In this document: positions 1 to 64,000 of the stretch, piece by piece
Numbering within the stretch: position 1 is the first letter of the stretch
How the letters are laid out: every line of letters begins with the position of its first letter
Assembly: GCF_000012985.1 (NCBI RefSeq)
Contig: NC_007645.1
Location: 1,488,001 to 1,552,000, forward strand
DNA: 64,000 bases
Source: Hahella chejuensis KCTC 2396
GTDB lineage: Bacteria > Pseudomonadota > Gammaproteobacteria > Pseudomonadales > Oleiphilaceae
Direction of reading: 5' to 3'
Position numbers and translations under genes: made by a program
The notes under the pieces: generated by a model
Told to the model about the DNA's origin: nothing
What the model saw: only the letters and a program-made list of their open reading frames with translations
The model's database searches: none

Positions 1-2421
1 GTCATCAGCCAGGGTAAAATTCTTTCCGGTTTCGAAGAGCGTCAGGTGCGGGATAACCTTGTTGCGCGTTTGAAGCTGTCAGACGCGCAAGTCGAGCGTC
101 TGCTGACCGGAGCGGTAGTCATCAAAAAATCGCTGTCTACGTCAGACGCCAGAAAATATCAGGCCTTATTTGGTCGTCTGGGGCTGGCGGTGACGCTGCA
201 ACCCAGCCAGCCGCCGCCGACAGCCGCCGCGCAACCTGTGCAACCCACTGCGACATCGTCAGCCAGTGGCGCCAAACCGGGCAAAGACGCCGACGCGCAG
301 ACAGACGTGCTTGCCCTGGCGAAGCAGCGTCTGCATCAACCTATTCCCAAACTACCGGTAACCACAGCTTATAAACTGGGGCTGTTTAGCGTGACCTTGT
401 TGAGCCTGATAGCGCCTTTGATTTACATCAGCCTGACAATCTGCGCGATAGTGGGAACGGTTTGGTACGGGATCAGTATCCCGGATATTCTGGCGGTGCG
501 TAAAACCAACGCGATGGGGACGTTGATGCTGTTCGTACCGGTTCTGCTGGGAACCGTGTTCGCCTTGTTCCTGCTGAAGCCGTTCTTTGGTCGCGACTAC
601 GAAAACCGCACCCTGGAGCTGAATCCGAAAAAGTATCGCCGCTTTTATCAGCTTGTGCAGCTACTTACCGAACGTATGGGCTTGCCGGCTCCGGTGAAAA
701 TCTACGTGGATGGCGAGGTCAATGCCCACGTCGCCCCGGAAAAAGGGCTGCTGAGCCTGTTTCAGGGACGTTTGACCCTGACCGTCGGTCTGCCGCTGTT
801 GGCGGGCATGAACAGCCGGCAATTTATCGGCGTGTTGGGGCATGAGTTCGGGCACTTCGCGCAACGCAACGCCATGATCGCCAACTATATCGTCAACACC
901 GCCAATGCCTGGATGGCGAGTCGCGCCTTCTATCCTGACGCCTGGGATCGACGCTTGAGCAAGTGGCGGGAGTATTCTCCCATTTTTGCGCTGGATGTGG
1001 CGCTGATCGCGGCGCAAGGCATGATTAAAGGCACGCGCCTGATTCTGAAGTACCTGTTTTTATTCAACTTGCGCGTCACTCGTTGGATGTCGCGGGAGAT
1101 GGAGTATGACGCGGACCGCTATGAGAGCTGGATCGCCGGTAGCGAGACTTTCCAAAGCACGGCGGTGGCGCTGTGGAATATGTCCATGTCGCAGCAACGT
1201 AGAGATGAGATCTGGCAATCCGCCTGGAACGAAGACCGCCTCATCGACAACCTGCCGCAAACTATTGCCCAGTTGGCGGCGGAATTATCCCAGGAAGAAA
1301 TCGACGCGGTGCGGGCGAAAATGGACGAGCGCCAGACCAATGTTTGGGATACGCATCCGGCGGATAACGATCGTATCGCCCATGCGGAGTCTCTTGGCTA
1401 CGAAGCGATTTGGAGCGATGAGTTTCCCGCCGCTGAGTTAATGCCGGATTTTGACGCCTTGTGCAAAATCGTCACGCTGCGCATCTACAATTCAATGGGG
1501 CTGGAGAAGCCCGAGCAGTACCTGTGCTCCTTTGAGGAAATCAGGGATGTTCATTCCAAAATGAATGAGTCGGAAGAAGCCCTGAAACGTTACTTCGCCG
1601 ACTTGTTCTCCATGCGCCTGATGAAGCCGTTCAATGCGACGCCGACGGAGGTTGATCTGGCTGGGGCTGTGACCGAACTGCGAGGCCAGATTCCGCGCGC
1701 GACGGCGCAAATGGAGCTGTATTGGGAAGCCTATCAGCATATGGAGGCGGCTCAGGTAGGGCTGGCCTATGTGGAGGCGGGTTATAACATCGACGCGGCT
1801 GATTTCGGCGTGAAGGCCGGCGATATCGGCTCCGTGCAACGCAGCCTGGATGATCGACGTACGGAAGTGAAACGGATGGCGGGTGAGTTAAGCCGCTGTC
1901 TGGACGCTTATGTGGCGCAACGCATGCATCTGGCGATGGCGCAGATGTCCGCGGAGGAAAAAGCGCGGGCGGAGTCGCTATACAACACTTTCCGCCAGCT
2001 GTTTTTATTGCGGGATATCTGGGACAGCCTGCCGTTATGCATGGCGGCGCTTGACGCCCTGTATCGCCAGGATGAAGAAGAACGACCCAAATTTTTTGCT
2101 CAGGCGGCGGCGCGACATGTGCAGTTGGCGAGAGAATATTTGCGTCAGTTCCATCAGATCTCCGCCAATATCGACCTGCGTTTTTCCACCAGCAAAGAAC
2201 AGACTCTGGCGGAGTTCGCGGTGAATTGGGGTGTAAATCCAGAGGAAAAGCTGGATGAGCTGAACGCCGGAGCGATCTTCCAGATCAGCGACCGTTGTTT
2301 GCGGGTGATGCGTTACGCCTATCGCCGTACGATTTCCGAACTGGCGTTGCAGTGTCTGCAGGAAGAAGAAAAGCTGGGGGTTCCTCCGTTGAAAGTCGAG
2401 ATTAAACCGGCGACGGCCTAG
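1..2421 (+). CDS. M48-family membrane metalloprotease, 5' end outside window
   Basis: The reading frame is open from base 1, and the residues before the first internal GTG (base 46) look like normal protein, so the true start lies left of the window. Order: an N-terminal cytosolic region, a low-complexity Pro/Ala linker (about 180-300), hydrophobic membrane segments (about 360-590), then the peptidase domain. The zinc motif HEFGH is encoded at 841-855 and a third-ligand region EMEYDAD near 1099. M48 peptidases are zinc proteases of the HtpX/Ste24 type, often acting in membrane protein quality control. The long helical C-terminal part after the peptidase domain is not recognised. The substrate is unknown. 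Confidence 0.85.
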   Translation, partial: VISQGKILSGFEERQVRDNLVARLKLSDAQVERLLTGAVVIKKSLSTSDARKYQALFGRLGLAVTLQPSQPPPTAAAQPVQPTATSSASGAKPGKDADAQTDVLALAKQRLHQPIPKLPVTTAYKLGLFSVTLLSLIAPLIYISLTICAIVGTVWYGISIPDILAVRKTNAMGTLMLFVPVLLGTVFALFLLKPFFGRDYENRTLELNPKKYRRFYQLVQLLTERMGLPAPVKIYVDGEVNAHVAPEKGLLSLFQGRLTLTVGLPLLAGMNSRQFIGVLGHEFGHFAQRNAMIANYIVNTANAWMASRAFYPDAWDRRLSKWREYSPIFALDVALIAAQGMIKGTRLILKYLFLFNLRVTRWMSREMEYDADRYESWIAGSETFQSTAVALWNMSMSQQRRDEIWQSAWNEDRLIDNLPQTIAQLAAELSQEEIDAVRAKMDERQTNVWDTHPADNDRIAHAESLGYEAIWSDEFPAAELMPDFDALCKIVTLRIYNSMGLEKPEQYLCSFEEIRDVHSKMNESEEALKRYFADLFSMRLMKPFNATPTEVDLAGAVTELRGQIPRATAQMELYWEAYQHMEAAQVGLAYVEAGYNIDAADFGVKAGDIGSVQRSLDDRRTEVKRMAGELSRCLDAYVAQRMHLAMAQMSAEEKARAESLYNTFRQLFLLRDIWDSLPLCMAALDALYRQDEEERPKFFAQAAARHVQLAREYLRQFHQISANIDLRFSTSKEQTLAEFAVNWGVNPEEKLDELNAGAIFQISDRCLRVMRYAYRRTISELALQCLQEEEKLGVPPLKVEIKPATA

Positions 2422-3022
2422 TCGTCACAAGCCCCTGACGCGCTATGTCTGCGAGCAGCGTTGCTATCAACGCATTGGGAAACTGTCTGTAGTCCAGATA
2501 GGGCGTCAGGTAAACGTTTCCCGCTCGCAGGATACGACCGTCTTCCTCTAACGCTTGAGGTGTTTGGGAGAGCGTTGAGAACCCTTCCGCGAATTGTTGT
2601 CCCCCGATAAAGTGCAAGGGAGGCTGATGGTCTGTTGGCGTCTCCAGCAGATGTTGTTGAAACAGCAACGCCGTCGCGCCGCCTTCCGTGAATAAACGCC
2701 TGTCCCGCACCGCGCGCCAGTCTTCCTCTGGAAACAACACCCCCTGCGTTATCTTGGCGAAGATGGAAAAAATTTTGCGCCAATGATTGCCCGTCTCTTT
2801 GATGATGACTTCCGTTTCTCCAGGAATGCCGCAACGATAACCCTCCATCTGCTCATACTGGGGCATGGGCGGGCGGTGAGGGGTGTAAAGAATGAGTAGG
2901 GGGCGTGAGTCGCCGATTCCTGTTGCGTGCATGGCGAAGTCTGTGAGCGTGGCGTTGTTGGTGTTGATCGAGGAGGGGAGTATAGCCTGACCGGCTGAAA
3001 ATAAGCGAAAAAACGCGCACAT
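2402..3022 (-). CDS. Uncharacterised protein, about 206 aa
   Basis: The family is not recognised. The gene converges on the protease gene and overlaps its 3' end by 20 bases. The ATG at 3022 has a GAGG ribosome site 6 bases upstream; an in-frame TTG lies at 3028, and an ATG at 2932 would give a protein starting MHATGIGDS. The C-terminal two thirds look structured, with blocks such as GGATALLFQQHLLE and FHFIGG-like PLHFIGGQQFAEG. There is no clear signal peptide or membrane segment, so it is probably cytosolic. Start uncertain. Confidence 0.6.
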   Translation of the reverse strand: MCAFFRLFSAGQAILPSSINTNNATLTDFAMHATGIGDSRPLLILYTPHRPPMPQYEQMEGYRCGIPGETEVIIKETGNHWRKIFSIFAKITQGVLFPEEDWRAVRDRRLFTEGGATALLFQQHLLETPTDHQPPLHFIGGQQFAEGFSTLSQTPQALEEDGRILRAGNVYLTPYLDYRQFPNALIATLLADIARQGLVTTRPSPV

Positions 3023-3101
3023 GGCCAACCTCGGTCCAGGCCGCTGGCTTGCAAAGCCTGGCCGGAGCGACGATGTGCGCTAATTCTTCAATATGCTGGA
3101 G

Positions 3102-4145
3102 TTAGCATTCCGCTGTCTCGGCCGTTTTCTCAGTGGCGCGAGTCATGGTGAAGATGCCTTGGGCGTTACTGCTGTCAAAGCGCAGGTCCATGCCCTTTTC
3201 AGCGCTTTCATTGATATCGTTGCGCTGAATGAATTCAAAGAAGGAGCCGGGAACTTCATGGGTTTCGACGCCTTGATCCGTTTTGAACTGGCGTTTTACT
3301 TTGGTGGCGCGATAAGCGGTCTGCATGATGTTGGCGTTGCGCGCCACTTCAATTTCATCCTTCATCGGGCGACCCAGCTCTCGCTGCTGTGCGTCCAGTT
3401 GACGAATGTCGCCCACGCGATCGGTCGCGTGGTTGAAAGCGTTGCCTTCAGTGGAGATCCAGGCCATTTCCGCGGACTCTTCCCGTAGCGCGAGATAGTC
3501 GTGCAGGTGAGGTACGCCGTGCTGACGGTCAAAACACTGCAGCAGGTTGGGCAACAATTCCGCCGCATCCGCCAGAGGCAGAACGCCGTTTGCGGCCAGC
3601 TTCTGCAACAGTTCTGCGGAGCGAGGCGTCAATGGATCGGAAGATACGGACACCACTCTGTCGACGGCGTCCTGGAAAGATTTAGTGAATTGCTCCGGGT
3701 ACAGCTCACTGACGAAGTATTGGGCGATATCGCGGGGCAGGTCCGCATGCGTGTAGACGAAGCCGCACATTTTCAGCTTGGGCAACGGATACTGCCCGGC
3801 CACGGTAAAACCGAGGGGCTCCAGGATGCGTGCAAACGCTTTGTAACCCATCGGCAGCGCCTGGTTTTCCCAGGCTACGGTGCGTAACGCGCCATGGTCG
3901 AACACGACCTTTTCTCCGGACGCCAGTTTTTCCGCCACGTATTGCTTGCCTTCCGGCACTCGCTCCAGCAGGTCGTCAAACAACATCATATTCATCGCCT
4001 GGGCGATGACGGCGCGGTTGAGCGGCTCGTCGTCATTGTGAGGCCGGGCGAAAATGGGGTGCAATTGGACGGAATCAAGCAATTGCTGAGCCTTGGCGGC
4101 GTCAGTCAGCGAAGACAACAGTTTGAAAAGCGCAGTAGTTTGCAT
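3102..4145 (-). CDS. hglS: 2-oxoadipate dioxygenase/decarboxylase (DUF1338, HglS type)
   Basis: This 347-residue protein belongs to the DUF1338 family. Its characterised member HglS of Pseudomonas putida is a metal-dependent dioxygenase that turns 2-oxoadipate into D-2-hydroxyglutarate and CO2 in lysine catabolism. Candidate metal ligands are His84 (VFDHGALR), His239 (NAFNHATDR) and Glu304 (SFFEFIQR), matching the two His and one Glu expected for the family. It lies downstream of an aminoadipate semialdehyde dehydrogenase and a lysine dehydrogenase-like gene on the same strand, which supports the lysine role. The gap to that dehydrogenase holds a structured repeat and a terminator, so it may have its own promoter. 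The name rests on family and context. Confidence 0.82.
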   Translation of the reverse strand: MQTTALFKLLSSLTDAAKAQQLLDSVQLHPIFARPHNDDEPLNRAVIAQAMNMMLFDDLLERVPEGKQYVAEKLASGEKVVFDHGALRTVAWENQALPMGYKAFARILEPLGFTVAGQYPLPKLKMCGFVYTHADLPRDIAQYFVSELYPEQFTKSFQDAVDRVVSVSSDPLTPRSAELLQKLAANGVLPLADAAELLPNLLQCFDRQHGVPHLHDYLALREESAEMAWISTEGNAFNHATDRVGDIRQLDAQQRELGRPMKDEIEVARNANIMQTAYRATKVKRQFKTDQGVETHEVPGSFFEFIQRNDINESAEKGMDLRFDSSNAQGIFTMTRATEKTAETAEC

Positions 4146-4198
4146 GGTACGGCTCGTAATCCTGAAAATAATACTGACGTTCGTCTGACCGGCGTGCG

Positions 4199-4265
4199 TC
4201 CAGACGCCTCAGGCGTTCTGGAAGAAAAGGAGGAGATCCGGCTTCGGTCGAAGTCCGGTTACAGG
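4199..4265 (-). other. Hairpins in the hglS upstream region
   Basis: Two imperfect stem-loops lie just upstream of hglS. At 4199-4222 TCCAGA-CGCCT pairs with AGGCG-TTCTGGA, and near 4236-4256 CCGG/TTC pairs with GAA/CCGG. Neither is followed by a T-run. They may be part of the hglS leader transcript or chance; no known riboswitch is recognised. Confidence 0.3.
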
Positions 4266-4305
4266 CGCACAGTCGGAAACAGCTTCCCGTACATCATCGG
4301 TATAT

Positions 4306-4452
4306 ATTAATCAGGCGGATAAATAGCTTCCTTCTATATTGTCCGCCACGACAGGGCCTGCGCATGTCAGGCCCTGTCTCCCGCAGCTGGCCGCCGCGCA
4401 GGCGCATCCATGCGTCTGGCTATTAACATGCCAATATCATTGTCATGTTAAT
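4306..4452 (-). repeat. Structured 146-bp dispersed repeat, copy 1 (reverse orientation)
   Basis: Read on the minus strand this is the same element as at 22699 and 63385. It starts with the inverted repeat ATTAACAT/ATGTTAAT, then carries stems GCGCA/TGCGC, CGCGGC/GCTGCG, CAGGGCCTG/CAGGCCCTG and a final stem ending in CTGATTAAT. It is the most diverged copy. In the last stem an A-T pair seen in copies 2 and 3 is replaced by G-C on both arms (GCAGA/TCTGC becomes GCGGA/TCCGC). It lies between amaB and hglS. Confidence 0.85.
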
Positions 4453-4514
4453 AAGCGTTAAACCAATAAGGAAAATCCTGACCTGTCGAACCGCGCGTCC
4501 TGGCGCGGATGTCA

Positions 4515-4539
4515 AAAGGAGAGCTGCAAGCTCTCCTTT
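4515..4539 (-). terminator. Intrinsic terminator after amaB
   Basis: AAAGGAGAGCT and AGCTCTCCTTT form a perfect 11-bp stem with a 3-base loop, 21 bases past the amaB stop on the minus strand. The descending arm ends in four Ts, so the U-tract is short. Confidence 0.6.
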
Positions 4540-4559
4540 CAAGTCAACTAAGCAAAGGC

Positions 4560-6062
4560 TTAGTTGAGATCGAACTTGATACCTTGCGCCAACGGCAGCT
4601 CGGAAGAATAGTTCACTGTCGCGGTGGAGCGGCGCATGTACGCCTTCCAGGAGTCGGAGCCGGACTCACGGCCGCCGCCAGTCTCTTTCTCGCCACCGAA
4701 TGCGCCGCCGATTTCAGCGCCGCTGGTGCCGACATTGACGTTGGCGATGCCGCAGTCGCTGCCCACTGCAGAGGTGAACAGTTCCGCTTCACGCATGTTC
4801 AGAGTGAAGATGGCGGAAGACAGGCCTTGCGGCACGTCGTTCTGACGTTCAATCGCTTCTTCCAGATCGGAATAGCGGAAGAAGTACAGGATCGGCGCGA
4901 AGGTTTCGTGAGCATTATTAGTCATCGCTTTGCCACCTTCCACGATCGCTGGGTTCACGTAGTAAGCCTGCGGGAACTCTTTTTCCAGCGCGCGTCCGCC
5001 GCCGTATACGTCGCAGCCTTTCGCTTTGGCGTCAGCCAGCGCCTGCTCCATTTGCTCGTAAGAGCGGCCGTCGATGAGCGGACCGATCAGCGTGCCGGCT
5101 TCCTGTGGGTTACCGATAGGCAGTTGCTTGTAGGCGGCTTTCAGACGGCTCAACAACTCGTCGTAAATGGAGTCGTGAGCGAAGATGCGACGAGTGGTGG
5201 TGCAGCGCTGGCCGGCTGTGCCGACGGCGCCGAACACGATGGCGCGAGTGGCCATGTCCAGATCAGCGGATTCCGCAACGATGATGGCGTTGTTGCCGCC
5301 CAGCTCCAGGATGGATTTACCGAAACGAGCCGCGACGCGTTGGCCAACCACGCGACCCATGGCGCAGCTGCCGGTGGCGCTGATCAATGGTACGCGTTTG
5401 TCGTCAACCAGTTGCTCGCCGACTTCACGTTCGCCGATGATGACGCTAGACAAGCCTTCCGGCGCGTTACCGAAGCGGGCGATGGCTTTATCCAGCAGAT
5501 GCTGACAGGCCAGGGCGCACAGAGGCGTTTTCTCGGAAGGTTTCCAGATCACAGGATCGCCGCAAACCAGCGCCAGTGCGCTGTTCCATGCCCAAACCGC
5601 CATAGGGAAGTTGAACGCGGAAATAACGCCGACCGGACCCATTGGGTGCCAGGATTCGCGTAGTGCGTGATTGGGGCGCTCGGAGGCGATAGTCAGGCCG
5701 TACAATTGACGGGACAGACCCACCGCGAAATCGCAGATGTCGATCATTTCCTGTACTTCGCCTTGGCCTTCAGAAATGATCTTGCCGCATTCCAGCGTGA
5801 TCAAGGCGCCCAGGGTTTCTTTGTGCTTGCGCAGTTCTTCGCCGTAAATACGCACCAGCTCGCCACGCTGAGGGGCGGGCAGGCGACGCCAGGCTTTGAA
5901 GGCGTCCGCGGCGGCGGCGATTTTCTTTTCTACGTCGTCTTTGCTGTCCAGTTTCAGGTTAGCGATTACTTTGCCGTCAACCGGGGAACTGATTTTGTAG
6001 TCCCCTGAAGCAAGAATGCCCTGGTCCATGTCCAGGGCTGAAAAAATCTCTTGGATATTCAT
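4560..6062 (-). CDS. amaB: ALDH7-type aminoadipate semialdehyde dehydrogenase
   Basis: A 500-residue aldehyde dehydrogenase of the ALDH7/AmaB group, which oxidises 2-aminoadipate 6-semialdehyde (in equilibrium with piperideine-6-carboxylate) to 2-aminoadipate with NAD(P)+. Visible catalytic residues are Asn151 (SAFNFP), Lys174 (WKPSE), Glu253 (LELGGNN) and the nucleophile Cys287 (GQRCTTT). Length matches the family. It lies between the lysine dehydrogenase-like gene upstream and hglS downstream, all on the minus strand, so the substrate assignment is supported by context. The 110-base gap to the upstream gene holds a GC-rich stem-loop rather than a U-tailed terminator, so co-transcription is likely. 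Confidence 0.9.
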   Translation of the reverse strand: MNIQEIFSALDMDQGILASGDYKISSPVDGKVIANLKLDSKDDVEKKIAAAADAFKAWRRLPAPQRGELVRIYGEELRKHKETLGALITLECGKIISEGQGEVQEMIDICDFAVGLSRQLYGLTIASERPNHALRESWHPMGPVGVISAFNFPMAVWAWNSALALVCGDPVIWKPSEKTPLCALACQHLLDKAIARFGNAPEGLSSVIIGEREVGEQLVDDKRVPLISATGSCAMGRVVGQRVAARFGKSILELGGNNAIIVAESADLDMATRAIVFGAVGTAGQRCTTTRRIFAHDSIYDELLSRLKAAYKQLPIGNPQEAGTLIGPLIDGRSYEQMEQALADAKAKGCDVYGGGRALEKEFPQAYYVNPAIVEGGKAMTNNAHETFAPILYFFRYSDLEEAIERQNDVPQGLSSAIFTLNMREAELFTSAVGSDCGIANVNVGTSGAEIGGAFGGEKETGGGRESGSDSWKAYMRRSTATVNYSSELPLAQGIKFDLN

Positions 6063-6143
6063 AGCGGTCCTCCCGTAAAGAGTCGTAAGTGCGTTTAGTT
6101 GTCCTTGTAGCGAACGCCTGGTTCGCTACTTACCCTGATGCCG

Positions 6144-6164
6144 GGGCGCGGGGTCGCCGCGCCC
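6144..6164 (-). other. GC-rich intercistronic stem-loop
   Basis: GGGCGCGG and CCGCGCCC form a perfect 8-bp stem with a 5-base loop between the lysine dehydrogenase-like gene and amaB. On the minus strand no T-run follows, so it is more likely an mRNA-stabilising or processing hairpin than a terminator. A similar one lies between ahcY and metF. Confidence 0.5.
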
Positions 6165-6172
6165 ATTTTTGA

Positions 6173-7294
6173 TCAGGCTACGCGACGCACTGAAGCCGAA
6201 GGATGTTTTCCGTCGTCTTCCATATAGTTGCGGCCGAAACGGTTGTTTATAAAGTCTTCGAAGCGAATATCTTCCTGACGTACGAAGCCTTGGTTCGGCA
6301 GTTTGCCTTCCGCCAACAGGTCCAACGCAGCGCAGATGCCGGACGCGGTGGTGATCTGGATGGCGCTGCGCAGTTTACCGTTGATTTCACGGCTGTAAAT
6401 CTTACGAGCGAAGGTTTCCTGCAGGAACAGGCCATTCTTCACGCCGCTGACGTTGGCGAATACCAATACAACGTCTTGCATGGTGACAGGGATGGCGGAT
6501 TCCATGATTTCTTTCAGCAGGTCGCGACGCTCGCCCAGACGCAGATCGTTCAGCAACAGCTTCATGACGTCGCGGTGGCCAGGATAGCGCACTGTGCGGT
6601 AGTTCAGGTTGGACACTTTACCTTCCAGAGTTTCGCACAGCGTGCCCAGGCCGCCGGAAGTGTTGAAGGCTTCGTAGTCGTCACCGTCCAGAGAGAAATG
6701 CTCCAGCTCTTCCATCGGCGGCACTTCGCGCAGCTGGCCGTTAACGATGGCTTCACATGGATTCAGGTATTCGTTGATCAGCCCGTCGGTGCTCCAGGTC
6801 AGGTTGTATTTCAACGCGTTGGAGGGGAACTTGGGCAGCGCGCCGACGCGCATGTGTACGTTGTGCAGAGAGTCGAAGTGGCGCGCCAGATCATAAGCGA
6901 CGATGGAAATGAAGCCGGGCGCCAGACCACACTGTGGAATGAAGGCGGATTTGGCGTCTTTCGCCAGGGACTTGATCAAGCGGGTGCTGGCGACGTCTTC
7001 AGTCAGGTCAAGGTAGTGAACCTGCTGTGCAGCGGCGGCGTGAGCGATGGATGCGCTGATATCAAAAGGGCAGGAGTTGATAACGGCGAAGTGGCCTTTG
7101 AAAGCCGCTTCCATTTCCTGCTGATTGGAGGCGTTCGCCTTCACAGTTGAGATGCCGGGAATTTCTTCGGCGATGCGGTCCAGCGCGTCCTGATTCTGGT
7201 CTACCAGCGTGACTTTGTAGTCGCCAGTGCCGTTCAGGAAATCCGTGATCATTGAGCCGATTTTGCCAGCGCCTACAACAACGATGGGTTTCAT
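6173..7294 (-). CDS. Saccharopine dehydrogenase-family protein, probable L-lysine 6-dehydrogenase
   Basis: A 373-residue NAD(P)-dependent oxidoreductase with an N-terminal Rossmann motif GAGKIGS (residues 8-14) and the family segments CGLAPGF and STDGLINEY. Stand-alone proteins of about 370-385 residues in this family include lysine 6-dehydrogenase, which deaminates lysine to aminoadipate semialdehyde; saccharopine dehydrogenase and related enzymes are alternatives. The neighbouring amaB and hglS favour lysine 6-dehydrogenase, because they supply the next oxidation and the 2-oxoadipate step. The ATG at 7294 has a strong AGGAGAGG ribosome site. It is divergent from an Lrp-type regulator, a common arrangement for amino-acid catabolic genes. 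Confidence 0.8.
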   Translation of the reverse strand: MKPIVVVGAGKIGSMITDFLNGTGDYKVTLVDQNQDALDRIAEEIPGISTVKANASNQQEMEAAFKGHFAVINSCPFDISASIAHAAAAQQVHYLDLTEDVASTRLIKSLAKDAKSAFIPQCGLAPGFISIVAYDLARHFDSLHNVHMRVGALPKFPSNALKYNLTWSTDGLINEYLNPCEAIVNGQLREVPPMEELEHFSLDGDDYEAFNTSGGLGTLCETLEGKVSNLNYRTVRYPGHRDVMKLLLNDLRLGERRDLLKEIMESAIPVTMQDVVLVFANVSGVKNGLFLQETFARKIYSREINGKLRSAIQITTASGICAALDLLAEGKLPNQGFVRQEDIRFEDFINNRFGRNYMEDDGKHPSASVRRVA

Positions 7295-7427
7295 ATGTGC
7301 CTCTCCTAATTGTTATTGGATGAATAAATCTATAATAGGAGGCGCAGATGTCGGATTGTAACTGTCATAGTGACGAATTTACTGATAAATTTAGACGAAA
7401 TATCTACAACTGTAGTGAAATCGTCAT
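7295..7427. promoter_or_regulatory. Divergent promoter region, lysine dehydrogenase / Lrp regulator
   Basis: This 133-base AT-rich gap separates the divergent genes and must hold both promoters. A perfect TATAAT lies at 7331-7336 on the plus strand, with TTGTTA at 7310-7315 and a short 15-bp spacer. Lrp-family regulators usually bind such gaps, but I cannot define an operator here by eye. Confidence 0.45.
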
Positions 7428-7853
7428 ATGGATGAAAAAAACCAACGTTTGCTCGATCTGTTGCAGGCGAACGCCCGGGAAGCCACCTCGTCACTGGCGA
7501 GAAAACTCAACCTGTCCCGCACGGCGGTGCATGAACGCATCGCCAAGCTGGAGGCGGAAGGCGTCATTTGCGGCTATACCGTGCGTCTGGATAAGGAATA
7601 TGAAAAGAAGCGCATCAGCGCCCAGGTGATGATCGAAATCAATCCGAAGCTGAACAAGCAGGTGGAAACGGCGTTGCGACGCATAGACGAAGTGCGGTCG
7701 CTGTACACGATCAACGGTCAATATGACTTCATCGCTCTGATCCGCGCGGAAACCACGGAACAGATCGATGAAGTGCTGGATCACATTGGCGAAATAGAAG
7801 GCATCGAAAAAACCATGTCGTCGATTGTGCTATCGACGAAGTTTGAGCGCTAA
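7428..7853 (+). CDS. Lrp/AsnC-family transcriptional regulator
   Basis: A 141-residue protein with an N-terminal winged helix-turn-helix (about residues 5-50, LARKLNLSRTAVHERI) and a C-terminal RAM/AsnC ligand domain (about 65-135). Length and architecture are standard. It is divergent from the lysine dehydrogenase-like gene, so it probably senses lysine or a pathway intermediate and controls this locus; the effector is inferred. An ATG at 7348 in another frame has a perfect AGGAGG site but reads through this gene out of frame, so I kept 7428. Confidence 0.88.
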   Translation: MDEKNQRLLDLLQANAREATSSLARKLNLSRTAVHERIAKLEAEGVICGYTVRLDKEYEKKRISAQVMIEINPKLNKQVETALRRIDEVRSLYTINGQYDFIALIRAETTEQIDEVLDHIGEIEGIEKTMSSIVLSTKFER

Positions 7854-7870
7854 GAGGGCTTGTCCCTCTT
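7852..7870 (+). terminator. Hairpin terminator overlapping the lrp stop codon
   Basis: AAGAGGG and CCCTCTT form a 7-bp stem with a 5-base loop that begins in the stop codon. The T-run after it is very short, so strength is uncertain. Confidence 0.45.
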
Positions 7871-7895
7871 CATGGGTACTACTAACCAGGATGTT

Positions 7896-8396
7896 TCACC
7901 AGTAGGAGCTATTATCCTGATAGTCACAATTGCCCCAGCTATCGTCGTTTCTATTATTGGTTGCGTCTAATGTCGGCTCTGAACACCCCCAACTTTCCTC
8001 GCTCATAAACCACTCACTTGGCTTAATTCTCTTACCGTCTCTCATATACTCTCTTGCTGGAGCCCACTCCGCAGGCTCTGGTGCGCATGTATTGCAGAGC
8101 AGCTCTTTATCGATTTCTACGCTATAGGGTAACGAGTCGATATGAGGGCCGCCCCAGATACTATTAACGCTGACCCACTGGCCGCACTTCGCGCATCTGT
8201 CGCAATTCATTGTGTCTGGGTCGAGTTCAAGGGCTGTCGATGCTTTCCAGTTGGTCTCCTTTACGCCCCCAAATTCGTTTAGAGATGCGGCGATAGAGTC
8301 TTTTACGCCGCCCAACATTTTTGCGGCCGTATCTGAATTTGGGTCTTCAACATCGACCATTAACGTGAGGCTTAAATGGATGGTCTTCTTTGTCAC
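7896..8396 (-). CDS. Uncharacterised Cys-rich protein, paralogue of the upstream gene
   Basis: A 166-residue protein of no family I recognise, probably starting at GTG 8396. It begins with a beta-like segment (KTIHLSLTLMVDVED). The middle has a putative zinc-binding set CDRCAKCGQW ... LLCNTCAP, and the C-terminus is acidic and rich in Trp, Ser and Asn (DDSWGN ... SSYW). The gene at 8451-8882 has the same three-part layout, so this looks like a tandem duplication. They are 54 bases apart on the same strand and likely co-transcribed. GC looks lower than in the flanking metabolic genes, which hints at accessory origin. Confidence 0.7.
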   Translation of the reverse strand: MTKKTIHLSLTLMVDVEDPNSDTAAKMLGGVKDSIAASLNEFGGVKETNWKASTALELDPDTMNCDRCAKCGQWVSVNSIWGGPHIDSLPYSVEIDKELLCNTCAPEPAEWAPAREYMRDGKRIKPSEWFMSEESWGCSEPTLDATNNRNDDSWGNCDYQDNSSYW

Positions 8397-8450
8397 AGTT
8401 GTTCGCTCTCGCTGTAGTTTTAAAAGAGGTGCTGAAAATACTTTCAGCGC

Positions 8451-8882
8451 TCACCATGCATCGTTGCCAGAATTCCCCCAATCGTCAGGTTTGGTCGAGG
8501 GGGGCTCCCAGAAACTTTCCTCTTTACTTGAACTCCACTCCTCAGACCTCACATGCTCCGTCGCCTGGCGTTTTTTGGGATAGCAGAAGGTACAGAGCAA
8601 ATCAGTATGGCTCCAGATGCCAGCCGGGATTACATCCAAGAAGCTGCTGGTCCAGTTTCTTGCTCTCACCCACTTGCCACAGGCGCTGCACTGGCCGCAA
8701 TCACTACTTTCACTCAAAGTGAAAGAGGAGTTTGGGAGCTTCTCTAAGCCTTCTTCCTCAAGCATGTGTTTAATTTGAGATAGAAGTTTTTCTTCTATAG
8801 ACGCTAACGTGCTGTGCTCTGGGCTTTCTTCGATATCCACAAGAAAGTTCATGCTCAGCATCACCGTTTTCTTCGTAGTCAT
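8451..8882 (-). CDS. Uncharacterised Cys-rich protein, first of a paralogous pair
   Basis: A 143-residue protein that shares its plan with the next gene: an N-terminal KKTVMLSMNFLVDIEES segment, a central CGQCSACGKW ... LLCTFCYP set that could bind zinc, and a C-terminus rich in Trp, Ser and Glu ending DDWGNSGNDAW. There is no signal peptide. The ATG at 8882 follows a GAGAAAA stretch. The function is unknown. The paired CxxC motifs suggest a zinc ribbon or treble-clef fold, but this is inference. Confidence 0.7.
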   Translation of the reverse strand: MTTKKTVMLSMNFLVDIEESPEHSTLASIEEKLLSQIKHMLEEEGLEKLPNSSFTLSESSDCGQCSACGKWVRARNWTSSFLDVIPAGIWSHTDLLCTFCYPKKRQATEHVRSEEWSSSKEESFWEPPSTKPDDWGNSGNDAW

Positions 8883-9084
8883 TATTGCAATTTTCTCGTT
8901 ATAACTTTTTGTAGGGATGACGGCAGGGAAGGTGGTGGTGACGGGCTTCCCTGCTTTTTGTTTGAGGCGATTTTCGCCGTTTCTGAAATCGATTCGCCAA
9001 TAATGCTATCCTGCGACGGGCTTGGCAATGGGGAGGTTTATAGGTGATTTTTTGTCTCTTTTTGGGCGTGAGAAGTCAGCGTTA

Positions 9085-9633
9085 ATGGTGACTATAGTTA
9101 AGGCTTGTATGTGGGCTGTGTTGCTTGCAGGAATCTGTCTGAACGCGATGGCGGCAGAGGTTGGATGCTATCGAGATGATGTCATGGCGGCGTTGTCCAC
9201 AACATTGATAGCGAGTCCAGCGGTTTCCTCTTCTGAAACCGCGCTAAAGGCTGGTTTCAGGGTGAGTCTTAAGCCTTTGACAATGGCTCGGTCAATTGGG
9301 CGGATTCGTATGGTGATCGGGGAGGTAAAGGCGGCTTCCACGCCTGGGCCGAGATTTTGGTCCGAATTCTCCTGGCCGGCGAACCACCCAGACGCATATG
9401 TGGAAGTAGAAACGTTGAACGGCGACCGAAAACGGTATGATTTCTTTGGGGATTGGGCGTTGTTTCGTTTCCTTGAGCAAGCGCGGATTACGCCTGAGAC
9501 GGTCACATCCGGCCAAGCCCAATTTGACTTTGGAGGCCTGCAAGTGACTTATCAGATAAAAACCGCTACAGCGGCGCAATTCAACGTATTGCAGAAGTTA
9601 TCCGACTATCCCTGTTCGGCATCCATGCCCTGA
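9085..9633 (+). CDS. Secreted uncharacterised protein
   Basis: A 182-residue protein with a clear signal peptide (VKACMWAVLLAGICLNAMA, cleavage likely after AMA). I chose the ATG at 9085 because it gives a proper signal peptide; an in-frame start at 9022 adds 21 residues without purpose. The mature part is predicted mixed beta and has two Cys, near each end, that could form a disulfide in the periplasm. No known domain is recognised. Confidence 0.65.
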   Translation: MVTIVKACMWAVLLAGICLNAMAAEVGCYRDDVMAALSTTLIASPAVSSSETALKAGFRVSLKPLTMARSIGRIRMVIGEVKAASTPGPRFWSEFSWPANHPDAYVEVETLNGDRKRYDFFGDWALFRFLEQARITPETVTSGQAQFDFGGLQVTYQIKTATAAQFNVLQKLSDYPCSASMP

Positions 9634-9669
9634 GTCGATTTTCAGGGGCGATTTAAGCTTGACGGGAGA

Positions 9670-10428
9670 TTAGCTGGACTCACTCTCCTGGATGCCGAAG
9701 GCCTTGAGAATTTCCAGCGGTAACGGGAACGCGATGGTGTTGGTTTTGTCGCTGGCGATTTCCGTGAGCGTTTGCAGATAGCGTAGCTGAATCGCTTGCG
9801 GTTGTTTGGCGAGAATAGAGGCGGCCTCGCGCAGTTTTTCCGATGCTTCCAACTCTCCGGTGGCGTGAATGACCTTGGCGCGCCGAATACGTTCCGCTTC
9901 CGCCTGTTTGGCGATGGCGCGAATCATGCGCTCATCCAGATCCACATGTTTGATTTCCACGTTGGAGACTTTGATTCCCCAGCCGTCGGTCTGGACGTCA
10001 AGGATGCGCTGAATATCCTCATTCAGGTCCTCCCGCGACGCCAGCATCTCATCCAGCTCGTGTTGACCGAGCACAGAACGCAGCGTGGTTTGCGCCAGTT
10101 GACTGGTGGCTTCGTTGTAATTCTCCACGTTAATGACGCTTTTCTGTGGGTCCAGAACCCGATAGTACACCACTGCGTTGACCTTAACGGAGACGTTGTC
10201 CCGGGATATTACGTCCTGCGTCGGCACATCCATGACCACAATTCTCAAATCGACTCGCACCATTTGTTGAATGATGGGGACAATAACAATCAGACCGGGA
10301 CCTTTCACTTTATAAAAGCGGCCCAGCAGGAAAACCACTGCGCGTTCATATTCGCGCATGACTCGGAACATCGTCAGCAGCAGGGAGAGCGCAATAATAA
10401 CCAGCGCCATGACAACATAAGCGATCAT
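9670..10428 (-). CDS. Slipin / SPFH-domain membrane protein
   Basis: A 252-residue stomatin-like protein: one N-terminal membrane helix (about residues 2-25), then the SPFH/band-7 domain ([41 protein letters not shown]) and a helical tail ([12 protein letters not shown]). The ATG at 10428 overlaps the stop of the NfeD gene as ATGA, which fixes the start and shows translational coupling. Slipins and NfeD proteins are a conserved operon pair thought to organise membrane microdomains or protease activity. Confidence 0.9.
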
Positions 10429-11885
10429 GAGATAGCCTCCACTTCCAGGGTCAATCCCTGGATTCCTGTGATTCTGAGTTTTTGGCCTTGCTTCACTGGT
10501 GTCTCGCAATAGGCCATCCATAATTGTCCTTGAGCCGCGACTCTGCCTGATCCATCAAAATCGGCAATGGCTTCCGCCAGCGATCCAACAAGGGTTTCTG
10601 CGCCGGACACCAGCGCTTGCTTTCTCGACTTCAGGGCGAAATGCAACAACATGCTAAGCACCAGGACAGATAGGGCGGCGACGGCGATGATGACGGGCAG
10701 GGCGATTTGATAGGCGGGTAAGTGAGTGTCCATCAGCATGACGGAGCCGAGAATAAACGCCGCAACGCCGCCCAGACCCAAGGCGCCGAAGCTTGGCGCA
10801 AAGCTTTCCGCAGTCATCAGCGCGACTCCCAGCAATATGAGCCCCAATCCCGCGTAGCTGATAGGCAACAGCTGTAATGCATACAGGCCGGTCAGCAGGC
10901 AAATTGCGCCGAGGATGCCAGGAAGCGCCGCTCCGGGGTTATAGGCTTCCAGCAGCAGTCCATAAATGCCGATCAGCAACAGGATATAGGCGACACTGGG
11001 ATCAGTGATAATCGCGAGAAAGCGGTTGCGCCAATCCGGCTCGATAGGGTTCAATTCATATCCAGACAGTTTTAAGGTCACCGCCCCGTTATCAAGTTTG
11101 ACTTCCCTCCCTTCCAGTTGGGCCAGCAGTTGCTCCGTTGAGTCCGCCATCATATCAACGACGTTCATTTGCAACGCCTCCTCCGCACTCAGACTGGCGG
11201 CGTCGCGCACGGCTTGCTCAGCCCACTCGGTGTTGCGTCCCCGCAGTTTCGCCAAGCCCTGAATATAAGCGACAGCGTCATTGATCTGCTTGTGTTCCAG
11301 CGTGCTGAGCCCTTTCTCGTCGCCTTCTGCGTCGGTGTCAGGCTTTGATGGCGAGGATGAAGGGGCGGTGATTGATATCGGCGTGGCGGCTCCCAGATTA
11401 GTGGCGGGAGCCATGGCGGCGATATGTGAGCTAAAGAGGATGTAGGTTCCGGCGCTGGCCGCTCTGGCGCCTTTGGGGTAAACGTAGGCGGCGACCGGAG
11501 TGGAGGAGGCCAGAATCGCCTGAATCATATCGCGCATGGATTTATCCAGTCCGCCGGGGGTGTCCAGGCGCAACAGGAAGAGAGAGGCGCCCGCTTCATT
11601 GGCTTCTTCTAATGCGCGCATGAACAAATCCGCGCTGGCGGGTCCAATGGCTCCCTGTATATCAAGCGTCCATACCTGGGGCGGGTGTCTGGCGGATGCA
11701 TTCACATTGCTTGTTTCTGCGGCCAGGGTTTCTGCGGTAAAAGACGAAAAGAAGAAAGAAGCGGAGATCGCGAAATAGAGCAGCCAAAACAATCTTGCGG
11801 GAAGCTGCATGCAAAAACGCAACCCCGAAGCGGTCGGCGTCCTACGCCGGACTGCAAACAAATTTGATCGCATATCCCTGGTCAT
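10425..11885 (-). CDS. NfeD-family membrane-bound ClpP-class serine protease
   Basis: A long-form NfeD protein of up to 486 residues: a signal or membrane segment near residues 28-50, a ClpP/SppA-like protease domain ([31 protein letters not shown] with the likely nucleophile Ser), several membrane helices (about 285-410) and a C-terminal OB-fold NfeD domain. Long-form NfeD proteases are reported to cut the C-terminal part of partner slipins; the slipin is the next gene and overlaps by 4 bases. Start uncertain: ATGs at 11873 and 11810 are alternatives. Confidence 0.88.
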
Positions 11886-12036
11886 GGCGTTAAGTATAAA
11901 CGCAGACTGTCAATTTATCTTTCTGTGGTAACTTCGGGATGAGCCCAGAAAGGTAACACCTTGTTTTAAATGTATTATGTGGATTAGCTTTTCACTATAA
12001 TCCCGCCCTTTTGACCTCATTACAGGGAGCCATAAT

Positions 12037-13776
12037 TTGGATATGAGCAGTTCTAGCGTTTTTTTCTTCAGAAAAATCAATCAGGGCCTTCGTTACTCCT
12101 CCGTTTTGCTTTTGTCCATGATGGTGGTCGCTTGTGGCGGCGGTGGAGGTTCTGGAAGCGATGATAAGGCGCCCGTGACAACCACGCCTGTGACTGATAG
12201 CGATGGCGGGAACGCTGGCGGCGGCAATAATGGTCAAGTGGATGACGGCAATGATGGGCAAACGGATGGCGGAAGTGATGGCCAAGTAGATGGCGGTAAT
12301 GATGGTCAAGTGGACGACGGAAATGGCGATGGAAATAATGTTCCAACAGATCCAACAGATCCAACAGATCCAACAGATCCAGTAGAGAAACTGGTAATTA
12401 ATGCTTATGAGAGAGATAGCGTAGAACTCTCGAGAGACAGCCTAAGTGAAGTTTATACATGGGTTCAGGTGAGCGGGCCGACCGTTGAGAAAACCGATAT
12501 AGATCTAAATCATATCTCCTACAAGATGCCGGAGGTTGATGCGGATGCGGAAGTCATAGTTGAGGAGTCCGCCAAGGGCGCTACAGGGGAGAAAAGAACT
12601 CGCGATATCAAGATCGTGTTGAAAGCCTATCCCATGCTGGATGACGTCGACCTGGCTCCGGAGTTTAAGTCCTGCATCAAAGAGACTTTTCATGAGGAAA
12701 AGAAAAAAGACATCGGTTATGTACGCGAAATTTACTGCCCAGATGTCAAAGTTGACAACATCCGAGGCGTAGCGGAGTTTGTAAATCTGGAGTCGTTTAA
12801 TCTCCATAGCTATAGCCCGCAAACAGTTACTGGCTCTGAGGAGCTTTTAAAACTAACCAGGCTTCGGTTATTAAGACTGGAAAAAGTCACTTTAGATGAT
12901 ATGCATATCATTGAAAAAATAACTGATTTGACCACATTGGAGTTAGTGGGTCTCAACTTGGAAGAGCTTGATATATGGTCCAAGTTAACCCAGTTGAACG
13001 AAGTGGATATTCATGGAAGTACTATTTCATCTTTAGAGCCGATTATTTCGCACCCAGGCGTCGCTTATCTCACGATCAGTGCGGGACAGCTAAACTCCAT
13101 TGAGCAACTGTCTGATTTCCCTGCGTACAATTATTTGAATATATACGGCTTAAAACAGAATGAAGCGGAATACCTCGCCAACCTTAAGGATCTAAAACAG
13201 TTAGCTTTGAAAGAGGCAGTGGTTTACGATTTTTCCTTTCTTGAAGATATGACTCGGCTGACCTATTTGAGCATATCGACATCTTCGGCCATTGATAACC
13301 TCTCTTTTTTGGCGAAGCTTACGAACCTGAGATCTCTCATGATTGAGGCCAAAGGCAACGTCAGCATGGCGCCTTTGACGCAATTGAAAGGCTTGGATTA
13401 TTTGTATCTTGATGGACTGAGTGTGACGGATTTGGACAGGCTTTATGAGCTTGAGTCTGTGAAGTCACTCAATTTTGCGAATAATAAGATTCAGGACTTC
13501 TCTGTTATTGGACTGATGCCTTGGATTGAAACCTTGTACATAGCAGGTAACCCAGTTACTTCCGTGAAATTTATGGAGAATAATCTGGGAGTTAGATCGT
13601 TGACGCTGGCCAGAACGCCGTTAAATGACATTGATGTCGTTTTTGGCCTGCCTAATCTTAAAACGCTGACATTGTACGACAGTAATTCTATTTCCTGTGC
13701 GCAAATCGAGAAAATTAAAGAGGAGCTGGAGTTAGATCGTTTTGACGCACCCAGGTCTTGCGACAACGCTCTTTAA
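12037..13776 (+). CDS. Leucine-rich-repeat lipoprotein
   Basis: A 579-residue surface or periplasmic lipoprotein. The signal sequence ends in the lipobox VVAC, followed by a Gly-rich stretch, a low-complexity Gly/Asp/Asn/Gln linker (units like GQVDDGND) and a PTD repeat. From about residue 240 there are roughly a dozen internalin-type leucine-rich repeats of about 20-22 residues (for example LKQLALKEA, LTYLSIST, LDYLYLDGL), ending in a Cys-containing cap. The TTG at 12037 has GGGAG 7 bases upstream; an ATG at 12043 is also possible. LRR lipoproteins usually bind proteins; the ligand is unknown. GC is lower than in the neighbours. Confidence 0.8.
   Translation: MDMSSSSVFFFRKINQGLRYSSVLLLSMMVVACGGGGGSGSDDKAPVTTTPVTDSDGGNAGGGNNGQVDDGNDGQTDGGSDGQVDGGNDGQVDDGNGDGNNVPTDPTDPTDPTDPVEKLVINAYERDSVELSRDSLSEVYTWVQVSGPTVEKTDIDLNHISYKMPEVDADAEVIVEESAKGATGEKRTRDIKIVLKAYPMLDDVDLAPEFKSCIKETFHEEKKKDIGYVREIYCPDVKVDNIRGVAEFVNLESFNLHSYSPQTVTGSEELLKLTRLRLLRLEKVTLDDMHIIEKITDLTTLELVGLNLEELDIWSKLTQLNEVDIHGSTISSLEPIISHPGVAYLTISAGQLNSIEQLSDFPAYNYLNIYGLKQNEAEYLANLKDLKQLALKEAVVYDFSFLEDMTRLTYLSISTSSAIDNLSFLAKLTNLRSLMIEAKGNVSMAPLTQLKGLDYLYLDGLSVTDLDRLYELESVKSLNFANNKIQDFSVIGLMPWIETLYIAGNPVTSVKFMENNLGVRSLTLARTPLNDIDVVFGLPNLKTLTLYDSNSISCAQIEKIKEELELDRFDAPRSCDNAL
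12343..12378 (+). repeat. Tandem 9-bp repeat, four copies
   Basis: CCAACAGAT is repeated four times without interruption inside the LRR lipoprotein gene and encodes a PTD linker. The identical copies suggest recent slippage. Each unit is in frame, so length change would only stretch the linker. Confidence 0.9.
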
Positions 13777-13778
13777 GC

Positions 13779-14270
13779 TCAAATAAACTCCGCCCCCGAT
13801 CTTTCCGCCTGTAGCGGGAAGTTGGGGAGGAGTATTTGTTGCAGGAGGCGGCGGAAGGCGGGGTCTTTTTCGCTCAATAATTCGGCTTTTTTCTGGGCTT
13901 CGGTTTGAATCTGGCGGTTCAGGGTTTTCACCAGCTCATGAAATTCGGCCAGGGTTCCCGCCCAGTGCAGGCCGTTGTTCAGGACGTTGTCGTCTTCCGG
14001 GGAGCCGCGCTCCGCGTAGACATTGCGATAACATTGCGCGATGTCCTCCACCCAGCCGTTGAGGCTGAGTTTCAAGTCGATTATATTGCCGCGTTGGCTG
14101 GCCAGGGATTCTTGTTTTCTCAGATAGGGCCTGAAAACGGCGCTCAATGTCTGCGTCATTTTCTCCCTTTCAGATTCGCAGGCGGACAGCTCCGTCGCAG
14201 CGCCCCGTTCCGTCATCAGCGCCAGGGCGGCTATGCTAAGGATTAAAAGAGTCGGAGGATGGACTCGCAT
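13779..14270 (-). CDS. Secreted uncharacterised protein
   Basis: A 163-residue protein with an N-terminal signal peptide (PPTLLILSIAALALM) and a mature part predicted to be mostly helical, with two Cys. It converges on the LRR lipoprotein gene with 2 bases between stops. No domain is recognised; the helical character (EKMTQTLSAVFRPYLRKQ, LVKTLNRQIQTEAQ) suggests a small periplasmic helical bundle. Confidence 0.6.
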   Translation of the reverse strand: MRVHPPTLLILSIAALALMTERGAATELSACESEREKMTQTLSAVFRPYLRKQESLASQRGNIIDLKLSLNGWVEDIAQCYRNVYAERGSPEDDNVLNNGLHWAGTLAEFHELVKTLNRQIQTEAQKKAELLSEKDPAFRRLLQQILLPNFPLQAERSGAEFI

Positions 14271-14440
14271 CGTACCCGCCCGTCAGCAATGCATGAAGGA
14301 ATGCCGCTGAGATGTGGCGATATGTGGGTTGGGTCGCTTTAACGACATCGTCAGCGGCATAATTTAAACATAGTCCAAATATTGTGGATTGGCGAAATCT
14401 CCAATGTTTGTCGTCAGGATATGAAGTACAGGACGCAGCT

Positions 14441-15358
14441 ATGTCTCAGGAATTTTCGCGCAATACTAACGAGTCTCTGGCGTTGCGCTATGGATTGTCC
14501 GCTGTTCTGCTGTGGTCTACCGTGGCCACCGCGTTCAAGCTGGCGCTGGCGCAGCAAAGCGTCAGCCAACTGGTATTTTTCGCCAGCCTGACATCCGTAT
14601 TGGCATTGGGGGCGGCGCTGCTCTGGCAGGGGCGTCTTGCCGAGGCGATGCGTTCATTGCGGGAAAATGGCTGGCGGGCGCTGTGTTTCGGTTTATTGAA
14701 TCCGCTACTGTACTATCACATCCTGTTTTACGCCTACGATCTGCTTCCGGCACAGGTGGCGCAGCCCATCAACTACACTTGGGCGTTGATGCTGGCGTTT
14801 CTCGCCGTTCCGTTTCTCGGTCACAGGCTGACGCGCTTAGATGTGATAGCCATGCTGGTGAGCTACAGCGGCGTAGTGGTGATCTCCTTTGGCGGCGATG
14901 ACAGCGGGCGCCCCTTAAACCTAATAGGTATTGCGCTGGCTTTGGTCAGCACCCTGGTCTGGGCGGCGTATTGGATTCTGAACTCCAGAGACAAGCGCGA
15001 TCCTGTGATTGGTCTGTTCCAGAACTTTTTACTGGCGACGCCATGCGCCGCGATTCTGGCTTGGCCTTTGAATCTGGCCCCCGCAGCCTTGGGGGGCGCT
15101 ATCTACATCGGCCTGTTCGAGATGGGGGTGACCTTCATGTTGTGGCTGATGGCGATGAAATATACGCGCCACGCCAGCCGCATCAGTAATCTGATATTTA
15201 TCTCGCCGTTTATTTCTCTGCTGCTGATTCACTTTATTCTGGGCGAGAAAATTCACATGCTGACCCTGGTTGGGCTTGGCTTTATTGTCGCCGGTCTGGC
15301 GATTCAGGCGCGCTCCGCTAAAAAAGGGCGGGCATCCGAACCTTTGTTGACTGAATGA
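14441..15358 (+). CDS. EamA/DMT-family transporter
   Basis: A 305-residue inner-membrane protein with about ten membrane helices in two EamA repeats, typical of drug/metabolite exporters (amino acids, nucleotides, sugars). The ATG at 14441 has AGGA 7 bases upstream and starts the protein just before helix 1; an earlier in-frame start at 14384 adds 19 polar residues. Its stop overlaps the start region of ychJ, so the two are probably co-transcribed. Substrate unknown. Confidence 0.88.
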   Translation: MSQEFSRNTNESLALRYGLSAVLLWSTVATAFKLALAQQSVSQLVFFASLTSVLALGAALLWQGRLAEAMRSLRENGWRALCFGLLNPLLYYHILFYAYDLLPAQVAQPINYTWALMLAFLAVPFLGHRLTRLDVIAMLVSYSGVVVISFGGDDSGRPLNLIGIALALVSTLVWAAYWILNSRDKRDPVIGLFQNFLLATPCAAILAWPLNLAPAALGGAIYIGLFEMGVTFMLWLMAMKYTRHASRISNLIFISPFISLLLIHFILGEKIHMLTLVGLGFIVAGLAIQARSAKKGRASEPLLTE

Positions 15359-15366
15359 GAGTAGTT

Positions 15367-15810
15367 ATGAATAACCTGTGCCCCTGTAATTCCGGCTCGC
15401 CTTATCAAGAGTGCTGCCAGCCGCTGCATTCCGGTAAGGCTGCGGAGACGCCGGAACAGCTGATGAGATCCCGGTATACCGCCTTTGCGATGGGGTTGAT
15501 GGAGTACCTGCAGCAGACATGGTGCGCGCAGCATCGCCCGGCGGATTTGCAGCCGAACGAAAGCATCCAGTGGAAGCGTTTGGAAGTGCTGGATAGGGGC
15601 GCGGAAGGCGATCAGGGCTGGGTAAAATTTCGCGCCACGTTTCAGGAAGGCGACAAATGGATGCAGTTGCAGGAACGCTCCCGCTTCATTAAAGAGCAAG
15701 GGCGCTGGTTGTATGTGGATGGCGACGCAACCTGGACGGCATTAAGCGTCGGCAGGAACGATCCCTGTCCCTGCGGCAGCGGTAAGAAGAACAAAAAATG
15801 TTGCGAGTGA
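15367..15810 (+). CDS. ychJ: YchJ-family protein with SEC-C zinc motifs
   Basis: A 147-residue YchJ/UPF0225 protein: an N-terminal SEC-C motif CPCNSGSPYQECC, a central NTF2-like domain (about residues 30-120) and a C-terminal SEC-C motif CPCGSGKKNKKCC that should bind one zinc, as in SecA tails. The role of YchJ is not established. The ATG at 15367 follows GAGAG; an earlier start at 15355 overlaps the transporter stop. Length is normal. Confidence 0.9.
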   Translation: MNNLCPCNSGSPYQECCQPLHSGKAAETPEQLMRSRYTAFAMGLMEYLQQTWCAQHRPADLQPNESIQWKRLEVLDRGAEGDQGWVKFRATFQEGDKWMQLQERSRFIKEQGRWLYVDGDATWTALSVGRNDPCPCGSGKKNKKCCE

Positions 15811-15818
15811 GCCCTGTC

Positions 15819-16895
<1,077 letters not shown>

Positions 16896-16920
16896 TGTCG
16901 CGCTTATCCGATGCGATCTC

Positions 16921-18027
16921 TTAATGCGGAATTTCGCCTTTGATTCCCTGCACATACCAATTCATGCCAGCGACTTCTTGGTGAGACAGCGCTTCACCGG
17001 CGGGAGCTTTTAATTCACCTTTCTGGTTGTAGATGGGGCCGGTGAAGGGTTTCAGTTCGCCAGACTTGATGTCGGCGATCATGGTTTCCGCTTCTTTCAC
17101 CACATCAGCCGGAATCGCTTTGTTGAACGCCGGCAACAGGATCATGTCTTCCGCCATGCCGCCCCAGTAATCGCGGGGTTTCCAGGTTCCGTCCATAACG
17201 CTTTGCACGGTGTGAATATAGTGATAGGACCAGTCATCCACGACCGACACCAGATGCGCTTTCGGACCGAAGCGGGACATATCGGAGGATTGCCCGACGG
17301 CGTATACGCCGCGCTGTTCAGCCACTTGCATGGCGGCGGGGCTGTCTGTGTGCTGCAGGATGACGTCGACGCCCTGGTCGATCATGACATTGGCGGCTTC
17401 CGCCTCTTTCGCCGGGTCGAACCAACTGCTGACCCAGAGAATCTTCAGTTCGTAATCCGGATTGACCTTGTTCATGGCCAGACGCACGGCGTTGATATCG
17501 CGAATCACTTCAGGAATGGGGAAGGAGGCGATATAACCGAGTTTGCCGGTTTTACTCATTTTCGCCGCCACATAGCCGGATACGTAGCGTCCTTCATAGG
17601 TATTGGAAATATAAGTGCTGACGTTCTTGGTGCGCTTGTAGCCAGTGGCGTGCTCGAATACGACATTAGGAAACTGGGCGGCGACTTTCAGAGTGGGGTT
17701 CATGAAACCGAAGGAGGTGGTGAAAATAACTTTATGACCCGACTTCGCCAGATTGCGGATCACCCGCTCTGCGTCGGCGCCCTCCGGTACATTTTCCACA
17801 TAAGCCGTTTTTACTTTGTCGCCGAAATGTTTTTCCAGCGCCAGGCGGCCTTGATCGTGTTGATAGGACCAGCCGTGATCGCCGATGGGGCCGACATAGA
17901 CAAACCCTACTTTAAAGGGCTCCTCTGCGTTGCTGATGCTTGACGCCATTAGCGCCACCGCGCCGAAAACGGCGATCAGCGGTCGACGGGCTTTTTTGAG
18001 TAACGCAGTAATGCTGACATTCAACAT
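16921..18027 (-). CDS. BMP-family ABC transporter substrate-binding protein
   Basis: A 368-residue periplasmic binding protein of the BMP/PnrA family, with a signal peptide (about residues 12-34, cleavage near SNAEE) and a two-lobe fold (VGFVYVGPIGDHGWSYQHDQG, KSGHKVIFTTSFGF, DVILQHTDSPAAMQ). BMP proteins bind purine nucleosides or related compounds for ABC import. No permease or ATPase gene is in the window, so it depends on distant components. The adjacent adenine deaminase supports a purine substrate. Confidence 0.88.
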   Translation of the reverse strand: MLNVSITALLKKARRPLIAVFGAVALMASSISNAEEPFKVGFVYVGPIGDHGWSYQHDQGRLALEKHFGDKVKTAYVENVPEGADAERVIRNLAKSGHKVIFTTSFGFMNPTLKVAAQFPNVVFEHATGYKRTKNVSTYISNTYEGRYVSGYVAAKMSKTGKLGYIASFPIPEVIRDINAVRLAMNKVNPDYELKILWVSSWFDPAKEAEAANVMIDQGVDVILQHTDSPAAMQVAEQRGVYAVGQSSDMSRFGPKAHLVSVVDDWSYHYIHTVQSVMDGTWKPRDYWGGMAEDMILLPAFNKAIPADVVKEAETMIADIKSGELKPFTGPIYNQKGELKAPAGEALSHQEVAGMNWYVQGIKGEIPH

Positions 18028-18408
18028 CGTAATTTATGCTCCCGGATCGTGTTTTTTGTTTATTGACGGCGGGTAGCCTGTGCTCAGCGGCCACCGCTGA
18101 TGCAGAAGCAATTTTATGACCAGCCGGACAGGTTTTCGGAAACTTCCGCCGTATTCCGCGACGGGCTGCGTCACCGGCGATTCACTCAAGCGCCGATATT
18201 GAACCTTTGCGTATCTGAAGTCGATATATGCCCTCAATTGGGGCGAGTAGCACTCTGGCGCAGCAAAGGGTATGGAGCCCAAGTCCGTCGTTTCGATGAG
18301 TAATCTGACCCATGCAGTTAAGGCCTGATTTAAGTTCGCGCATGACGCCTTCGTTCTTCCCGACGAACGCCATGCGCGCTTTTTCATCGGATGATAAGGA
18401 GGTCTGTT
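18028..18408. other. Intergenic region with no recognised gene
   Basis: This 381-base gap holds the BMP gene promoter and the leader of the broken gene at 18409. Several short frames cross it but none has a ribosome site or recognisable protein. It is rich in short inverted repeats and ends in a terminator-like hairpin. Confidence 0.4.
18337..18384 (+). terminator. Terminator-like hairpin just before the gene at 18409
   Basis: CGCGCATG (from 18337) pairs with CATGCGCG (18371-18378), with an inner CGTTC/GAACG stem, and the run CTTTTTC follows. It sits about 25 bases ahead of the start codon on the same strand, the usual place for an attenuator, but no aptamer is recognised upstream. Confidence 0.45.
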
Positions 18409-18941
18409 ATGCAATCGATAGCTCAGAGCCATGAATATTCGGAATACGTCAGCGAATTGAAACGCTGGTTTCCGCAAGACCGCTCCGTTTCACAGGAAAG
18501 TCCCGTACCTCCCCATACTTTTGAATTCGCCCTGGCGTTGGCGGGCGCAGTATCCGGCGGCGCCGGGACTGGCGGACAAGGACTCCCTGGCCCATATCCT
18601 GCTGGGGTTGTTGAGTGGTCTCAAGAATCAAACCCGGTTTGATTGTCAGGACATTCATCTGGCGGACTCTGGCGATATTTACTCTCGTTTTCTGGTGGCG
18701 CCCAGGCGTCCCGGGAAAAAGGGAAGGCTGGATATCGCCGCTGGCGGAAGGATGGATTCGGGACCGCCTGGACGGAGTGTTGCCGCAAGTGCTGGAGGAA
18801 ATGTGCGGCGTTTCCTCTGGATGGCGGGGGACGTTGTTAAAGCTCGGCGTCGGTCTCTGTGAGCGGCCGGTAAAGGCGAAGCTGGTGGACAGGGTGATGC
18901 GGGAGCTGCGCGGGGCGATGCGCGAGATGTCTGAAGGATAA
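18409..18941 (+). pseudogene. Frameshifted uncharacterised gene
   Basis: A good ribosome site (GGAGG) precedes the ATG at 18409. The protein reads MQSIAQSHEYSEYVSELKRW in frame 1, then sensible sequence continues in the next frame (ADKDSLAHILLGLLSGLKN, about 18560-18700), then in the third frame (EGWISPLAEGWIRDRLDG, to 18941). Each change is +1. The second coincides with an AAAAA run near 18716; the first is in a GC-rich stretch near 18545-18565. The result would be a protein of about 175 residues. Real mutations, sequencing errors or programmed shifts could explain it. The family is not recognised. Confidence 0.5.
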
Positions 18942-18980
18942 GGCCGACGCCCGTCGCCGGGCGCCGGGACCTGATCAGGC

Positions 18981-19922
18981 TCAGGACGGATCTGTCAGCG
19001 ATCCTGCCTTAAGCGGCGCAGTCGCTTGCCGGGAGGCGATATATTCCGGACGCGGCTGATGGTCGCTGAAAGGCGTTTCCAGTCGATTGCTCCAGGCGTT
19101 ATACACAAAGAAGGCGTTGGAGCGCGGAAAAGGCGAGATATTGCTGTTGGAGCCATGCATGGTGTTGCAGTCAAACAATATCACGGAGCCGGGTTTGCCG
19201 GTGGCGGTGACGATGCCGCCTTCGTTGACCAGCGTACTCAAGGCGATGTCGTCGGGAACGCCATACTCCTGACGCTTCAGGGATGACTTGTAGTTGTCCT
19301 CCGGCGTGCCGTCGACGCAGGCGATGTAGTATTGATGCGAACCGGGCACCAGCATCAATGGACCGTTGTATTCGAAGTTCTCGGTCAGGGTGATAGAGGC
19401 GCTGAGGGCGCGCATGCGCGGCATGCCGTCCTCCACATGCCAGGTTTCGAAGTCGGAGTGCCAGTTGAACTCCTTGCCGCGGTAGCCGGGCTTGTAGTTC
19501 AGTCGGGACTGGTGAATATACAGATCGTCGCCGAGGATGAACCGAATGATGTTCATCAGTCTCTGGTCGGTGGCGAGTCTGGAAAACAGCGGGCTAAGCT
19601 GGTGAACGCTGAATATGGAGCGCACCGACTGACTTTCCGGTTCCGTAATGGTTTCCTTGCGCTTGGCGATCATGGGATTGCGGCGCATTCTCTCCATTTC
19701 TTCGGTCAACAGCGCCACTTCTTCCTGAGTGAACATTTCCGGCAACATCAGGAAACCGTTTTTGTCATAGCTTTCCACCTGCTCCTGAGTAAGAGGGCAG
19801 GCGGCGTCGTACTCACTGTAAACCACCGGGTCGCAGCGTTTGAGAATGCAGACCTCCGAACTTTTGCGCGAAGGATAAGGGTCCGGTGGGGTGAGGTGGG
19901 CTTTATCAAGAATCATGTTCAT
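18981..19922 (-). CDS. ectD: Ectoine hydroxylase
   Basis: A 313-residue Fe(II)/2-oxoglutarate dioxygenase that converts ectoine to 5-hydroxyectoine. The EctD signature HSDFETWHVEDGMP contains His155 and Asp157, and the third iron ligand is His256 (MHGSN). It is the last gene of ectA-ectB-ectC-ectD; only 9 bases separate it from ectC, so it is part of the operon and hydroxyectoine is probably made whenever ectoine is. Confidence 0.96.
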   Translation of the reverse strand: MNMILDKAHLTPPDPYPSRKSSEVCILKRCDPVVYSEYDAACPLTQEQVESYDKNGFLMLPEMFTQEEVALLTEEMERMRRNPMIAKRKETITEPESQSVRSIFSVHQLSPLFSRLATDQRLMNIIRFILGDDLYIHQSRLNYKPGYRGKEFNWHSDFETWHVEDGMPRMRALSASITLTENFEYNGPLMLVPGSHQYYIACVDGTPEDNYKSSLKRQEYGVPDDIALSTLVNEGGIVTATGKPGSVILFDCNTMHGSNSNISPFPRSNAFFVYNAWSNRLETPFSDHQPRPEYIASRQATAPLKAGSLTDPS

Positions 19923-19931
19923 TGTAGTGCT

Positions 19932-20330
19932 CTACTCCATTATGGTTTCTGCTTCCAGGGGGTACACGCCATTCTCGTCGTGGGTCTCTTTGCCGTTAAG
20001 CGGCGGATTGAAGACGCAGGCGACGGTCATTTCGCTAAAGGCGCGCAGCAGGTGTTTATCGTGTTTATCCAGTACGTAAAGGGTGCCGGGTTTGATGGCG
20101 TGGACTTCGCCATCGGCGACGGTCTCCACCTCGCCTTCACCGGAGATGCAATATACCGATTCCAGATGGTTCTGGTAATGAATCGGCGTTTCCTTGTTGG
20201 CGTATAAGGTGGTGATATGAAAGGAAAAGCCCATGTTGTCGTCTTTCAACAGCATGCGGACGCTTTCCCAATTGTCCGCTTTTACTCTGCGGTCGGATTG
20301 GCGGGCTTGTTCCAGTGTTCTAACGATCAT
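19932..20330 (-). CDS. ectC: L-ectoine synthase
   Basis: A 132-residue cupin enzyme that closes N-gamma-acetyl-diaminobutyrate to ectoine. Start is ATG 20330 ([13 protein letters not shown]), the normal EctC N-terminus, with AGGAG 10 bases upstream; longer in-frame reading overlaps ectB. Cupin residues are in [19 protein letters not shown] and [11 protein letters not shown]. Length is typical. Confidence 0.96.
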
Positions 20331-20391
20331 TGCATTTGACTCCTGCAATAGGCCTGAATTGGCGACGGACGTATAAAGAGAAAAAGGGGGA

Positions 20392-21663
20392 TCAGCTGGC
20401 TTTGCTGATTTCATCGGCCAGCGCGTCTTCCACGCACTGCGCCAGAATCACCAGCCCCTCTTTCAGTTCCTGCTCAGAAATCACCAATGGACACAGGCAC
20501 TTCACTACCTGGGATTCAGAACCGCTGGTTTCGATGATCAGACCTTTCAGAAATGCGCGCTTGCAAATAGCGGCGGCCAGATCTCCGTCGCGACAGTTCA
20601 GGCCGCGCATCATGCCGCGCCCTCTGACTTGCATGAGAGTTTTGCCGTGTTTGTCAGCGATCTTGCTTAGTTCTGTGCGCAGAATTTCGCTCTTGCGCTC
20701 AATGTCGCCAGCGAAATCCGGGGTTGACCAATAGTGGCGAATGGCTGCGGCGGCGGTAATGAACGCATGGTTGTTACCGCGGAAAGTGCCGTTATGCTCA
20801 CCCGGTTTCCACTGGTCGTGTTCCGGCTTGATCAGGGTGACGGCGAAGGGAAGGCCGAACCCGCTCAGTGATTTTGACAACGTCACGATATCCGGCTTGA
20901 TCCCGGCTTTTTCGAAGCTGAAGAATGTGCCTGTACGACCACAGCCAGCCTGGATGTCATCCACGATCAGCAGAATGCCGTGCTTGCGGCAGATAGCCTC
21001 CACATTACGTAACCAACGCTCGCTGGCCACATTCAGGCCGCCTTCGCCCTGGACAGTCTCCAGAATGACCGCCGCAGGCAGGTCCAGGCCGCTGCTATTG
21101 TCTGTGATCATCTTGTCGAGGAGTTTGCTGGTGTCCACGTCCTTACCCAGATAGCCGTCGTAGGGTAAGTGAGTGACGCTGTTCAGCGGCACGCCTGCGG
21201 CGTCGCGATGGTGGCTGTTACCAGTGGCCGCCAGAGAGCCCAGAGTGACCCCGTGAAAGCCATTGGTAAAGGCCACAACATTGTGACGTCCGGTGACGTT
21301 ACGAGCGATTTTGAGCGCGGCTTCCACGGCGTTGGCGCCGGTCGGGCCGGTGAACTGAACGACATACTCCAGCTTGCGTGGAACCAGGATGCGTTCTTTG
21401 AATTCGGTCAGAAAACGCGCTTTGGCGTCTGTGTGCATATCCAGACCGTGGGCGACGCCATCCTGGCTGATGTACTCCAGCAGCGCTTCTTTCAGCACAG
21501 GGTTATTATGGCCGTAATTCAATGTTCCGGCGCCAGCCAGAAAATCGAGGTGCTTCTCGCCGTCAACGTCATACAGATGAACGCCTTTGGCTTTATTGAA
21601 AATTTTGGGGAATGAGCGGGCGTAACTTTGTACGCCGGATTCTACTTCTTGGAAAATATTCAT
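20392..21663 (-). CDS. ectB: Diaminobutyrate-2-oxoglutarate transaminase
   Basis: A 423-residue class III aminotransferase that makes L-2,4-diaminobutyrate from aspartate semialdehyde with glutamate. The PLP site is in [12 protein letters not shown] and LSKSLSGFG (Lys of the Schiff base). The ATG at 21663 has AAGGAG upstream and gives the family start MNIFQEVES. The 62-base gap to ectC and 142-base gap from ectA are within an operon. Confidence 0.96.
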
Positions 21664-21805
21664 GGTTTCTCCTTGTCGTAGCTGATGAATGTCAAGCATG
21701 GTGCGGTGAGCGCGCGACGGCGAAATGCTCCGTCGTCTGGTTTTAATCCGGATACACTCCCTTGCTCCGGATACGGGGCCTGCGACCGGATCGTTTAAGT
21801 CTGCG

Positions 21806-22372
21806 TCAGTCGCGCAGACAGGATGGGTCGAACGGGCCTATGGTCAATAAAACTTCTTCTTCGTGATCGTCAGAAAACTGTGACGCATCGAATAGCGTGC
21901 GTCGTTGCATATCCGCCCCCAAGTCCTGGGCCAACTTTTCGAACAGTTTCCAGGAAGCCTGGTTGCTGGGATTAATGGTCGTTTGCAGGTGCGATACTGT
22001 TCGACAGGCGTCCCGCGCAAGAATGGCGCGCAACATTTTTCCCGCCAGTCCTTTCCCGCGCATGGTTCGATCCACCGCCACCTGCCAAATAAACAGGGTG
22101 TTGGCGTCTTCCGGCAGGAGATATCCGGAAATAAATCCTCCTGGGGTTTTCTTTCCACTTTCATCCGCTTCATCCGCGGTTTCCGCTATGACGCAGGTGC
22201 TCGCCCAATGCGTGCATTGCAGCAGATTGCAGTAAACCGAATTTTCGTCCAGTGGCGGACAGCGTGAGATGAGTTGGTGAACGGAAGGGCCGTCGTCGGC
22301 GGTGGGCGTACGCAGAATAGTCTCTGACTGACGCCCGTCTGGAATGTGCATAGCTGTATTTTCGTTTCTCAT
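21806..22372 (-). CDS. ectA: Diaminobutyrate acetyltransferase
   Basis: A 188-residue GNAT acetyltransferase that acetylates the gamma-amino group of diaminobutyrate, the second step of ectoine synthesis. Visible features are the Q/RxxGxG/A-type acetyl-CoA loop RGKGLAGKML and the conserved TTINPSNQASWKLFEKLA. ATG 22372 is used; ATG 22351 is an alternative and neither has a clear ribosome site. No EctR or aspartokinase (ask) gene is adjacent, so regulation differs from some other halophiles. Confidence 0.95.
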   Translation of the reverse strand: MRNENTAMHIPDGRQSETILRTPTADDGPSVHQLISRCPPLDENSVYCNLLQCTHWASTCVIAETADEADESGKKTPGGFISGYLLPEDANTLFIWQVAVDRTMRGKGLAGKMLRAILARDACRTVSHLQTTINPSNQASWKLFEKLAQDLGADMQRRTLFDASQFSDDHEEEVLLTIGPFDPSCLRD

Positions 22373-22698
22373 GGGGTGGAGGATTCTATACGGTTAATAC
22401 TTAGAATACAAACTAAATGTTTCTTGTGTGTTTCAGCGGTCTCGTTAAAATTGCGTTGTTTGGTGTTCTTTTTAACGTTTGAGCATTAAAAATAAGTTAC
22501 AGTAAAAAGTAATAATCTGAGTGGTTGTGTGTGCGTACACGCCGGGGCCGGCAAGCGTTACAGATGGTGTGGTTGCAAACTGATCAGGTTGGCGTTGGAT
22601 TAAAAAGACGTCAGGAATTTGCGCTTGTAAGAATGGGAGGTGTGAGAATTGCTGGAGACTGGAAGGTTGGAATAGAAATAAACGGTTGGAATAGAAAT
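22373..22698. other. Ectoine operon upstream region
   Basis: The 326 bases upstream of ectA are AT-rich near the gene and should carry its promoter. No single promoter stands out. The far end has the 16-bp direct repeat listed separately. A 67-residue open frame crossing into the structured repeat is judged spurious. Confidence 0.4.
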
Positions 22699-22699
22699 A
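22665..22699. repeat. 16-bp direct repeat next to the structured element
   Basis: GGTTGGAATAGAAATA occurs at 22665-22680 and again at 22684-22699, a 19-base period. The second copy ends at the first base of structured repeat copy 2. Confidence 0.85.
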
Positions 22700-22844
22700 T
22701 TAACATGGCAATGATATTGGTATGTTAATCACCAGGCGCATGGACGCGCCTGCGCGGCGACAAGCCGCGGGAGACAGGGCCTGACATGTGCAGGCCCTGT
22801 CGTTGCAGACAAATAGAAGGAAGCTATTTGTCTGCCTGATTAAT
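22699..22844 (+). repeat. Structured 146-bp dispersed repeat, copy 2
   Basis: Five stem-loops in a row. 1: ATTAACAT (22699-22706) with ATGTTAAT (22722-22729), inner CAAT/ATTG. 2: GGCGC (22735-22739) with GCGCC (22746-22750). 3: CGCGGC (22753-22758) with GCCGCG (22764-22769). 4: ACAGGGCCTG (22774-22783) with CAGGCCCTGT (22791-22800). 5: GCAGACAAATAG (22805-22816) with CTATTTGTCTGC (22824-22835). GATTAA near the right end can also pair with TTAATC after stem 1, which would close stems 2-5 into a cloverleaf. No ORF or transposase is inside. Confidence 0.9.
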
Positions 22845-22873
22845 AAAAAGGGGCCGCCAGATTGGAGCCCCTT
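22845..22873 (-). terminator. Intrinsic terminator after tctC
   Basis: On the minus strand AAGGGGC pairs with GCCCCTT and a run of five Ts follows, 28 bases past the tctC stop. It abuts the right end of structured repeat copy 2. Confidence 0.75.
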
Positions 22874-22900
22874 GTCGAATGCTTGGAAGTTGATTCGCGC

Positions 22901-23854
22901 TTAGATGCTGTTGAGCAATCGGCGGATGGTGACTTCCTGTTCTTCCAGAAAACTTCTGGCGTCCTGCGCCGGAATGTACAGAGACTCCCAGCCGTATTTT
23001 AGTCTGACGGTTTTCCAGTCTGGAGACTTATCCAGGCTGGCGAGCATGTCCGCATATTTTGTGACGGTTTTGTCAGGCGTGCCGGGGGCGACGAAAAAGC
23101 CGCGCCAGTTGGCCAGGACGACATCCAGACCCTGCTCTTTCATAGTGGGGATATCAAACCCTTCCAAACGCTCGGCGCTGGTGACGCCCAGTGCGCGCAA
23201 CTCTCCAGACTTGATCTGCTTCACGACTTCCCCCATGCCGGTCACCATCGCCAGCGCATAGCCGTTGGAGAATTTGCGCATAGCGTCGCCGCCGCCGTCA
23301 CTGGCTGAGTAACGCAGCTTTTTAGAGGACATGTTGGCCGCTTCCAATACCGCCAATGCGGTAATGTGGTCCAGGCTGCCTTTGGCGGACCCGCCAACGA
23401 TGGGCTTACGCTTGCCAATATCTTTGATGGCCGCCAGCAGCTCATTCATATTCTTGTAGGGAGAGTCTTTGTCCACCACCACGACCTGGTATTCCGCGAT
23501 CAGCATGGCGACTGGCGTGACGTCCCGGAATGAACGGTCATAGACGCCGGACAGACTGCGTAGAATCAGCGGCAGCGACTGCACCATCAGTGCGTCTTTG
23601 TATTCTTTGGAAGTCGCCAGCGCGTTCAATGCGCGTCCACCGCCTTCGCCGGAATAATTCACATACTTGGCTCCGCCGATCAGGCCCATTTTGGTCAGTG
23701 CGGCGCCGGTTTCTCTTGCGGTAGTGTCCCAACCTCCGCCTTCGCCGGCGGGGATGAGAAACTTCTGCACATCCGCATGAGCGGTCGGCGCCAGCGCCAG
23801 CATTAGGGCGGCGGCTCGTAAAAACGTTTTCACATTCCTGAAAAATATTGGCAT
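22901..23854 (-). CDS. TctC-family tripartite tricarboxylate transporter binding protein
   Basis: A 317-residue periplasmic protein with a signal peptide (about residues 8-28, ending AHADV) and the TctC/Bug fold (IPAGEGGGWDTTAR, GGSAKGSLDHITAL, LGVTSAERLEGFDIPTMKEQG). These bind citrate or other carboxylates for TctAB-type transport or act as extracytoplasmic sensors. No tctA/tctB gene is in the window. ATG 23854 has GGAGG upstream. A short ORF (23903-24004) lies 48 bases upstream on the same strand. Confidence 0.88.
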   Translation of the reverse strand: MPIFFRNVKTFLRAAALMLALAPTAHADVQKFLIPAGEGGGWDTTARETGAALTKMGLIGGAKYVNYSGEGGGRALNALATSKEYKDALMVQSLPLILRSLSGVYDRSFRDVTPVAMLIAEYQVVVVDKDSPYKNMNELLAAIKDIGKRKPIVGGSAKGSLDHITALAVLEAANMSSKKLRYSASDGGGDAMRKFSNGYALAMVTGMGEVVKQIKSGELRALGVTSAERLEGFDIPTMKEQGLDVVLANWRGFFVAPGTPDKTVTKYADMLASLDKSPDWKTVRLKYGWESLYIPAQDARSFLEEQEVTIRRLLNSI

Positions 23855-23902
23855 ATGCGTCTACCTCCTGTGCTTAAGATTTTAGGTAAGATTTGAAGTG
23901 GA

Positions 23903-24004
23903 TTACAGGAGTAAGTCGCGCGGCGGCGAGTATTGTCCGGCGCGCTCTTCTGGAGCTTGCGGAAATACGTATGGAGTGGAAGATTTTGAAGATACTGCTT
24001 TCAT
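23903..24004 (-). CDS. Possible 33-aa leader peptide upstream of tctC
   Basis: The frame reads MKAVSSKSSTPYVFPQ followed by APEERAGQYSPPRDLLL and stops. AGGAG lies 6 bases before the ATG, which is a strong site for a short frame. It is upstream of tctC on the same strand and may be a small protein or a translated leader. It resembles no known leader or peptide precursor that I can name. The support is the ribosome site and position only. Confidence 0.4.
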   Translation of the reverse strand: MKAVSSKSSTPYVFPQAPEERAGQYSPPRDLLL

Positions 24005-24202
24005 GGTCTGCTCCTGTTATTTTTATCGAGCATAACGTATAAGCGCCTGAGAAAAAACGAGATTTCTGTAAACAGGAAACTGCTTTTTCGCCTGTTTTTT
24101 GATCAACAAAAAAGCGGGGGCGACGCTTCTTCCCGAATATACTGACCTAAGCTGTCACCAACCTGTCATGGAAGCGTTCCCATTAATTTTTTGTGACAGG
24201 GT

Positions 24203-24547
24203 TTACATTTCTGGCCCCAGCCCACTGAGGTAATCGGAGAGCGTGTTTTGGGCGCGTGAAAGCTCATTGACGCCTTGCTCGGAACGGGGTACGCCAGCGC
24301 ATAAGCTGAAGTGAAAAAGTTTGATTTTTAACCGCAACCCGCGAGGACAACGTTTGCGTCTGACGATGAGATCGGCGGCGGGATAGTCGCCTTTACCAGC
24401 GTTGTATTTTCCTCGGAGCGTTGTCGCTATGGCGTCGTTGGCGGGGCCCTCGTCGGCGTCCAGCAGTTCCAGTGCAGTATCCGCCCCATGGCGGCAAGCG
24501 GTCAGGGCGCGCAAAAGCTCTTTTGCGCTGCATAGAGTGAGTTTCAT
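24203..24547 (-). CDS. Uncharacterised small protein
   Basis: A 114-residue protein starting MKLTLCSAKELLRAL at ATG 24547, with GGAG about 9 bases upstream; an earlier start at 24595 adds 16 residues. The central part GKYNAGKGDYPAADLIVRRKR is basic. No domain or signal peptide is recognised. It may be a DNA- or RNA-binding protein from its charge, but this is only a guess. Confidence 0.45.
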   Translation of the reverse strand: MKLTLCSAKELLRALTACRHGADTALELLDADEGPANDAIATTLRGKYNAGKGDYPAADLIVRRKRCPRGLRLKIKLFHFSLCAGVPRSEQGVNELSRAQNTLSDYLSGLGPEM

Positions 24548-24901
24548 ATTCCGTACTCCGCTGTATCTGTCCCTGTCTTTCCGAGCATAACTCATGCCGG
24601 GACAGCATGTATGACCCGGATCAATATCTTCCTGAGGCGCCTATGTTCGAAGATGCTATATCGAAAGGCGCTATATCGAAAAGGAGAACCCTGACACGGA
24701 ATTAATGCTATGCCGGTGACTGGATATTCATTGATTTGCCGCGTATAGATGTAGTTCAGGCGTTTTCGTGAAGGTGTTGTTTTGCATCGACGCAGCTGTC
24801 GGCGACGTCAGCTTTTGAACGCGAAACTGTTAGAGGGTTTTCACAATAATCATGTCATGGCCGGCGTTGCGTTCGCCAGGTGTGACGGTAGGAGGTGGTT
24901 C
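24548..24901. other. Divergent intergenic region
   Basis: This 354-base gap separates the small gene from the YkgJ-like gene. It holds the 12-bp direct repeat at 24655-24681 and the ribosome site AGGAGG at 24890-24895. An open frame continues upstream of 24902 but has no good start signal. Confidence 0.4.
24655..24681. repeat. 12-bp direct repeat, two copies
   Basis: GCTATATCGAAA occurs at 24655-24666 and 24670-24681, a 15-base period, within an intergenic region. It could be a regulator site or a chance duplication. Confidence 0.6.
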
Positions 24902-25900
24902 GTGTCTTCATTGCCCAGCGCCGTTTTTGTAAATACGCATGGCGTCGTAAATAACCATGGCGCTAAGAGTTGTTTTATATGTGGGCTGACTGTACAGCGG
25001 GTTGTGGTGGGCGCGGCGGCGTCAGCGGATCTGACTTGCGATAACCCGGAATGTCGACGTCTGGCGGAGCGCCGCGCTTCAACCCCGCCAGCCCTGTTTG
25101 ACGCACAGGTGAAATTTCACCGCCAGCGGATGCAAGAGAGAAAGGTCCTCGCGGAAGCTGAGCAACGCCGAATAGAAACTCAAAGCGCAGAGGAAGCAAA
25201 GCAGAATCAAGCGCTGTATGCCCACCTCGCCAAGTCGGAAGGCCTTGATCCCGAAGGCGCTCCGGTCATCATTCCCACAGCGTCGACGCGCCTCGCCACG
25301 CTGCCGAAACACCGTATCCGGCAGTACCGCGATTTCCTGACGCAAATTATCAGCGAAGCCTGCATGCACGGCTTTAAGGATACGGATGACGAGCTTACCA
25401 GTCGCGCGCGCGCGGAAGTCAACAACAAGCCTTTGGAGCATTCCGAAACCCTGGCCAATATGAACATGCATCTTTGCACCATGTGTAAAGGCGGCTGCTG
25501 CACCAGTGGGCGTGAACACGCTTATCTGTCGGCCAGCGTTATTCGGCGTTTTATGCGGGAAAATCCCGAACTTCGTCCTCGCCATGTTCTACAGCTCTAT
25601 CTGGACAAACTTTCCGGTAAGTCCATACGCGGTTCTTGCATCAATCATACAAACAAAGGCTGCAGTCTCCCGCGTGAGATGCGTTCAGACATTTGTAATG
25701 GCTACTTTTGCGACTCGCTGAAAAGCTTCAACCGCAAATATGCGCAAGAGACGCCGCCGGCGCGCATTATCGCCATCGCCAGGGCGCAGGATAATTGGAG
25801 CCGCTTCCATCCCGAGCAAAGCAATGACGTTGTCGCCGTCGCAGTGGTGTCGTCGGATGAGGCGAAACTCCTGACATTGCCTGAGAATGCCGACGCATAG
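24902..25900 (+). CDS. Cys-rich protein with YkgJ-like metal-binding domain
   Basis: A 332-residue protein. I chose GTG 24902 because a perfect AGGAGG lies 6 bases upstream. The N-terminus has a putative zinc knuckle (SCFICG ... LTCDNPECRR), the middle a charged helical, coiled-coil-like stretch (ERKVLAEAEQRRIETQSAEE), and the C-terminal half an 8-Cys cluster: CTMCKGGCC, then GSCINH, KGCSL, DICNGYFC. The latter resembles the YkgJ family, thought to bind zinc or iron. Function unknown; a metal-chelating or redox role is inferred. Confidence 0.7.
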   Translation: MSSLPSAVFVNTHGVVNNHGAKSCFICGLTVQRVVVGAAASADLTCDNPECRRLAERRASTPPALFDAQVKFHRQRMQERKVLAEAEQRRIETQSAEEAKQNQALYAHLAKSEGLDPEGAPVIIPTASTRLATLPKHRIRQYRDFLTQIISEACMHGFKDTDDELTSRARAEVNNKPLEHSETLANMNMHLCTMCKGGCCTSGREHAYLSASVIRRFMRENPELRPRHVLQLYLDKLSGKSIRGSCINHTNKGCSLPREMRSDICNGYFCDSLKSFNRKYAQETPPARIIAIARAQDNWSRFHPEQSNDVVAVAVVSSDEAKLLTLPENADA

Positions 25901-25930
25901 ATCAGCGTCGGCGTGCTACATCATTCGCTT

Positions 25931-27292
25931 TCAGATATCTAACTCCGCCTCGTCCAGATACTCTGGGGCTGAGGCGCGCCAGCCCAGTTCATCGGCGATG
26001 CGAAGCCTTAATGCATCCGCCGCCACACTTTCGCCATGGGTGACATAGGTGTGCCGGGGTGGGTGCTTGAAGCCTCTCAGCCAACTCATAATCTCTGCAT
26101 AGTCCGCGTGCGCGGACAGACTCTCCAAATTGATCACCTCCGCTTTCACCGGGAAATATTCGCCATGAATTTTGACTTTTTCCGCGCCGTGGGTGAGGGC
26201 GTCCCCGCGGGTGCCCGGGGCCTGGAATCCGGCGAAGACGATCGTGTTGCGGTGGTCCGGCAACAAAGTCTTTAGGTGGTGCAGCACTCGACCGCCGCTG
26301 GCCATACCGCTGGCTGAAACGATGATGCAGGGAAACTTCCTGCGATTGAGTTCTATCGATTCCTCCACGGTGCGGACAAAGTGCGTGCCCTGATCGATCA
26401 GGGCGCAGTCCTCGGCACTGAGGCGGTGTTCTTTGTGATAGTGGCAGAAAATCTCGGTGGCGCTGATCGCCATCGGGCTATTGAGGAACACTGGCAGGTC
26501 GGGGATGCTGTTGTCGGCCTTGAGTAACTGGATCAAGTAAAGCAGGTGCTGGGCGCGCCCTACGGCGAAGGCGGGAATCAAGACAACGCCGCCGCGTTTG
26601 GCGGTGGCGTTAATTGCCTCGCTGAGTTGCGCGCGCACATCGACTTTGTCATGCAGACGGTCGCCGTAAGTCGACTCCACAACCAGATAGTCCGCCGCCG
26701 CAATAGTTTCCGGCGGGTACATGATGCGATCTTCCTGCCGGCCCAGATCGCCGGAAAATACGATGGAGCCCTTGGCTCCGCTCAGTTGCACGCTGCCCGC
26801 CCCCAGAATATGGCCGGCGCGGTGTATTTCCGCAGTAACCCCGTGGATAGGGGAAAACTTTTCATGGAAATCCACGGTTTCAAAATGCTTCAGCGCTTCC
26901 CAGGCGTCTTTTTCCGTGTACAGAGGCAATGCGGGACTGTGTTTGGAAAACTTGCGCTTGTTGGCGTAACGGGCGTCTTCCTCTTGCAGAAAGCCGGAAT
27001 CCGGCAGTAGCACTTTCGCCAGCGCAAAGGTGGCGGGGGTGCAAAAGACTTTGCCTTTGAAGCCATGTTTCATCAGGGCTGGGATGTAGCCGCTGTGATC
27101 CAGATGGGCGTGGCTGAGCACCACAGACTTGATTTCCGACACCTTGGCGGGGAAGGGTTTCCAGTTGCGCTCACGCAGGGTTTTCACGCCTTGATATAAA
27201 CCGCAATCCAGCAATAACTTCCCGGAGCCATCGCTGAGTAAATATTTGGACCCTGTCACCGTACCTGCCGCGCCGAGAAATTTCAGATGCAT
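25931..27292 (-). CDS. Beta-CASP metallo-beta-lactamase RNA nuclease
   Basis: A 453-residue protein of the MBL-fold RNA specificity family (RNase J/CPSF73-like). Motifs: HAHLDHSG (HxHxDH zinc site), GHILGAG, FSGDLG, then the beta-CASP region with SASGMASGGR and the final SLSAHAD and THGE. It probably cuts or trims RNA. It is divergent from the nucleoside phosphorylase-like gene with a 224-base gap, and I recall such nuclease/phosphorylase/PRPP-synthetase groupings in gammaproteobacteria, which suggests RNA or nucleotide recycling. Confidence 0.88.
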   Translation of the reverse strand: MHLKFLGAAGTVTGSKYLLSDGSGKLLLDCGLYQGVKTLRERNWKPFPAKVSEIKSVVLSHAHLDHSGYIPALMKHGFKGKVFCTPATFALAKVLLPDSGFLQEEDARYANKRKFSKHSPALPLYTEKDAWEALKHFETVDFHEKFSPIHGVTAEIHRAGHILGAGSVQLSGAKGSIVFSGDLGRQEDRIMYPPETIAAADYLVVESTYGDRLHDKVDVRAQLSEAINATAKRGGVVLIPAFAVGRAQHLLYLIQLLKADNSIPDLPVFLNSPMAISATEIFCHYHKEHRLSAEDCALIDQGTHFVRTVEESIELNRRKFPCIIVSASGMASGGRVLHHLKTLLPDHRNTIVFAGFQAPGTRGDALTHGAEKVKIHGEYFPVKAEVINLESLSAHADYAEIMSWLRGFKHPPRHTYVTHGESVAADALRLRIADELGWRASAPEYLDEAELDI

Positions 27293-27516
27293 TGTGAGAC
27301 TCCCTGAAGAATTAAAGAAGCATTCCGTCTACTGTAATGGCGGAGTGAGCTTGGGTTTTTGATTTAACGCAGATAAGCCGTACTCGTGTTTATTACACTG
27401 GTCTTAGATGCGCCCTGATGTAGCCTGTTATTATCTTAGTCCAACGACGACGAATCAGTTGGCGAAGCCAACGCGGACCTGTTGGGGCGAAGTTCGAACA
27501 ACTTGCGGAAAACACT

Positions 27517-29034
27517 ATGCAGCAACGCGAACTTAATTATTTGTTTCTTAAACGGATCGGCATTAATACCCATCAAGAGCCGGTGGTGTATATGCGGCAG
27601 GATTGCCACGTATGCCGGTCGGAAGGTTTCAATGCGCACTCGCGGGTGCGGGTGACGACCAACAAGCGCAGCATCATTGCGACGGTCCATCAGGTCACCG
27701 ACGGTTGGCTGTCGCATCAGGAAGCGGGTTTGTCGGACGCCGCATGGCGCCTGCTGGAGGCGGAGGACGGCGAGGTGGCTTATTTCAGTCACACCAAAGC
27801 GGTGGATTCGATGAGTCATGTGCGCGGCAAACTGTATGGCGCCTCGCTGACTCAGGAGAGCGCTGACGAGGTGGTGAAGGATGTCGCCGGCGGCTTGTAT
27901 TCGGACGTGCAACTGGCGGCGTTCGTTACCGCCTGCGCCGGCAGCCGGTTGAATCAGGATGAAGTGGCGGCGCTCACCAGCGCGATGGTGAAGGTGGGGC
28001 AACGCATTGACTGGGGGACCTCGCCCATCATGGACAAGCATTGTGTCGGTGGTCTGCCGGGCAACCGCACCACGCCGATTGTCGTCGCCATCGTCACCGC
28101 CTGCGGCTTGCGCATGCCCAAGACCTCCTCCCGCGCTATTACCTCTCCAGCGGGCACTGCGGATACGATGGAGACGATGGCTCCGGTCAATTTAACGCTG
28201 GCGCAAATGAAAAAAGTGGTGGAGCAGGAAGGCGGTTGCATCGCCTGGGGCGGTTCAGTCAGTCTGAGTCCGGCGGACGACGTGCTGATCCGCATTGAGC
28301 GCGCGCTGGATCTGGACAGCGAAGGACAACTGGTGGCCTCGGTGATATCCAAGAAAGTGGCCGCCGGCTCCACTCATGTGCTGATAGACATTCCCATCGG
28401 CATGACCGCCAAAGTGCGTAGCCCGGAGTATGCGGAGCGTCTGGCGTCTCATATGCGCTATACCGGAGTCAAGTTGGGCATTCAGGTGGAGGCGATGTTC
28501 ACTGACGGCGCGCAACCTGTCGGGCGAGGCATTGGGCCGGCCCTGGAAGCTCGGGACATTTTGGCGGTGCTGCGTAATCAGGCGGAAGCGCCGGCTGATT
28601 TGCGCGTACGGGCCCTGACGCTGGCTGGACGCTTGCTGGAGATTGGCGGCGTCGCCAGCCATGGCGCCGGCGTCGCCCGCGCCAGAGAAACGCTGGAGTC
28701 CGGTGCGGCGCTGCACAAGTTTATGGCCATTTGTGAGGCGCAGGGGGGATTTCGCGAGCCAGCGCTGGCGCCGCACTGTTACGAGGCCACCGCTGATCGG
28801 GTCGGGGTGGTTTCCTTCGTGAATAACCGTTTCGTAGCCAAACTGGCGAAACTTGCGGGAGCGCCCTCAAACTCGTCTGCAGGTGTGGACTTCCATGTTA
28901 AATTGGGGCAAAAGGTGAGGGTGGGAGAACCGCTGTTCAGCATCTATGCGGAAGCGCCTGGCGAATTGGCGTACGCACTGGACTTTTTGCGCGACCATCC
29001 CAATGAAATCCGTATAGAAGAGGAAAGTCTATAA
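27517..29034 (+). CDS. Thymidine phosphorylase-family protein, AMP phosphorylase-like
   Basis: A 505-residue protein of the DeoA/TrpD fold. At about 500 residues it has an extra N-terminal domain (about residues 1-85) absent from the roughly 440-residue DeoA but present in archaeal AMP phosphorylases, which phosphorolyse NMPs to ribose-1,5-bisphosphate and base. Motifs are DKHCVGGLPGNRTTPIV, TSSRAITSPAGTADTME and VAAGSTHVLIDIP. The stop overlaps the next start as TAATG, so the PRPP-synthetase-like gene is translationally coupled. Whether the substrate is AMP or a nucleoside needs assay. Confidence 0.82.
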   Translation: MQQRELNYLFLKRIGINTHQEPVVYMRQDCHVCRSEGFNAHSRVRVTTNKRSIIATVHQVTDGWLSHQEAGLSDAAWRLLEAEDGEVAYFSHTKAVDSMSHVRGKLYGASLTQESADEVVKDVAGGLYSDVQLAAFVTACAGSRLNQDEVAALTSAMVKVGQRIDWGTSPIMDKHCVGGLPGNRTTPIVVAIVTACGLRMPKTSSRAITSPAGTADTMETMAPVNLTLAQMKKVVEQEGGCIAWGGSVSLSPADDVLIRIERALDLDSEGQLVASVISKKVAAGSTHVLIDIPIGMTAKVRSPEYAERLASHMRYTGVKLGIQVEAMFTDGAQPVGRGIGPALEARDILAVLRNQAEAPADLRVRALTLAGRLLEIGGVASHGAGVARARETLESGAALHKFMAICEAQGGFREPALAPHCYEATADRVGVVSFVNNRFVAKLAKLAGAPSNSSAGVDFHVKLGQKVRVGEPLFSIYAEAPGELAYALDFLRDHPNEIRIEEESL

Positions 29035-29906
29035 TGTTGCTTTACAACCTGGCGCCGGGGCATCCGGTGGCTGAGAGACTCGCCGCCGCCCCCGGGATGG
29101 ACGTCGGTAACTATCAATTGCGACAGTTTCCCGATGGGGAAACCTATATTCGCATCGAGGGGGAAGCGCCGAACAAGGCGATTGTGTGCGCCGATCTTTC
29201 CAGTCCGGATCAGAAGATACTGCCCGTATTGCTATTCGCCGCTACTCTGAGGGACTTGGGTGTGGAGCATATCACCCTGGTGGCGCCCTATCTGCCCTAC
29301 ATGCGTCAGGACATCCGTTTTCATCCAGGCGAAGGAATAACGTCGCGATATTTCGCTCGTATGATTTCCGCCCACTTCGATCGTTTGCTGACCGTCGACC
29401 CTCATCTACATCGTTATCATTCATTGGATGAGCTATACAGTATTCCCGCTCGTTCATTGGCGGCGGCGCCGGCGATTGCGGACTGGATTCGCACCCATCT
29501 GGACAAGCCGGTCATCGTTGGGCCGGACAGCGAGAGCGATCAGTGGGTCAGTCATGTGGCGGAGCTGGCGGGATGCGACCGTCTTGTGTTCAGCAAAACC
29601 CGTCTCGGCGACAAAGACGTCATTATCGACGCCAGGAATGCGGAAAAATATCGGGAGTACTCTCCGGTGATGGTGGACGATATCATTTCCACTGGGCGCA
29701 CCATGATTGAAGCTGCGGCGGAGCTGGCGGCGGCGGGTCTGCATCAGCCTGTCTGCATCGGCGTGCACGCGGTGTTCGCGGATGACGCCTATCACGCGAT
29801 TCAGGCGGCCCCCATTGCGCGGACGGTCAGTTGCAATACCGTGATTCACGCCACCAACGGCATTGATGTTGGCGGGTTGCTGTTGCAGGCGTTGCAGGAG
29901 CGCTGA
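29034..29906 (+). CDS. Ribose-phosphate pyrophosphokinase-like protein
   Basis: A 290-residue PRPP synthetase homologue, shorter than the usual 310-320. It has the FPDGETYIRIE and ARMISAHFDRLLTVDPHLH segments and the PRPP-binding loop VMVDDIISTGRTMIEAA. The flexible catalytic loop is short (SKTRLGDKDVII) and closer to archaeal-type enzymes than to the KRR loop of housekeeping Prs. Coupling to the AMP-phosphorylase-like gene (1-base overlap) suggests it uses the ribose phosphate made there. A second, housekeeping prs is expected elsewhere. Confidence 0.82.
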   Translation: MLLYNLAPGHPVAERLAAAPGMDVGNYQLRQFPDGETYIRIEGEAPNKAIVCADLSSPDQKILPVLLFAATLRDLGVEHITLVAPYLPYMRQDIRFHPGEGITSRYFARMISAHFDRLLTVDPHLHRYHSLDELYSIPARSLAAAPAIADWIRTHLDKPVIVGPDSESDQWVSHVAELAGCDRLVFSKTRLGDKDVIIDARNAEKYREYSPVMVDDIISTGRTMIEAAAELAAAGLHQPVCIGVHAVFADDAYHAIQAAPIARTVSCNTVIHATNGIDVGGLLLQALQER

Positions 29907-29920
29907 TTCGCCTGCGTTGG

Positions 29921-31864
29921 TTACATGCGGAAGCTGACGCCGTTGCCGCCGTTCATTTTTGCTTCGGCCAAAGCTTCCCGGGCGCGCTCCATCAAATCTT
30001 TCGGCTCCCAGCCTTGACTGGGAATGTCGCTGGACAAGCCGATGCTGACAGTGACGCTGAAGCGGGCTTCATCCACATGAATCAAAGTGGCTTCCGTGCG
30101 CGAGCGAATCTGCTCCGACAATTGCAGAGCGCCTTCAGCGGAACAATGCGCCAGCACTAGCACATAACAATCTCCTTCATAGCGGAAAATGCTGTCTCCG
30201 GCGCGACGCGTCATCGAACTGATCAGTTTGGCCAGAACCTGCAGGCAGGTGTCACCGGCGAATTGCCCGAATTGCTGGTTAACCTTCTGGAAGCGGTCAA
30301 TATCTATAAACACCAGTGACAGCGCGGATATGGAGCGGGAGCAGCGGCTCCACTCCTGCAGCAGCACTCGCTCGAAACTGGCCTTGTTCTTCAATTGGGT
30401 GAGCTGGTCGAACGTGGCGATTTCATTGAGCTGTTCATGGGCGACGGATAGCTTTTTCATTGCTTCATTCAGCTCTTCCGTACGGATGGCGACGCGGCGC
30501 TCCAGCTCGTCGTTGGCTTGCTGCTGCGCCATCAGCATCGATTGTTCCGCTTCCCGTGCGCTGCGTTCACGATGCAGCGCCAGCTCACGCATGGAGATAT
30601 GGCGACGACGCTCGATATTGATGCGTTGCGCCAACGCCAGGGAGAAAATCATTACTTCGATACAAGCCCCGATCTGGGGCATGAAGCCAATAATGGTCAG
30701 ATTTGGAATCAGCCCGATTTTCTCCAGAGAAATGGCGATGTTGCCAACCAGGAATACGGCCCAGGCCAGTGTGAAGTAGGCGGCGGTAGGTTCGCGGCGC
30801 GACCATTGCAGGAGACCGATGATCAGCCAGACTATCGATACCACTCCGGTGGCCAGTACGGCTATCTTGATGCCGGTGGCGTAGCTGGCGGAGAACGCAA
30901 GCGCGCAGCAGAACAGTCCGAAAAAGGCGCAACTGATGGCGATGTACGGCAGGATTCCCCCGCGCACATTGAGATTGAGAAAGCGATAGCCGAACAACGA
31001 AGCGAAAGTGACGCTACACCCTATGAAAAATACCAGGCTGATCTGATTCCATTGCGGCGAATGCGGCCAGATAAATTGAAATGGCGCCCCATGCAGCGCC
31101 AGTTGCACGATTGCGATGGACACCACGTAGCCTACATAGTGCATGAAGGTGAGATCGCGAATCACGAAGCCCAGCGCGAGATTGTAAGCCGCCATGGCAA
31201 GCATGATGCCGCTGAACAGGAACTGAGCGGCGAGTTTCCACTGGTCAGCCTGCACGAAGGCGGTGGGGGACCAAAGGTCCGCCGGTAATTCCAGAGCCCC
31301 CTGTGTCTGGATGCGGATATAAACCGTCGACTTGCTGTGAGGCTTGAACTTGAACGGAAAAATAAAGTTGCGGTGAAATACAGGGCGTTCGCGGAAATTG
31401 AGCGTGTCGCCGCTGTGATAGGCCTCTACGACTTTTTCCTCTTCCGTCAGGTAGACCCGGATGTCGTCCAATACCGGATAACTGATTTCCAGCCAGCGTT
31501 CTACCGACTCAGCGCCGGCGTTGGTGACGCTGAAGCGAAACCAGCGCGGCGATACGTCAAGTCCGAAGTTGGGATCGAAGCGATTGTTCTGTCGCCATCC
31601 CATGGGGGCGGTTTTGCGCTCCAGAATATCCTCGATTTTAATTTCTCCATGATTTTCCGCCACCCACCAGAGGTAGGGGGCCACCTCCAGACGCTCTTGA
31701 CGGGAGGTGAGCTGGATGGAGTTATAAGTTGAAGCGAAAACCTGCGCGCACAGCAGGAATAACCCGCACATGGCGGCGCTGCGAAGAAGGCGTGAGGCCG
31801 CTCTATGTTGGCGGCGTGGTTGGGCGCATTGAATAAGCCCCCGAAAAGAGCGTATAAAGTTCAC
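29921..31864 (-). CDS. 7TMR-DISM membrane sensor with degenerate GGDEF domain
   Basis: A 647-residue protein: a membrane or signal segment (about 30-46), a periplasmic 7TMR-DISM extracellular domain (to about 205), seven membrane helices (about 210-420), a coiled coil (about 425-490) and a C-terminal GGDEF-like domain (FDQLTQLKNKASFE to the end). The active-site signature is YEGDCYV where RYGGDEF is expected: the first Gly is Glu, and the D-E-F is D-C-Y. Cyclase activity is doubtful; a GTP sensor or scaffold role is possible. GTG 31864 is the best long start; no strong ribosome site. Confidence 0.85.
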   Translation of the reverse strand: MNFIRSFRGLIQCAQPRRQHRAASRLLRSAAMCGLFLLCAQVFASTYNSIQLTSRQERLEVAPYLWWVAENHGEIKIEDILERKTAPMGWRQNNRFDPNFGLDVSPRWFRFSVTNAGAESVERWLEISYPVLDDIRVYLTEEEKVVEAYHSGDTLNFRERPVFHRNFIFPFKFKPHSKSTVYIRIQTQGALELPADLWSPTAFVQADQWKLAAQFLFSGIMLAMAAYNLALGFVIRDLTFMHYVGYVVSIAIVQLALHGAPFQFIWPHSPQWNQISLVFFIGCSVTFASLFGYRFLNLNVRGGILPYIAISCAFFGLFCCALAFSASYATGIKIAVLATGVVSIVWLIIGLLQWSRREPTAAYFTLAWAVFLVGNIAISLEKIGLIPNLTIIGFMPQIGACIEVMIFSLALAQRINIERRRHISMRELALHRERSAREAEQSMLMAQQQANDELERRVAIRTEELNEAMKKLSVAHEQLNEIATFDQLTQLKNKASFERVLLQEWSRCSRSISALSLVFIDIDRFQKVNQQFGQFAGDTCLQVLAKLISSMTRRAGDSIFRYEGDCYVLVLAHCSAEGALQLSEQIRSRTEATLIHVDEARFSVTVSIGLSSDIPSQGWEPKDLMERAREALAEAKMNGGNGVSFRM

Positions 31865-31977
31865 GATTTTGAATAGTTCCCGCGCTCGATGGGTATTGTT
31901 GTCATAGTTCTATCAATTTATAGCCGATGTTATCGAATCCTGTAGAGCCGGAATACGGAAAGGGGAGACTTATCTTC

Positions 31978-32940
31978 ATGAAAGCTGTGATATTGGACGC
32001 CGAAAGTCTGGGCGCGGACGTCAGTCTGGACTCATTACAAGAACATGTAACCGCCTTCGATAGCTACGCGGCGACAGCTCCGGAACAAGTGGCTGAACGC
32101 ATCGCCGGCAAGGACATCGTTATTGTTAACAAAGTGGTTTTGAATGAAGCGCACATGATCGGCAGTCCTGAACTAAAACTGATCGCCGTCACCGCCACCG
32201 GCGTCAACAACATAGATATGGCGGCGGCGAAGAAGCATGGCGTGGAAGTAAGGAACGTCGCCCACTACGGAACCGCCACTATTGTGCAGCATGTATTCTC
32301 CATGGTGTTGGCGCTGTCGAATAACCTGCTCCGATACACGGCAGCGGTAGAACGGGGAGATTGGGGAAGCGCCCGCCAGTTTTGTCTGATGGATTATCCC
32401 ATCCGAGAGCTCAGCGGTAAGGTGTTCGGCGTCGTTGGATATGGGGATTTGGGACGCGCGGCCGGCGCAGTGGCGCAGGCGTTCGGCATGGAAGTTAAAG
32501 TCGGCGCGCGTCCGGGAACGGAGCCCGGCGTGCGGGGTGGCGTAAATTATCTGCCGATGGAGGAACTGCTGTTTCAGACGGATGTGCTCAGTCTGCACTG
32601 TTTGCTGTCCGAAGATACGCGCAATATGATCGGCGCGGCGGAGCTGGCTTTGATGAAGCCTGACGCCCTGTTGATCAATACGGCGCGTGGCGGACTGGTT
32701 GATGAGGCGGCGCTGGCGGATGCTCTACGTAACGGTCGTCTTGGCGGCGCCGGGTTCGATGTATTAACGGAGGAGCCGCCGGTGAATGGCAATCTGCTGC
32801 TGGCCCCGGATATTCCCAATCTAATTATTACTCCCCATTGCGCCTGGGCGAGTCGGGAAGCGAGACAGCGACTAGTGGATAAAACCGGAGACAATATTGC
32901 GGCGTTCGCCCACCGTGAAGAGCGGCAAGTGCGTTTATAG
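31978..32940 (+). CDS. D-2-hydroxyacid dehydrogenase (glycerate dehydrogenase-like)
   Basis: A 320-residue NAD-dependent dehydrogenase. Rossmann motif GVVGYGDLGRAAG (about residues 150-162), catalytic Arg in NTARGGLVDE, Glu in the DVLTEEPP region and His in TPHCAWAS. It resembles HprA-type glycerate/hydroxypyruvate reductases; the exact 2-hydroxyacid is unknown. ATG 31978 has GGGGAG upstream; a longer frame from 31927 has no support. Confidence 0.87.
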   Translation: MKAVILDAESLGADVSLDSLQEHVTAFDSYAATAPEQVAERIAGKDIVIVNKVVLNEAHMIGSPELKLIAVTATGVNNIDMAAAKKHGVEVRNVAHYGTATIVQHVFSMVLALSNNLLRYTAAVERGDWGSARQFCLMDYPIRELSGKVFGVVGYGDLGRAAGAVAQAFGMEVKVGARPGTEPGVRGGVNYLPMEELLFQTDVLSLHCLLSEDTRNMIGAAELALMKPDALLINTARGGLVDEAALADALRNGRLGGAGFDVLTEEPPVNGNLLLAPDIPNLIITPHCAWASREARQRLVDKTGDNIAAFAHREERQVRL

Positions 32941-32968
32941 CGAGCAGGTAAACTGTATTGGAAGGATG

Positions 32969-32994
32969 CGCCGCAACCCTGAAAAGTTGCGGCG
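32969..32994 (+). terminator. Hairpin after the 2-hydroxyacid dehydrogenase
   Basis: CGCCGCAAC and GTTGCGGCG form a perfect 9-bp stem, 28 bases past the stop. Only TT follows, so it is a weak U-tract. Confidence 0.45.
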
Positions 32995-33118
32995 TTAGAA
33001 ATCGCCGGCGCCTTCCGGGCCAACGACTTCAATCATTCTGATTAGCGGTAAATATTACATCCTTATTGTTATTACGCTGTTGCGCGACGCCTAAGGTCGG
33101 CACTATAACCGGCGTTAA

Positions 33119-33469
33119 TTATGAGACCAGCCAGCTTTCAACTTTCTCTTTACCGAACTTTTGTTTCCACTCGTTCAGCAACTTGTGATTGCCGCCTCTG
33201 GTTTCAACAACTTCACCGGTTTTTGGATTTTTATACACTTTTAAAGGACGACTGCCACGACGCTTGTCTTGCTTCGGCGAAGTCTTTTCTTTGCCGTACA
33301 TCTTCAATACATCCTCCAGAGTGACGTCGTATTTGGCCAGCAGATCTTCCAGCTTCTTTTTAAACTCCAGTTCTTTCTTCAGGCCTTCGTCTTTCTCCAG
33401 ACTTTCGATCTTTTTTTGCAGTGCTTCAAGCTCGGCAATAGCGGAATTATAAGCGTTTAATTTTTTCAT
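33119..33469 (-). CDS. MvaT/MvaU-type H-NS-family nucleoid protein
   Basis: A 116-residue xenogeneic silencer of the Pseudomonas MvaT type. The N-terminal coiled coil (LEALQKKIESLEKDEGLKKE) drives oligomerisation. The C-terminal DNA-binding part shows the MvaT pattern KVYKNPKTGEVVETRGGNHK and ESW at the end. It binds AT-rich DNA and represses acquired genes. The 676-base AT-rich region upstream may be its own target for autoregulation. GAGATAAG lies just before the ATG. Confidence 0.9.
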   Translation of the reverse strand: MKKLNAYNSAIAELEALQKKIESLEKDEGLKKELEFKKKLEDLLAKYDVTLEDVLKMYGKEKTSPKQDKRRGSRPLKVYKNPKTGEVVETRGGNHKLLNEWKQKFGKEKVESWLVS

Positions 33470-34145
33470 TCTTATCTCCTCTGGTTAATGCAACAACGGC
33501 GTTCTGGTTTTTATAGTCGTTAATAGTTTAAATTTCCAGAAAATTATAAGAAATATTATTATCGAATGTTAATAGGAGGCAAATAACTTTCGTCTAGAAT
33601 ATTAAAGGCGCATGACCCCTGTCTCATTCTCCCGCCACTAAAGGTAGCTGTCGAGATTCTGATTTTCATATTCAGACGTCTTTTAATCCAGAGCGCACCA
33701 CCCATCTTGAAATAGAAAAAAGCCAAGCGCGGCCTTAAGTTGGAAACGCTATCGAATTGGGGAATAGCTTCGCTGGGAAACTGGATCGAGCGCAGACAAT
33801 CACTTTGACTTATTTAGGCGCGGTATTATTGAGAGAAGCCTCCTGCGATGTTTCAAACTTATGTCGGGACTTTAAAATACGCCATATAGACGGGTCGTCA
33901 ACTTACGCAGGAAAAGGCGAATTGGATTAATCTCTCTGAGTCGAAAACCGGAAAGCTTGTTTCCCCTAATACCTCGAACCTAAGTCTGGCCAGAGGGCTT
34001 CTGTCGATACGGAAAGAACAGTATATGCAGGAGAGTTGGCGTTTTTAAAAGAGGGGCCAGGTGGCGCATAAGTAACGTCAGGCGTTCATTGTTGGCCTGT
34101 GGTAAAGTTCCCGATTGAAGCAATACGAGTTGAGATGGCGAATAT
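33470..34145. other. 676-base intergenic region without recognised genes
   Basis: The first about 120 bases, next to mvaT, are very AT-rich and likely hold its promoter. The rest has frequent stops in all frames; no RNA gene or coding fragment is recognised. It could hold decayed sequence or an unannotated small RNA, but I see no specific signal. Confidence 0.4.
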
Positions 34146-34566
34146 ATGTGGCTGCAGAAAGAAATACGCTTGAAGCCCAGGCAACGGGGCTTTCATTTAA
34201 TTACTGATGAAATAGTGCGAGAACTTCCGGAAATCAAGACATTCAGAGTTGGGATGATTCAGCTCTTTATAAAGCATACATCCGCTTCTTTGACGATAAA
34301 TGAAAATGCGGACCCAACTGTTCGCCAGGATTTTGAAAGCTATTTCAATCACGCGGTTCCAGAAAATGAACCCTATTATCGTCATCTCGATGAAGGTTCT
34401 GATGATATGCCGGCACATCTTAAATCCAGCCTGTTGGGGTGCAGCGTCAGTCTGCCTATTACTGACGGATGTTTTAATCTTGGAACCTGGCAAGGGGTAG
34501 GACAGTTGCGAACACCGCAATCATGGCGGAGTGAGAAAAGTGGTGGCGACCATTTGGGGGGAATAG
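34146..34566 (+). pseudogene. yjbQ: yjbQ-family gene with a +1 frameshift near the 3' end
   Basis: YjbQ/UPF0047 proteins are small single-domain proteins of about 140 residues with thiamine phosphate synthase-like activity reported. Residues 1-117 fit well (KHTSASLTINENADP, CFNLGTWQG). After GTWQG the frame turns into RTPQSWRSEKSGG. Shifting by one base at 34507 restores the conserved tail CEHRNHGG-V-RKVVAT ... GE and a stop at 34564-34566. One extra T near 34506-34507 explains it. As written the frame ends at 34580. It may be a true mutation or a sequencing error; if true the conserved C-terminal strand is lost. Confidence 0.82.
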
Positions 34567-34818
34567 AGATTCTGCTTTAAGCGCCGTGCTTTTGGCGTAC
34601 ATACGGACCAGTTCATTGATATACAATGTTTTTACCGGGCTTTTCCAACAAGCCTTTCAAGACGCCCATTTTTATGTCATACGTACGCCGTGCAATGGCG
34701 AGCGCTGCTGTGATGGCGGCGTGCGTGGAGTGGCGGCTACAATTTGGAGAGATCAACACGGGATGGCTGCTTTTGAACAACCTGATAAGTCTGAGTTCGG
34801 CGCAAAACGAGAACGACT

Positions 34819-36186
34819 ATGAGTAAAGCGACGATTGAAACCTGGGTGTCGCGATTGGATCGCTGGCTTTGGGAGAACGAAACCGGCGGCGCCGCAGGCG
34901 GCGTGATGCGGGTATTGTGGCATAGTGCGCGCGTTTTGTTTGCGGTGGTGCGCGACGTATTATTCGGCCATGTGACGCTGCACGCGATGGGATTGGTGTA
35001 CACGACGCTGCTCTCCATCGTGCCGTTGTTGGCGTTAAGTTTCTCCGTATTGAAAGGATTTGGCGTTCATAATCAGCTGGAGCCGCTGCTGGAGAATGTT
35101 TTCCAGGCGTTCGGGGAAAAAGGGCCGGAACTGGTGCAAAACGTGCTCGCATTTGTCGACAATGTCAAAGTCGGCGTGTTGGGCTCGGTGGGCCTGGGAT
35201 TGTTGATCTATACGGTCATCTCTCTGGTGCAGAAGGTGGAGCGCTCCTTTAACGAAATCTGGCGGGTGTCGCAGATTCGCTCCCTGGCGCAACGATTCAG
35301 CTCTTACCTTAGCGTCATTGTTGTCGGTCCGTTGCTGGCGTTTTCCGCCATGGGCGCCACGGCGACTCTGGTGGGGACGGACATGGCGCAAACCGTCTTG
35401 AGTATTGAACCTTTTGGACGGCTGTTTTCTCTCGCCACTCGTATGGCGCCCTATGTCATCATCGTGGCGCTGTTCACCTTCATGTATCGCTTTATCCCCA
35501 ACACCAAGGTGCGCACCCGGTATGCGTTCATAGGCGGACTCGGGGCGGGGATCGCCTGGCAGACTACAGGTTATGTGTTCGCCAAGTTTGTGGTCGGTAC
35601 ATCCAACTACGAAGCGATTTACTCGGGCTTTGCTGTGGGCATCCTGGTCCTGATCTGGTTGTATATCTCCTGGCTGATCCTGTTGATGGGGGCGTCAGTG
35701 GCGTTCTACGGCCAGCATTCCCACCAGATCACCCGACAGCGGCGGGTGCGCCCCTGTGCGGTGATTGACGAGCGCACAGGGCTGGCCCTGGTGTACAAGG
35801 TGGCGAAAAAGTTTGATCAGCAGGGAGGAGGCGAGAGCATCTCTGATCTGGAGGATACTCTATCGGTGGGGCCTGAGACGATTCAGCGCATTATCGACAA
35901 ACTGTTGAAGAAGGGCGTGTTGGCTATTATGGGGGACGAAGCGGATTCGCTGATTCCCGCCCGCCCTTTAGACCGCATTACCCTGGCGGAATTGATGCAT
36001 GTGCTGCGTTCGCCGGAGCACAGTCTGCCTGCCTCCTTGTACTCAGATAAGTCTGTGGACGCTATCGCCAAGGGAGTGACGGCGGCGATGGAGGCGTCGC
36101 TAGGGCAAATGACCCTGGCTGCCTGGGTGCGGGGCGAGGAGACGGTGGTCAGAGAGGCGACGTCGCCGGAGAGAGCGGCGAGTTGA
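34819..36186 (+). CDS. YihY-family inner membrane protein with C-terminal winged helix
   Basis: A 455-residue YihY/UPF0761 protein (formerly called RNase BN by mistake). Six membrane helices lie between about residues 30 and 310 (GLVYTTLLSIVPLLALSFSV, FVVGTSNYEAIYSGFAVGIL). The C-terminal 140 residues are cytosolic and look like a winged helix (SISDLEDTLSVGPETIQRIIDKLLKKGVL). The function of the family is unknown. Confidence 0.88.
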   Translation: MSKATIETWVSRLDRWLWENETGGAAGGVMRVLWHSARVLFAVVRDVLFGHVTLHAMGLVYTTLLSIVPLLALSFSVLKGFGVHNQLEPLLENVFQAFGEKGPELVQNVLAFVDNVKVGVLGSVGLGLLIYTVISLVQKVERSFNEIWRVSQIRSLAQRFSSYLSVIVVGPLLAFSAMGATATLVGTDMAQTVLSIEPFGRLFSLATRMAPYVIIVALFTFMYRFIPNTKVRTRYAFIGGLGAGIAWQTTGYVFAKFVVGTSNYEAIYSGFAVGILVLIWLYISWLILLMGASVAFYGQHSHQITRQRRVRPCAVIDERTGLALVYKVAKKFDQQGGGESISDLEDTLSVGPETIQRIIDKLLKKGVLAIMGDEADSLIPARPLDRITLAELMHVLRSPEHSLPASLYSDKSVDAIAKGVTAAMEASLGQMTLAAWVRGEETVVREATSPERAAS

Positions 36187-36212
36187 GCAAGGGCGCATCG
36201 GCGCCCTTGTCA

Positions 36213-38636
36213 TTAAATTTCAAACTCTATACGGCCTTTGCCGTCGCTGTCTTTTTCCACTTCAGGATTGCATAACAGGATGCGGGAAGAGGCGATCTTT
36301 CCGCCTTCCAGCACCTTTGCTTTGAACTTCTGGCCTCGTTCCTCCGCTAACTGCTTTAGTGTCTTCAGTTGCTCTACCGTCAACGCTTTCGTGTCGGACG
36401 GATAATTCAGTTCTGCGGGGGAAGCGATGGCGCAGGTTTTCACTTGCATGTCCTCTTTGTCCAGCAGCAGTTGGCGGAATTCGTTGACGAAGGCTTGTTG
36501 TTCGGGGCCGACGTCGGACTGGCCGGCCTGATATGGCAGGGGCTGGATACGGACTTTCAGCGCCTGTTCGCCTGCGAACTTCACTACCGTGACGACATTG
36601 GCGTAGGGCACGAAGGTTTTGATGAGATAGCCGCTGGCGGCCTCAAAAATGGCTTTTTGAGCAATCAGGGCGACAAAACCGCTCCAGCCGAAGCTGGGAC
36701 TGTCGACATCACCGGACAGGGGCATGGCGAGCTCCACGTTGCCATTGCCATCTTTCAGCATCCCCAGCGCCACGTTTAAAGGTATCGCCCCGCCTTTCTG
36801 GATGGCGTTGGCGTCAGCGCTTTTGTCCGCTCCTAAATCCATGCCGCGCAACATGATCTTGGTGTCGCCGCTGATGCGTCCTTCATCAATAATCATGGCG
36901 AGGTTCATATCAAACTGTCCGTTGTTGATGTCGTAACCCAAGGCGTCGCTCAGGTAAGGTGAAACCGGCGGCAGGTTGATTTCCGCAATATTGGTGCGGG
37001 TGTCGAGTGACAGCTTGGGAGCGAACGGCCAGATGCGTGTGTCTGACTGAATCTTGGAGTACTGGTCGGTCTGCGCATCCAGGGTGACGTGGAAAGCCTG
37101 CTCTGGGTTCTCAGTAGTCAGGCTTTCGGCGACCAGAGAGTTAATGCGGATATCCTGTTGGAAAGGCGGCTTCACACCTTCGTCGATGAAGCTGAGCAAC
37201 GAGTCGCCTTTGATGGAGATTTGGTTGATCACCAAATTGAATGGCGAGTTTTCCGGCGCTTCGCTTGCAGGCGGCGTCTCAGCGGCGGACTGAGCGTCGG
37301 TTTGGGCGTCGGCTTGCGGCGTCTGCGACGCTGCTTCGGAAGGGGAATTCGCTGACAGGGGGGCCAGGGTAATCAGGTTGCGTTCTTTGTCCAAATGCAC
37401 ATTGGAACGTATGTCGCTGAGCTCCACCATTTCAATAAACGCCCGCTTGTCGCTGGCCTCCACATTCGACACAAACAGAGTTCCCGCCTGCAATAGCGGC
37501 GGCAGCTCTTCATTGTCGAGGGCGGAGCGCGACAGCACCAGATTCTGTGAACTGATCTGATCCACCTTGACGTTAAGCGCCTCGTCCATGCTGAAGGAGA
37601 CGGGCGTCAGGTCCAGTTTGTCCCATCCAGCGAGGATGTAGCGTCCGGCGCTGTCGTTGACGCGGGTTTTGCCGCTGTGGATCTTGCCGTTGAAGGCGAC
37701 TTCCGGATCGCCCCCCGGCGCCAGGTTGATTTGCAGCGGGTTCAGGTCGATGCTGGTGATGTCGCTTTCAACAGTCATGTCTTTAAGCTTCAGGTCGACC
37801 TGGGAGATATCCAGCTTTTTGGTGGTCGTGGTCAGCGTCAGGGCGCCGTTGCGCCAGTCCACTACGATTTCCGCACTCAGATCCAGACTGGCGTTGCTGT
37901 CGCGCAGATCGGCGGGCAGATAATGCGCGAACTGCTGCATTCTCGCCTTAAGCGAACTGATGTCCAGCCACTGCACGAACTTATCCGGGCCGACGCGAAA
38001 TTCGGTGGCGAGGACGATATCGGCGCCGTTCACCTGAGTCATCACATCTGCAAAGCCATTCCACTCCGCGCCTTTGCCTTTGATGTTTTTCAGGTTGAGG
38101 CTGAACAGGCGAATTTCGTCTTGCAGGGGCGCTTGATCAGCGGCGTCTGCTGGCGGCAGCCGACTTATATTGAAGGCGCAATTGCGCAACTGAATGGAGG
38201 GCAGGCTGATCGTCCAATCCTCGCCCGCCGACTCTGGAGCGGGGGTGGCGGACTCCTCGACTCCAGTGGGGAAAAGCACCCCGGCGACGCGCCAGCCTTC
38301 CTGCTCCTGCGCGATATTCAGTTGCAGACCGTCCAGGGCGATTTTGTCGACGACCACGGTGTTTTCAAATAAAGGCGCCAGCTGCGCGGAGACCTGCAGG
38401 GCTTCGAACTTGAGCTCCAGTCCTCGTGGGGTCGTGACTTTGACGCCGCGGCCATTGATCTCGGAAGTGAAGGGGTTGATGGAGAGGGATTCCGCAGAAA
38501 AGTCTGCGTTGTGCTCAGCGAAGTATTTGGTGAGCGCGTCTTTGGCGACGTAAGGGCCGAGCCCCCAGATTCCCAGAATCAACAGACAAAGAATGCTCAA
38601 CAGAGCAATTAACGTTCTGCGGATGATTCGCTGCAT
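36213..38636 (-). CDS. DUF748 AsmA-like periplasmic protein
   Basis: An 807-residue protein with one N-terminal membrane anchor (LIALLSILCLLILGIWGLG) and a long beta-rich periplasmic part of the DUF748/AsmA type, which in related proteins form bridge-like lipid-transport or outer membrane biogenesis factors. A low-complexity Ala/Gln/Asp linker (about 440-470) splits it. ATG 38636 has AAGGG 8 bases upstream and puts the anchor at residue about 8; the frame runs 13 residues further upstream without a better start. Role inferred from fold class. Confidence 0.82.
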   Translation of the reverse strand: MQRIIRRTLIALLSILCLLILGIWGLGPYVAKDALTKYFAEHNADFSAESLSINPFTSEINGRGVKVTTPRGLELKFEALQVSAQLAPLFENTVVVDKIALDGLQLNIAQEQEGWRVAGVLFPTGVEESATPAPESAGEDWTISLPSIQLRNCAFNISRLPPADAADQAPLQDEIRLFSLNLKNIKGKGAEWNGFADVMTQVNGADIVLATEFRVGPDKFVQWLDISSLKARMQQFAHYLPADLRDSNASLDLSAEIVVDWRNGALTLTTTTKKLDISQVDLKLKDMTVESDITSIDLNPLQINLAPGGDPEVAFNGKIHSGKTRVNDSAGRYILAGWDKLDLTPVSFSMDEALNVKVDQISSQNLVLSRSALDNEELPPLLQAGTLFVSNVEASDKRAFIEMVELSDIRSNVHLDKERNLITLAPLSANSPSEAASQTPQADAQTDAQSAAETPPASEAPENSPFNLVINQISIKGDSLLSFIDEGVKPPFQQDIRINSLVAESLTTENPEQAFHVTLDAQTDQYSKIQSDTRIWPFAPKLSLDTRTNIAEINLPPVSPYLSDALGYDINNGQFDMNLAMIIDEGRISGDTKIMLRGMDLGADKSADANAIQKGGAIPLNVALGMLKDGNGNVELAMPLSGDVDSPSFGWSGFVALIAQKAIFEAASGYLIKTFVPYANVVTVVKFAGEQALKVRIQPLPYQAGQSDVGPEQQAFVNEFRQLLLDKEDMQVKTCAIASPAELNYPSDTKALTVEQLKTLKQLAEERGQKFKAKVLEGGKIASSRILLCNPEVEKDSDGKGRIEFEI

Positions 38637-38833
38637 ATCGGCGCCCTTGGTGTTTTTTCGTGGCATCCCGCGCAATGGCGGAGTCTTTCTTGATCGTCGC
38701 CCGCCGCTTCGACTTGTTGGCGTTTGAATGCCGAAAGCTGAGTCGTGTCAGAAGGTTACGGAAAGTTTAGCCAGTCCTGCGCGGCTATCCAAGGGGAAAT
38801 ACGCCATCCACTGGCTTTGAGTCTCCTGCGCGG

Positions 38834-39043
38834 TCACATGCGTGAGATTTGGCCCAGCACGTCGCAACGCTCAAGGATCATCCTTTCATAGGATTCGACC
38901 ATTGCAAGGTTGCTGGAGCCGCACGACTTCCGGCTGTCCAGGTACCGAATAAGCCGCTGTACGTCTCTGAACAGCTGTCTTTCCAGTCGGTCCTTTGAGC
39001 TGGCGTTGTGCGATGACTTTGTTGGAATGTTATTGATCGCCAT
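38834..39043 (-). CDS. Small uncharacterised protein
   Basis: A 69-residue protein starting MAINNIPTKSSHN at ATG 39043, predicted helical and charged (KDRLERQLFRDVQRLIRYLD). It lies upstream of the DUF748 gene on the same strand. No family is recognised, and it could be a spurious frame, but its amino-acid make-up looks coding. Confidence 0.5.
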   Translation of the reverse strand: MAINNIPTKSSHNASSKDRLERQLFRDVQRLIRYLDSRKSCGSSNLAMVESYERMILERCDVLGQISRM

Positions 39044-39163
39044 GAATGTCACACTCTGTTACTTTTTGCGTAATTGTAGATAAATAACATTGCATGTCAA
39101 AAGTAATAGGCCAAAAGTATTAATAAATTTGTGGCGCGCCTCTCGTTTTTGGCGTTAATTTGA

Positions 39164-40384
39164 TCAAGTGAACACAAAAAATACCTGCGCCAGCCCGGCT
39201 AACGCTCCCAATACGCCGCCAATGGCGATCAATTTGATCTCGTCTTCCTGAAAGCAGGGCCGCAGCAGGTTCTGAAACTCTTCCGGGGATAACGCTTCCA
39301 TGCGGGTGCGCATGATGCTTTCCACCACAATGGCGCGCTCTTCGTTAAAAAGCGGGTCCTTGAAGGCGGTCTTGGAAATTTCCAGGGCTTTTTCGCCGAC
39401 TTTCTTTTTCAGTTCAGCGAACGCAGTAGGGCCGAAAGCGATCTGAGTGATGGGCTTGGCGACCCCGGTCGTCACGTCCACCAGCGGCTTGACGTGTTTC
39501 TTCACCAAGGCGCGGGTGCGCGCCCCGTTGGGACCATTGAGCATGGCGTTGACGATGTTGCCGACAGTCAGAATATCGTGGGTGACGATGCGACAGAAGG
39601 TCGCCGCCACCTGTGGCTGTCTTTTCAGGAACAGCCCCTGAACGGTCAGTGGACCGACCTTGGTGGGGTTGAGAGGGCGGAAGATAAGATTAAGCGCGAT
39701 CCAGTTGGTGGCCCAACCCACCAGAAAGCCGCATACCGGCAGCACCCAGTCAACGGAATAAAAGAACCAGAGCGCCATCTGTAAAACGCCGAAACCAAAT
39801 CCCAGCCAGAGTCCGCTGTGAATCAGAAAGCGAAACTCCGCCGCGCCGCATTCCAGAAAGATGCGATTCAGCAACTCCTTATCCGCCACCAGCCGCTCCG
39901 TCACCATGTGTTTGAGGTCCAACAGGTCTTCGATCTGATGACCGATGTCGCTCACCAGATTGTCGATCAGTCGCGGGGCGTTTTTGCGCACGCGTTCGTA
40001 AACCTTGTTTTTCACTGCTTGCGGCAGGTTTTCCCACAGCGTGCGGTGTTCCGACAGCATGATTTCGTCAACATATTCCTCCACCCGGGGCAGCATGCCG
40101 GCGACAATGTGACCGGCTAACGCCTGTGGATCGATTTGCTCGAATAGCTCCTCCACCGCTCCCAGCTTGGAAATGGTTGAATCCACGCTGATGACCGCCA
40201 TTTTTCCGGCCTTCGAAGGAATGATGCCCTGCCATCCGAAGAAGGGGCGAAAGCCAATAAATTCAAGAGGATAAAAGGTAAGTTTGATCGCCAGCCAATT
40301 GGTGCTCCAGCCGATCAGGGCGGCGACCAGGGGGATGCTCAGATACTTCCAAAACTCGGGGTTCTGTAACCACTGCCAATCCAT
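39164..40384 (-). CDS. DUF445-family membrane protein
   Basis: A 406-residue protein of the DUF445 family with membrane segments at both ends and in the middle (YLSIPLVAALIGWSTNWLAI; VCGFLVGWATNWIALNLIF; GVLGALAGLAQVFFVF). The repeated WATNW-type segment is characteristic. The protein probably spans the membrane with a large soluble central part. Function unknown. Confidence 0.85.
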   Translation of the reverse strand: MDWQWLQNPEFWKYLSIPLVAALIGWSTNWLAIKLTFYPLEFIGFRPFFGWQGIIPSKAGKMAVISVDSTISKLGAVEELFEQIDPQALAGHIVAGMLPRVEEYVDEIMLSEHRTLWENLPQAVKNKVYERVRKNAPRLIDNLVSDIGHQIEDLLDLKHMVTERLVADKELLNRIFLECGAAEFRFLIHSGLWLGFGFGVLQMALWFFYSVDWVLPVCGFLVGWATNWIALNLIFRPLNPTKVGPLTVQGLFLKRQPQVAATFCRIVTHDILTVGNIVNAMLNGPNGARTRALVKKHVKPLVDVTTGVAKPITQIAFGPTAFAELKKKVGEKALEISKTAFKDPLFNEERAIVVESIMRTRMEALSPEEFQNLLRPCFQEDEIKLIAIGGVLGALAGLAQVFFVFT

Positions 40385-40585
40385 CGTTTCACTCTCTCTG
40401 CAAAGGTGGGCGCGCTATTGTCATTAAAATGTCATAGGTTATGCACACTAATTGAACGTGGCGTTGAAGCGTCAAAGTTTTGAAACATGCCCGCCGTTTT
40501 CGGAGGGAGTCAATAATAGACTGAAAAATAAAAGGAAAAGAAAGCCCTAAAATACGGACGGGCGCACATTTGTTGAACTGAGGGC

Positions 40586-40612
40586 AAAAAGCGGCCCGGT
40601 AAAGCCGCTTTT
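40586..40612 (-). terminator. Terminator for bioA-rsmE
   Basis: AAAAGCGGC (40587-40595) pairs with GCCGCTTTT (40604-40612), 8-base loop, and Ts close the minus-strand arm. It is about 140 bases past the rsmE stop. Confidence 0.6.
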
Positions 40613-40629
40613 CCACAAAGTTATCCACA
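40609..40629 (+). promoter_or_regulatory. Pair of DnaA-box sequences
   Basis: TTTTCCACA (40609-40617) and TTATCCACA (40621-40629) are in the same orientation, 12 bases apart. The second is the perfect high-affinity DnaA box; the first fits the looser consensus. No dnaA gene, AT-rich unwinding region or further boxes are seen, so this is not an origin; DnaA titration or regulation is possible. Confidence 0.5.
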
Positions 40630-40748
40630 GTTCGCCCATTTTTGGGGCGGTATTTCAGGACGAAATATCGACGTGCTCAGGGGCGTTCGAAGAAGTGTAT
40701 GTAAGCGCCCGCTTTCTCTTTATCTATTGGGTGGAAAGGGGGCGGGGT

Positions 40749-41492
40749 TTATTTCGCCGAAGAGTCGCCGGCGTCTCCCCATAGCCACTGCATCAACGCC
40801 AGCGCCGCCACGGGAGCGGTTTCGGTGCGCAGAATACGTGGGCCGAGTGGAGCATGCACAAAACCATGACGCTCGGCCAAAGCCACTTCCTCATCCGTAA
40901 AGCCGCCTTCGGGCCCAATCAGCAGGCAGACGCTGGCGGGAGGTTGCGCCGGGCTCCAGGCGCGCGCATCGCCGGGATGCAGGATCAACTTCAGATCCGC
41001 AGTAGCGCTTTGCAACCAGCTTTCCAACGGCGTGACGTCGCCGATGTCGGGAACGCGGGCGCGTCCGCATTGTTCGCAGGCGCTGATTGATACTTGCCGC
41101 CAGTGACGCCAGCGTTTGTCCTGGCGTTCTCCATCCAGGCGCACTTCGCAACGCTCGCTCAACAGCGGCGTGAGCGCCGTGACCCCCATTTCCGTGGATT
41201 TCTGCACGGCGTAGTCCATGCGTTCGCCCCGGGACAATACTTGCCCTAGGTGTACGCGCAGGGGAGACTCCGCTTCGATCGCCAGCGGTTCGGACAGCGC
41301 CACTTCCACATCCCTGCGGCCCACCGCCAGGACTTTGACGGGAAAATCGCGGCCGTCCCCACTGAATAAATGAAACGCGTCGCCGGGACGCATGCGCAAC
41401 ACGCGCCCGACGTAATTGGCCTGATCGCCGGTCAGCGTCAGTTGGCTGAGACCATCCAGAGGCTGGTCGATAAAGATTCGGTTGTTTCTCAA
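40749..41492 (-). CDS. rsmE: 16S rRNA (uracil-1498-N3)-methyltransferase
   Basis: A 247-residue SPOUT methyltransferase that modifies U1498 of 16S rRNA. An N-terminal PUA-like domain (about 1-70) precedes the trefoil-knot domain with LLIGPEGGFTDEE and LGPRILRTETAPVAAL. The start is TTG 41492, preceded by AAGGA 6 bases upstream, just 3 bases from the bioA stop, so it is translationally linked to bioA. Length is typical. Confidence 0.93.
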   Translation of the reverse strand: MRNNRIFIDQPLDGLSQLTLTGDQANYVGRVLRMRPGDAFHLFSGDGRDFPVKVLAVGRRDVEVALSEPLAIEAESPLRVHLGQVLSRGERMDYAVQKSTEMGVTALTPLLSERCEVRLDGERQDKRWRHWRQVSISACEQCGRARVPDIGDVTPLESWLQSATADLKLILHPGDARAWSPAQPPASVCLLIGPEGGFTDEEVALAERHGFVHAPLGPRILRTETAPVAALALMQWLWGDAGDSSAK

Positions 41493-41494
41493 GT

Positions 41495-42847
41495 TCAGTC
41501 CTTAACCGCCAGTTGCAATCCATCCCAGGCCACTTTGGCCAGGTGCGCGATTTCGTCTTCGCTGATCACATAAGGCGGCATGAAGTAGATGACATTGCCC
41601 AGTGGACGCAGCAGCGCCTGATTCTTCAACGCATGCTCATAAACCCGTATGCCGCGCCGTTCCTGCCAGGGGAAGGGCGCGCGAGAGGCCTTGTCCTGCA
41701 CCATTTCAATCGCCAGGATCATGCCAGTCTGGCGGACTTCCGCCACATTGGGGTGGTCTTCAAAATGCGCGGTATGCTCGCGCATGCAGGCGGCAAGCTG
41801 CTTATTTTGCTCAATCACAGGCTGATTTTGGAAGAGGTCCAGCGTCGCCAGGGCCACACTGCAGCCGATCGGGTTGCCGGTGTAACTGTGGGAATGCAGA
41901 AAGGCGCGCATGGTGGCGTAGTCGTCGTAGAAGGCGTCATAAATGAAGTCGTGGGTCATGACCACGGACAGGGGCAGATAACCGGCGGTGAGGCCTTTCG
42001 ACAGACACAGGAAATCTGGTGAAATATCCGCCTGCTCACAGGCGAACATCGTACCGGTGCGACCGAAGCCGACCGCAATCTCATCTGCGATCAAGTGCAC
42101 GCCATGGCGGTCGCAGGCTTCCCGCAATAGCTTCAGATACACTGGGTGATGCATGCGCATGGAGCCGGCGCACTGCACCAGCGGCTCGATGATCACCGCC
42201 GCGGTTTCATGGGCGTGTTTCTGCAGCGTTTCCTCCATGTGCGCGAACTGGCGGCGGCAATACGCCTCCCAGGATTCGCCCGCCTCCCGGTGGAAACAAT
42301 CGGGACCGGGAACGTTGATGACCGGTTTAAGAAGCGCGTTGTAGGTTTCTTTATATAAGGCGACGTCTCCCACCGCCAGGGCGCCCAGAGTTTCGCCGTG
42401 ATAGCTATTGCTGAGATTGATGAAGCGGGTTTTGTTCGGTTGGCCGCTGTTGCGCCAATAGTGGAAACTCATTTTCAGCGCCACTTCCACTGCGGAGGAC
42501 CCGTTGTCGGCGTAGAAGCATTTGTTGAGGCCGGCGGGCGTTACTTCCGCCAGTCGCTCCGACAGCCGCACCACAGGTTCATGGGTGAAGCCGGCCAGGA
42601 TGACGTGCTCCAATTGCTCTATCTGGGATTTGATGGCGTCATTAATGTAAGGATGACTATGGCCGAACAGGTTCACCCACCAGGAGCTGACCGCGTCTAT
42701 ATAGCGATTGCCGTCAAAATCCTCCAGCCAGACGCCCTTGCCGCTTTTAATTGGAATCAGGGGGAGAAACTCATGATCCTTCATCTGGGTGCAGGGGTGC
42801 CACACACGCTTGAGGTCGCGTTCCCGCAGTTCTGCGTTGGTAGTCAA
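41495..42847 (-). CDS. bioA: Adenosylmethionine-8-amino-7-oxononanoate aminotransferase
   Basis: A 450-residue class III aminotransferase of biotin synthesis that makes 7,8-diaminononanoate from 7-keto-8-aminopelargonate with SAM as the amino donor. Motifs: WVNLFGHSHP, NSYHGETLGA, ADEIAVGFGRTG and the PLP Lys in LSKGLTAGYLPLS. TTG 42847 has AGGAG 7 bases upstream. No other bio genes are in the window. rsmE follows in the same operon. Confidence 0.95.
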   Translation of the reverse strand: MTTNAELRERDLKRVWHPCTQMKDHEFLPLIPIKSGKGVWLEDFDGNRYIDAVSSWWVNLFGHSHPYINDAIKSQIEQLEHVILAGFTHEPVVRLSERLAEVTPAGLNKCFYADNGSSAVEVALKMSFHYWRNSGQPNKTRFINLSNSYHGETLGALAVGDVALYKETYNALLKPVINVPGPDCFHREAGESWEAYCRRQFAHMEETLQKHAHETAAVIIEPLVQCAGSMRMHHPVYLKLLREACDRHGVHLIADEIAVGFGRTGTMFACEQADISPDFLCLSKGLTAGYLPLSVVMTHDFIYDAFYDDYATMRAFLHSHSYTGNPIGCSVALATLDLFQNQPVIEQNKQLAACMREHTAHFEDHPNVAEVRQTGMILAIEMVQDKASRAPFPWQERRGIRVYEHALKNQALLRPLGNVIYFMPPYVISEDEIAHLAKVAWDGLQLAVKD

Positions 42848-42939
42848 TTCCAGGCTCCTAATTTTGTCCGGTAAATTCGCCGCCTATTGTGACATAGGGT
42901 GGAGCCCGGGTGGAGACTGGCTGTAGGTCGACAAAAGGC

Positions 42940-45726
42940 TTAATCGTCTTGGGTCTGCACGTTGAAAACTTTTTCCAGCATCATGGAAAGTTCGCGGGGT
43001 TGCGTCGGGGGACTGAACAAATATCCCTGGCCGTAATCGCAGCCGGACTCCCTGAGCACGGCCAGTTGTTGCGGCGTTTCCACGCCCTCGGCGACGATTT
43101 TCATATCCATGGCGCGCCCCATCTTCACCAGGGCGTCCATCAATACTTCCTCCTTGGTTTGGCGGCCGAGATTGCGAATCAGCAAGCCGTCCAGTTTCAG
43201 CATGGAGATAGGCAGATCTTTCAGCAGGGTGAGGGAGGATGCGCCGTGGCCGTAGTCGTCCAGAGATAGCCTGACGCCCATCTGATGCAGCTCTATCAAA
43301 CAGCGGCGGCTTTCTTCGAATTCGTTGAGCAGATTGTGTTCGGTCAGCTCCAGCACCAGTGAGCTTGGCGGAACTTCGCTTTGCCGGATGATGTCGCGCC
43401 AGCGCTTGATATGTTGCGAACTAATCAACTGGCGCCGGGACATATTGACGGCGATGAACGGTTGTTGACCGGCGGGTCGGGAATACTGCCACTCCGCCGC
43501 CAGGTTGAGGGCGTTTTGCAGCAACCACTCGCTGATCTGGACAATATTGCCGGTTTCTTCCGCGATAGACATGAACTCCCTGGGGTGCAGTTCGCCGAAG
43601 CGCGGATGCAACCAGCGCAGAAGCGCTTCGGCGCCGGCCAGCCGCATATTTTTCAGATCGATGATGGGCTGAAATTCCAAATGGAACTGTTCATTTTGCG
43701 TGGCCTCTCGGATATCGCCCTCCAGCATCAGACGGCTGGCGACGGCCTCGTTCATGCGCTCCTCAAAAAAACGATACTGATTGCGGCCGTTGTCCTTGGC
43801 CTTGTACATGGCGATATCGGCATTTTTGATCAGAGTGGAGGCGTCTTCGCCGTCTTTGGGAAAGAGCGTCACGCCAATGCTGGCGCCGATATGGAGTTCG
43901 TAGTCTCCCACGCTGAAGGAATCCGCCAGTTGTTGCAGCAGCATTTTGGCGACGTGGATAGCGTCGGTTTCTTCCCGTAAGTGAGGCAGCACCACGGTGA
44001 ATTCGTCGCCGCCCAGGCGCGCCAGCATGTCGCTTTCCCGGAGGCGTGACTTGAGGCGGGTGGAAACCTGTTGCAACAGCTTGTCTCCCACGCCGTGTCC
44101 CAGGTTGTCGTTTACTTGCTTGAAGCGATCCAGGTCGATGAACAACACCGCCAGACGCGCCTGCTCACGCTTGTGACTGGCTATCAGCGAGTTGAGATGC
44201 TCAAACAGGTAACTACGATTTGGCAACCGGGTGAGAGGGTCGTAGTAGGCTTGCAGTCGAATCTGCTCCTCACTGCGTTTGCGATCAGTGATGTCGTGGA
44301 CGATCAAATACAGGTAGGAACTGGCCTTGTCCTTGATGTCGGAGACGTACATCTCCACCAGACTGGAGCGGTTGTCGCCGCGTCGGGCGGCAATCACTGT
44401 CTTGCCGGATTGCAGGGACGGCAGCCAATTCTCACCCAGCATTTCATTGTTTTCAGAGAGAAATAAACGCGAGGCGGAGATATTCCCCATCATTTCGCTG
44501 GAAAAGCCGAAGAAGTCGCAGGCGGCGGGGTTGGCGTCGATGACCTTGTTGTTCGTGGGGTCGAGAATGATCTGCACGGCGTCGCAATGCTCAAACATTT
44601 GTCGGTAGCGGCGCTGGCTGCTCTCCAGTTGTCCGGCGGTAAGAAAATAACGTTGTATGAGCGCAGCGAAGAGTACGATTAAACCCGCCAGCGCCATCTC
44701 CGGCGTCATCTGCTCAATGATGGCGCTGCGTATGGTGGATTGCTTCACGCTTAGCAGCAAATGCCAGGACGTTTCATCGATATTGGTGCGAATCAGGGCG
44801 TAGCCTTTGATTTCCAGAAAGGTGTCGGTGGGGATGTCCTTGGGATGAGAAATGAAGTTGTCGACGCCTTTCGGTAGGGCTTCTGGAAAGGTGGCGGCGG
44901 TTTTCGCGTGGGACGACGTCAGTGTCGGATGAGCCAGCAATTGATGCGATTGGTTGACGACAAACAATTCTCCCGCCGACAAGTTGGGGTTGATTACGAA
45001 CTCTTTGAGAACATCGAGGGTAATATCAATGGCCACCGACCCAAGGAAGACGTCGCTGGCGTAGATAGGCGCTGCGGCGGTAACCATCAGTCCTTCCCCA
45101 AACTCGTCGACGTACACGCGGGTCCAGAAAGGCGTGCGTTCAGGGTTGTGATAGGGCAGGGCCAGGGTAAAGAACTCCAGTGACAGTGACTCATTGGTGT
45201 AGGCGAATTTATTGGAATCAATCCAGGGCGCAATATAAAGAAAGCGGTTCTGGGAGATGTAATAGACCCAGTTGGATTCCGGCAGATTTTCTTTGGTTGC
45301 GCGGAAGATCGGCGTCAACGACAGCGCCATTTCTATTTCGCGATAGTAATTCGGCTGGCGTCCCTGGATATTCCCCAGACCGGTAAGGTTGCCTGCCTGA
45401 TCCGTGGTGAATGGCGGTTGCAGGGCATCCATGTCGAAGAGATTACGAGAGGGGTCGTAGACGATATTGGCGGACAGATCGCTATAGAGATGTTCCTCGT
45501 GATGGTTCAGTAAATAACTTTCCGCTGCGCGGCGCAGAATGGCGATATGCTCCATGATGCGACGGGTGGACGCGCTGACGTTCTTCTGCGTCTGCTGTAG
45601 CTCCACTTGCATGGATTGGTAGTAATTGCGCGTGCGCTCGCGGTAATCAAGCAGGATCAATACGACGCAGGCTATGAGAATAAACAGCAGCGCTGCGAGT
45701 CTGCCCGCGGTAGCCCCCAACTTCAT
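42940..45726 (-). CDS. Membrane sensor with PAS, GGDEF and EAL domains
   Basis: A 928-residue c-di-GMP enzyme: N-terminal membrane helix (about 8-27), a large periplasmic double-Cache-like sensor (about 30-345), second helix (about 350-370), PAS domain (about 375-490), GGDEF domain with intact LGGDEF, and EAL domain with EALLRW, LELTEHNLL, DDYGHG and QGYLFSPP. Both active sites look complete, so it may make or degrade c-di-GMP, controlled by an outside ligand. The ligand is unknown. Confidence 0.9.
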   Translation of the reverse strand: MKLGATAGRLAALLFILIACVVLILLDYRERTRNYYQSMQVELQQTQKNVSASTRRIMEHIAILRRAAESYLLNHHEEHLYSDLSANIVYDPSRNLFDMDALQPPFTTDQAGNLTGLGNIQGRQPNYYREIEMALSLTPIFRATKENLPESNWVYYISQNRFLYIAPWIDSNKFAYTNESLSLEFFTLALPYHNPERTPFWTRVYVDEFGEGLMVTAAAPIYASDVFLGSVAIDITLDVLKEFVINPNLSAGELFVVNQSHQLLAHPTLTSSHAKTAATFPEALPKGVDNFISHPKDIPTDTFLEIKGYALIRTNIDETSWHLLLSVKQSTIRSAIIEQMTPEMALAGLIVLFAALIQRYFLTAGQLESSQRRYRQMFEHCDAVQIILDPTNNKVIDANPAACDFFGFSSEMMGNISASRLFLSENNEMLGENWLPSLQSGKTVIAARRGDNRSSLVEMYVSDIKDKASSYLYLIVHDITDRKRSEEQIRLQAYYDPLTRLPNRSYLFEHLNSLIASHKREQARLAVLFIDLDRFKQVNDNLGHGVGDKLLQQVSTRLKSRLRESDMLARLGGDEFTVVLPHLREETDAIHVAKMLLQQLADSFSVGDYELHIGASIGVTLFPKDGEDASTLIKNADIAMYKAKDNGRNQYRFFEERMNEAVASRLMLEGDIREATQNEQFHLEFQPIIDLKNMRLAGAEALLRWLHPRFGELHPREFMSIAEETGNIVQISEWLLQNALNLAAEWQYSRPAGQQPFIAVNMSRRQLISSQHIKRWRDIIRQSEVPPSSLVLELTEHNLLNEFEESRRCLIELHQMGVRLSLDDYGHGASSLTLLKDLPISMLKLDGLLIRNLGRQTKEEVLMDALVKMGRAMDMKIVAEGVETPQQLAVLRESGCDYGQGYLFSPPTQPRELSMMLEKVFNVQTQDD

Positions 45727-45902
45727 TATTAGCCTGCCCCCTGGTTTATGGATTCAGTATAGGTAATGGCCGGGTATTTGGCGAAACGCCGGGCGTTGCG
45801 GTGAAGTAGCAGTGAGGCGGATAAGAGAAGAACCGCCGTGACGGTTATCGATGCGGAGAAAGTGAGAGCAGGAGGGTAGCGGGAGAACGGCGAGACAAGC
45901 GA

Positions 45903-45926
45903 AGGGTCTGTTGGGTAACAGACCCT
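45903..45926. other. Stem-loop after metF
   Basis: AGGGTCTGTT and AACAGACCCT form a perfect 10-bp stem with a 4-base loop, 28 bases past the metF stop. No T-run follows on the minus strand, so its role as terminator is uncertain. Confidence 0.45.
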
Positions 45927-45953
45927 GTCTTTGAGGCGAGGTTGGAACCTGGG

Positions 45954-46817
45954 TCAGAAAGAGATCTTGTCGCCCAGGTTCAGATTGTCCCAGACCGCCA
46001 GACTTGGCTCCGCCTGGTTCAGGGTGTAGAAGTGGATGCCGGGAGCGCCGGCGGCGAGCAGACGTTCGCACAGGCGCGTCACCACTTCCTCGCCGAATTT
46101 GCGGATGCTGGCTGAATCGTCGCCGTAGGCTTCCAGCTGTTTGCGCACCCAGCGCGGAATTTCCGCGCCGCACATGTCGCTGAAACGGGCCAGATTGCTG
46201 TAGTTGGTGATCGGCATAATGCCGGGCACGATGGGCAGATTCAGGCCTGCTTTTTCACATCGTTCCACAAAATAGAAATAGGAGTCGGCGTTGAAGAAAT
46301 ACTGAGTGATGGCGCTGGTGGCGCCGGCCTCCACCTTGCGGCGGAAGTTGTTCAGGTCCGCTTCGGCGTTTTGCGCCTGGGGATGAAACTCAGGATAAGC
46401 CGCCACTTCGATAGAGAAGTGATCGCCGGTGCGCTCGCGAATATAGCTGACCAGCTCGTTGGCGTAGCGCAGTTCGCCGGGGGCGCCCATGCCGGAAGGC
46501 AGGTCTCCGCGCAAAGCTACAATGCGCTGAATGCCGTTGGAGCGGTACAGGTCCAGCAATTCGCCGATAGACTCCTTGGTGGCGCCGATACAGGATAAAT
46601 GGGGCGCAGTGGAAATGCCCTGTCTGTGCAGCGTCAGTACGGTGTCGATGGTGCGCTCGCGGGTGGAGCCGCCGGCGCCGTAGGTCACGGAAAAGAAATC
46701 CGGCTTGCGCTTGGCCAGCTTGTCCCGCACAACCTGCAGTTTTTCCATTCCCTCAGGGGTTTTGGGAGGGAAGAACTCAAAACTGAAGCGCCGTTTAAAC
46801 TGAGTTTGGGATTCCAT
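45954..46817 (-). CDS. metF: Methylenetetrahydrofolate reductase
   Basis: A 287-residue FAD enzyme that makes 5-methyl-THF for methionine regeneration. Motifs: FSFEFFPPKTPEG, GAGGSTRERT and ALRGDLPSGMG, NSN-type FFNADSYFYFVERC. ATG 46817 has GGAGG 10 bases upstream. It is the last of sahR-metK-ahcY-metF on the minus strand. Confidence 0.95.
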   Translation of the reverse strand: MESQTQFKRRFSFEFFPPKTPEGMEKLQVVRDKLAKRKPDFFSVTYGAGGSTRERTIDTVLTLHRQGISTAPHLSCIGATKESIGELLDLYRSNGIQRIVALRGDLPSGMGAPGELRYANELVSYIRERTGDHFSIEVAAYPEFHPQAQNAEADLNNFRRKVEAGATSAITQYFFNADSYFYFVERCEKAGLNLPIVPGIMPITNYSNLARFSDMCGAEIPRWVRKQLEAYGDDSASIRKFGEEVVTRLCERLLAAGAPGIHFYTLNQAEPSLAVWDNLNLGDKISF

Positions 46818-46860
46818 TAGCGTATTGCCTCCGGTTTAGGGAATCTCTCTGAACAACCGG

Positions 46861-46880
46861 CGGCGCGGGGGACCGCGCCG
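46861..46880 (-). other. GC-rich intercistronic stem-loop, ahcY-metF
   Basis: CGGCGCGG and CCGCGCCG form a perfect 8-bp stem with a 4-base loop between ahcY and metF. No T-run. It resembles the hairpin at 6144-6164 and may stabilise the ahcY message. Confidence 0.5.
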
Positions 46881-46893
46881 GACCGGCGATCGA

Positions 46894-48285
<1,392 letters not shown>

Positions 48286-48354
48286 GTTTGGTGTCCTATT
48301 GCTGATCCTAATGAGGGGGGCGGAGCGAGTCCGCCGGAAGTCTCGGTCTGTTGC

Positions 48355-48380
48355 AAAAAGAGCCTCAGGGGAGGCTCTTT
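48355..48380 (-). terminator. Hairpin terminator after metK
   Basis: AAAGAGCCTC and GAGGCTCTTT form a perfect 10-bp stem with a 4-base loop, and Ts follow on the minus strand, between metK and ahcY. It likely reduces read-through into ahcY rather than stopping it fully. Confidence 0.7.
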
Positions 48381-48390
48381 GCTATGGGAA

Positions 48391-49551
48391 TCAGATACCG
48401 GCTGCGGCGCGCAATGCGTCGGCTTTATCGGTTCTTTCCCAGCTGAAGCTGTCGCCGGTGCGGCCGAAGTGTCCGTAAGACGCAGTCGGACGATAAATCG
48501 GACGTTTCAGGTCCAGCATATCGATCAGGCCGCGCGGACGCAGATCGAAGTGCTCGCGCACCAAGGTGGCGATTTTGTCGTCGCTGATCTTGCCGGTGCC
48601 GAACGTGTTCACGGAAATAGAGGTGGGCTCCGATACGCCGATTGCGTAGGACACCTGAATTTCACACTTGGCCGCCAGACCGGAAGCGACGATGTTTTTG
48701 GCTACATAGCGGCCTGCGTAGGCTGCGGAACGGTCAACCTTGGACGGATCTTTTCCAGAGAACGCGCCGCCGCCGTGACGAGCCATGCCGCCGTAAGTGT
48801 CGACGATGATCTTGCGACCGGTCAGACCGCAGTCGCCCACTGGGCCGCCAATGATGAACTGGCCAGTTGGGTTGATGTGGTATTGGGTGTTGCTGTGCAG
48901 CCACTCTTCCGGCAACACGTGCTTGATGATCTCTTCCATTACCGCTTCACGGATGTCGGACTGCTTCACGTCAGGCGTATGCTGAGTGGATAGCACCACC
49001 GCTTCAACCGCTACCGGCTTGCCGTTTTCGTAACGCAGAGTCACCTGGCTCTTGGCGTCTGGACGCAACCAGGGCAGGATGCTGTTCTTGCGCAGGTAAG
49101 CCTGTCTTTCCACCAGACGGTGGGAGTAATAAATCGGAGCGGGCATCAGCACGTCAGTTTCATTGGTCGCGTAACCGAACATCAACCCTTGGTCCCCGGC
49201 TCCCAAATCTTTTTCGCTGGCTTCGTCCACGCCCATGGCGATGTCGCCAGACTGCTTGCCGATAGCGTTCAGTACTGCACAGGACGCGCCGTCAAAGCCA
49301 ACGTCTGAGCTGTTGTAACCGATATCCAGAATGACGCTGCGGACGATGTCTTCCAGGTCCACGTAAGTGTTGGTGCGCACTTCGCCGGCGATAACCGCCA
49401 TGCCCGTCTTCACTAAAGTTTCAACCGCCACTCGTGCGTTCGGATCATCTTTAATGATGGCGTCAAGGATAGCGTCAGAAATCTGATCCGCCATCTTGTC
49501 CGGATGGCCCTCAGATACTGACTCGGAAGTAAAAATGGAATATTCGCTCAT
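48391..49551 (-). CDS. metK: S-adenosylmethionine synthetase
   Basis: A 386-residue enzyme that makes SAM from methionine and ATP. Motifs: [32 protein letters not shown] and [18 protein letters not shown] 49551 has AAGGA about 8 bases upstream and lies 17 bases from the sahR stop, so the two are co-transcribed. Confidence 0.97.
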
Positions 49552-49568
49552 CGCATGCGTCCTTATGG

Positions 49569-50681
49569 TTAAAGATTACAATGACTGGGGTGGGTTGATG
49601 TTGCGGAACCTTCGGACTGACATGCGGCTTCGCCGGTCAGCGCTCGGTTCCCGTTCTTGGGCAATAAAAATTGACGCACCTGGATTTGAAACCCATTGCG
49701 CACGCCTATATAAATGCTTTCGCCTTCCGCCAGGCCCGACTGCGCTCCCCAACGGGAGATTTCAGTGCTGTCGAAGCCCAGCCACAAATCGCCGCAGGAC
49801 TCTCTGGCCCAGGACTGATCGTGGCGGCTCAAGTCGCTCAAAATCAACATGCCGCCGGGGCGCAACAAGGCCGCGCAATCGCGAATCATGTCCGCCGGCG
49901 ACGCCACATGGTGCAACACCATGTTCATCACAATCACATCAACGCTGACGCTCTGTTCGAGGGCGCTACGCGTATCTCCTACGATAAAGCGCACGTTCGA
50001 CAACTGTCTGGCGTCCGCAAAATCGCGTGCTTTCTGCAACATTTCCTCGGAGTTATCCAAGGCGATGACGGAGTCCGCCATCTGCGACAGGTCTTCCAGA
50101 AAGGCGCCTTCGCCAGGGCCGATTTCCAGAAGCCTGTTGACCTTCTCGCCGGCCAACTGTTGTTGCAACATATCCCGCACAGGCGTGGCGTATAACGGAT
50201 ATTCCGCGATCAACTCCTGGTGCGCCTGGAAATGCTCAGCGTACCGGGAGAAAAACGCCTGACTCTGCTGTGCGCGTTGTTCACCTACATTGCCAATACG
50301 GTCGCGGGTGTCCGTGGTCAGCGGCAACAGGTCCAGATTGCTGTACAACTGCAGCCGCGCCAGCTCGGCGCTGTCGTCGCCGGCCAGAATAGGACGTCGG
50401 TAGAAAATACTGTTGCCCTCCCGCTGGGCCTCCACCATCCTGGCCTTGGCCAACACTTTCAGGTGATGGCTCATGGCGGATTGTTTGACGTCGAATATCG
50501 AACACAATTCCAGCACCCCGTAGGCGTTCCGTTCCAGGACACGCAATATTTCCAGACGCAACGCATCGCCGCAGGCCTTATAAACGCCAGCCAGTTCTGC
50601 GTAGTCCGCAGCGGCTTCGGTACCTGCGCTGTCGCTGTGTGGGAGCATGGAATCATTCATAGGCCAAAAGTTTAGCAACAT
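49569..50681 (-). CDS. ArsR-family regulator fused to a methyltransferase domain (SahR-like)
   Basis: A roughly 370-residue fusion: an N-terminal ArsR-type winged helix (about 25-105, [22 protein letters not shown]) and a C-terminal type-11 SAM-dependent methyltransferase fold ([39 protein letters not shown]). ArsR regulators named SahR control SAM/SAH-cycle genes in Proteobacteria and respond to SAH; some carry such a methyltransferase domain. Position before metK-ahcY-metF and the inverted repeat at 50701-50724 fit this. Start uncertain (ATG 50681, 50660 or 50648; none with a strong ribosome site). Confidence 0.85.
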
Positions 50682-50700
50682 CAAAAAATGCGTACAAGAA

Positions 50701-50724
50701 CTATATCAAAAAAATTTGATATAG
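50701..50724. promoter_or_regulatory. Perfect inverted repeat, candidate SahR operator
   Basis: CTATATCAAA and TTTGATATAG form a perfect 10-bp inverted repeat with 4 As between, 20 bases upstream of the putative sahR ATG and 219 bases before tkt. The core ATATCAA/TTGATAT resembles the SahR motif known to me for SAM-cycle genes, and the position suits autoregulation of sahR-metK-ahcY-metF. Effect on the divergent tkt genes is possible but untested. Confidence 0.75.
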
Positions 50725-50942
50725 TTTCTCTGGCGCAAAAAATGGGCTGTTTTTTGCAGTGAATGGCAGTAGGACAAGGCGGCGTCGCCGCCTTGGAGAC
50801 GGGCTTGAGGGATGAACGGGCGGTAAACTGGGGGATTCGGGCGATGAAATTTGCTCCTGCCTCTTTAATGTATGAAAATACGCACTCGTTTTTGACCCCC
50901 CTAATCACAAACCAAAACTCGATCTGAGAGGGAGTGAGCTGA

Positions 50943-52952
50943 ATGCCATCTCGTAAAGAACTCGCCAACGCCATTCGCGCGTTGAGTATGGATGCTGTGC
51001 AAAAAGCCAAGTCAGGACATCCCGGAGCCCCGATGGGTATGGCGGACATTGCGGAAGTGCTGTGGCGCGACTATCTGAACCACAACCCGACCGATCCCTC
51101 CTGGATTAACCGCGACCGCTTTGTTCTGTCCAACGGTCATGGCTCCATGTTGTTGTACTCCCTTCTGCACCTGTCCGGATATGATTTGGGCATCGAAGAC
51201 CTGAAAAACTTCCGTCAGCTACACTCCAGAACGCCAGGACACCCTGAATACGGCTACGCCCCCGGCGTGGAAACCACCACCGGTCCTCTGGGGCAGGGTC
51301 TCGCCAACGCGGTGGGCATGGCGCTGGCTGAGAAAGCGCTGGCGGGCCAGTTCAACCGCGACGGCCATGACGTCATCGACCATTACACCTATACGTTCCT
51401 CGGCGATGGCTGTCTGATGGAAGGCATTTCCCACGAGGTGTGTTCTTTGGCGGGCACTTTGGGGCTGGGCAAACTGATCTGCTTCTATGACGACAATGGC
51501 ATCTCTATCGATGGCGAAGTGGAAGGCTGGTTTACCGATGACACGCCCAAGCGCTTCGAAGCCTACGGCTGGCAAGTGATTCCGGGCGTCGATGGACACA
51601 ATGCCGACGCCATCAAGCAGGCGATTGAGCAAGCGCGCGGCAATACCTCACAGCCGACGCTGATCTGCTGCAAAACTATCATTGGTTACGGCGCGCCCAA
51701 CAAGCAGGGCAAAGAAGAGTGTCACGGCGCGCCTCTGGGCGATGACGAAATCGCCGGCGCGCGTCAGGCGCTGGGCTGGACCCACGAGCCTTTCGTGGTT
51801 CCCGAAGATATTTACGCCGCCTGGAGCGCGAAAGAAAAAGGCGCGGCTCTGCAACAAGCCTGGTCCGAGAAATTCGCTGCATACCAGCAGGCGCATCCTG
51901 AATTGGCGGGAGAGCTGCTGCGTCGCAGCGCCGGCAAACTGCCGGAAGACTTCGCCGCCAAAGCGGACGCTTATATCGCTGAGTGTCAGGCCAAAGGCGA
52001 AACCATCGCCAGCCGTAAAGCCTCTCAGAACAGCATCAACGCATATGCTCCGCTGTTGCCGGAACTGTTGGGCGGCTCCGCTGACCTGGCGGGCTCCAAC
52101 CTGACTATCTGGAAAGGCAGCAAAGGCGTTAGCAAAGAAGACGCTGACGGCAACTACATTTATTACGGCGTACGCGAGTTCGGCATGTCCGCCATCATGA
52201 ACGGCGTGGCGTTGCACGGCGGCTTCATTCCTTACGGCGCCACCTTCCTGGTGTTCATGGAATACGCGCGCAATGCAGTGCGTATGGCTGCGCTGATGAA
52301 GCAGCGCTCCATCCTGGTTTACACCCACGACTCCATCGGTCTGGGCGAAGACGGGCCGACTCACCAGCCGATCGAACAGCTGGCGAACCTGCGCACCACG
52401 CCAAACATGAGCACATGGCGTCCCTGTGACGCGGTTGAATCCGCTGTCGCCTGGAAGAGCGCGATCACTCGTGAAGACGGTCCAAGCGCGTTGATTTTCT
52501 CGCGTCAGAATCTGCCGCATCAGCCACGTGATGCTGAACAGGTAGCGAATATCGAGAAAGGCGGCTACATCCTGAAGGATTGCGCGGGCCAGCCTGACCT
52601 GATTCTGATCGCAACCGGTTCTGAAGTCGGCCTCGCTGTCGCCTCTGCTGAAGCATTGACCGCGCAGGGTCACAAAGTGCGCGTTGTGTCCATGCCGTCC
52701 ACTGACGTTTTCGACAAGCAGGACTTCCACTACCGCCAGCAAGTACTGCCGTTGGAAGTGAGCGCTCGCATCGCGATCGAAGCGGCGCACCAAGACTTCT
52801 GGTACAAGTACGTGGGGCTGGACGGTCGCATTGTGGGCATGAGCACTTTCGGCGAGTCCGCGCCTGCGAACCTGCTGTTCGAAGAGTTCGGCTTCACCGT
52901 GGATAACGTGGTGGCCCAGGCGCAAGATCTGTTAGACTCGCTGGATGCATAA
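50943..52952 (+). CDS. tkt: Transketolase
   Basis: A 669-residue thiamine-diphosphate enzyme of the pentose phosphate pathway. Motifs: [24 protein letters not shown] (ThDP site), and the C-terminal [15 protein letters not shown] and FSRQNLP. ATG 50943 has GGAG upstream. It starts a run of tkt-epd-pgk-fba, divergent from sahR. Confidence 0.97.
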
Positions 52953-52985
52953 ATCCACTTACTGACAGAAGAACGCCTTAGCGGT

Positions 52986-53999
52986 ATGACCCATCGTATT
53001 GCCATTAATGGGTATGGCCGGATCGGGCAAAGCGTGTTGCGCGCGTTGTACGAATCCGGCTATCGCCAATCCATGGAAATTGTCGCCGTCAATGAGCTGG
53101 CGGACGCGGAAACCATCGCTTACCTGACGCGTTATGACACCACCCACGGACGTTTCCGCGGGGAGGTGTCTTTACGGGACGGGCAACTGATGGTCAATGG
53201 CGACAGAATCCGCATCCTGCGGGAAGAAGATCCGGCCAGGGCTCCCTGGGCGGATATCGGAGTGGACCTGGTGCTGGAATGCACCGGGGCCTTTTCCGAT
53301 CGCATGACCGCTGAAAAACATCTGCGCAGCGGCGCCAGTCGCATGCTGTTTTCGCAACCAGCCGAAGCCGACGTGGATTACACCGTTGTATACGGCATTA
53401 ATCAGGACGGGTTGCGGCAAAGCCATCGCATCGTTTCCAACGCCTCCTGCACCACCAACTGCATCGTTCCCATCATTAAAGTGCTGGACGACAATCTCGG
53501 CGTGGAGCGTGGGGTGATCACCACTATCCATTCAGCCATGAACGACCAGCCGGTCATCGACGCCTACCATCATCATGATCTGCGCCGCACGCGTAGCGCG
53601 ATGGCGTCCATCATTCCGGTGAACACCGGTCTGGCGAAAGGCATAGAAAGACTGTTGCCGTCCATGGTCGGTAAGTTTGAAGCGAACGCGGTGCGGGTGC
53701 CGATTATCAACGTATCCATGATGGACCTCACGGTGTGCGTATCCCGTGAGACGGATATGGAGGAAGTCAACGGCTTGCTCAAGGCCGCCTCACAGAACGC
53801 TTACACTGGAATCCTTGGCTTTTCCGAAGAGCCGCTGGCTTCCTGTGATTTCAACCACGATCCTCGCAGTGGGGTGGTGGACGCCAATCAAACCAAAGTC
53901 AGCGGCGGACGACTGATAAAAATAATGGCCTGGTTCGATAACGAATGGGGCTTCGCCAATCGCATGCTGGATACATCAGCGCATTGGCTGAGTCTTTAG
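52986..53999 (+). CDS. epd: Erythrose-4-phosphate dehydrogenase
   Basis: A 337-residue GapA-like enzyme, assigned as Epd because of [14 protein letters not shown], characteristic of Epd, with the catalytic Cys in NASCTTNC. It oxidises erythrose-4-phosphate to 4-phosphoerythronate for pyridoxal phosphate synthesis. It lies 33 bases after tkt, which supplies erythrose-4-phosphate. A GapDH role cannot be ruled out. A stem-loop with a short U-tail follows. Confidence 0.92.
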
Positions 54000-54005
54000 C
54001 GCCAG

Positions 54006-54038
54006 ATCCCGGCCGCCGCGGCGCTCGCCGGGATTTTC
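54006..54038 (+). terminator. Attenuator-like hairpin between epd and pgk
   Basis: ATCCCGGC (54006-54013) pairs with GCCGGGAT (54027-54034) with a 13-base loop, and TTT follows. It lies 7 bases past the epd stop and about 65 bases before the pgk ATG, so it may lower read-through into pgk. Confidence 0.5.
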
Positions 54039-54102
54039 CTGCCGACGCCATAGGGAAGGGTTTTAAACGATAACAACTGTTTTGTTGAAATGAGGAACTG
54101 TT

Positions 54103-55269
54103 ATGTCTGTGATTAAAATGACGGATCTGGATTTGCGCGGCAAGCGAGTGTTGATCCGTGAAGACCTGAACGTGCCAGTCAAGAACGGCAAAGTGACGTC
54201 CGACGCGCGTATCCAGGCGGCGCTTCCCACTATCAAATTGGCGATGGAGCAAGGCGCCAAAGTGATGGTGATGTCTCACCTGGGGCGCCCGGAAGAAGGA
54301 CAGTTCTCCGAAGAAAACTCCATGCAGCCCGTGGGCGCTCATCTTTCCAGTTTGCTGGGGCATGACGTACCAGTCGTGCGCGACTACCTGGACGGCGATT
54401 TCGAGGTGGAAGAGGGCGGCCTGGTTCTGTTTGAGAACGTACGTTTCAACGTCGGCGAAGGCAAGGACAACGAAGAGCTGTCCAAAAAGTACGCCGCGCT
54501 GTGCGATATTTTTGTCATGGACGCCTTCGGCACTGCGCATCGCGCCCAGGCTTCCACCCACGGGGTCGCCAAATTTGCGCCAGTGGCCTGCGCCGGCCCT
54601 TTGCTGGCCGCGGAGCTGGAAGCGCTGGGGCAGGCTTTGGATAAACCACAAAGACCCATGGTCGCTATCGTGGCGGGCTCCAAAGTATCGACTAAGCTGG
54701 ACGTGTTGAACTCTTTGTCGGAAGTCTGCGATCAGTTGATCGTCGGCGGCGGCATCGCCAATACTTTCCTGGCGGCGGCCGATCACAAAGTCGGCAAGTC
54801 TCTGTGTGAAATGGACCTGCTGGACACGGCTCGCAGTATTGCGGCCAAGGTGCAAATTCCGCTACCTACGGACGTTGTTACGGCGAAAGCGTTCAGCGAG
54901 AGCGCTGAAGCATCCGTTAAGCCGATTGCCGAGGTGACGGACGATGATATGATTCTGGATATCGGGCCTCAGTCTGCGGCCGCCTTGGCGGAGCTGCTTA
55001 AATCAGCTAAGACGATTCTGTGGAATGGTCCGGTCGGCGTGTTTGAATTCGATCAGTTTGGCGACGGCACCAAAACCCTGGCTCAAGCCATTGCTGAATC
55101 GGATGCGTTTTCCATCGCCGGCGGCGGGGACACCCTGGCGGCGATCGATAAATATGGCGTATCTGAAAAGATTTCGTACATTTCCACCGGCGGCGGCGCC
55201 TTCCTCGAATTTGTGGAAGGCAAGACCCTGCCGGCTGTGGCCATGCTGCAAAAGCGGGCCGCAGAGTAA
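54103..55269 (+). CDS. pgk: Phosphoglycerate kinase
   Basis: A 388-residue glycolytic enzyme. Motifs: [33 protein letters not shown] and the ATP site [11 protein letters not shown] ... [13 protein letters not shown] lies 7 bases before the ATG. It is in the tkt-epd-pgk-fba run. The pyk gene often found here in other gammaproteobacteria is absent. Confidence 0.97.
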
Positions 55270-55390
55270 GTTTTGGGGACAGACTGTAGTCAGATTGTCG
55301 GCTCAGAAAACGCGACGGGCGAAGTATCCGTCGCGATGGTCGATGCGAGAGATTAATTAACTAAAAATTGAACACTATAGGGGATGAGAA

Positions 55391-56455
55391 ATGGCACTGA
55401 TTACCATGCGCCAGCTTCTGGACCATGCGGCTGAACACGGTTACGGCGTTCCTGCATTTAACGTCAATAACCTGGAGCAGATGCGGGCCATTATGGAAGC
55501 TGCGGACCAAACCGACAGCCCAGTTATCGTGCAGGCGTCTGCGGGCGCCCGTAAATACGCCGGAGCGCCGTTCCTGCGTCACTTGATTCTGGCGGCGATT
55601 GAAGAGTTTCCTCATATTCCGGTCGTGATGCATCAGGATCACGGCACTTCGCCGGCTGTATGCCAGCGTTCCATTCAGCTGGGCTTTTCCTCCGTCATGA
55701 TGGACGGTTCCCTCGGGGAAGACGGCAAAACCCCGACCACTTATGAGTACAACGTCGACGTTACCCGTCGCACGGTGGAAATGGCGCATGCTTGCGGCGT
55801 TTCCGTGGAAGGCGAGCTGGGCTGTCTGGGCTCTTTGGAAACCGGCACGGCGGGCGAAGAAGACGGCATTGGCGCTGAGGGCGTTCTCAGCCACGATCAG
55901 ATGCTGACTGATCCGGATGAAGCGGCGGACTTCGTCAAGAAGACCCAGGTAGATGCGTTGGCGATCGCCATCGGCACCAGCCACGGCGCTTACAAATTCA
56001 GCCGTCCGCCTACAGGCGACATCCTGGCGATTGATCGCATCAAGGCGATTCACGAGCGTATTCCCACCACGCATTTGGTTATGCACGGCTCTTCCTCCGT
56101 TCCTCAGGACTGGCTGGCGATCATCAACGAGTTCGGTGGAGAGATTGCGGAAACCTATGGCGTGCCAGTGGAAGAAATTCAGGAAGGCATCAAGTACGGC
56201 GTGCGTAAAGTGAACATCGACACCGACTTGCGTCTGGCCAGCACTGGCGCGATTCGTCGTTTCATGGGGCAGAACAAGTCTGAATTCGATCCTCGCAAAT
56301 ACTTGGCTGTAGCCACCAAGGCTATGAAGGAAATCTGCGTGGCGCGTTATGAAGCGTTTAACGCCGCCGGTCAGGCCAGCAAAATCAAGGCAATGTCGTT
56401 GGAAGCCATGTTCCAGCGTTACGCCCGTGGTGAACTTGATCAGAAGATCAACTGA
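55391..56455 (+). CDS. fba: Class II fructose-bisphosphate aldolase
   Basis: A 354-residue zinc aldolase of the Calvin-type subgroup. Zinc ligands are in HQDHGTSP and the second His motif in [19 protein letters not shown] is a family signature. GGGGATGAG lies before the ATG. A strong terminator follows, so this ends the tkt-epd-pgk-fba run. Confidence 0.97.
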
Positions 56456-56481
56456 TCCGCTGACCGCATAAGACCTTAAGG

Positions 56482-56530
56482 AAGGGAATGACCCGCCGCA
56501 GATAATGCGACGGGTGTTCCCTTTTTTATT
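56482..56530 (+). terminator. Strong intrinsic terminator after fba
   Basis: A long stem is formed by GGGAA, ACCCG and CGCA with TGCG, CGGGT and TTCCC, followed by TTTTTTATT. It starts about 27 bases after the fba stop. Confidence 0.85.
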
Positions 56531-56709
56531 GTTAATCTTGGCGCAAGGCTGATCATGCTAAATTAGCCCGGACCGCGAGCCCGTGATTGGTCTATGCTGA
56601 ACAGACGTCGGTTTGAAATCCGATGCGAAGATAGCGGCGGCGATGAATGCCTCGCCAAAAGGAATCTGGGGCGGGCCGGCCCGACCTGAAATTAAGGTTT
56701 GATTTTTTC

Positions 56710-57750
56710 ATGACGCCATTCTGGGACAGAGAACTCCTGCGCAAGCAACTGCGTCCGATTTCATTTAAAGACGCGCCCCATCTGACTGAGATAGAAAAAC
56801 ACTACTGCAGTTACTATCGCATCGATAAAGAAACCCGCATAACCGGCGTGGCGCATCGTCTGGGTTACTTTGAGGCTATTGGTTATCGGCTGGCCTGTCA
56901 TATGTATACGCCTCCCCGGCCGCGCGGTACGGTATTTGTGTTTCACGGCTACTTTGATCATGTGGGACTGTTCGGGCACTTGGTTGAACATTTGTTGCGC
57001 GATGGCTACGCGGTGGTCGCATACGACTTACCCGGTCACGGACTGTCCAGCGGAGAGACCGTTTCGATCAAGAACTTTGCTCAATATCAGTCTATTTTGG
57101 AAGCCTGTCTGATGCTGTGCGACGGCCATATGCCGAAACCCTGGATGTCCGTGGGGCAAAGCACGGGCGGGGCGGTTTTAATAGAGTATCTGTTCAGTAA
57201 CCGGTTTACGCCCGAAAGCAGCCCATTCCTGCATTGGGCGTTTTTGGCGCCATTGGTGCGTCCGCAGGGGTGGCGCTCTGTGATAATGCTGCATACCTTG
57301 TTTGGGCCTTTTATCCGTACTTGGCGTCGGGTATTTATGGCCAACTCCAACGACCCCGAATTTATTAAATTTCTCAAAGACAAAGATCCTTTGCAGTCGA
57401 GGGCGGTGTCCATTGACTGGGTTGGCGCGCTGCGACGGTGGGTAAAACGTATTGAAAGCACGGACCCTCTGGAGCAACCTGTCACCATCGTGCAAGGTAA
57501 GGAAGACACTACCGTGGACTGGCGCCATAATATTCCGCAATTACAGCGCCTGTTGCCAAATGCGGAAGTGCAATATCTGGAGACTGGACGTCATCAACTG
57601 GTAAACGAATCGCCAGAGATCCGCGCAAGGGTCTTTGGCTGGATCAGTGAAGCTTTTGACAGAGCTATCGCTGATCAGCGTTCAGCTTCTGTTAAGAAAA
57701 ATGAAACTAGAATTACCGCCAACTCTGATAAATCTGGAGATAGAGAATGA
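56710..57750 (+). CDS. Alpha/beta-hydrolase
   Basis: A 346-residue serine hydrolase of the lysophospholipase/monoacylglycerol-lipase type. HGYFDHVG and the nucleophile motif GQSTGG, then DTTVDWRH and GRHQLVNE hold the likely triad Ser, Asp and His. There is no clear signal peptide, so it is probably cytosolic or peripheral. ATG 56710 is used, but an earlier ATG at 56647 adds 21 residues. The stop overlaps the next start as ATGA, so it is coupled to the OmpA lipoprotein. Substrate unknown. Confidence 0.83.
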   Translation: MTPFWDRELLRKQLRPISFKDAPHLTEIEKHYCSYYRIDKETRITGVAHRLGYFEAIGYRLACHMYTPPRPRGTVFVFHGYFDHVGLFGHLVEHLLRDGYAVVAYDLPGHGLSSGETVSIKNFAQYQSILEACLMLCDGHMPKPWMSVGQSTGGAVLIEYLFSNRFTPESSPFLHWAFLAPLVRPQGWRSVIMLHTLFGPFIRTWRRVFMANSNDPEFIKFLKDKDPLQSRAVSIDWVGALRRWVKRIESTDPLEQPVTIVQGKEDTTVDWRHNIPQLQRLLPNAEVQYLETGRHQLVNESPEIRARVFGWISEAFDRAIADQRSASVKKNETRITANSDKSGDRE

Positions 57751-58406
57751 AATTTAAGCTTTGTGCTCTTGTAGTAGCGGGTTCCCTGGCCGCTGGATGC
57801 CAAACCTACGATCCCTACACCGGGGAGAAGAAAACCGCTAACGCAACTACCGGCGCTGTCATCGGCGCGGTTGCTGGCGCAGCGATCGGCGCAGCCACAT
57901 CCAGCAAGAAAGACCGCGGCAAGGGCGCACTGATCGGCGCAGCCGCAGGCGGCGCTGTAGGCGGCGGCATCGGCTACTACATGGACAAGCAAGAGTCCGA
58001 GCTGCGCCACCGTCTGGAAGGTACTGGCGTGCGCGTCGTGCGTAACGGCGACGAGATTACGCTGGTTATGCCTGGCAATATCACCTTCGATACCGGCCGT
58101 GCGGAAGTGAAAGCGAACTTCTACGACACACTGGATTCAGTTGGTCTGGTGTTGAAAGAGTTCGATAAGACTATCATTCAGGTTAGCGGCCATACCGACT
58201 CTACCGGTAGCCTGGACCTGAACCAGCGTCTGAGCGAGCAGCGCGCCGGCAGCGTTGGTCGTTACCTGATTTCACAAGGCGTGTTGAGTTCGCGCGTTCA
58301 GACTATCGGTTACGGTCCGCGTTATCCTGTGGCCACCAACAGCACGACCGAAGGTCGCGCAGCCAACCGTCGCGTTGAGCTGAAACTGGTGCCAATGCAA
58401 GGCTAA
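57747..58406 (+). CDS. OmpA-family lipoprotein (YiaD-like)
   Basis: A 219-residue outer-membrane lipoprotein with lipobox LAAGC at the end of the signal peptide, a glycine-zipper region (about 40-85, GAVIGAVAGAAIGAA) and a C-terminal OmpA peptidoglycan-binding domain (FDTGRAEVKANFYDTLDSVG, VSGHTDSTGS, NRRVELKLVP). It anchors outer membrane and cell wall. The 4-base overlap with the hydrolase gene indicates co-transcription. A strong terminator follows. Confidence 0.93.
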   Translation: MKFKLCALVVAGSLAAGCQTYDPYTGEKKTANATTGAVIGAVAGAAIGAATSSKKDRGKGALIGAAAGGAVGGGIGYYMDKQESELRHRLEGTGVRVVRNGDEITLVMPGNITFDTGRAEVKANFYDTLDSVGLVLKEFDKTIIQVSGHTDSTGSLDLNQRLSEQRAGSVGRYLISQGVLSSRVQTIGYGPRYPVATNSTTEGRAANRRVELKLVPMQG

Positions 58407-58426
58407 TACGCCAGCAGCATTTGTTG

Positions 58427-58459
58427 AAAAAGCCAGCCTGAGAAGGCTGGCTTTTTTGT
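58427..58459 (+). terminator. Intrinsic terminator after the OmpA lipoprotein
   Basis: AGCCAGCC pairs with GGCTGGCT, flanked by A and T runs, and TTTTTT follows. It is about 25 bases past the stop and may work on both strands. Confidence 0.9.
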
Positions 58460-58662
58460 TTGTGGGACAAACACGGTTAAAGTCTCGGTTTAAACTATGC
58501 TTAAATCGACCTGTCGCCAGGGAGCGGTTCCTCTGGCGGGTTACTATCAGCTAGATGTCCATTTATGTTTGCTCACCGTCCGCGTTTTGCAGAAATGCGA
58601 CCTTCCCTGCGTTAACCTCTGAGCGAGCATTTTGATCATGCGTTTCATAAGGAGCGGAAAAC

Positions 58663-59121
58663 GTGTCTTATGCAGATTACCGTCTGTTGGAAAGCAGTAC
58701 TTCACACAACCGCAGGGTTCTGGTGATTGAGGACGATCAGGACACGGTGGACCTCATGCGTAGGGTTCTGGAGCGTCGGGAAGTTCGATGCCAGTGCGAA
58801 TTTGTGGACAATGGCGCCAAGGCGATGTTCAAGGTCCAGAATGCTCATTTCGACCTGATTCTGGTGGATCTGGGGTTGCCAATCGCCAGTGGCTATGAAG
58901 TCATGCAGGCGATCCGTAAATCGGACCATAATCGTTTTACGCCTATTGTCGTTCTGACGGAATCCACCCATGAACGTACAGCGATTGAGTGTTATAAATC
59001 GGGCGCATCCAGCTTGATCAGCAAAAGAATGGAATATGGGATACAGGACTTTTACGACACCATTTACTCGATCTTCTATTACTGGTTATCGAAAAATGAG
59101 TTTCCCAAGACGGAGTATTAG
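58663..59121 (+). CDS. Single-domain response regulator
   Basis: A 152-residue receiver-only protein. It has the acidic pair EDD, the phospho-acceptor Asp in LILVDLGLP, Thr in VVLTES and Lys in LISKRM. GTG 58663 has AAGGAG 7 bases upstream. With no output domain it probably works by protein contact, for example in a phosphorelay. No kinase gene is adjacent. Confidence 0.88.
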   Translation: MSYADYRLLESSTSHNRRVLVIEDDQDTVDLMRRVLERREVRCQCEFVDNGAKAMFKVQNAHFDLILVDLGLPIASGYEVMQAIRKSDHNRFTPIVVLTESTHERTAIECYKSGASSLISKRMEYGIQDFYDTIYSIFYYWLSKNEFPKTEY

Positions 59122-59218
59122 CGATTCATAGGGCTGGACTGAAGACGCGGGAAGCTGCCAGGGCAGTTTATGACTGCCCTGGTGATGCATTAATCACATG
59201 CGTGAGGGTTGGTTCTCC

Positions 59219-60499
59219 TCACTGACATTGATTATTCAGGACTGTACCTTGCCCTTCAAACTGGAAGTTGGGGCCGCCATTGCTCTCGTTATCGCAAAAG
59301 TTATTATTTCGCACATTCATCCCAGTATTTTGGCTCATTACGCGTACGCCGCCGTTACCATATACCTTTGGGTAACGCCAGCGTCCACTGGAGCCCCAGC
59401 CGTTGCCGTGCACTTCGTTTGTCTCCTTGCTTCCTGAGGCAATGGTGGTATTGTCGCCATTCTCCACATAGATGCCCCACCATTTGCACCCTTCTACTGT
59501 GTTGGCTCGTACATCTACGTTTTGACCGTTCTCAATGAATATACCCATGCGATCGCAATTGTATATTTTATTCCCCGAGATCTTGACGTCGGGCGAACCT
59601 GCAAGGACATGTATGCCGTAAAGAGTATTACGAATAACGTTGTTTTTAATGATATTCCCGCTACCAGAAGGGCCGTGCACATCTTCGCCGACGCCAATTC
59701 CTCGGCCTAACGTCTTGTCGTTGGGGTCGCCCACAATTGTATTGTCTATAACGATGTTGTCGTATTCACCTGTTCCGTGCAGATCAATGGCGTCTTGTTT
59801 TGTGTCTTTGAAGTAATTGTTGTTTACAGTGATGCCATGGCTGGGTCGGTTAGTTTTTTTGTCGCCTTGAATCACTACGCCGTGACGAATATCGGGGCCA
59901 TAGAAGTAGCTGTCATCCACTCTGCCTCTATCACACCCGTTTGTATAGACCACGCCATAGCCATGTCCACCCTTTTCTGTAATAGTCGCATCCTGAAATC
60001 GAGAGTCAGCGACTCTGCCGTTGATGGTGTTATTAAAGTAAATGGCATGCTTTATGAACCGATAAAAGCTGCTTTCATTAACGCTGACATTTTCAGAATC
60101 TATGATGGAAATTAGCTGGCTGACTCCCTCTGGATGGATGGTTTTCAGTCTCAGCCCGGATATGGTGACCGAAAACAGGTGCCTGCCTTTAATTAAGGTC
60201 TGATGTTCGTCGTCATTGCCCTCACTGGTGTATACCGCAGTAATCGTCGATTTGGCGTACCCCGCGCCTTTCAGGTTAACACGGCTCTTCAGTATGATTT
60301 CCTCGTGGGTGTGAAAGGTTCCTTCAGGAATGATGACGGTATCGCCATCGCGAGCGGCGTTAATGGCGGCGTTGATGGCGATGGAGTCATCGTCTCTGTG
60401 ATTATCTGGCGTAGCGCCGTAGTCAACAATGTTCAAATTGGTGGCGAAACAGGCGCTGGAGAGCGCGCACCCAAACAGGGCTCCTAGTGCTGATTTCAT
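59219..60499 (-). CDS. Secreted right-handed beta-helix protein
   Basis: A 426-residue protein with an N-terminal signal peptide (GALFGCALSSACFATN) and a pectate-lyase-like start (VDYGATPDNHRDDDSIAIN, DGDTVIIPEGTFHTHEE), then many repeats of the parallel beta-helix type rich in Asn (NVIRNTLYGIHV, NKIYNCDRMGIFIENG). Such proteins include polysaccharide lyases, epimerases and hydrolases; catalytic residues cannot be assigned. It is probably extracellular or periplasmic and acts on a polysaccharide. The short leader AGGAT precedes the ATG. Confidence 0.83.
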   Translation of the reverse strand: MKSALGALFGCALSSACFATNLNIVDYGATPDNHRDDDSIAINAAINAARDGDTVIIPEGTFHTHEEIILKSRVNLKGAGYAKSTITAVYTSEGNDDEHQTLIKGRHLFSVTISGLRLKTIHPEGVSQLISIIDSENVSVNESSFYRFIKHAIYFNNTINGRVADSRFQDATITEKGGHGYGVVYTNGCDRGRVDDSYFYGPDIRHGVVIQGDKKTNRPSHGITVNNNYFKDTKQDAIDLHGTGEYDNIVIDNTIVGDPNDKTLGRGIGVGEDVHGPSGSGNIIKNNVIRNTLYGIHVLAGSPDVKISGNKIYNCDRMGIFIENGQNVDVRANTVEGCKWWGIYVENGDNTTIASGSKETNEVHGNGWGSSGRWRYPKVYGNGGVRVMSQNTGMNVRNNNFCDNESNGGPNFQFEGQGTVLNNQCQ

Positions 60500-60623
60500 A
60501 AAATATCCTTTTGTTTCTAATGCTTAGGGTAGTAGGCAGTGTGCAGGCTCAGCAGCAGAGGGGCAATATGGGGTTTACCCTAAGGAAAGATGTTAGGGAA
60601 AATCCGGTTCTATGGGCGGAGGG

Positions 60624-61106
60624 TCAATTGGCTCTGTTCTTGTGATTATTGAGCAGGCAACGATCGCCTAACGTCAGCACGTCGATTAACTCCGCCAGTT
60701 TCCGGGTGGCTTCGGGAGTGCGCTCCAGCAACATTTTCACTACATACTTGAAGTGAATGTCTTCCTCCCAGCGACTATAAAGGGTGTCCAGCGCATGCTG
60801 ACTATTGCGGGACTTGCGAGGCCCGTTGACGCCAGTAAGCAGGTAGTAAGGTTCCTGCTCAAAGTAGTGACACAAGGCGAGCAGCTCCGGATAGTCCGGC
60901 ATTTCTGTGCGGTTGTTCAATTCCCACTTGGCGTATCGGCTGCGGCAAAGCGGGTGGGGGCGATGCTGTATTAAGGGCAGGAGTTCATTGACGCCATCCA
61001 CGACCTTTTGCTGGGTATAGCCGAAATGACTGCGCAGCTCTTTCAGACGCTGTGCAAAGTCGCTTTTTCGAAATTGGCGGGGCTGGTGGAAAAATTCCGC
61101 ATTCAT
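60624..61106 (-). CDS. XRE-family transcriptional regulator
   Basis: A 160-residue protein with an N-terminal helix-turn-helix of the XRE type (LKELRSHFGYTQQKVVDGVNELL, then SRYAKWELNNRTEMPDYPELLAL). The C-terminal part (about 85-160) is helical and unassigned. ATG 61106 gives a start just before the HTH. It is divergent from the SGNH hydrolase gene; an inverted repeat lies between. It may control itself or neighbouring secreted proteins. Confidence 0.75.
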   Translation of the reverse strand: MNAEFFHQPRQFRKSDFAQRLKELRSHFGYTQQKVVDGVNELLPLIQHRPHPLCRSRYAKWELNNRTEMPDYPELLALCHYFEQEPYYLLTGVNGPRKSRNSQHALDTLYSRWEEDIHFKYVVKMLLERTPEATRKLAELIDVLTLGDRCLLNNHKNRAN

Positions 61107-61166
61107 GATTCTACCGCTCTGCTTTTTGAAATGTTCTGAAAACAAACATTATTCAGCATATATGCT

Positions 61167-61190
61167 TTGTTACGTTCCGCCATGTAACAA
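61167..61190. promoter_or_regulatory. Inverted repeat in the divergent region
   Basis: TTGTTAC (61167-61173) and GTAACAA (61184-61190) form a perfect 7-bp inverted repeat with a 10-base spacer between the XRE gene and the SGNH hydrolase gene. GTTAC recurs at about 61228. It is a candidate operator for the XRE protein. Confidence 0.45.
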
Positions 61191-61332
61191 TCGTGCGTTT
61201 TTCAATGTGCTCGGAGTTGTTATAAATGCGTTACATCCTGATAGCGAACTGTCGCCAAGTTTGTCCCGGCGGTGGGTGTCCCGGATGGCTAGAGGGTGAG
61301 GTACTGGTTAAACCACATGGAGATCAAGAATA

Positions 61333-62148
61333 GTGAACGCATTACAACTGATTGTGAGACTGCTGCTCGCCACTGGAATTTTCCTGTCCGCCTCCGTCGC
61401 CGCGACGGACAAACCAATATTACTGATCGGCGCTTCTTACGCCAGCGGCGATACGCCTCTGAACTCTGACTTGCAGGGGCCTTTGGCGGGGATATCGGTT
61501 GGCTCTGGAGACTATGTGGATCTAGGGACGGCGTTGACTCGGTTTGGAGTAAAAGTCAAAAGCGAGGCGCAAGCAGGCGCTACGACCTTCAGTCGCATCA
61601 GTTGTAACCCGGTGTGCGGTTCCGCCCGATGGGATAGCTATTCGACGCAGTTGCAAAAGGCGTTATTGCGGGTGGCGCAGTACGATCAGACAGGCTTGAC
61701 CGGATACAACGCCGATTACGTGATCATCAGCATTGGCAATGATTGTCTACATTCCGACTCATTTGGTATCGAACAATCTCAAACAGTTTTGTGCGGTAAC
61801 GCCCAAATGAACGCAGTAGTGGATCGTCTGATCGCTATTGGCCGACAGGTGCTGGATCTTGGTTTAACCCCGGTATATCCCCTGTATCCCAACGCGGATG
61901 ACTTGGATTTACCTCTGTTCGTAAGCCTCTCAGGGTTGGCCTGGGCGATGAGCAATGATGATTTCAACTATTTCGGGCGCTTATATGCGCATAGAATTCA
62001 TGATGAGCTTGAAGGCGCTCTACTGGTGAACCCCTGGCGTACATTCGAGCATCGCGGCGATGGCATTCACCCCACTGAAGACACCATCATGAAAGCTGCG
62101 CGCAGAATTATGCGGACAATTCAAGAACATGAGATGTCTCCGCGCTGA
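61333..62148 (+). CDS. Secreted SGNH/GDSL-type hydrolase
   Basis: A 271-residue protein with a signal peptide (about residues 5-23, LLLATGIFLSASVAA). SGNH blocks are visible: block I ILLIGASYASG (Ser nucleophile), the GND block SIGNDC, and the terminal DGIHPTED with Asp and His. It is an esterase or lipase-like enzyme outside the cytoplasm. Four or more Cys in the mature protein suggest disulfides. GTG 61333 is used; it gives a normal signal peptide. Confidence 0.85.
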   Translation: MNALQLIVRLLLATGIFLSASVAATDKPILLIGASYASGDTPLNSDLQGPLAGISVGSGDYVDLGTALTRFGVKVKSEAQAGATTFSRISCNPVCGSARWDSYSTQLQKALLRVAQYDQTGLTGYNADYVIISIGNDCLHSDSFGIEQSQTVLCGNAQMNAVVDRLIAIGRQVLDLGLTPVYPLYPNADDLDLPLFVSLSGLAWAMSNDDFNYFGRLYAHRIHDELEGALLVNPWRTFEHRGDGIHPTEDTIMKAARRIMRTIQEHEMSPR

Positions 62149-62163
62149 CCCTGGCGGTCTATA

Positions 62164-62196
62164 GTTAAGGCTGCGGGAGTGTTCTGCAGCCTTAAC
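62164..62196 (+). terminator. Hairpin after the SGNH hydrolase
   Basis: GTTAAGGCTGC (62164-62174) pairs with GCAGCCTTAAC (62186-62196), a perfect 11-bp stem with an 11-base loop. No U-tract follows, so it may be a weak terminator. Confidence 0.5.
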
Positions 62197-62338
62197 AGCA
62201 TCCTCGTCTGCCACTCGGGAACAGGTGGGCATCAATTAGTCTGATCATCTCGGTATGTGATACTTCTCTCCCGAATATGGCTCTGAGTAACTATGAAAGT
62301 TAGGCTTTCAGATACCTTTTCCTTTCTGGAGATATACC

Positions 62339-63382
62339 GTGACGGCGATCTTTCATTTATATATCCTGCCCTGCCTGAAAATCCTTCTTGTTTTGGCTTT
62401 AGCCGTCATATTGTTTCTCGCCTGTCGTAACGGGCTCCGTCGCAGGTCGGATTATCCGTTGGACTGGTTCAGCTCCATCGCCGTACATCTGATTCTGGCC
62501 ATTGGCGTCGTATCCGCCATCGGCGCTTCCATTCTGATACCTCGTAGCGTCTCCGGCATGGAAGGACTGGGCGTTTTCTATTTATGCGCGCTGGTTCTGT
62601 CTCCGGCTATTCTGGCCATGTTTGTCTGGGGGCTTTCCGCCATATATCGAGTTTCGATAGCGCATATCGCTTTGCTGTTGTTTCGTATGGTGATTGTGAT
62701 CGCGGTCCCCGTCTGGTTGGCGGAGGGGACATCCGGTATTTTTATCCAGGGAAAATGGGATGCCAGACGTAGTCTGACCGCTTCGCCAAAGGCGGCTGAA
62801 GGCGTTATTGAATTAGTGGGAAATGAAGTATGGCGTATGCCTGATGGTGAAGCGATCAGGCATGCTGTTTTACAAAAGCCCGTGGGAACGGAGGTGCTGC
62901 GCTTGAACCTGGAGTTGGATGGCAAGCGCTATGAGGATATTGAGCACTTGGCGGTGACCTATGCATGCTGGTTGGATGACGAACTGCATATTGTCACTCC
63001 AGCGGAGTCGGAGATCGCTATCGGTTATATCTGGAGTTCTGACCCATACAGCAGCAATGAAAGCGCTATTCGCATCGACACGGACGCTTCACTCTCCAGC
63101 GACTACAGGCTGGACGAAGAGCGGGGCAGGCTGACGCTTCCTTTCCCGACGCCCTATAACATGCTTCGTTTCAGTCAGAGGGCTGGCGCAGCAGATAACC
63201 CAGTCTGGATGCAGGCGTCGTCAGCAATGGCCAATCCGCCGCGCTCCGCCGCCTGTCTGCATGGGAACATTGAGGTGGAGCCGAGATACCGGACGGTAGG
63301 TTTATTCATGACTAATAGCCGTCCCGGTAACGCCAGGGAGCGGTTTTGGCGATGGCCGCTTGATGGGAGCGACGTCCAATAG
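62339..63382 (+). CDS. Membrane protein of unknown function
   Basis: A 347-residue protein with four predicted membrane helices in the first about 140 residues (LPCLKILLVLALAVILFLAC; AVHLILAIGVVSAIGASILI; VFYLCALVLSPAILAMFVWG; IALLLFRMVIVIAVPVWLA) and a soluble C-terminal part of about 200 residues, probably beta-rich and periplasmic. GTG 62339 has GGAG 8 bases upstream. No family is recognised. Its stop is 3 bases before structured repeat copy 3. Confidence 0.7.
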   Translation: MTAIFHLYILPCLKILLVLALAVILFLACRNGLRRRSDYPLDWFSSIAVHLILAIGVVSAIGASILIPRSVSGMEGLGVFYLCALVLSPAILAMFVWGLSAIYRVSIAHIALLLFRMVIVIAVPVWLAEGTSGIFIQGKWDARRSLTASPKAAEGVIELVGNEVWRMPDGEAIRHAVLQKPVGTEVLRLNLELDGKRYEDIEHLAVTYACWLDDELHIVTPAESEIAIGYIWSSDPYSSNESAIRIDTDASLSSDYRLDEERGRLTLPFPTPYNMLRFSQRAGAADNPVWMQASSAMANPPRSAACLHGNIEVEPRYRTVGLFMTNSRPGNARERFWRWPLDGSDVQ

Positions 63383-63384
63383 TT

Positions 63385-63530
63385 ATTAATATGGCAATGA
63401 TATTGGCATGTTAATAATCAAGCGCATGGATGCGCCTGCGCGGCGGCTAGCCGCGAGAGACAGGGCCTGACCTGTGCAGGCCCTGTCGTTGCAGACAAAT
63501 AGAAGGAAGCTATTTGTCTGCCTGATTAAT
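63385..63530 (+). repeat. Structured 146-bp dispersed repeat, copy 3
   Basis: The same five-stem element as at 22699 (nearly identical) and 4306. It fills almost the whole gap between two converging genes: 2 bases from the upstream stop and 11 bases from the end of the gene on the other strand. Stem 1 has ATTAATAT in place of ATTAACAT, which changes a G-C to a G-T pair. Confidence 0.9.
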
Positions 63531-63541
63531 ATAAATGGAAG

Positions 63542-64000
63542 CTAGAGCAGCTTGGCCAGATGCCCCACATCCCCCATTGCGCTGGTGACCGCGCCAAGGC
63601 TGTCCACCTGGCTGCAAGGCGCCTCGGCGAGGTCATTGAATATGTCTGCGATGACGCGACGCCCTTCGCCGGAACTGTTCAGATACGCCACTAATTTGTG
63701 TGACGCCATATAGTTGCTTTCTGCGCTGGCGTTGTAAAAGTCCTGATGCTTCGTAGCGAGTAACTGGTTGATAGCGTTCTCGCTTAAATCAATGGGCAGC
63801 GCTTTGTAAGGCAATCCGCCGTGTTCCAGGTATTCCGCCATGCCTTCATTGAGCCAGGTTGGCATCGGGCCGACCAAGCCGGCCAAGACGGCGTGAACCA
63901 CTTCATGCTTGGCGATGGCGACGGTGGTTTCCAGTTGGTCTTCGTTAACCATATAGATGGTGTTCGCCCCATGGGAGAAGAACGCGGCGGCGTTGAAACC
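63542..64000 (-). CDS. Zinc metallopeptidase-like protein, 5' end outside window
   Basis: The frame is open to the right edge, so the N-terminus is missing. Visible are a KHEVVHAVL motif (HExxH zinc peptidase) and WLNEGMAEYLEHGG, whose Glu is a likely third ligand; this fits the gluzincin-type MA peptidases (DUF1570-like). Upstream residues FNAAAFFSHGANTIYMVNED belong to the same frame. The tail is helical. Function unknown; it may be a secreted or periplasmic protease. Confidence 0.75.
   Translation of the reverse strand, partial: GFNAAAFFSHGANTIYMVNEDQLETTVAIAKHEVVHAVLAGLVGPMPTWLNEGMAEYLEHGGLPYKALPIDLSENAINQLLATKHQDFYNASAESNYMASHKLVAYLNSSGEGRRVIADIFNDLAEAPCSQVDSLGAVTSAMGDVGHLAKLL

Follow-up and report, generated by a model that had tools for sequence, protein, structure and literature searches.

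The window analyzed here is a 64,000-nucleotide stretch of Hahella chejuensis DNA (G000:C1:1488001-1552000, where G000 is the source genome, a single 7,215,267-bp contig, and G001 to G006 are other Hahella genomes). It holds three copies of a short dispersed element, treated below as a MITE. All three copies claimed in the original prediction are present, with spans that differ by 1 to 2 bases from those first given once both TA dinucleotides are included. The features are given below together with a candidate partner insertion sequence (IS) from the same genome; each of the five stem-loops is supported by folding, by the RNAalifold consensus, and by covariation.

4305..4453, minus strand: MITE copy 1, an old insertion whose site is also occupied in G005 and G001.
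22698..22845, plus strand: MITE copy 2 with both flanking TA; it is absent from G005 and G001 at the position to which its flanks map.
22698..22723, plus strand: left terminal inverted repeat (TIR) of copy 2, TATTAACATGGCAATGATATTGGTAT; the family consensus left end agrees with two IS630 ends at 19/26 and 20/26 positions.
22820..22845, minus strand: right TIR of copy 2, TATTAATCAGGCAGACAAATAGCTTC; the family consensus right end agrees with two IS630 ends at 15/26 and 17/26 positions.
22699..22729, plus strand: stem-loop 1.
22733..22752, plus strand: stem-loop 2, with the hexaloop C-AUGGAC-G (CANGGANG).
22753..22769, plus strand: stem-loop 3, with a variable loop.
22773..22801, plus strand: stem-loop 4.
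22805..22835, plus strand: stem-loop 5, with the loop AAGGAAG.
63384..63531, plus strand: MITE copy 3; the orthologous site is empty in G005 and G001, with gaps of 4 and 2 nt.
G000:C1:3354618-3355719, strand not given: intact IS630-family IS with a 344-aa transposase; its ends match the MITE terminal pattern.

Between its TA pair the element measures 144 bp, too short for a transposase gene, and 146 bp are inserted at clean sites, where the TA is duplicated. The TIRs are imperfect (consensus TATTAAYnnGGCAnnnAnATnG), and the left and right ends agree at 15/26 positions. Copy 3 lies between two converging open reading frames (ORFs), directly past the stop codon of ORF 62339-63382 (plus strand). 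The ends had also been proposed to pair, TTAATC with GATTAA, into a cloverleaf. As read by eye, TTAATC occurs in only 8 of 37 aligned copies; the part of this pairing that is constant, TTAA(T) with ATTAA, corresponds to the TIR.

The five stem-loops were recovered as five hairpins in the RNAalifold consensus of 37 copies. The window copies fold better than their shuffled counterparts (z scores of -8.8, -5.2, and -8.0), and none of 200 shuffles was as good. Among 104 copies, in an alignment fitted to the model, 95.6% of stem cells are paired and 79 cells carry double changes, compared with 10.2 in shuffles and 27 to 39 in slid controls. The covariation means that the hairpins form and are real; it is no statement on function, as quasi-palindrome correction of DNA gives the same pattern. 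Among the 83 copies whose length is exactly that of the model, variability is lower at paired than at unpaired sites (0.030 and 0.080, respectively), and it is unevenly spread: little variation is seen in the GGA linker or in loops 2 and 5, whereas loop 3 and the linker between stems 1 and 2 are free to vary.

The strong folding, the covariation, the lower variability of paired sites, and the contrast of a free loop 3 with the conserved GGA linker and loops 2 and 5 also speak for another reading, namely, that the copies are a family of host-selected structured RNAs (dispersed small RNAs [sRNAs] or 3'-untranslated region elements) whose mobility is incidental or ancient. G-U pairs could be counted on the same side, since they exceed A-C mismatches on the model-fitted alignment (151 versus 83 cells). 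However, in the 83 ungapped copies the counts are 64 and 41 cells, and the excess is not significant by distinct variants (34 versus 23; P = 0.18) or by rare variants (44 versus 35; P = 0.37), so the signal for a transcribed strand was dropped. Moreover, no match to a sigma-70-like promoter or an intrinsic terminator was found in the window between 22600 and 22950.

The genome-wide search proposed with the original prediction, carried out with a covariance model built from 37 copies, found at least 150 copies in the 7.2-Mb genome G000. Chance repeats are ruled out by these matches together with the folding relative to shuffles. At an E value of ≤0.001, the model matched 126 times in G005, 65 times in G001, and 38 times in G004; four weak matches in G006 are weak relics, and the Hahella genomes G002 and G003 gave no match. 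In a DNA search of 58 genomes of the genus, family, and order, the source genome included, five matched, all within the genus. A single exact 25-nt pattern was found in four stretches of GTDB genome contigs, all from Hahella sp. HN01, in a collection from which the source and near genomes were possibly excluded. No match was obtained in plasmids by a distant search with one copy or in viral contigs with one exact 25-nt pattern. A solitary, near-perfect stem 1 (TTAACATGGCGATGATACTGCCATGTTAA; edges GAT...TCA) occurs at G000:C1:3082867-3082901 (L015) and could be an even smaller derivative.

Orthologous sites with and without the element were compared between a 400-kb stretch of G000 and the syntenic stretches of G005 and G001, which are approximately 92 to 93% identical to G000 at one 12-kb anchor. 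Among the 13 full-length G000 copies in this stretch, only the one at window positions 4305-4453 is common to all three genomes. Another 10 are missing from both relatives at sites whose flanks were located, and the last 2 lack an orthologous flank. For 6 of the 10 absent copies, the extrapolated gap in at least one relative is 2 to 4 nt, as predicted by TA duplication. The remaining four show larger or negative gaps at sites whose surroundings have diverged or undergone rearrangement; the flanks of copy 2, for instance, extrapolate to gaps of -17 nt in G005 and 13 nt in G001, with diverged local sequence. The clearest pair is an occupied site in G005 (5771754) and its empty counterpart in G001, GGTGGT-TA-GTGCG. 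The empty sites, with their clean 146-bp insertions and duplicated TA, indicate that the element is mobile. They bear out the earlier suggestion of a miniature mobile element and correct the accompanying view that there was no clear target duplication. TA is present at both ends of 115 of 123 near full-length copies, the duplication is no longer than TA, and insertion sites favor an A-T-rich context. One G005 copy is nested in an older relic that is still visible in G001, as read by eye from the alignment. That both relatives lack 10 of the 11 full-length copies for which orthologous flanks exist argues against the structured-RNA family introduced above.

Candidates for the mobilizing enzyme were sought with a terminal pattern, TATTAATNNGGCANNNANATNG, written from the two ends of the MITE and then looked for around hits to DDE_3 (PF13358), of which there were 28 in seven Hahella genomes. 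The pattern is present, with 0 to 2 mismatches, at both ends of a 1,102-bp IS630-family IS that has seven full-length copies (one in G000, three in G001, and three in G005). All 14 ends of these copies score 18 to 21 out of 26 against the MITE ends, whereas among 85,966 control TA sites, taken from 1.2 Mb after masking of MITEs, three score 19/26 and none scores higher. Each of the seven listed copies of the IS also lies between TA dinucleotides, and one of these copies has an altered end. Its 344-aa transposase carries DDE_3 and helix-turn-helix (HTH) domains and belongs to the IS630 family according to NCBIfam (NF033545, 235 bits at a cutoff of 100). The enzyme that had been presumed absent thus has an intact candidate gene in the same genome, and the IS is likewise intact in the two relatives G001 and G005. 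Besides this one intact copy, G000 contains fragments of the IS and a second copy (98%) in which about 12 terminal bases are missing and a stop codon interrupts the transposase match. Damaged or incomplete copies of this IS include L165, L166, L169, L170, L175, L177, and L178. At seven loci that belong to other IS630 types (L151, L154, L156, L160, L171, L172, and L173), the score is at most 17/26 at any TA.

A second IS630-type IS of approximately 1,090 bp with different ends is present in six copies that are 98 to 100% identical (L156, L160, L164, L168, L171, and L173); one locus of this group is G000:C1:611479-611916. The ends of this group in G000 did not match the MITE terminal pattern. 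L164, which has a stray fragment from the right end of the first IS beside it, was omitted from the end comparison.

By blastn, the MITE interior and the first IS have only matches of 13, 10, and 12 nt, the last being the end itself; the MITE therefore shares the ends of the IS and not its body. An origin of the MITE as an internal-deletion derivative of the IS was accordingly rejected, there being no internal sequence common to both.

Taken together, the element is in all probability a TA-target MITE that is mobilized in trans by an IS630-family transposase. The observations behind this reading are precise insertion with a duplicated TA, the large number of copies, relatives in which the sites are empty, imperfect TIRs, and, in the same genome, an IS630-family IS whose termini are similar and whose transposase gene is intact; that this transposase moves the element is what we infer from them. 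By class, it is a non-autonomous DNA transposon of the IS630/Tc1-mariner type. The distribution among genomes fits less neatly. In G004 there are 21 matches to the IS, most of them end pieces and several located at contig ends, yet MITE matches (38) are fewer there than in G000, G005, or G001, which counts against mobilization by IS630. The 21 matches, some at contig ends (e.g., L338, L350, and L351), suggest that the first IS is multicopy in G004 and broke the assembly. G006 has no DDE_3 hit despite its weak MITE relics.

REP/BIME-type palindromes that rely on a Y1 tyrosine transposase (RAYT or IS200/IS605) for their movement are likewise intergenic and present in high copy number. However, REP/BIME and IS200/IS605 elements are recognized by the lack of a target duplication, whereas TA is duplicated here; the ends are inverted repeats that match those of an IS with a DDE transposase; and no GTAG tag was seen by eye in the consensus. 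A mechanism of that type is therefore extremely improbable.

The truncated copies introduce an asymmetry that symmetric cut-and-paste transposition does not predict. In a G000 mosaic sample (1.03 of 7.2 Mb, picked around copies), 54 partial matches were found, of which 36 kept the right end, 10 kept the left end, and 8 kept neither by the cutoffs used (P = 1.6e-4). Once pieces that had the opposite end or a further piece close by were removed, 33 right-end and 7 left-end fragments remained (P = 4e-5). The stronger fragments, which have lost about 20 to 65 nt, number 24 and 4, respectively (P = 1.8e-4), and one of these four (5444992) has the right terminus at its end and resembles an internal deletion.

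Such an excess of right ends, and the common microhomology at left junctions, would fit spread by RNA- or one-end-primed copying from the right end, with left-truncated copies born truncated; fragments of the IS630-family IS lean the same way, in numbers too small to count. Full-length copies, however, are precise at TA at both ends, and one keeper of the right end (3242149) has a left terminus nearby and is hence an internal deletion. The joined flanks of 21 truncated copies were used as queries against G005. Eleven left-truncated copies matched in one piece, 10 of them with 8 to 32 extra nt in G005 and 1 with none, a distribution that a later deletion into the flank would mostly produce. For truncated copy 7069895, the element is at the same place in G005; the remaining queries were split, partly mapped, or not found. 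In the alignments, the right end falls at a TA of the empty site or close to it, with the left junction upstream of that TA, in several cases with microhomology (e.g., ATTGGC at 5680002). Truncated copies are also slightly older than the others (medians of 2 and 1 mismatches over the last 55 nt in 32 and 122 copies, respectively; P = 0.012). Junction geometry and this slightly greater age favor left truncation by deletion after insertion, and one-end-primed copying is very improbable. Our guess is that the asymmetry between the ends comes from a stronger right end.

The position of the copies relative to genes was evaluated for 150 listed G000 copies, with gene calls from a simple gene finder. 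None of the 150 lies inside a called gene. The nearest stop codons are at median distances of 36 and 37 bp, and the nearest starts are at 217 and 166 bp. In 13 of the 150 copies, a gene ends where the TATTAA of the element would supply its stop codon (at -8 in five and at -6 in eight), and the MITE terminus thus appears to provide the stop of the adjoining gene; insertion at a stop-codon TA would consequently be nearly harmless. Truncated copy 6994417 appears, by eye in the alignment with G005, to cut a gene start, which implies that the gene finder misses some genic insertions. Copy and gene orientations are balanced (35 ++, 40 --, 34 -+, and 30 +- of the 150 listed copies, with 11 having a side unassigned). 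A sense-orientation bias that was apparent in 15 G000 copies plus a few from relatives was gone with the 150 listed copies. Replication-strand bias was not evident either (of the 150 listed copies, 47 plus and 30 minus in the first half of the genome and 38 plus and 35 minus in the second, with halves taken by coordinate and not from the origin).

The lack of an orientation bias further weakens the reading of the family as host-selected structured RNAs, which we regard as quite improbable overall. Of the earlier suggestion that the copies are RNA or DNA structural units, the structural part stands in that the hairpins covary, while neither a gene-orientation bias nor a significant strand preference on indel-free copies was found that would point to use of an RNA. 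In the proposed IS630-type mechanism, the transposase would bind the MITE ends of about 26 bp, excise the element, and join it into TA sites in an A-T-rich context, with the copy number growing via replication and gap repair. Selection against damage would keep copies intergenic, near stop codons and farther from starts. The five hairpins, folding on DNA or on read-through RNA, may aid persistence or processing. The family is explained without the need of any host function.

The conserved loops nevertheless suggest an RNA lead that is cheap to pursue and falsifiable. The loop 2 motif, loop plus closing pair (CANGGANG), corresponds to the CsrA consensus core and is kept in 76 of the 83 G000 copies of exact model length; A-N-GGA in loop 5 and GGA in the linker are each kept in 80 of them. 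Several GGA motifs in loops or linkers, as in sRNAs that sequester CsrA/RsmA, are thus present, and each of the seven Hahella genomes has one CsrA match. The GGA motif was spotted before a permissive Rfam scan in which the best subthreshold match of a window copy was RsmW, over the whole model (E value of 0.045; 22.3 bits compared with a gathering threshold of 52). RsmW is an RsmA-binding sRNA in which three of seven GGA motifs lie on outer loops (PMC4950607). No Rfam family matched at the gathering threshold in the window, and a known Rfam family for the window copies was rejected. Among RsmW-model matches in G000 (E value of ≤10), 12 of 14 coincide with MITE copies, as compared by eye. Kinship with RsmW is nonetheless not claimed, because matches are below the cutoff throughout, the best in seven Hahella genomes (29.1 bits) comes from at least 150 tries, and RsmW matches below the cutoff appear in 5 of 14 control genomes as well. 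The GGA motifs decay elsewhere (a loose scan of 28 copies from G001, G004, and G006 recovered them in 17 and 21), and loop 5 falls within the likely transposase footprint, which counts against a Csr/Rsm role. We therefore see only a slim chance that the MITE derives from an sRNA, in which an Rsm/Csr decoy (stems 2 to 5, with the C-ANGGAN-G and A-N-GGA loops) would have been captured between IS630-like ends and spread to at least 150 sites, its transcripts titrating CsrA or its copies seeding CsrA sites in mRNA 3' regions. Such an element, if real, would be a bacterial counterpart of the SINEs that arose from small RNA genes.

One marine genus here combines a MITE in many copies, an IS630 candidate partner that is intact, and two relatives with empty sites, so that trans-mobilization, hairpin function, and left-end loss become directly testable. 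A 2007 review states that IS partners of bacterial repeats had not been sought or found, with the exception of RUP (PMC2229807), and later pipelines paired many archaeal MITEs with ISs (PMC3852290). Among the PMC titles and abstract openings examined on Hahella repeats, MITEs, and insertion sequences and on MITE/IS630, none described the element, and no PMC paper combined Hahella with IS630.

Among known systems, RUP of Streptococcus pneumoniae is similar in being a short, TA-flanked MITE for which an IS630-family transposase is the proposed trans mover (PMC2229807), a likeness by description and not by sequence; it differs in its host, and the Hahella MITE is built of five consecutive covarying hairpins. 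ERIC of enterobacteria, likened on the same descriptive basis, is a MITE with TA termini and TA target duplication, with 30 to 711 copies per genome in the examples given and insertions at gene 3' ends (PMC2229807 and PMC10969869). In contrast to ERIC, for which by the review cited above no partner had been sought or found, a partner IS is proposed here. Correia/NEMIS of Neisseria is also TA-terminal, is about 107 to 155 bp long, and forms stem-loops as RNA (PMC2229807); RNase III cleavage, promoters, and an IHF site have been reported for it (PMC2229807 and PMC10969869), whereas a promoter scan of one Hahella copy found none. The RsmW/CsrA-titrating sRNAs (Rfam clan CL00106) resemble the element in their serial stem-loops with GGA in the loops and differ from it in that the Hahella MITE is mobile, scores far below the RsmW gathering threshold, and has no known promoter. 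The Hahella element is a new family within the known class of TA-terminal hairpin MITEs, with a candidate partner.
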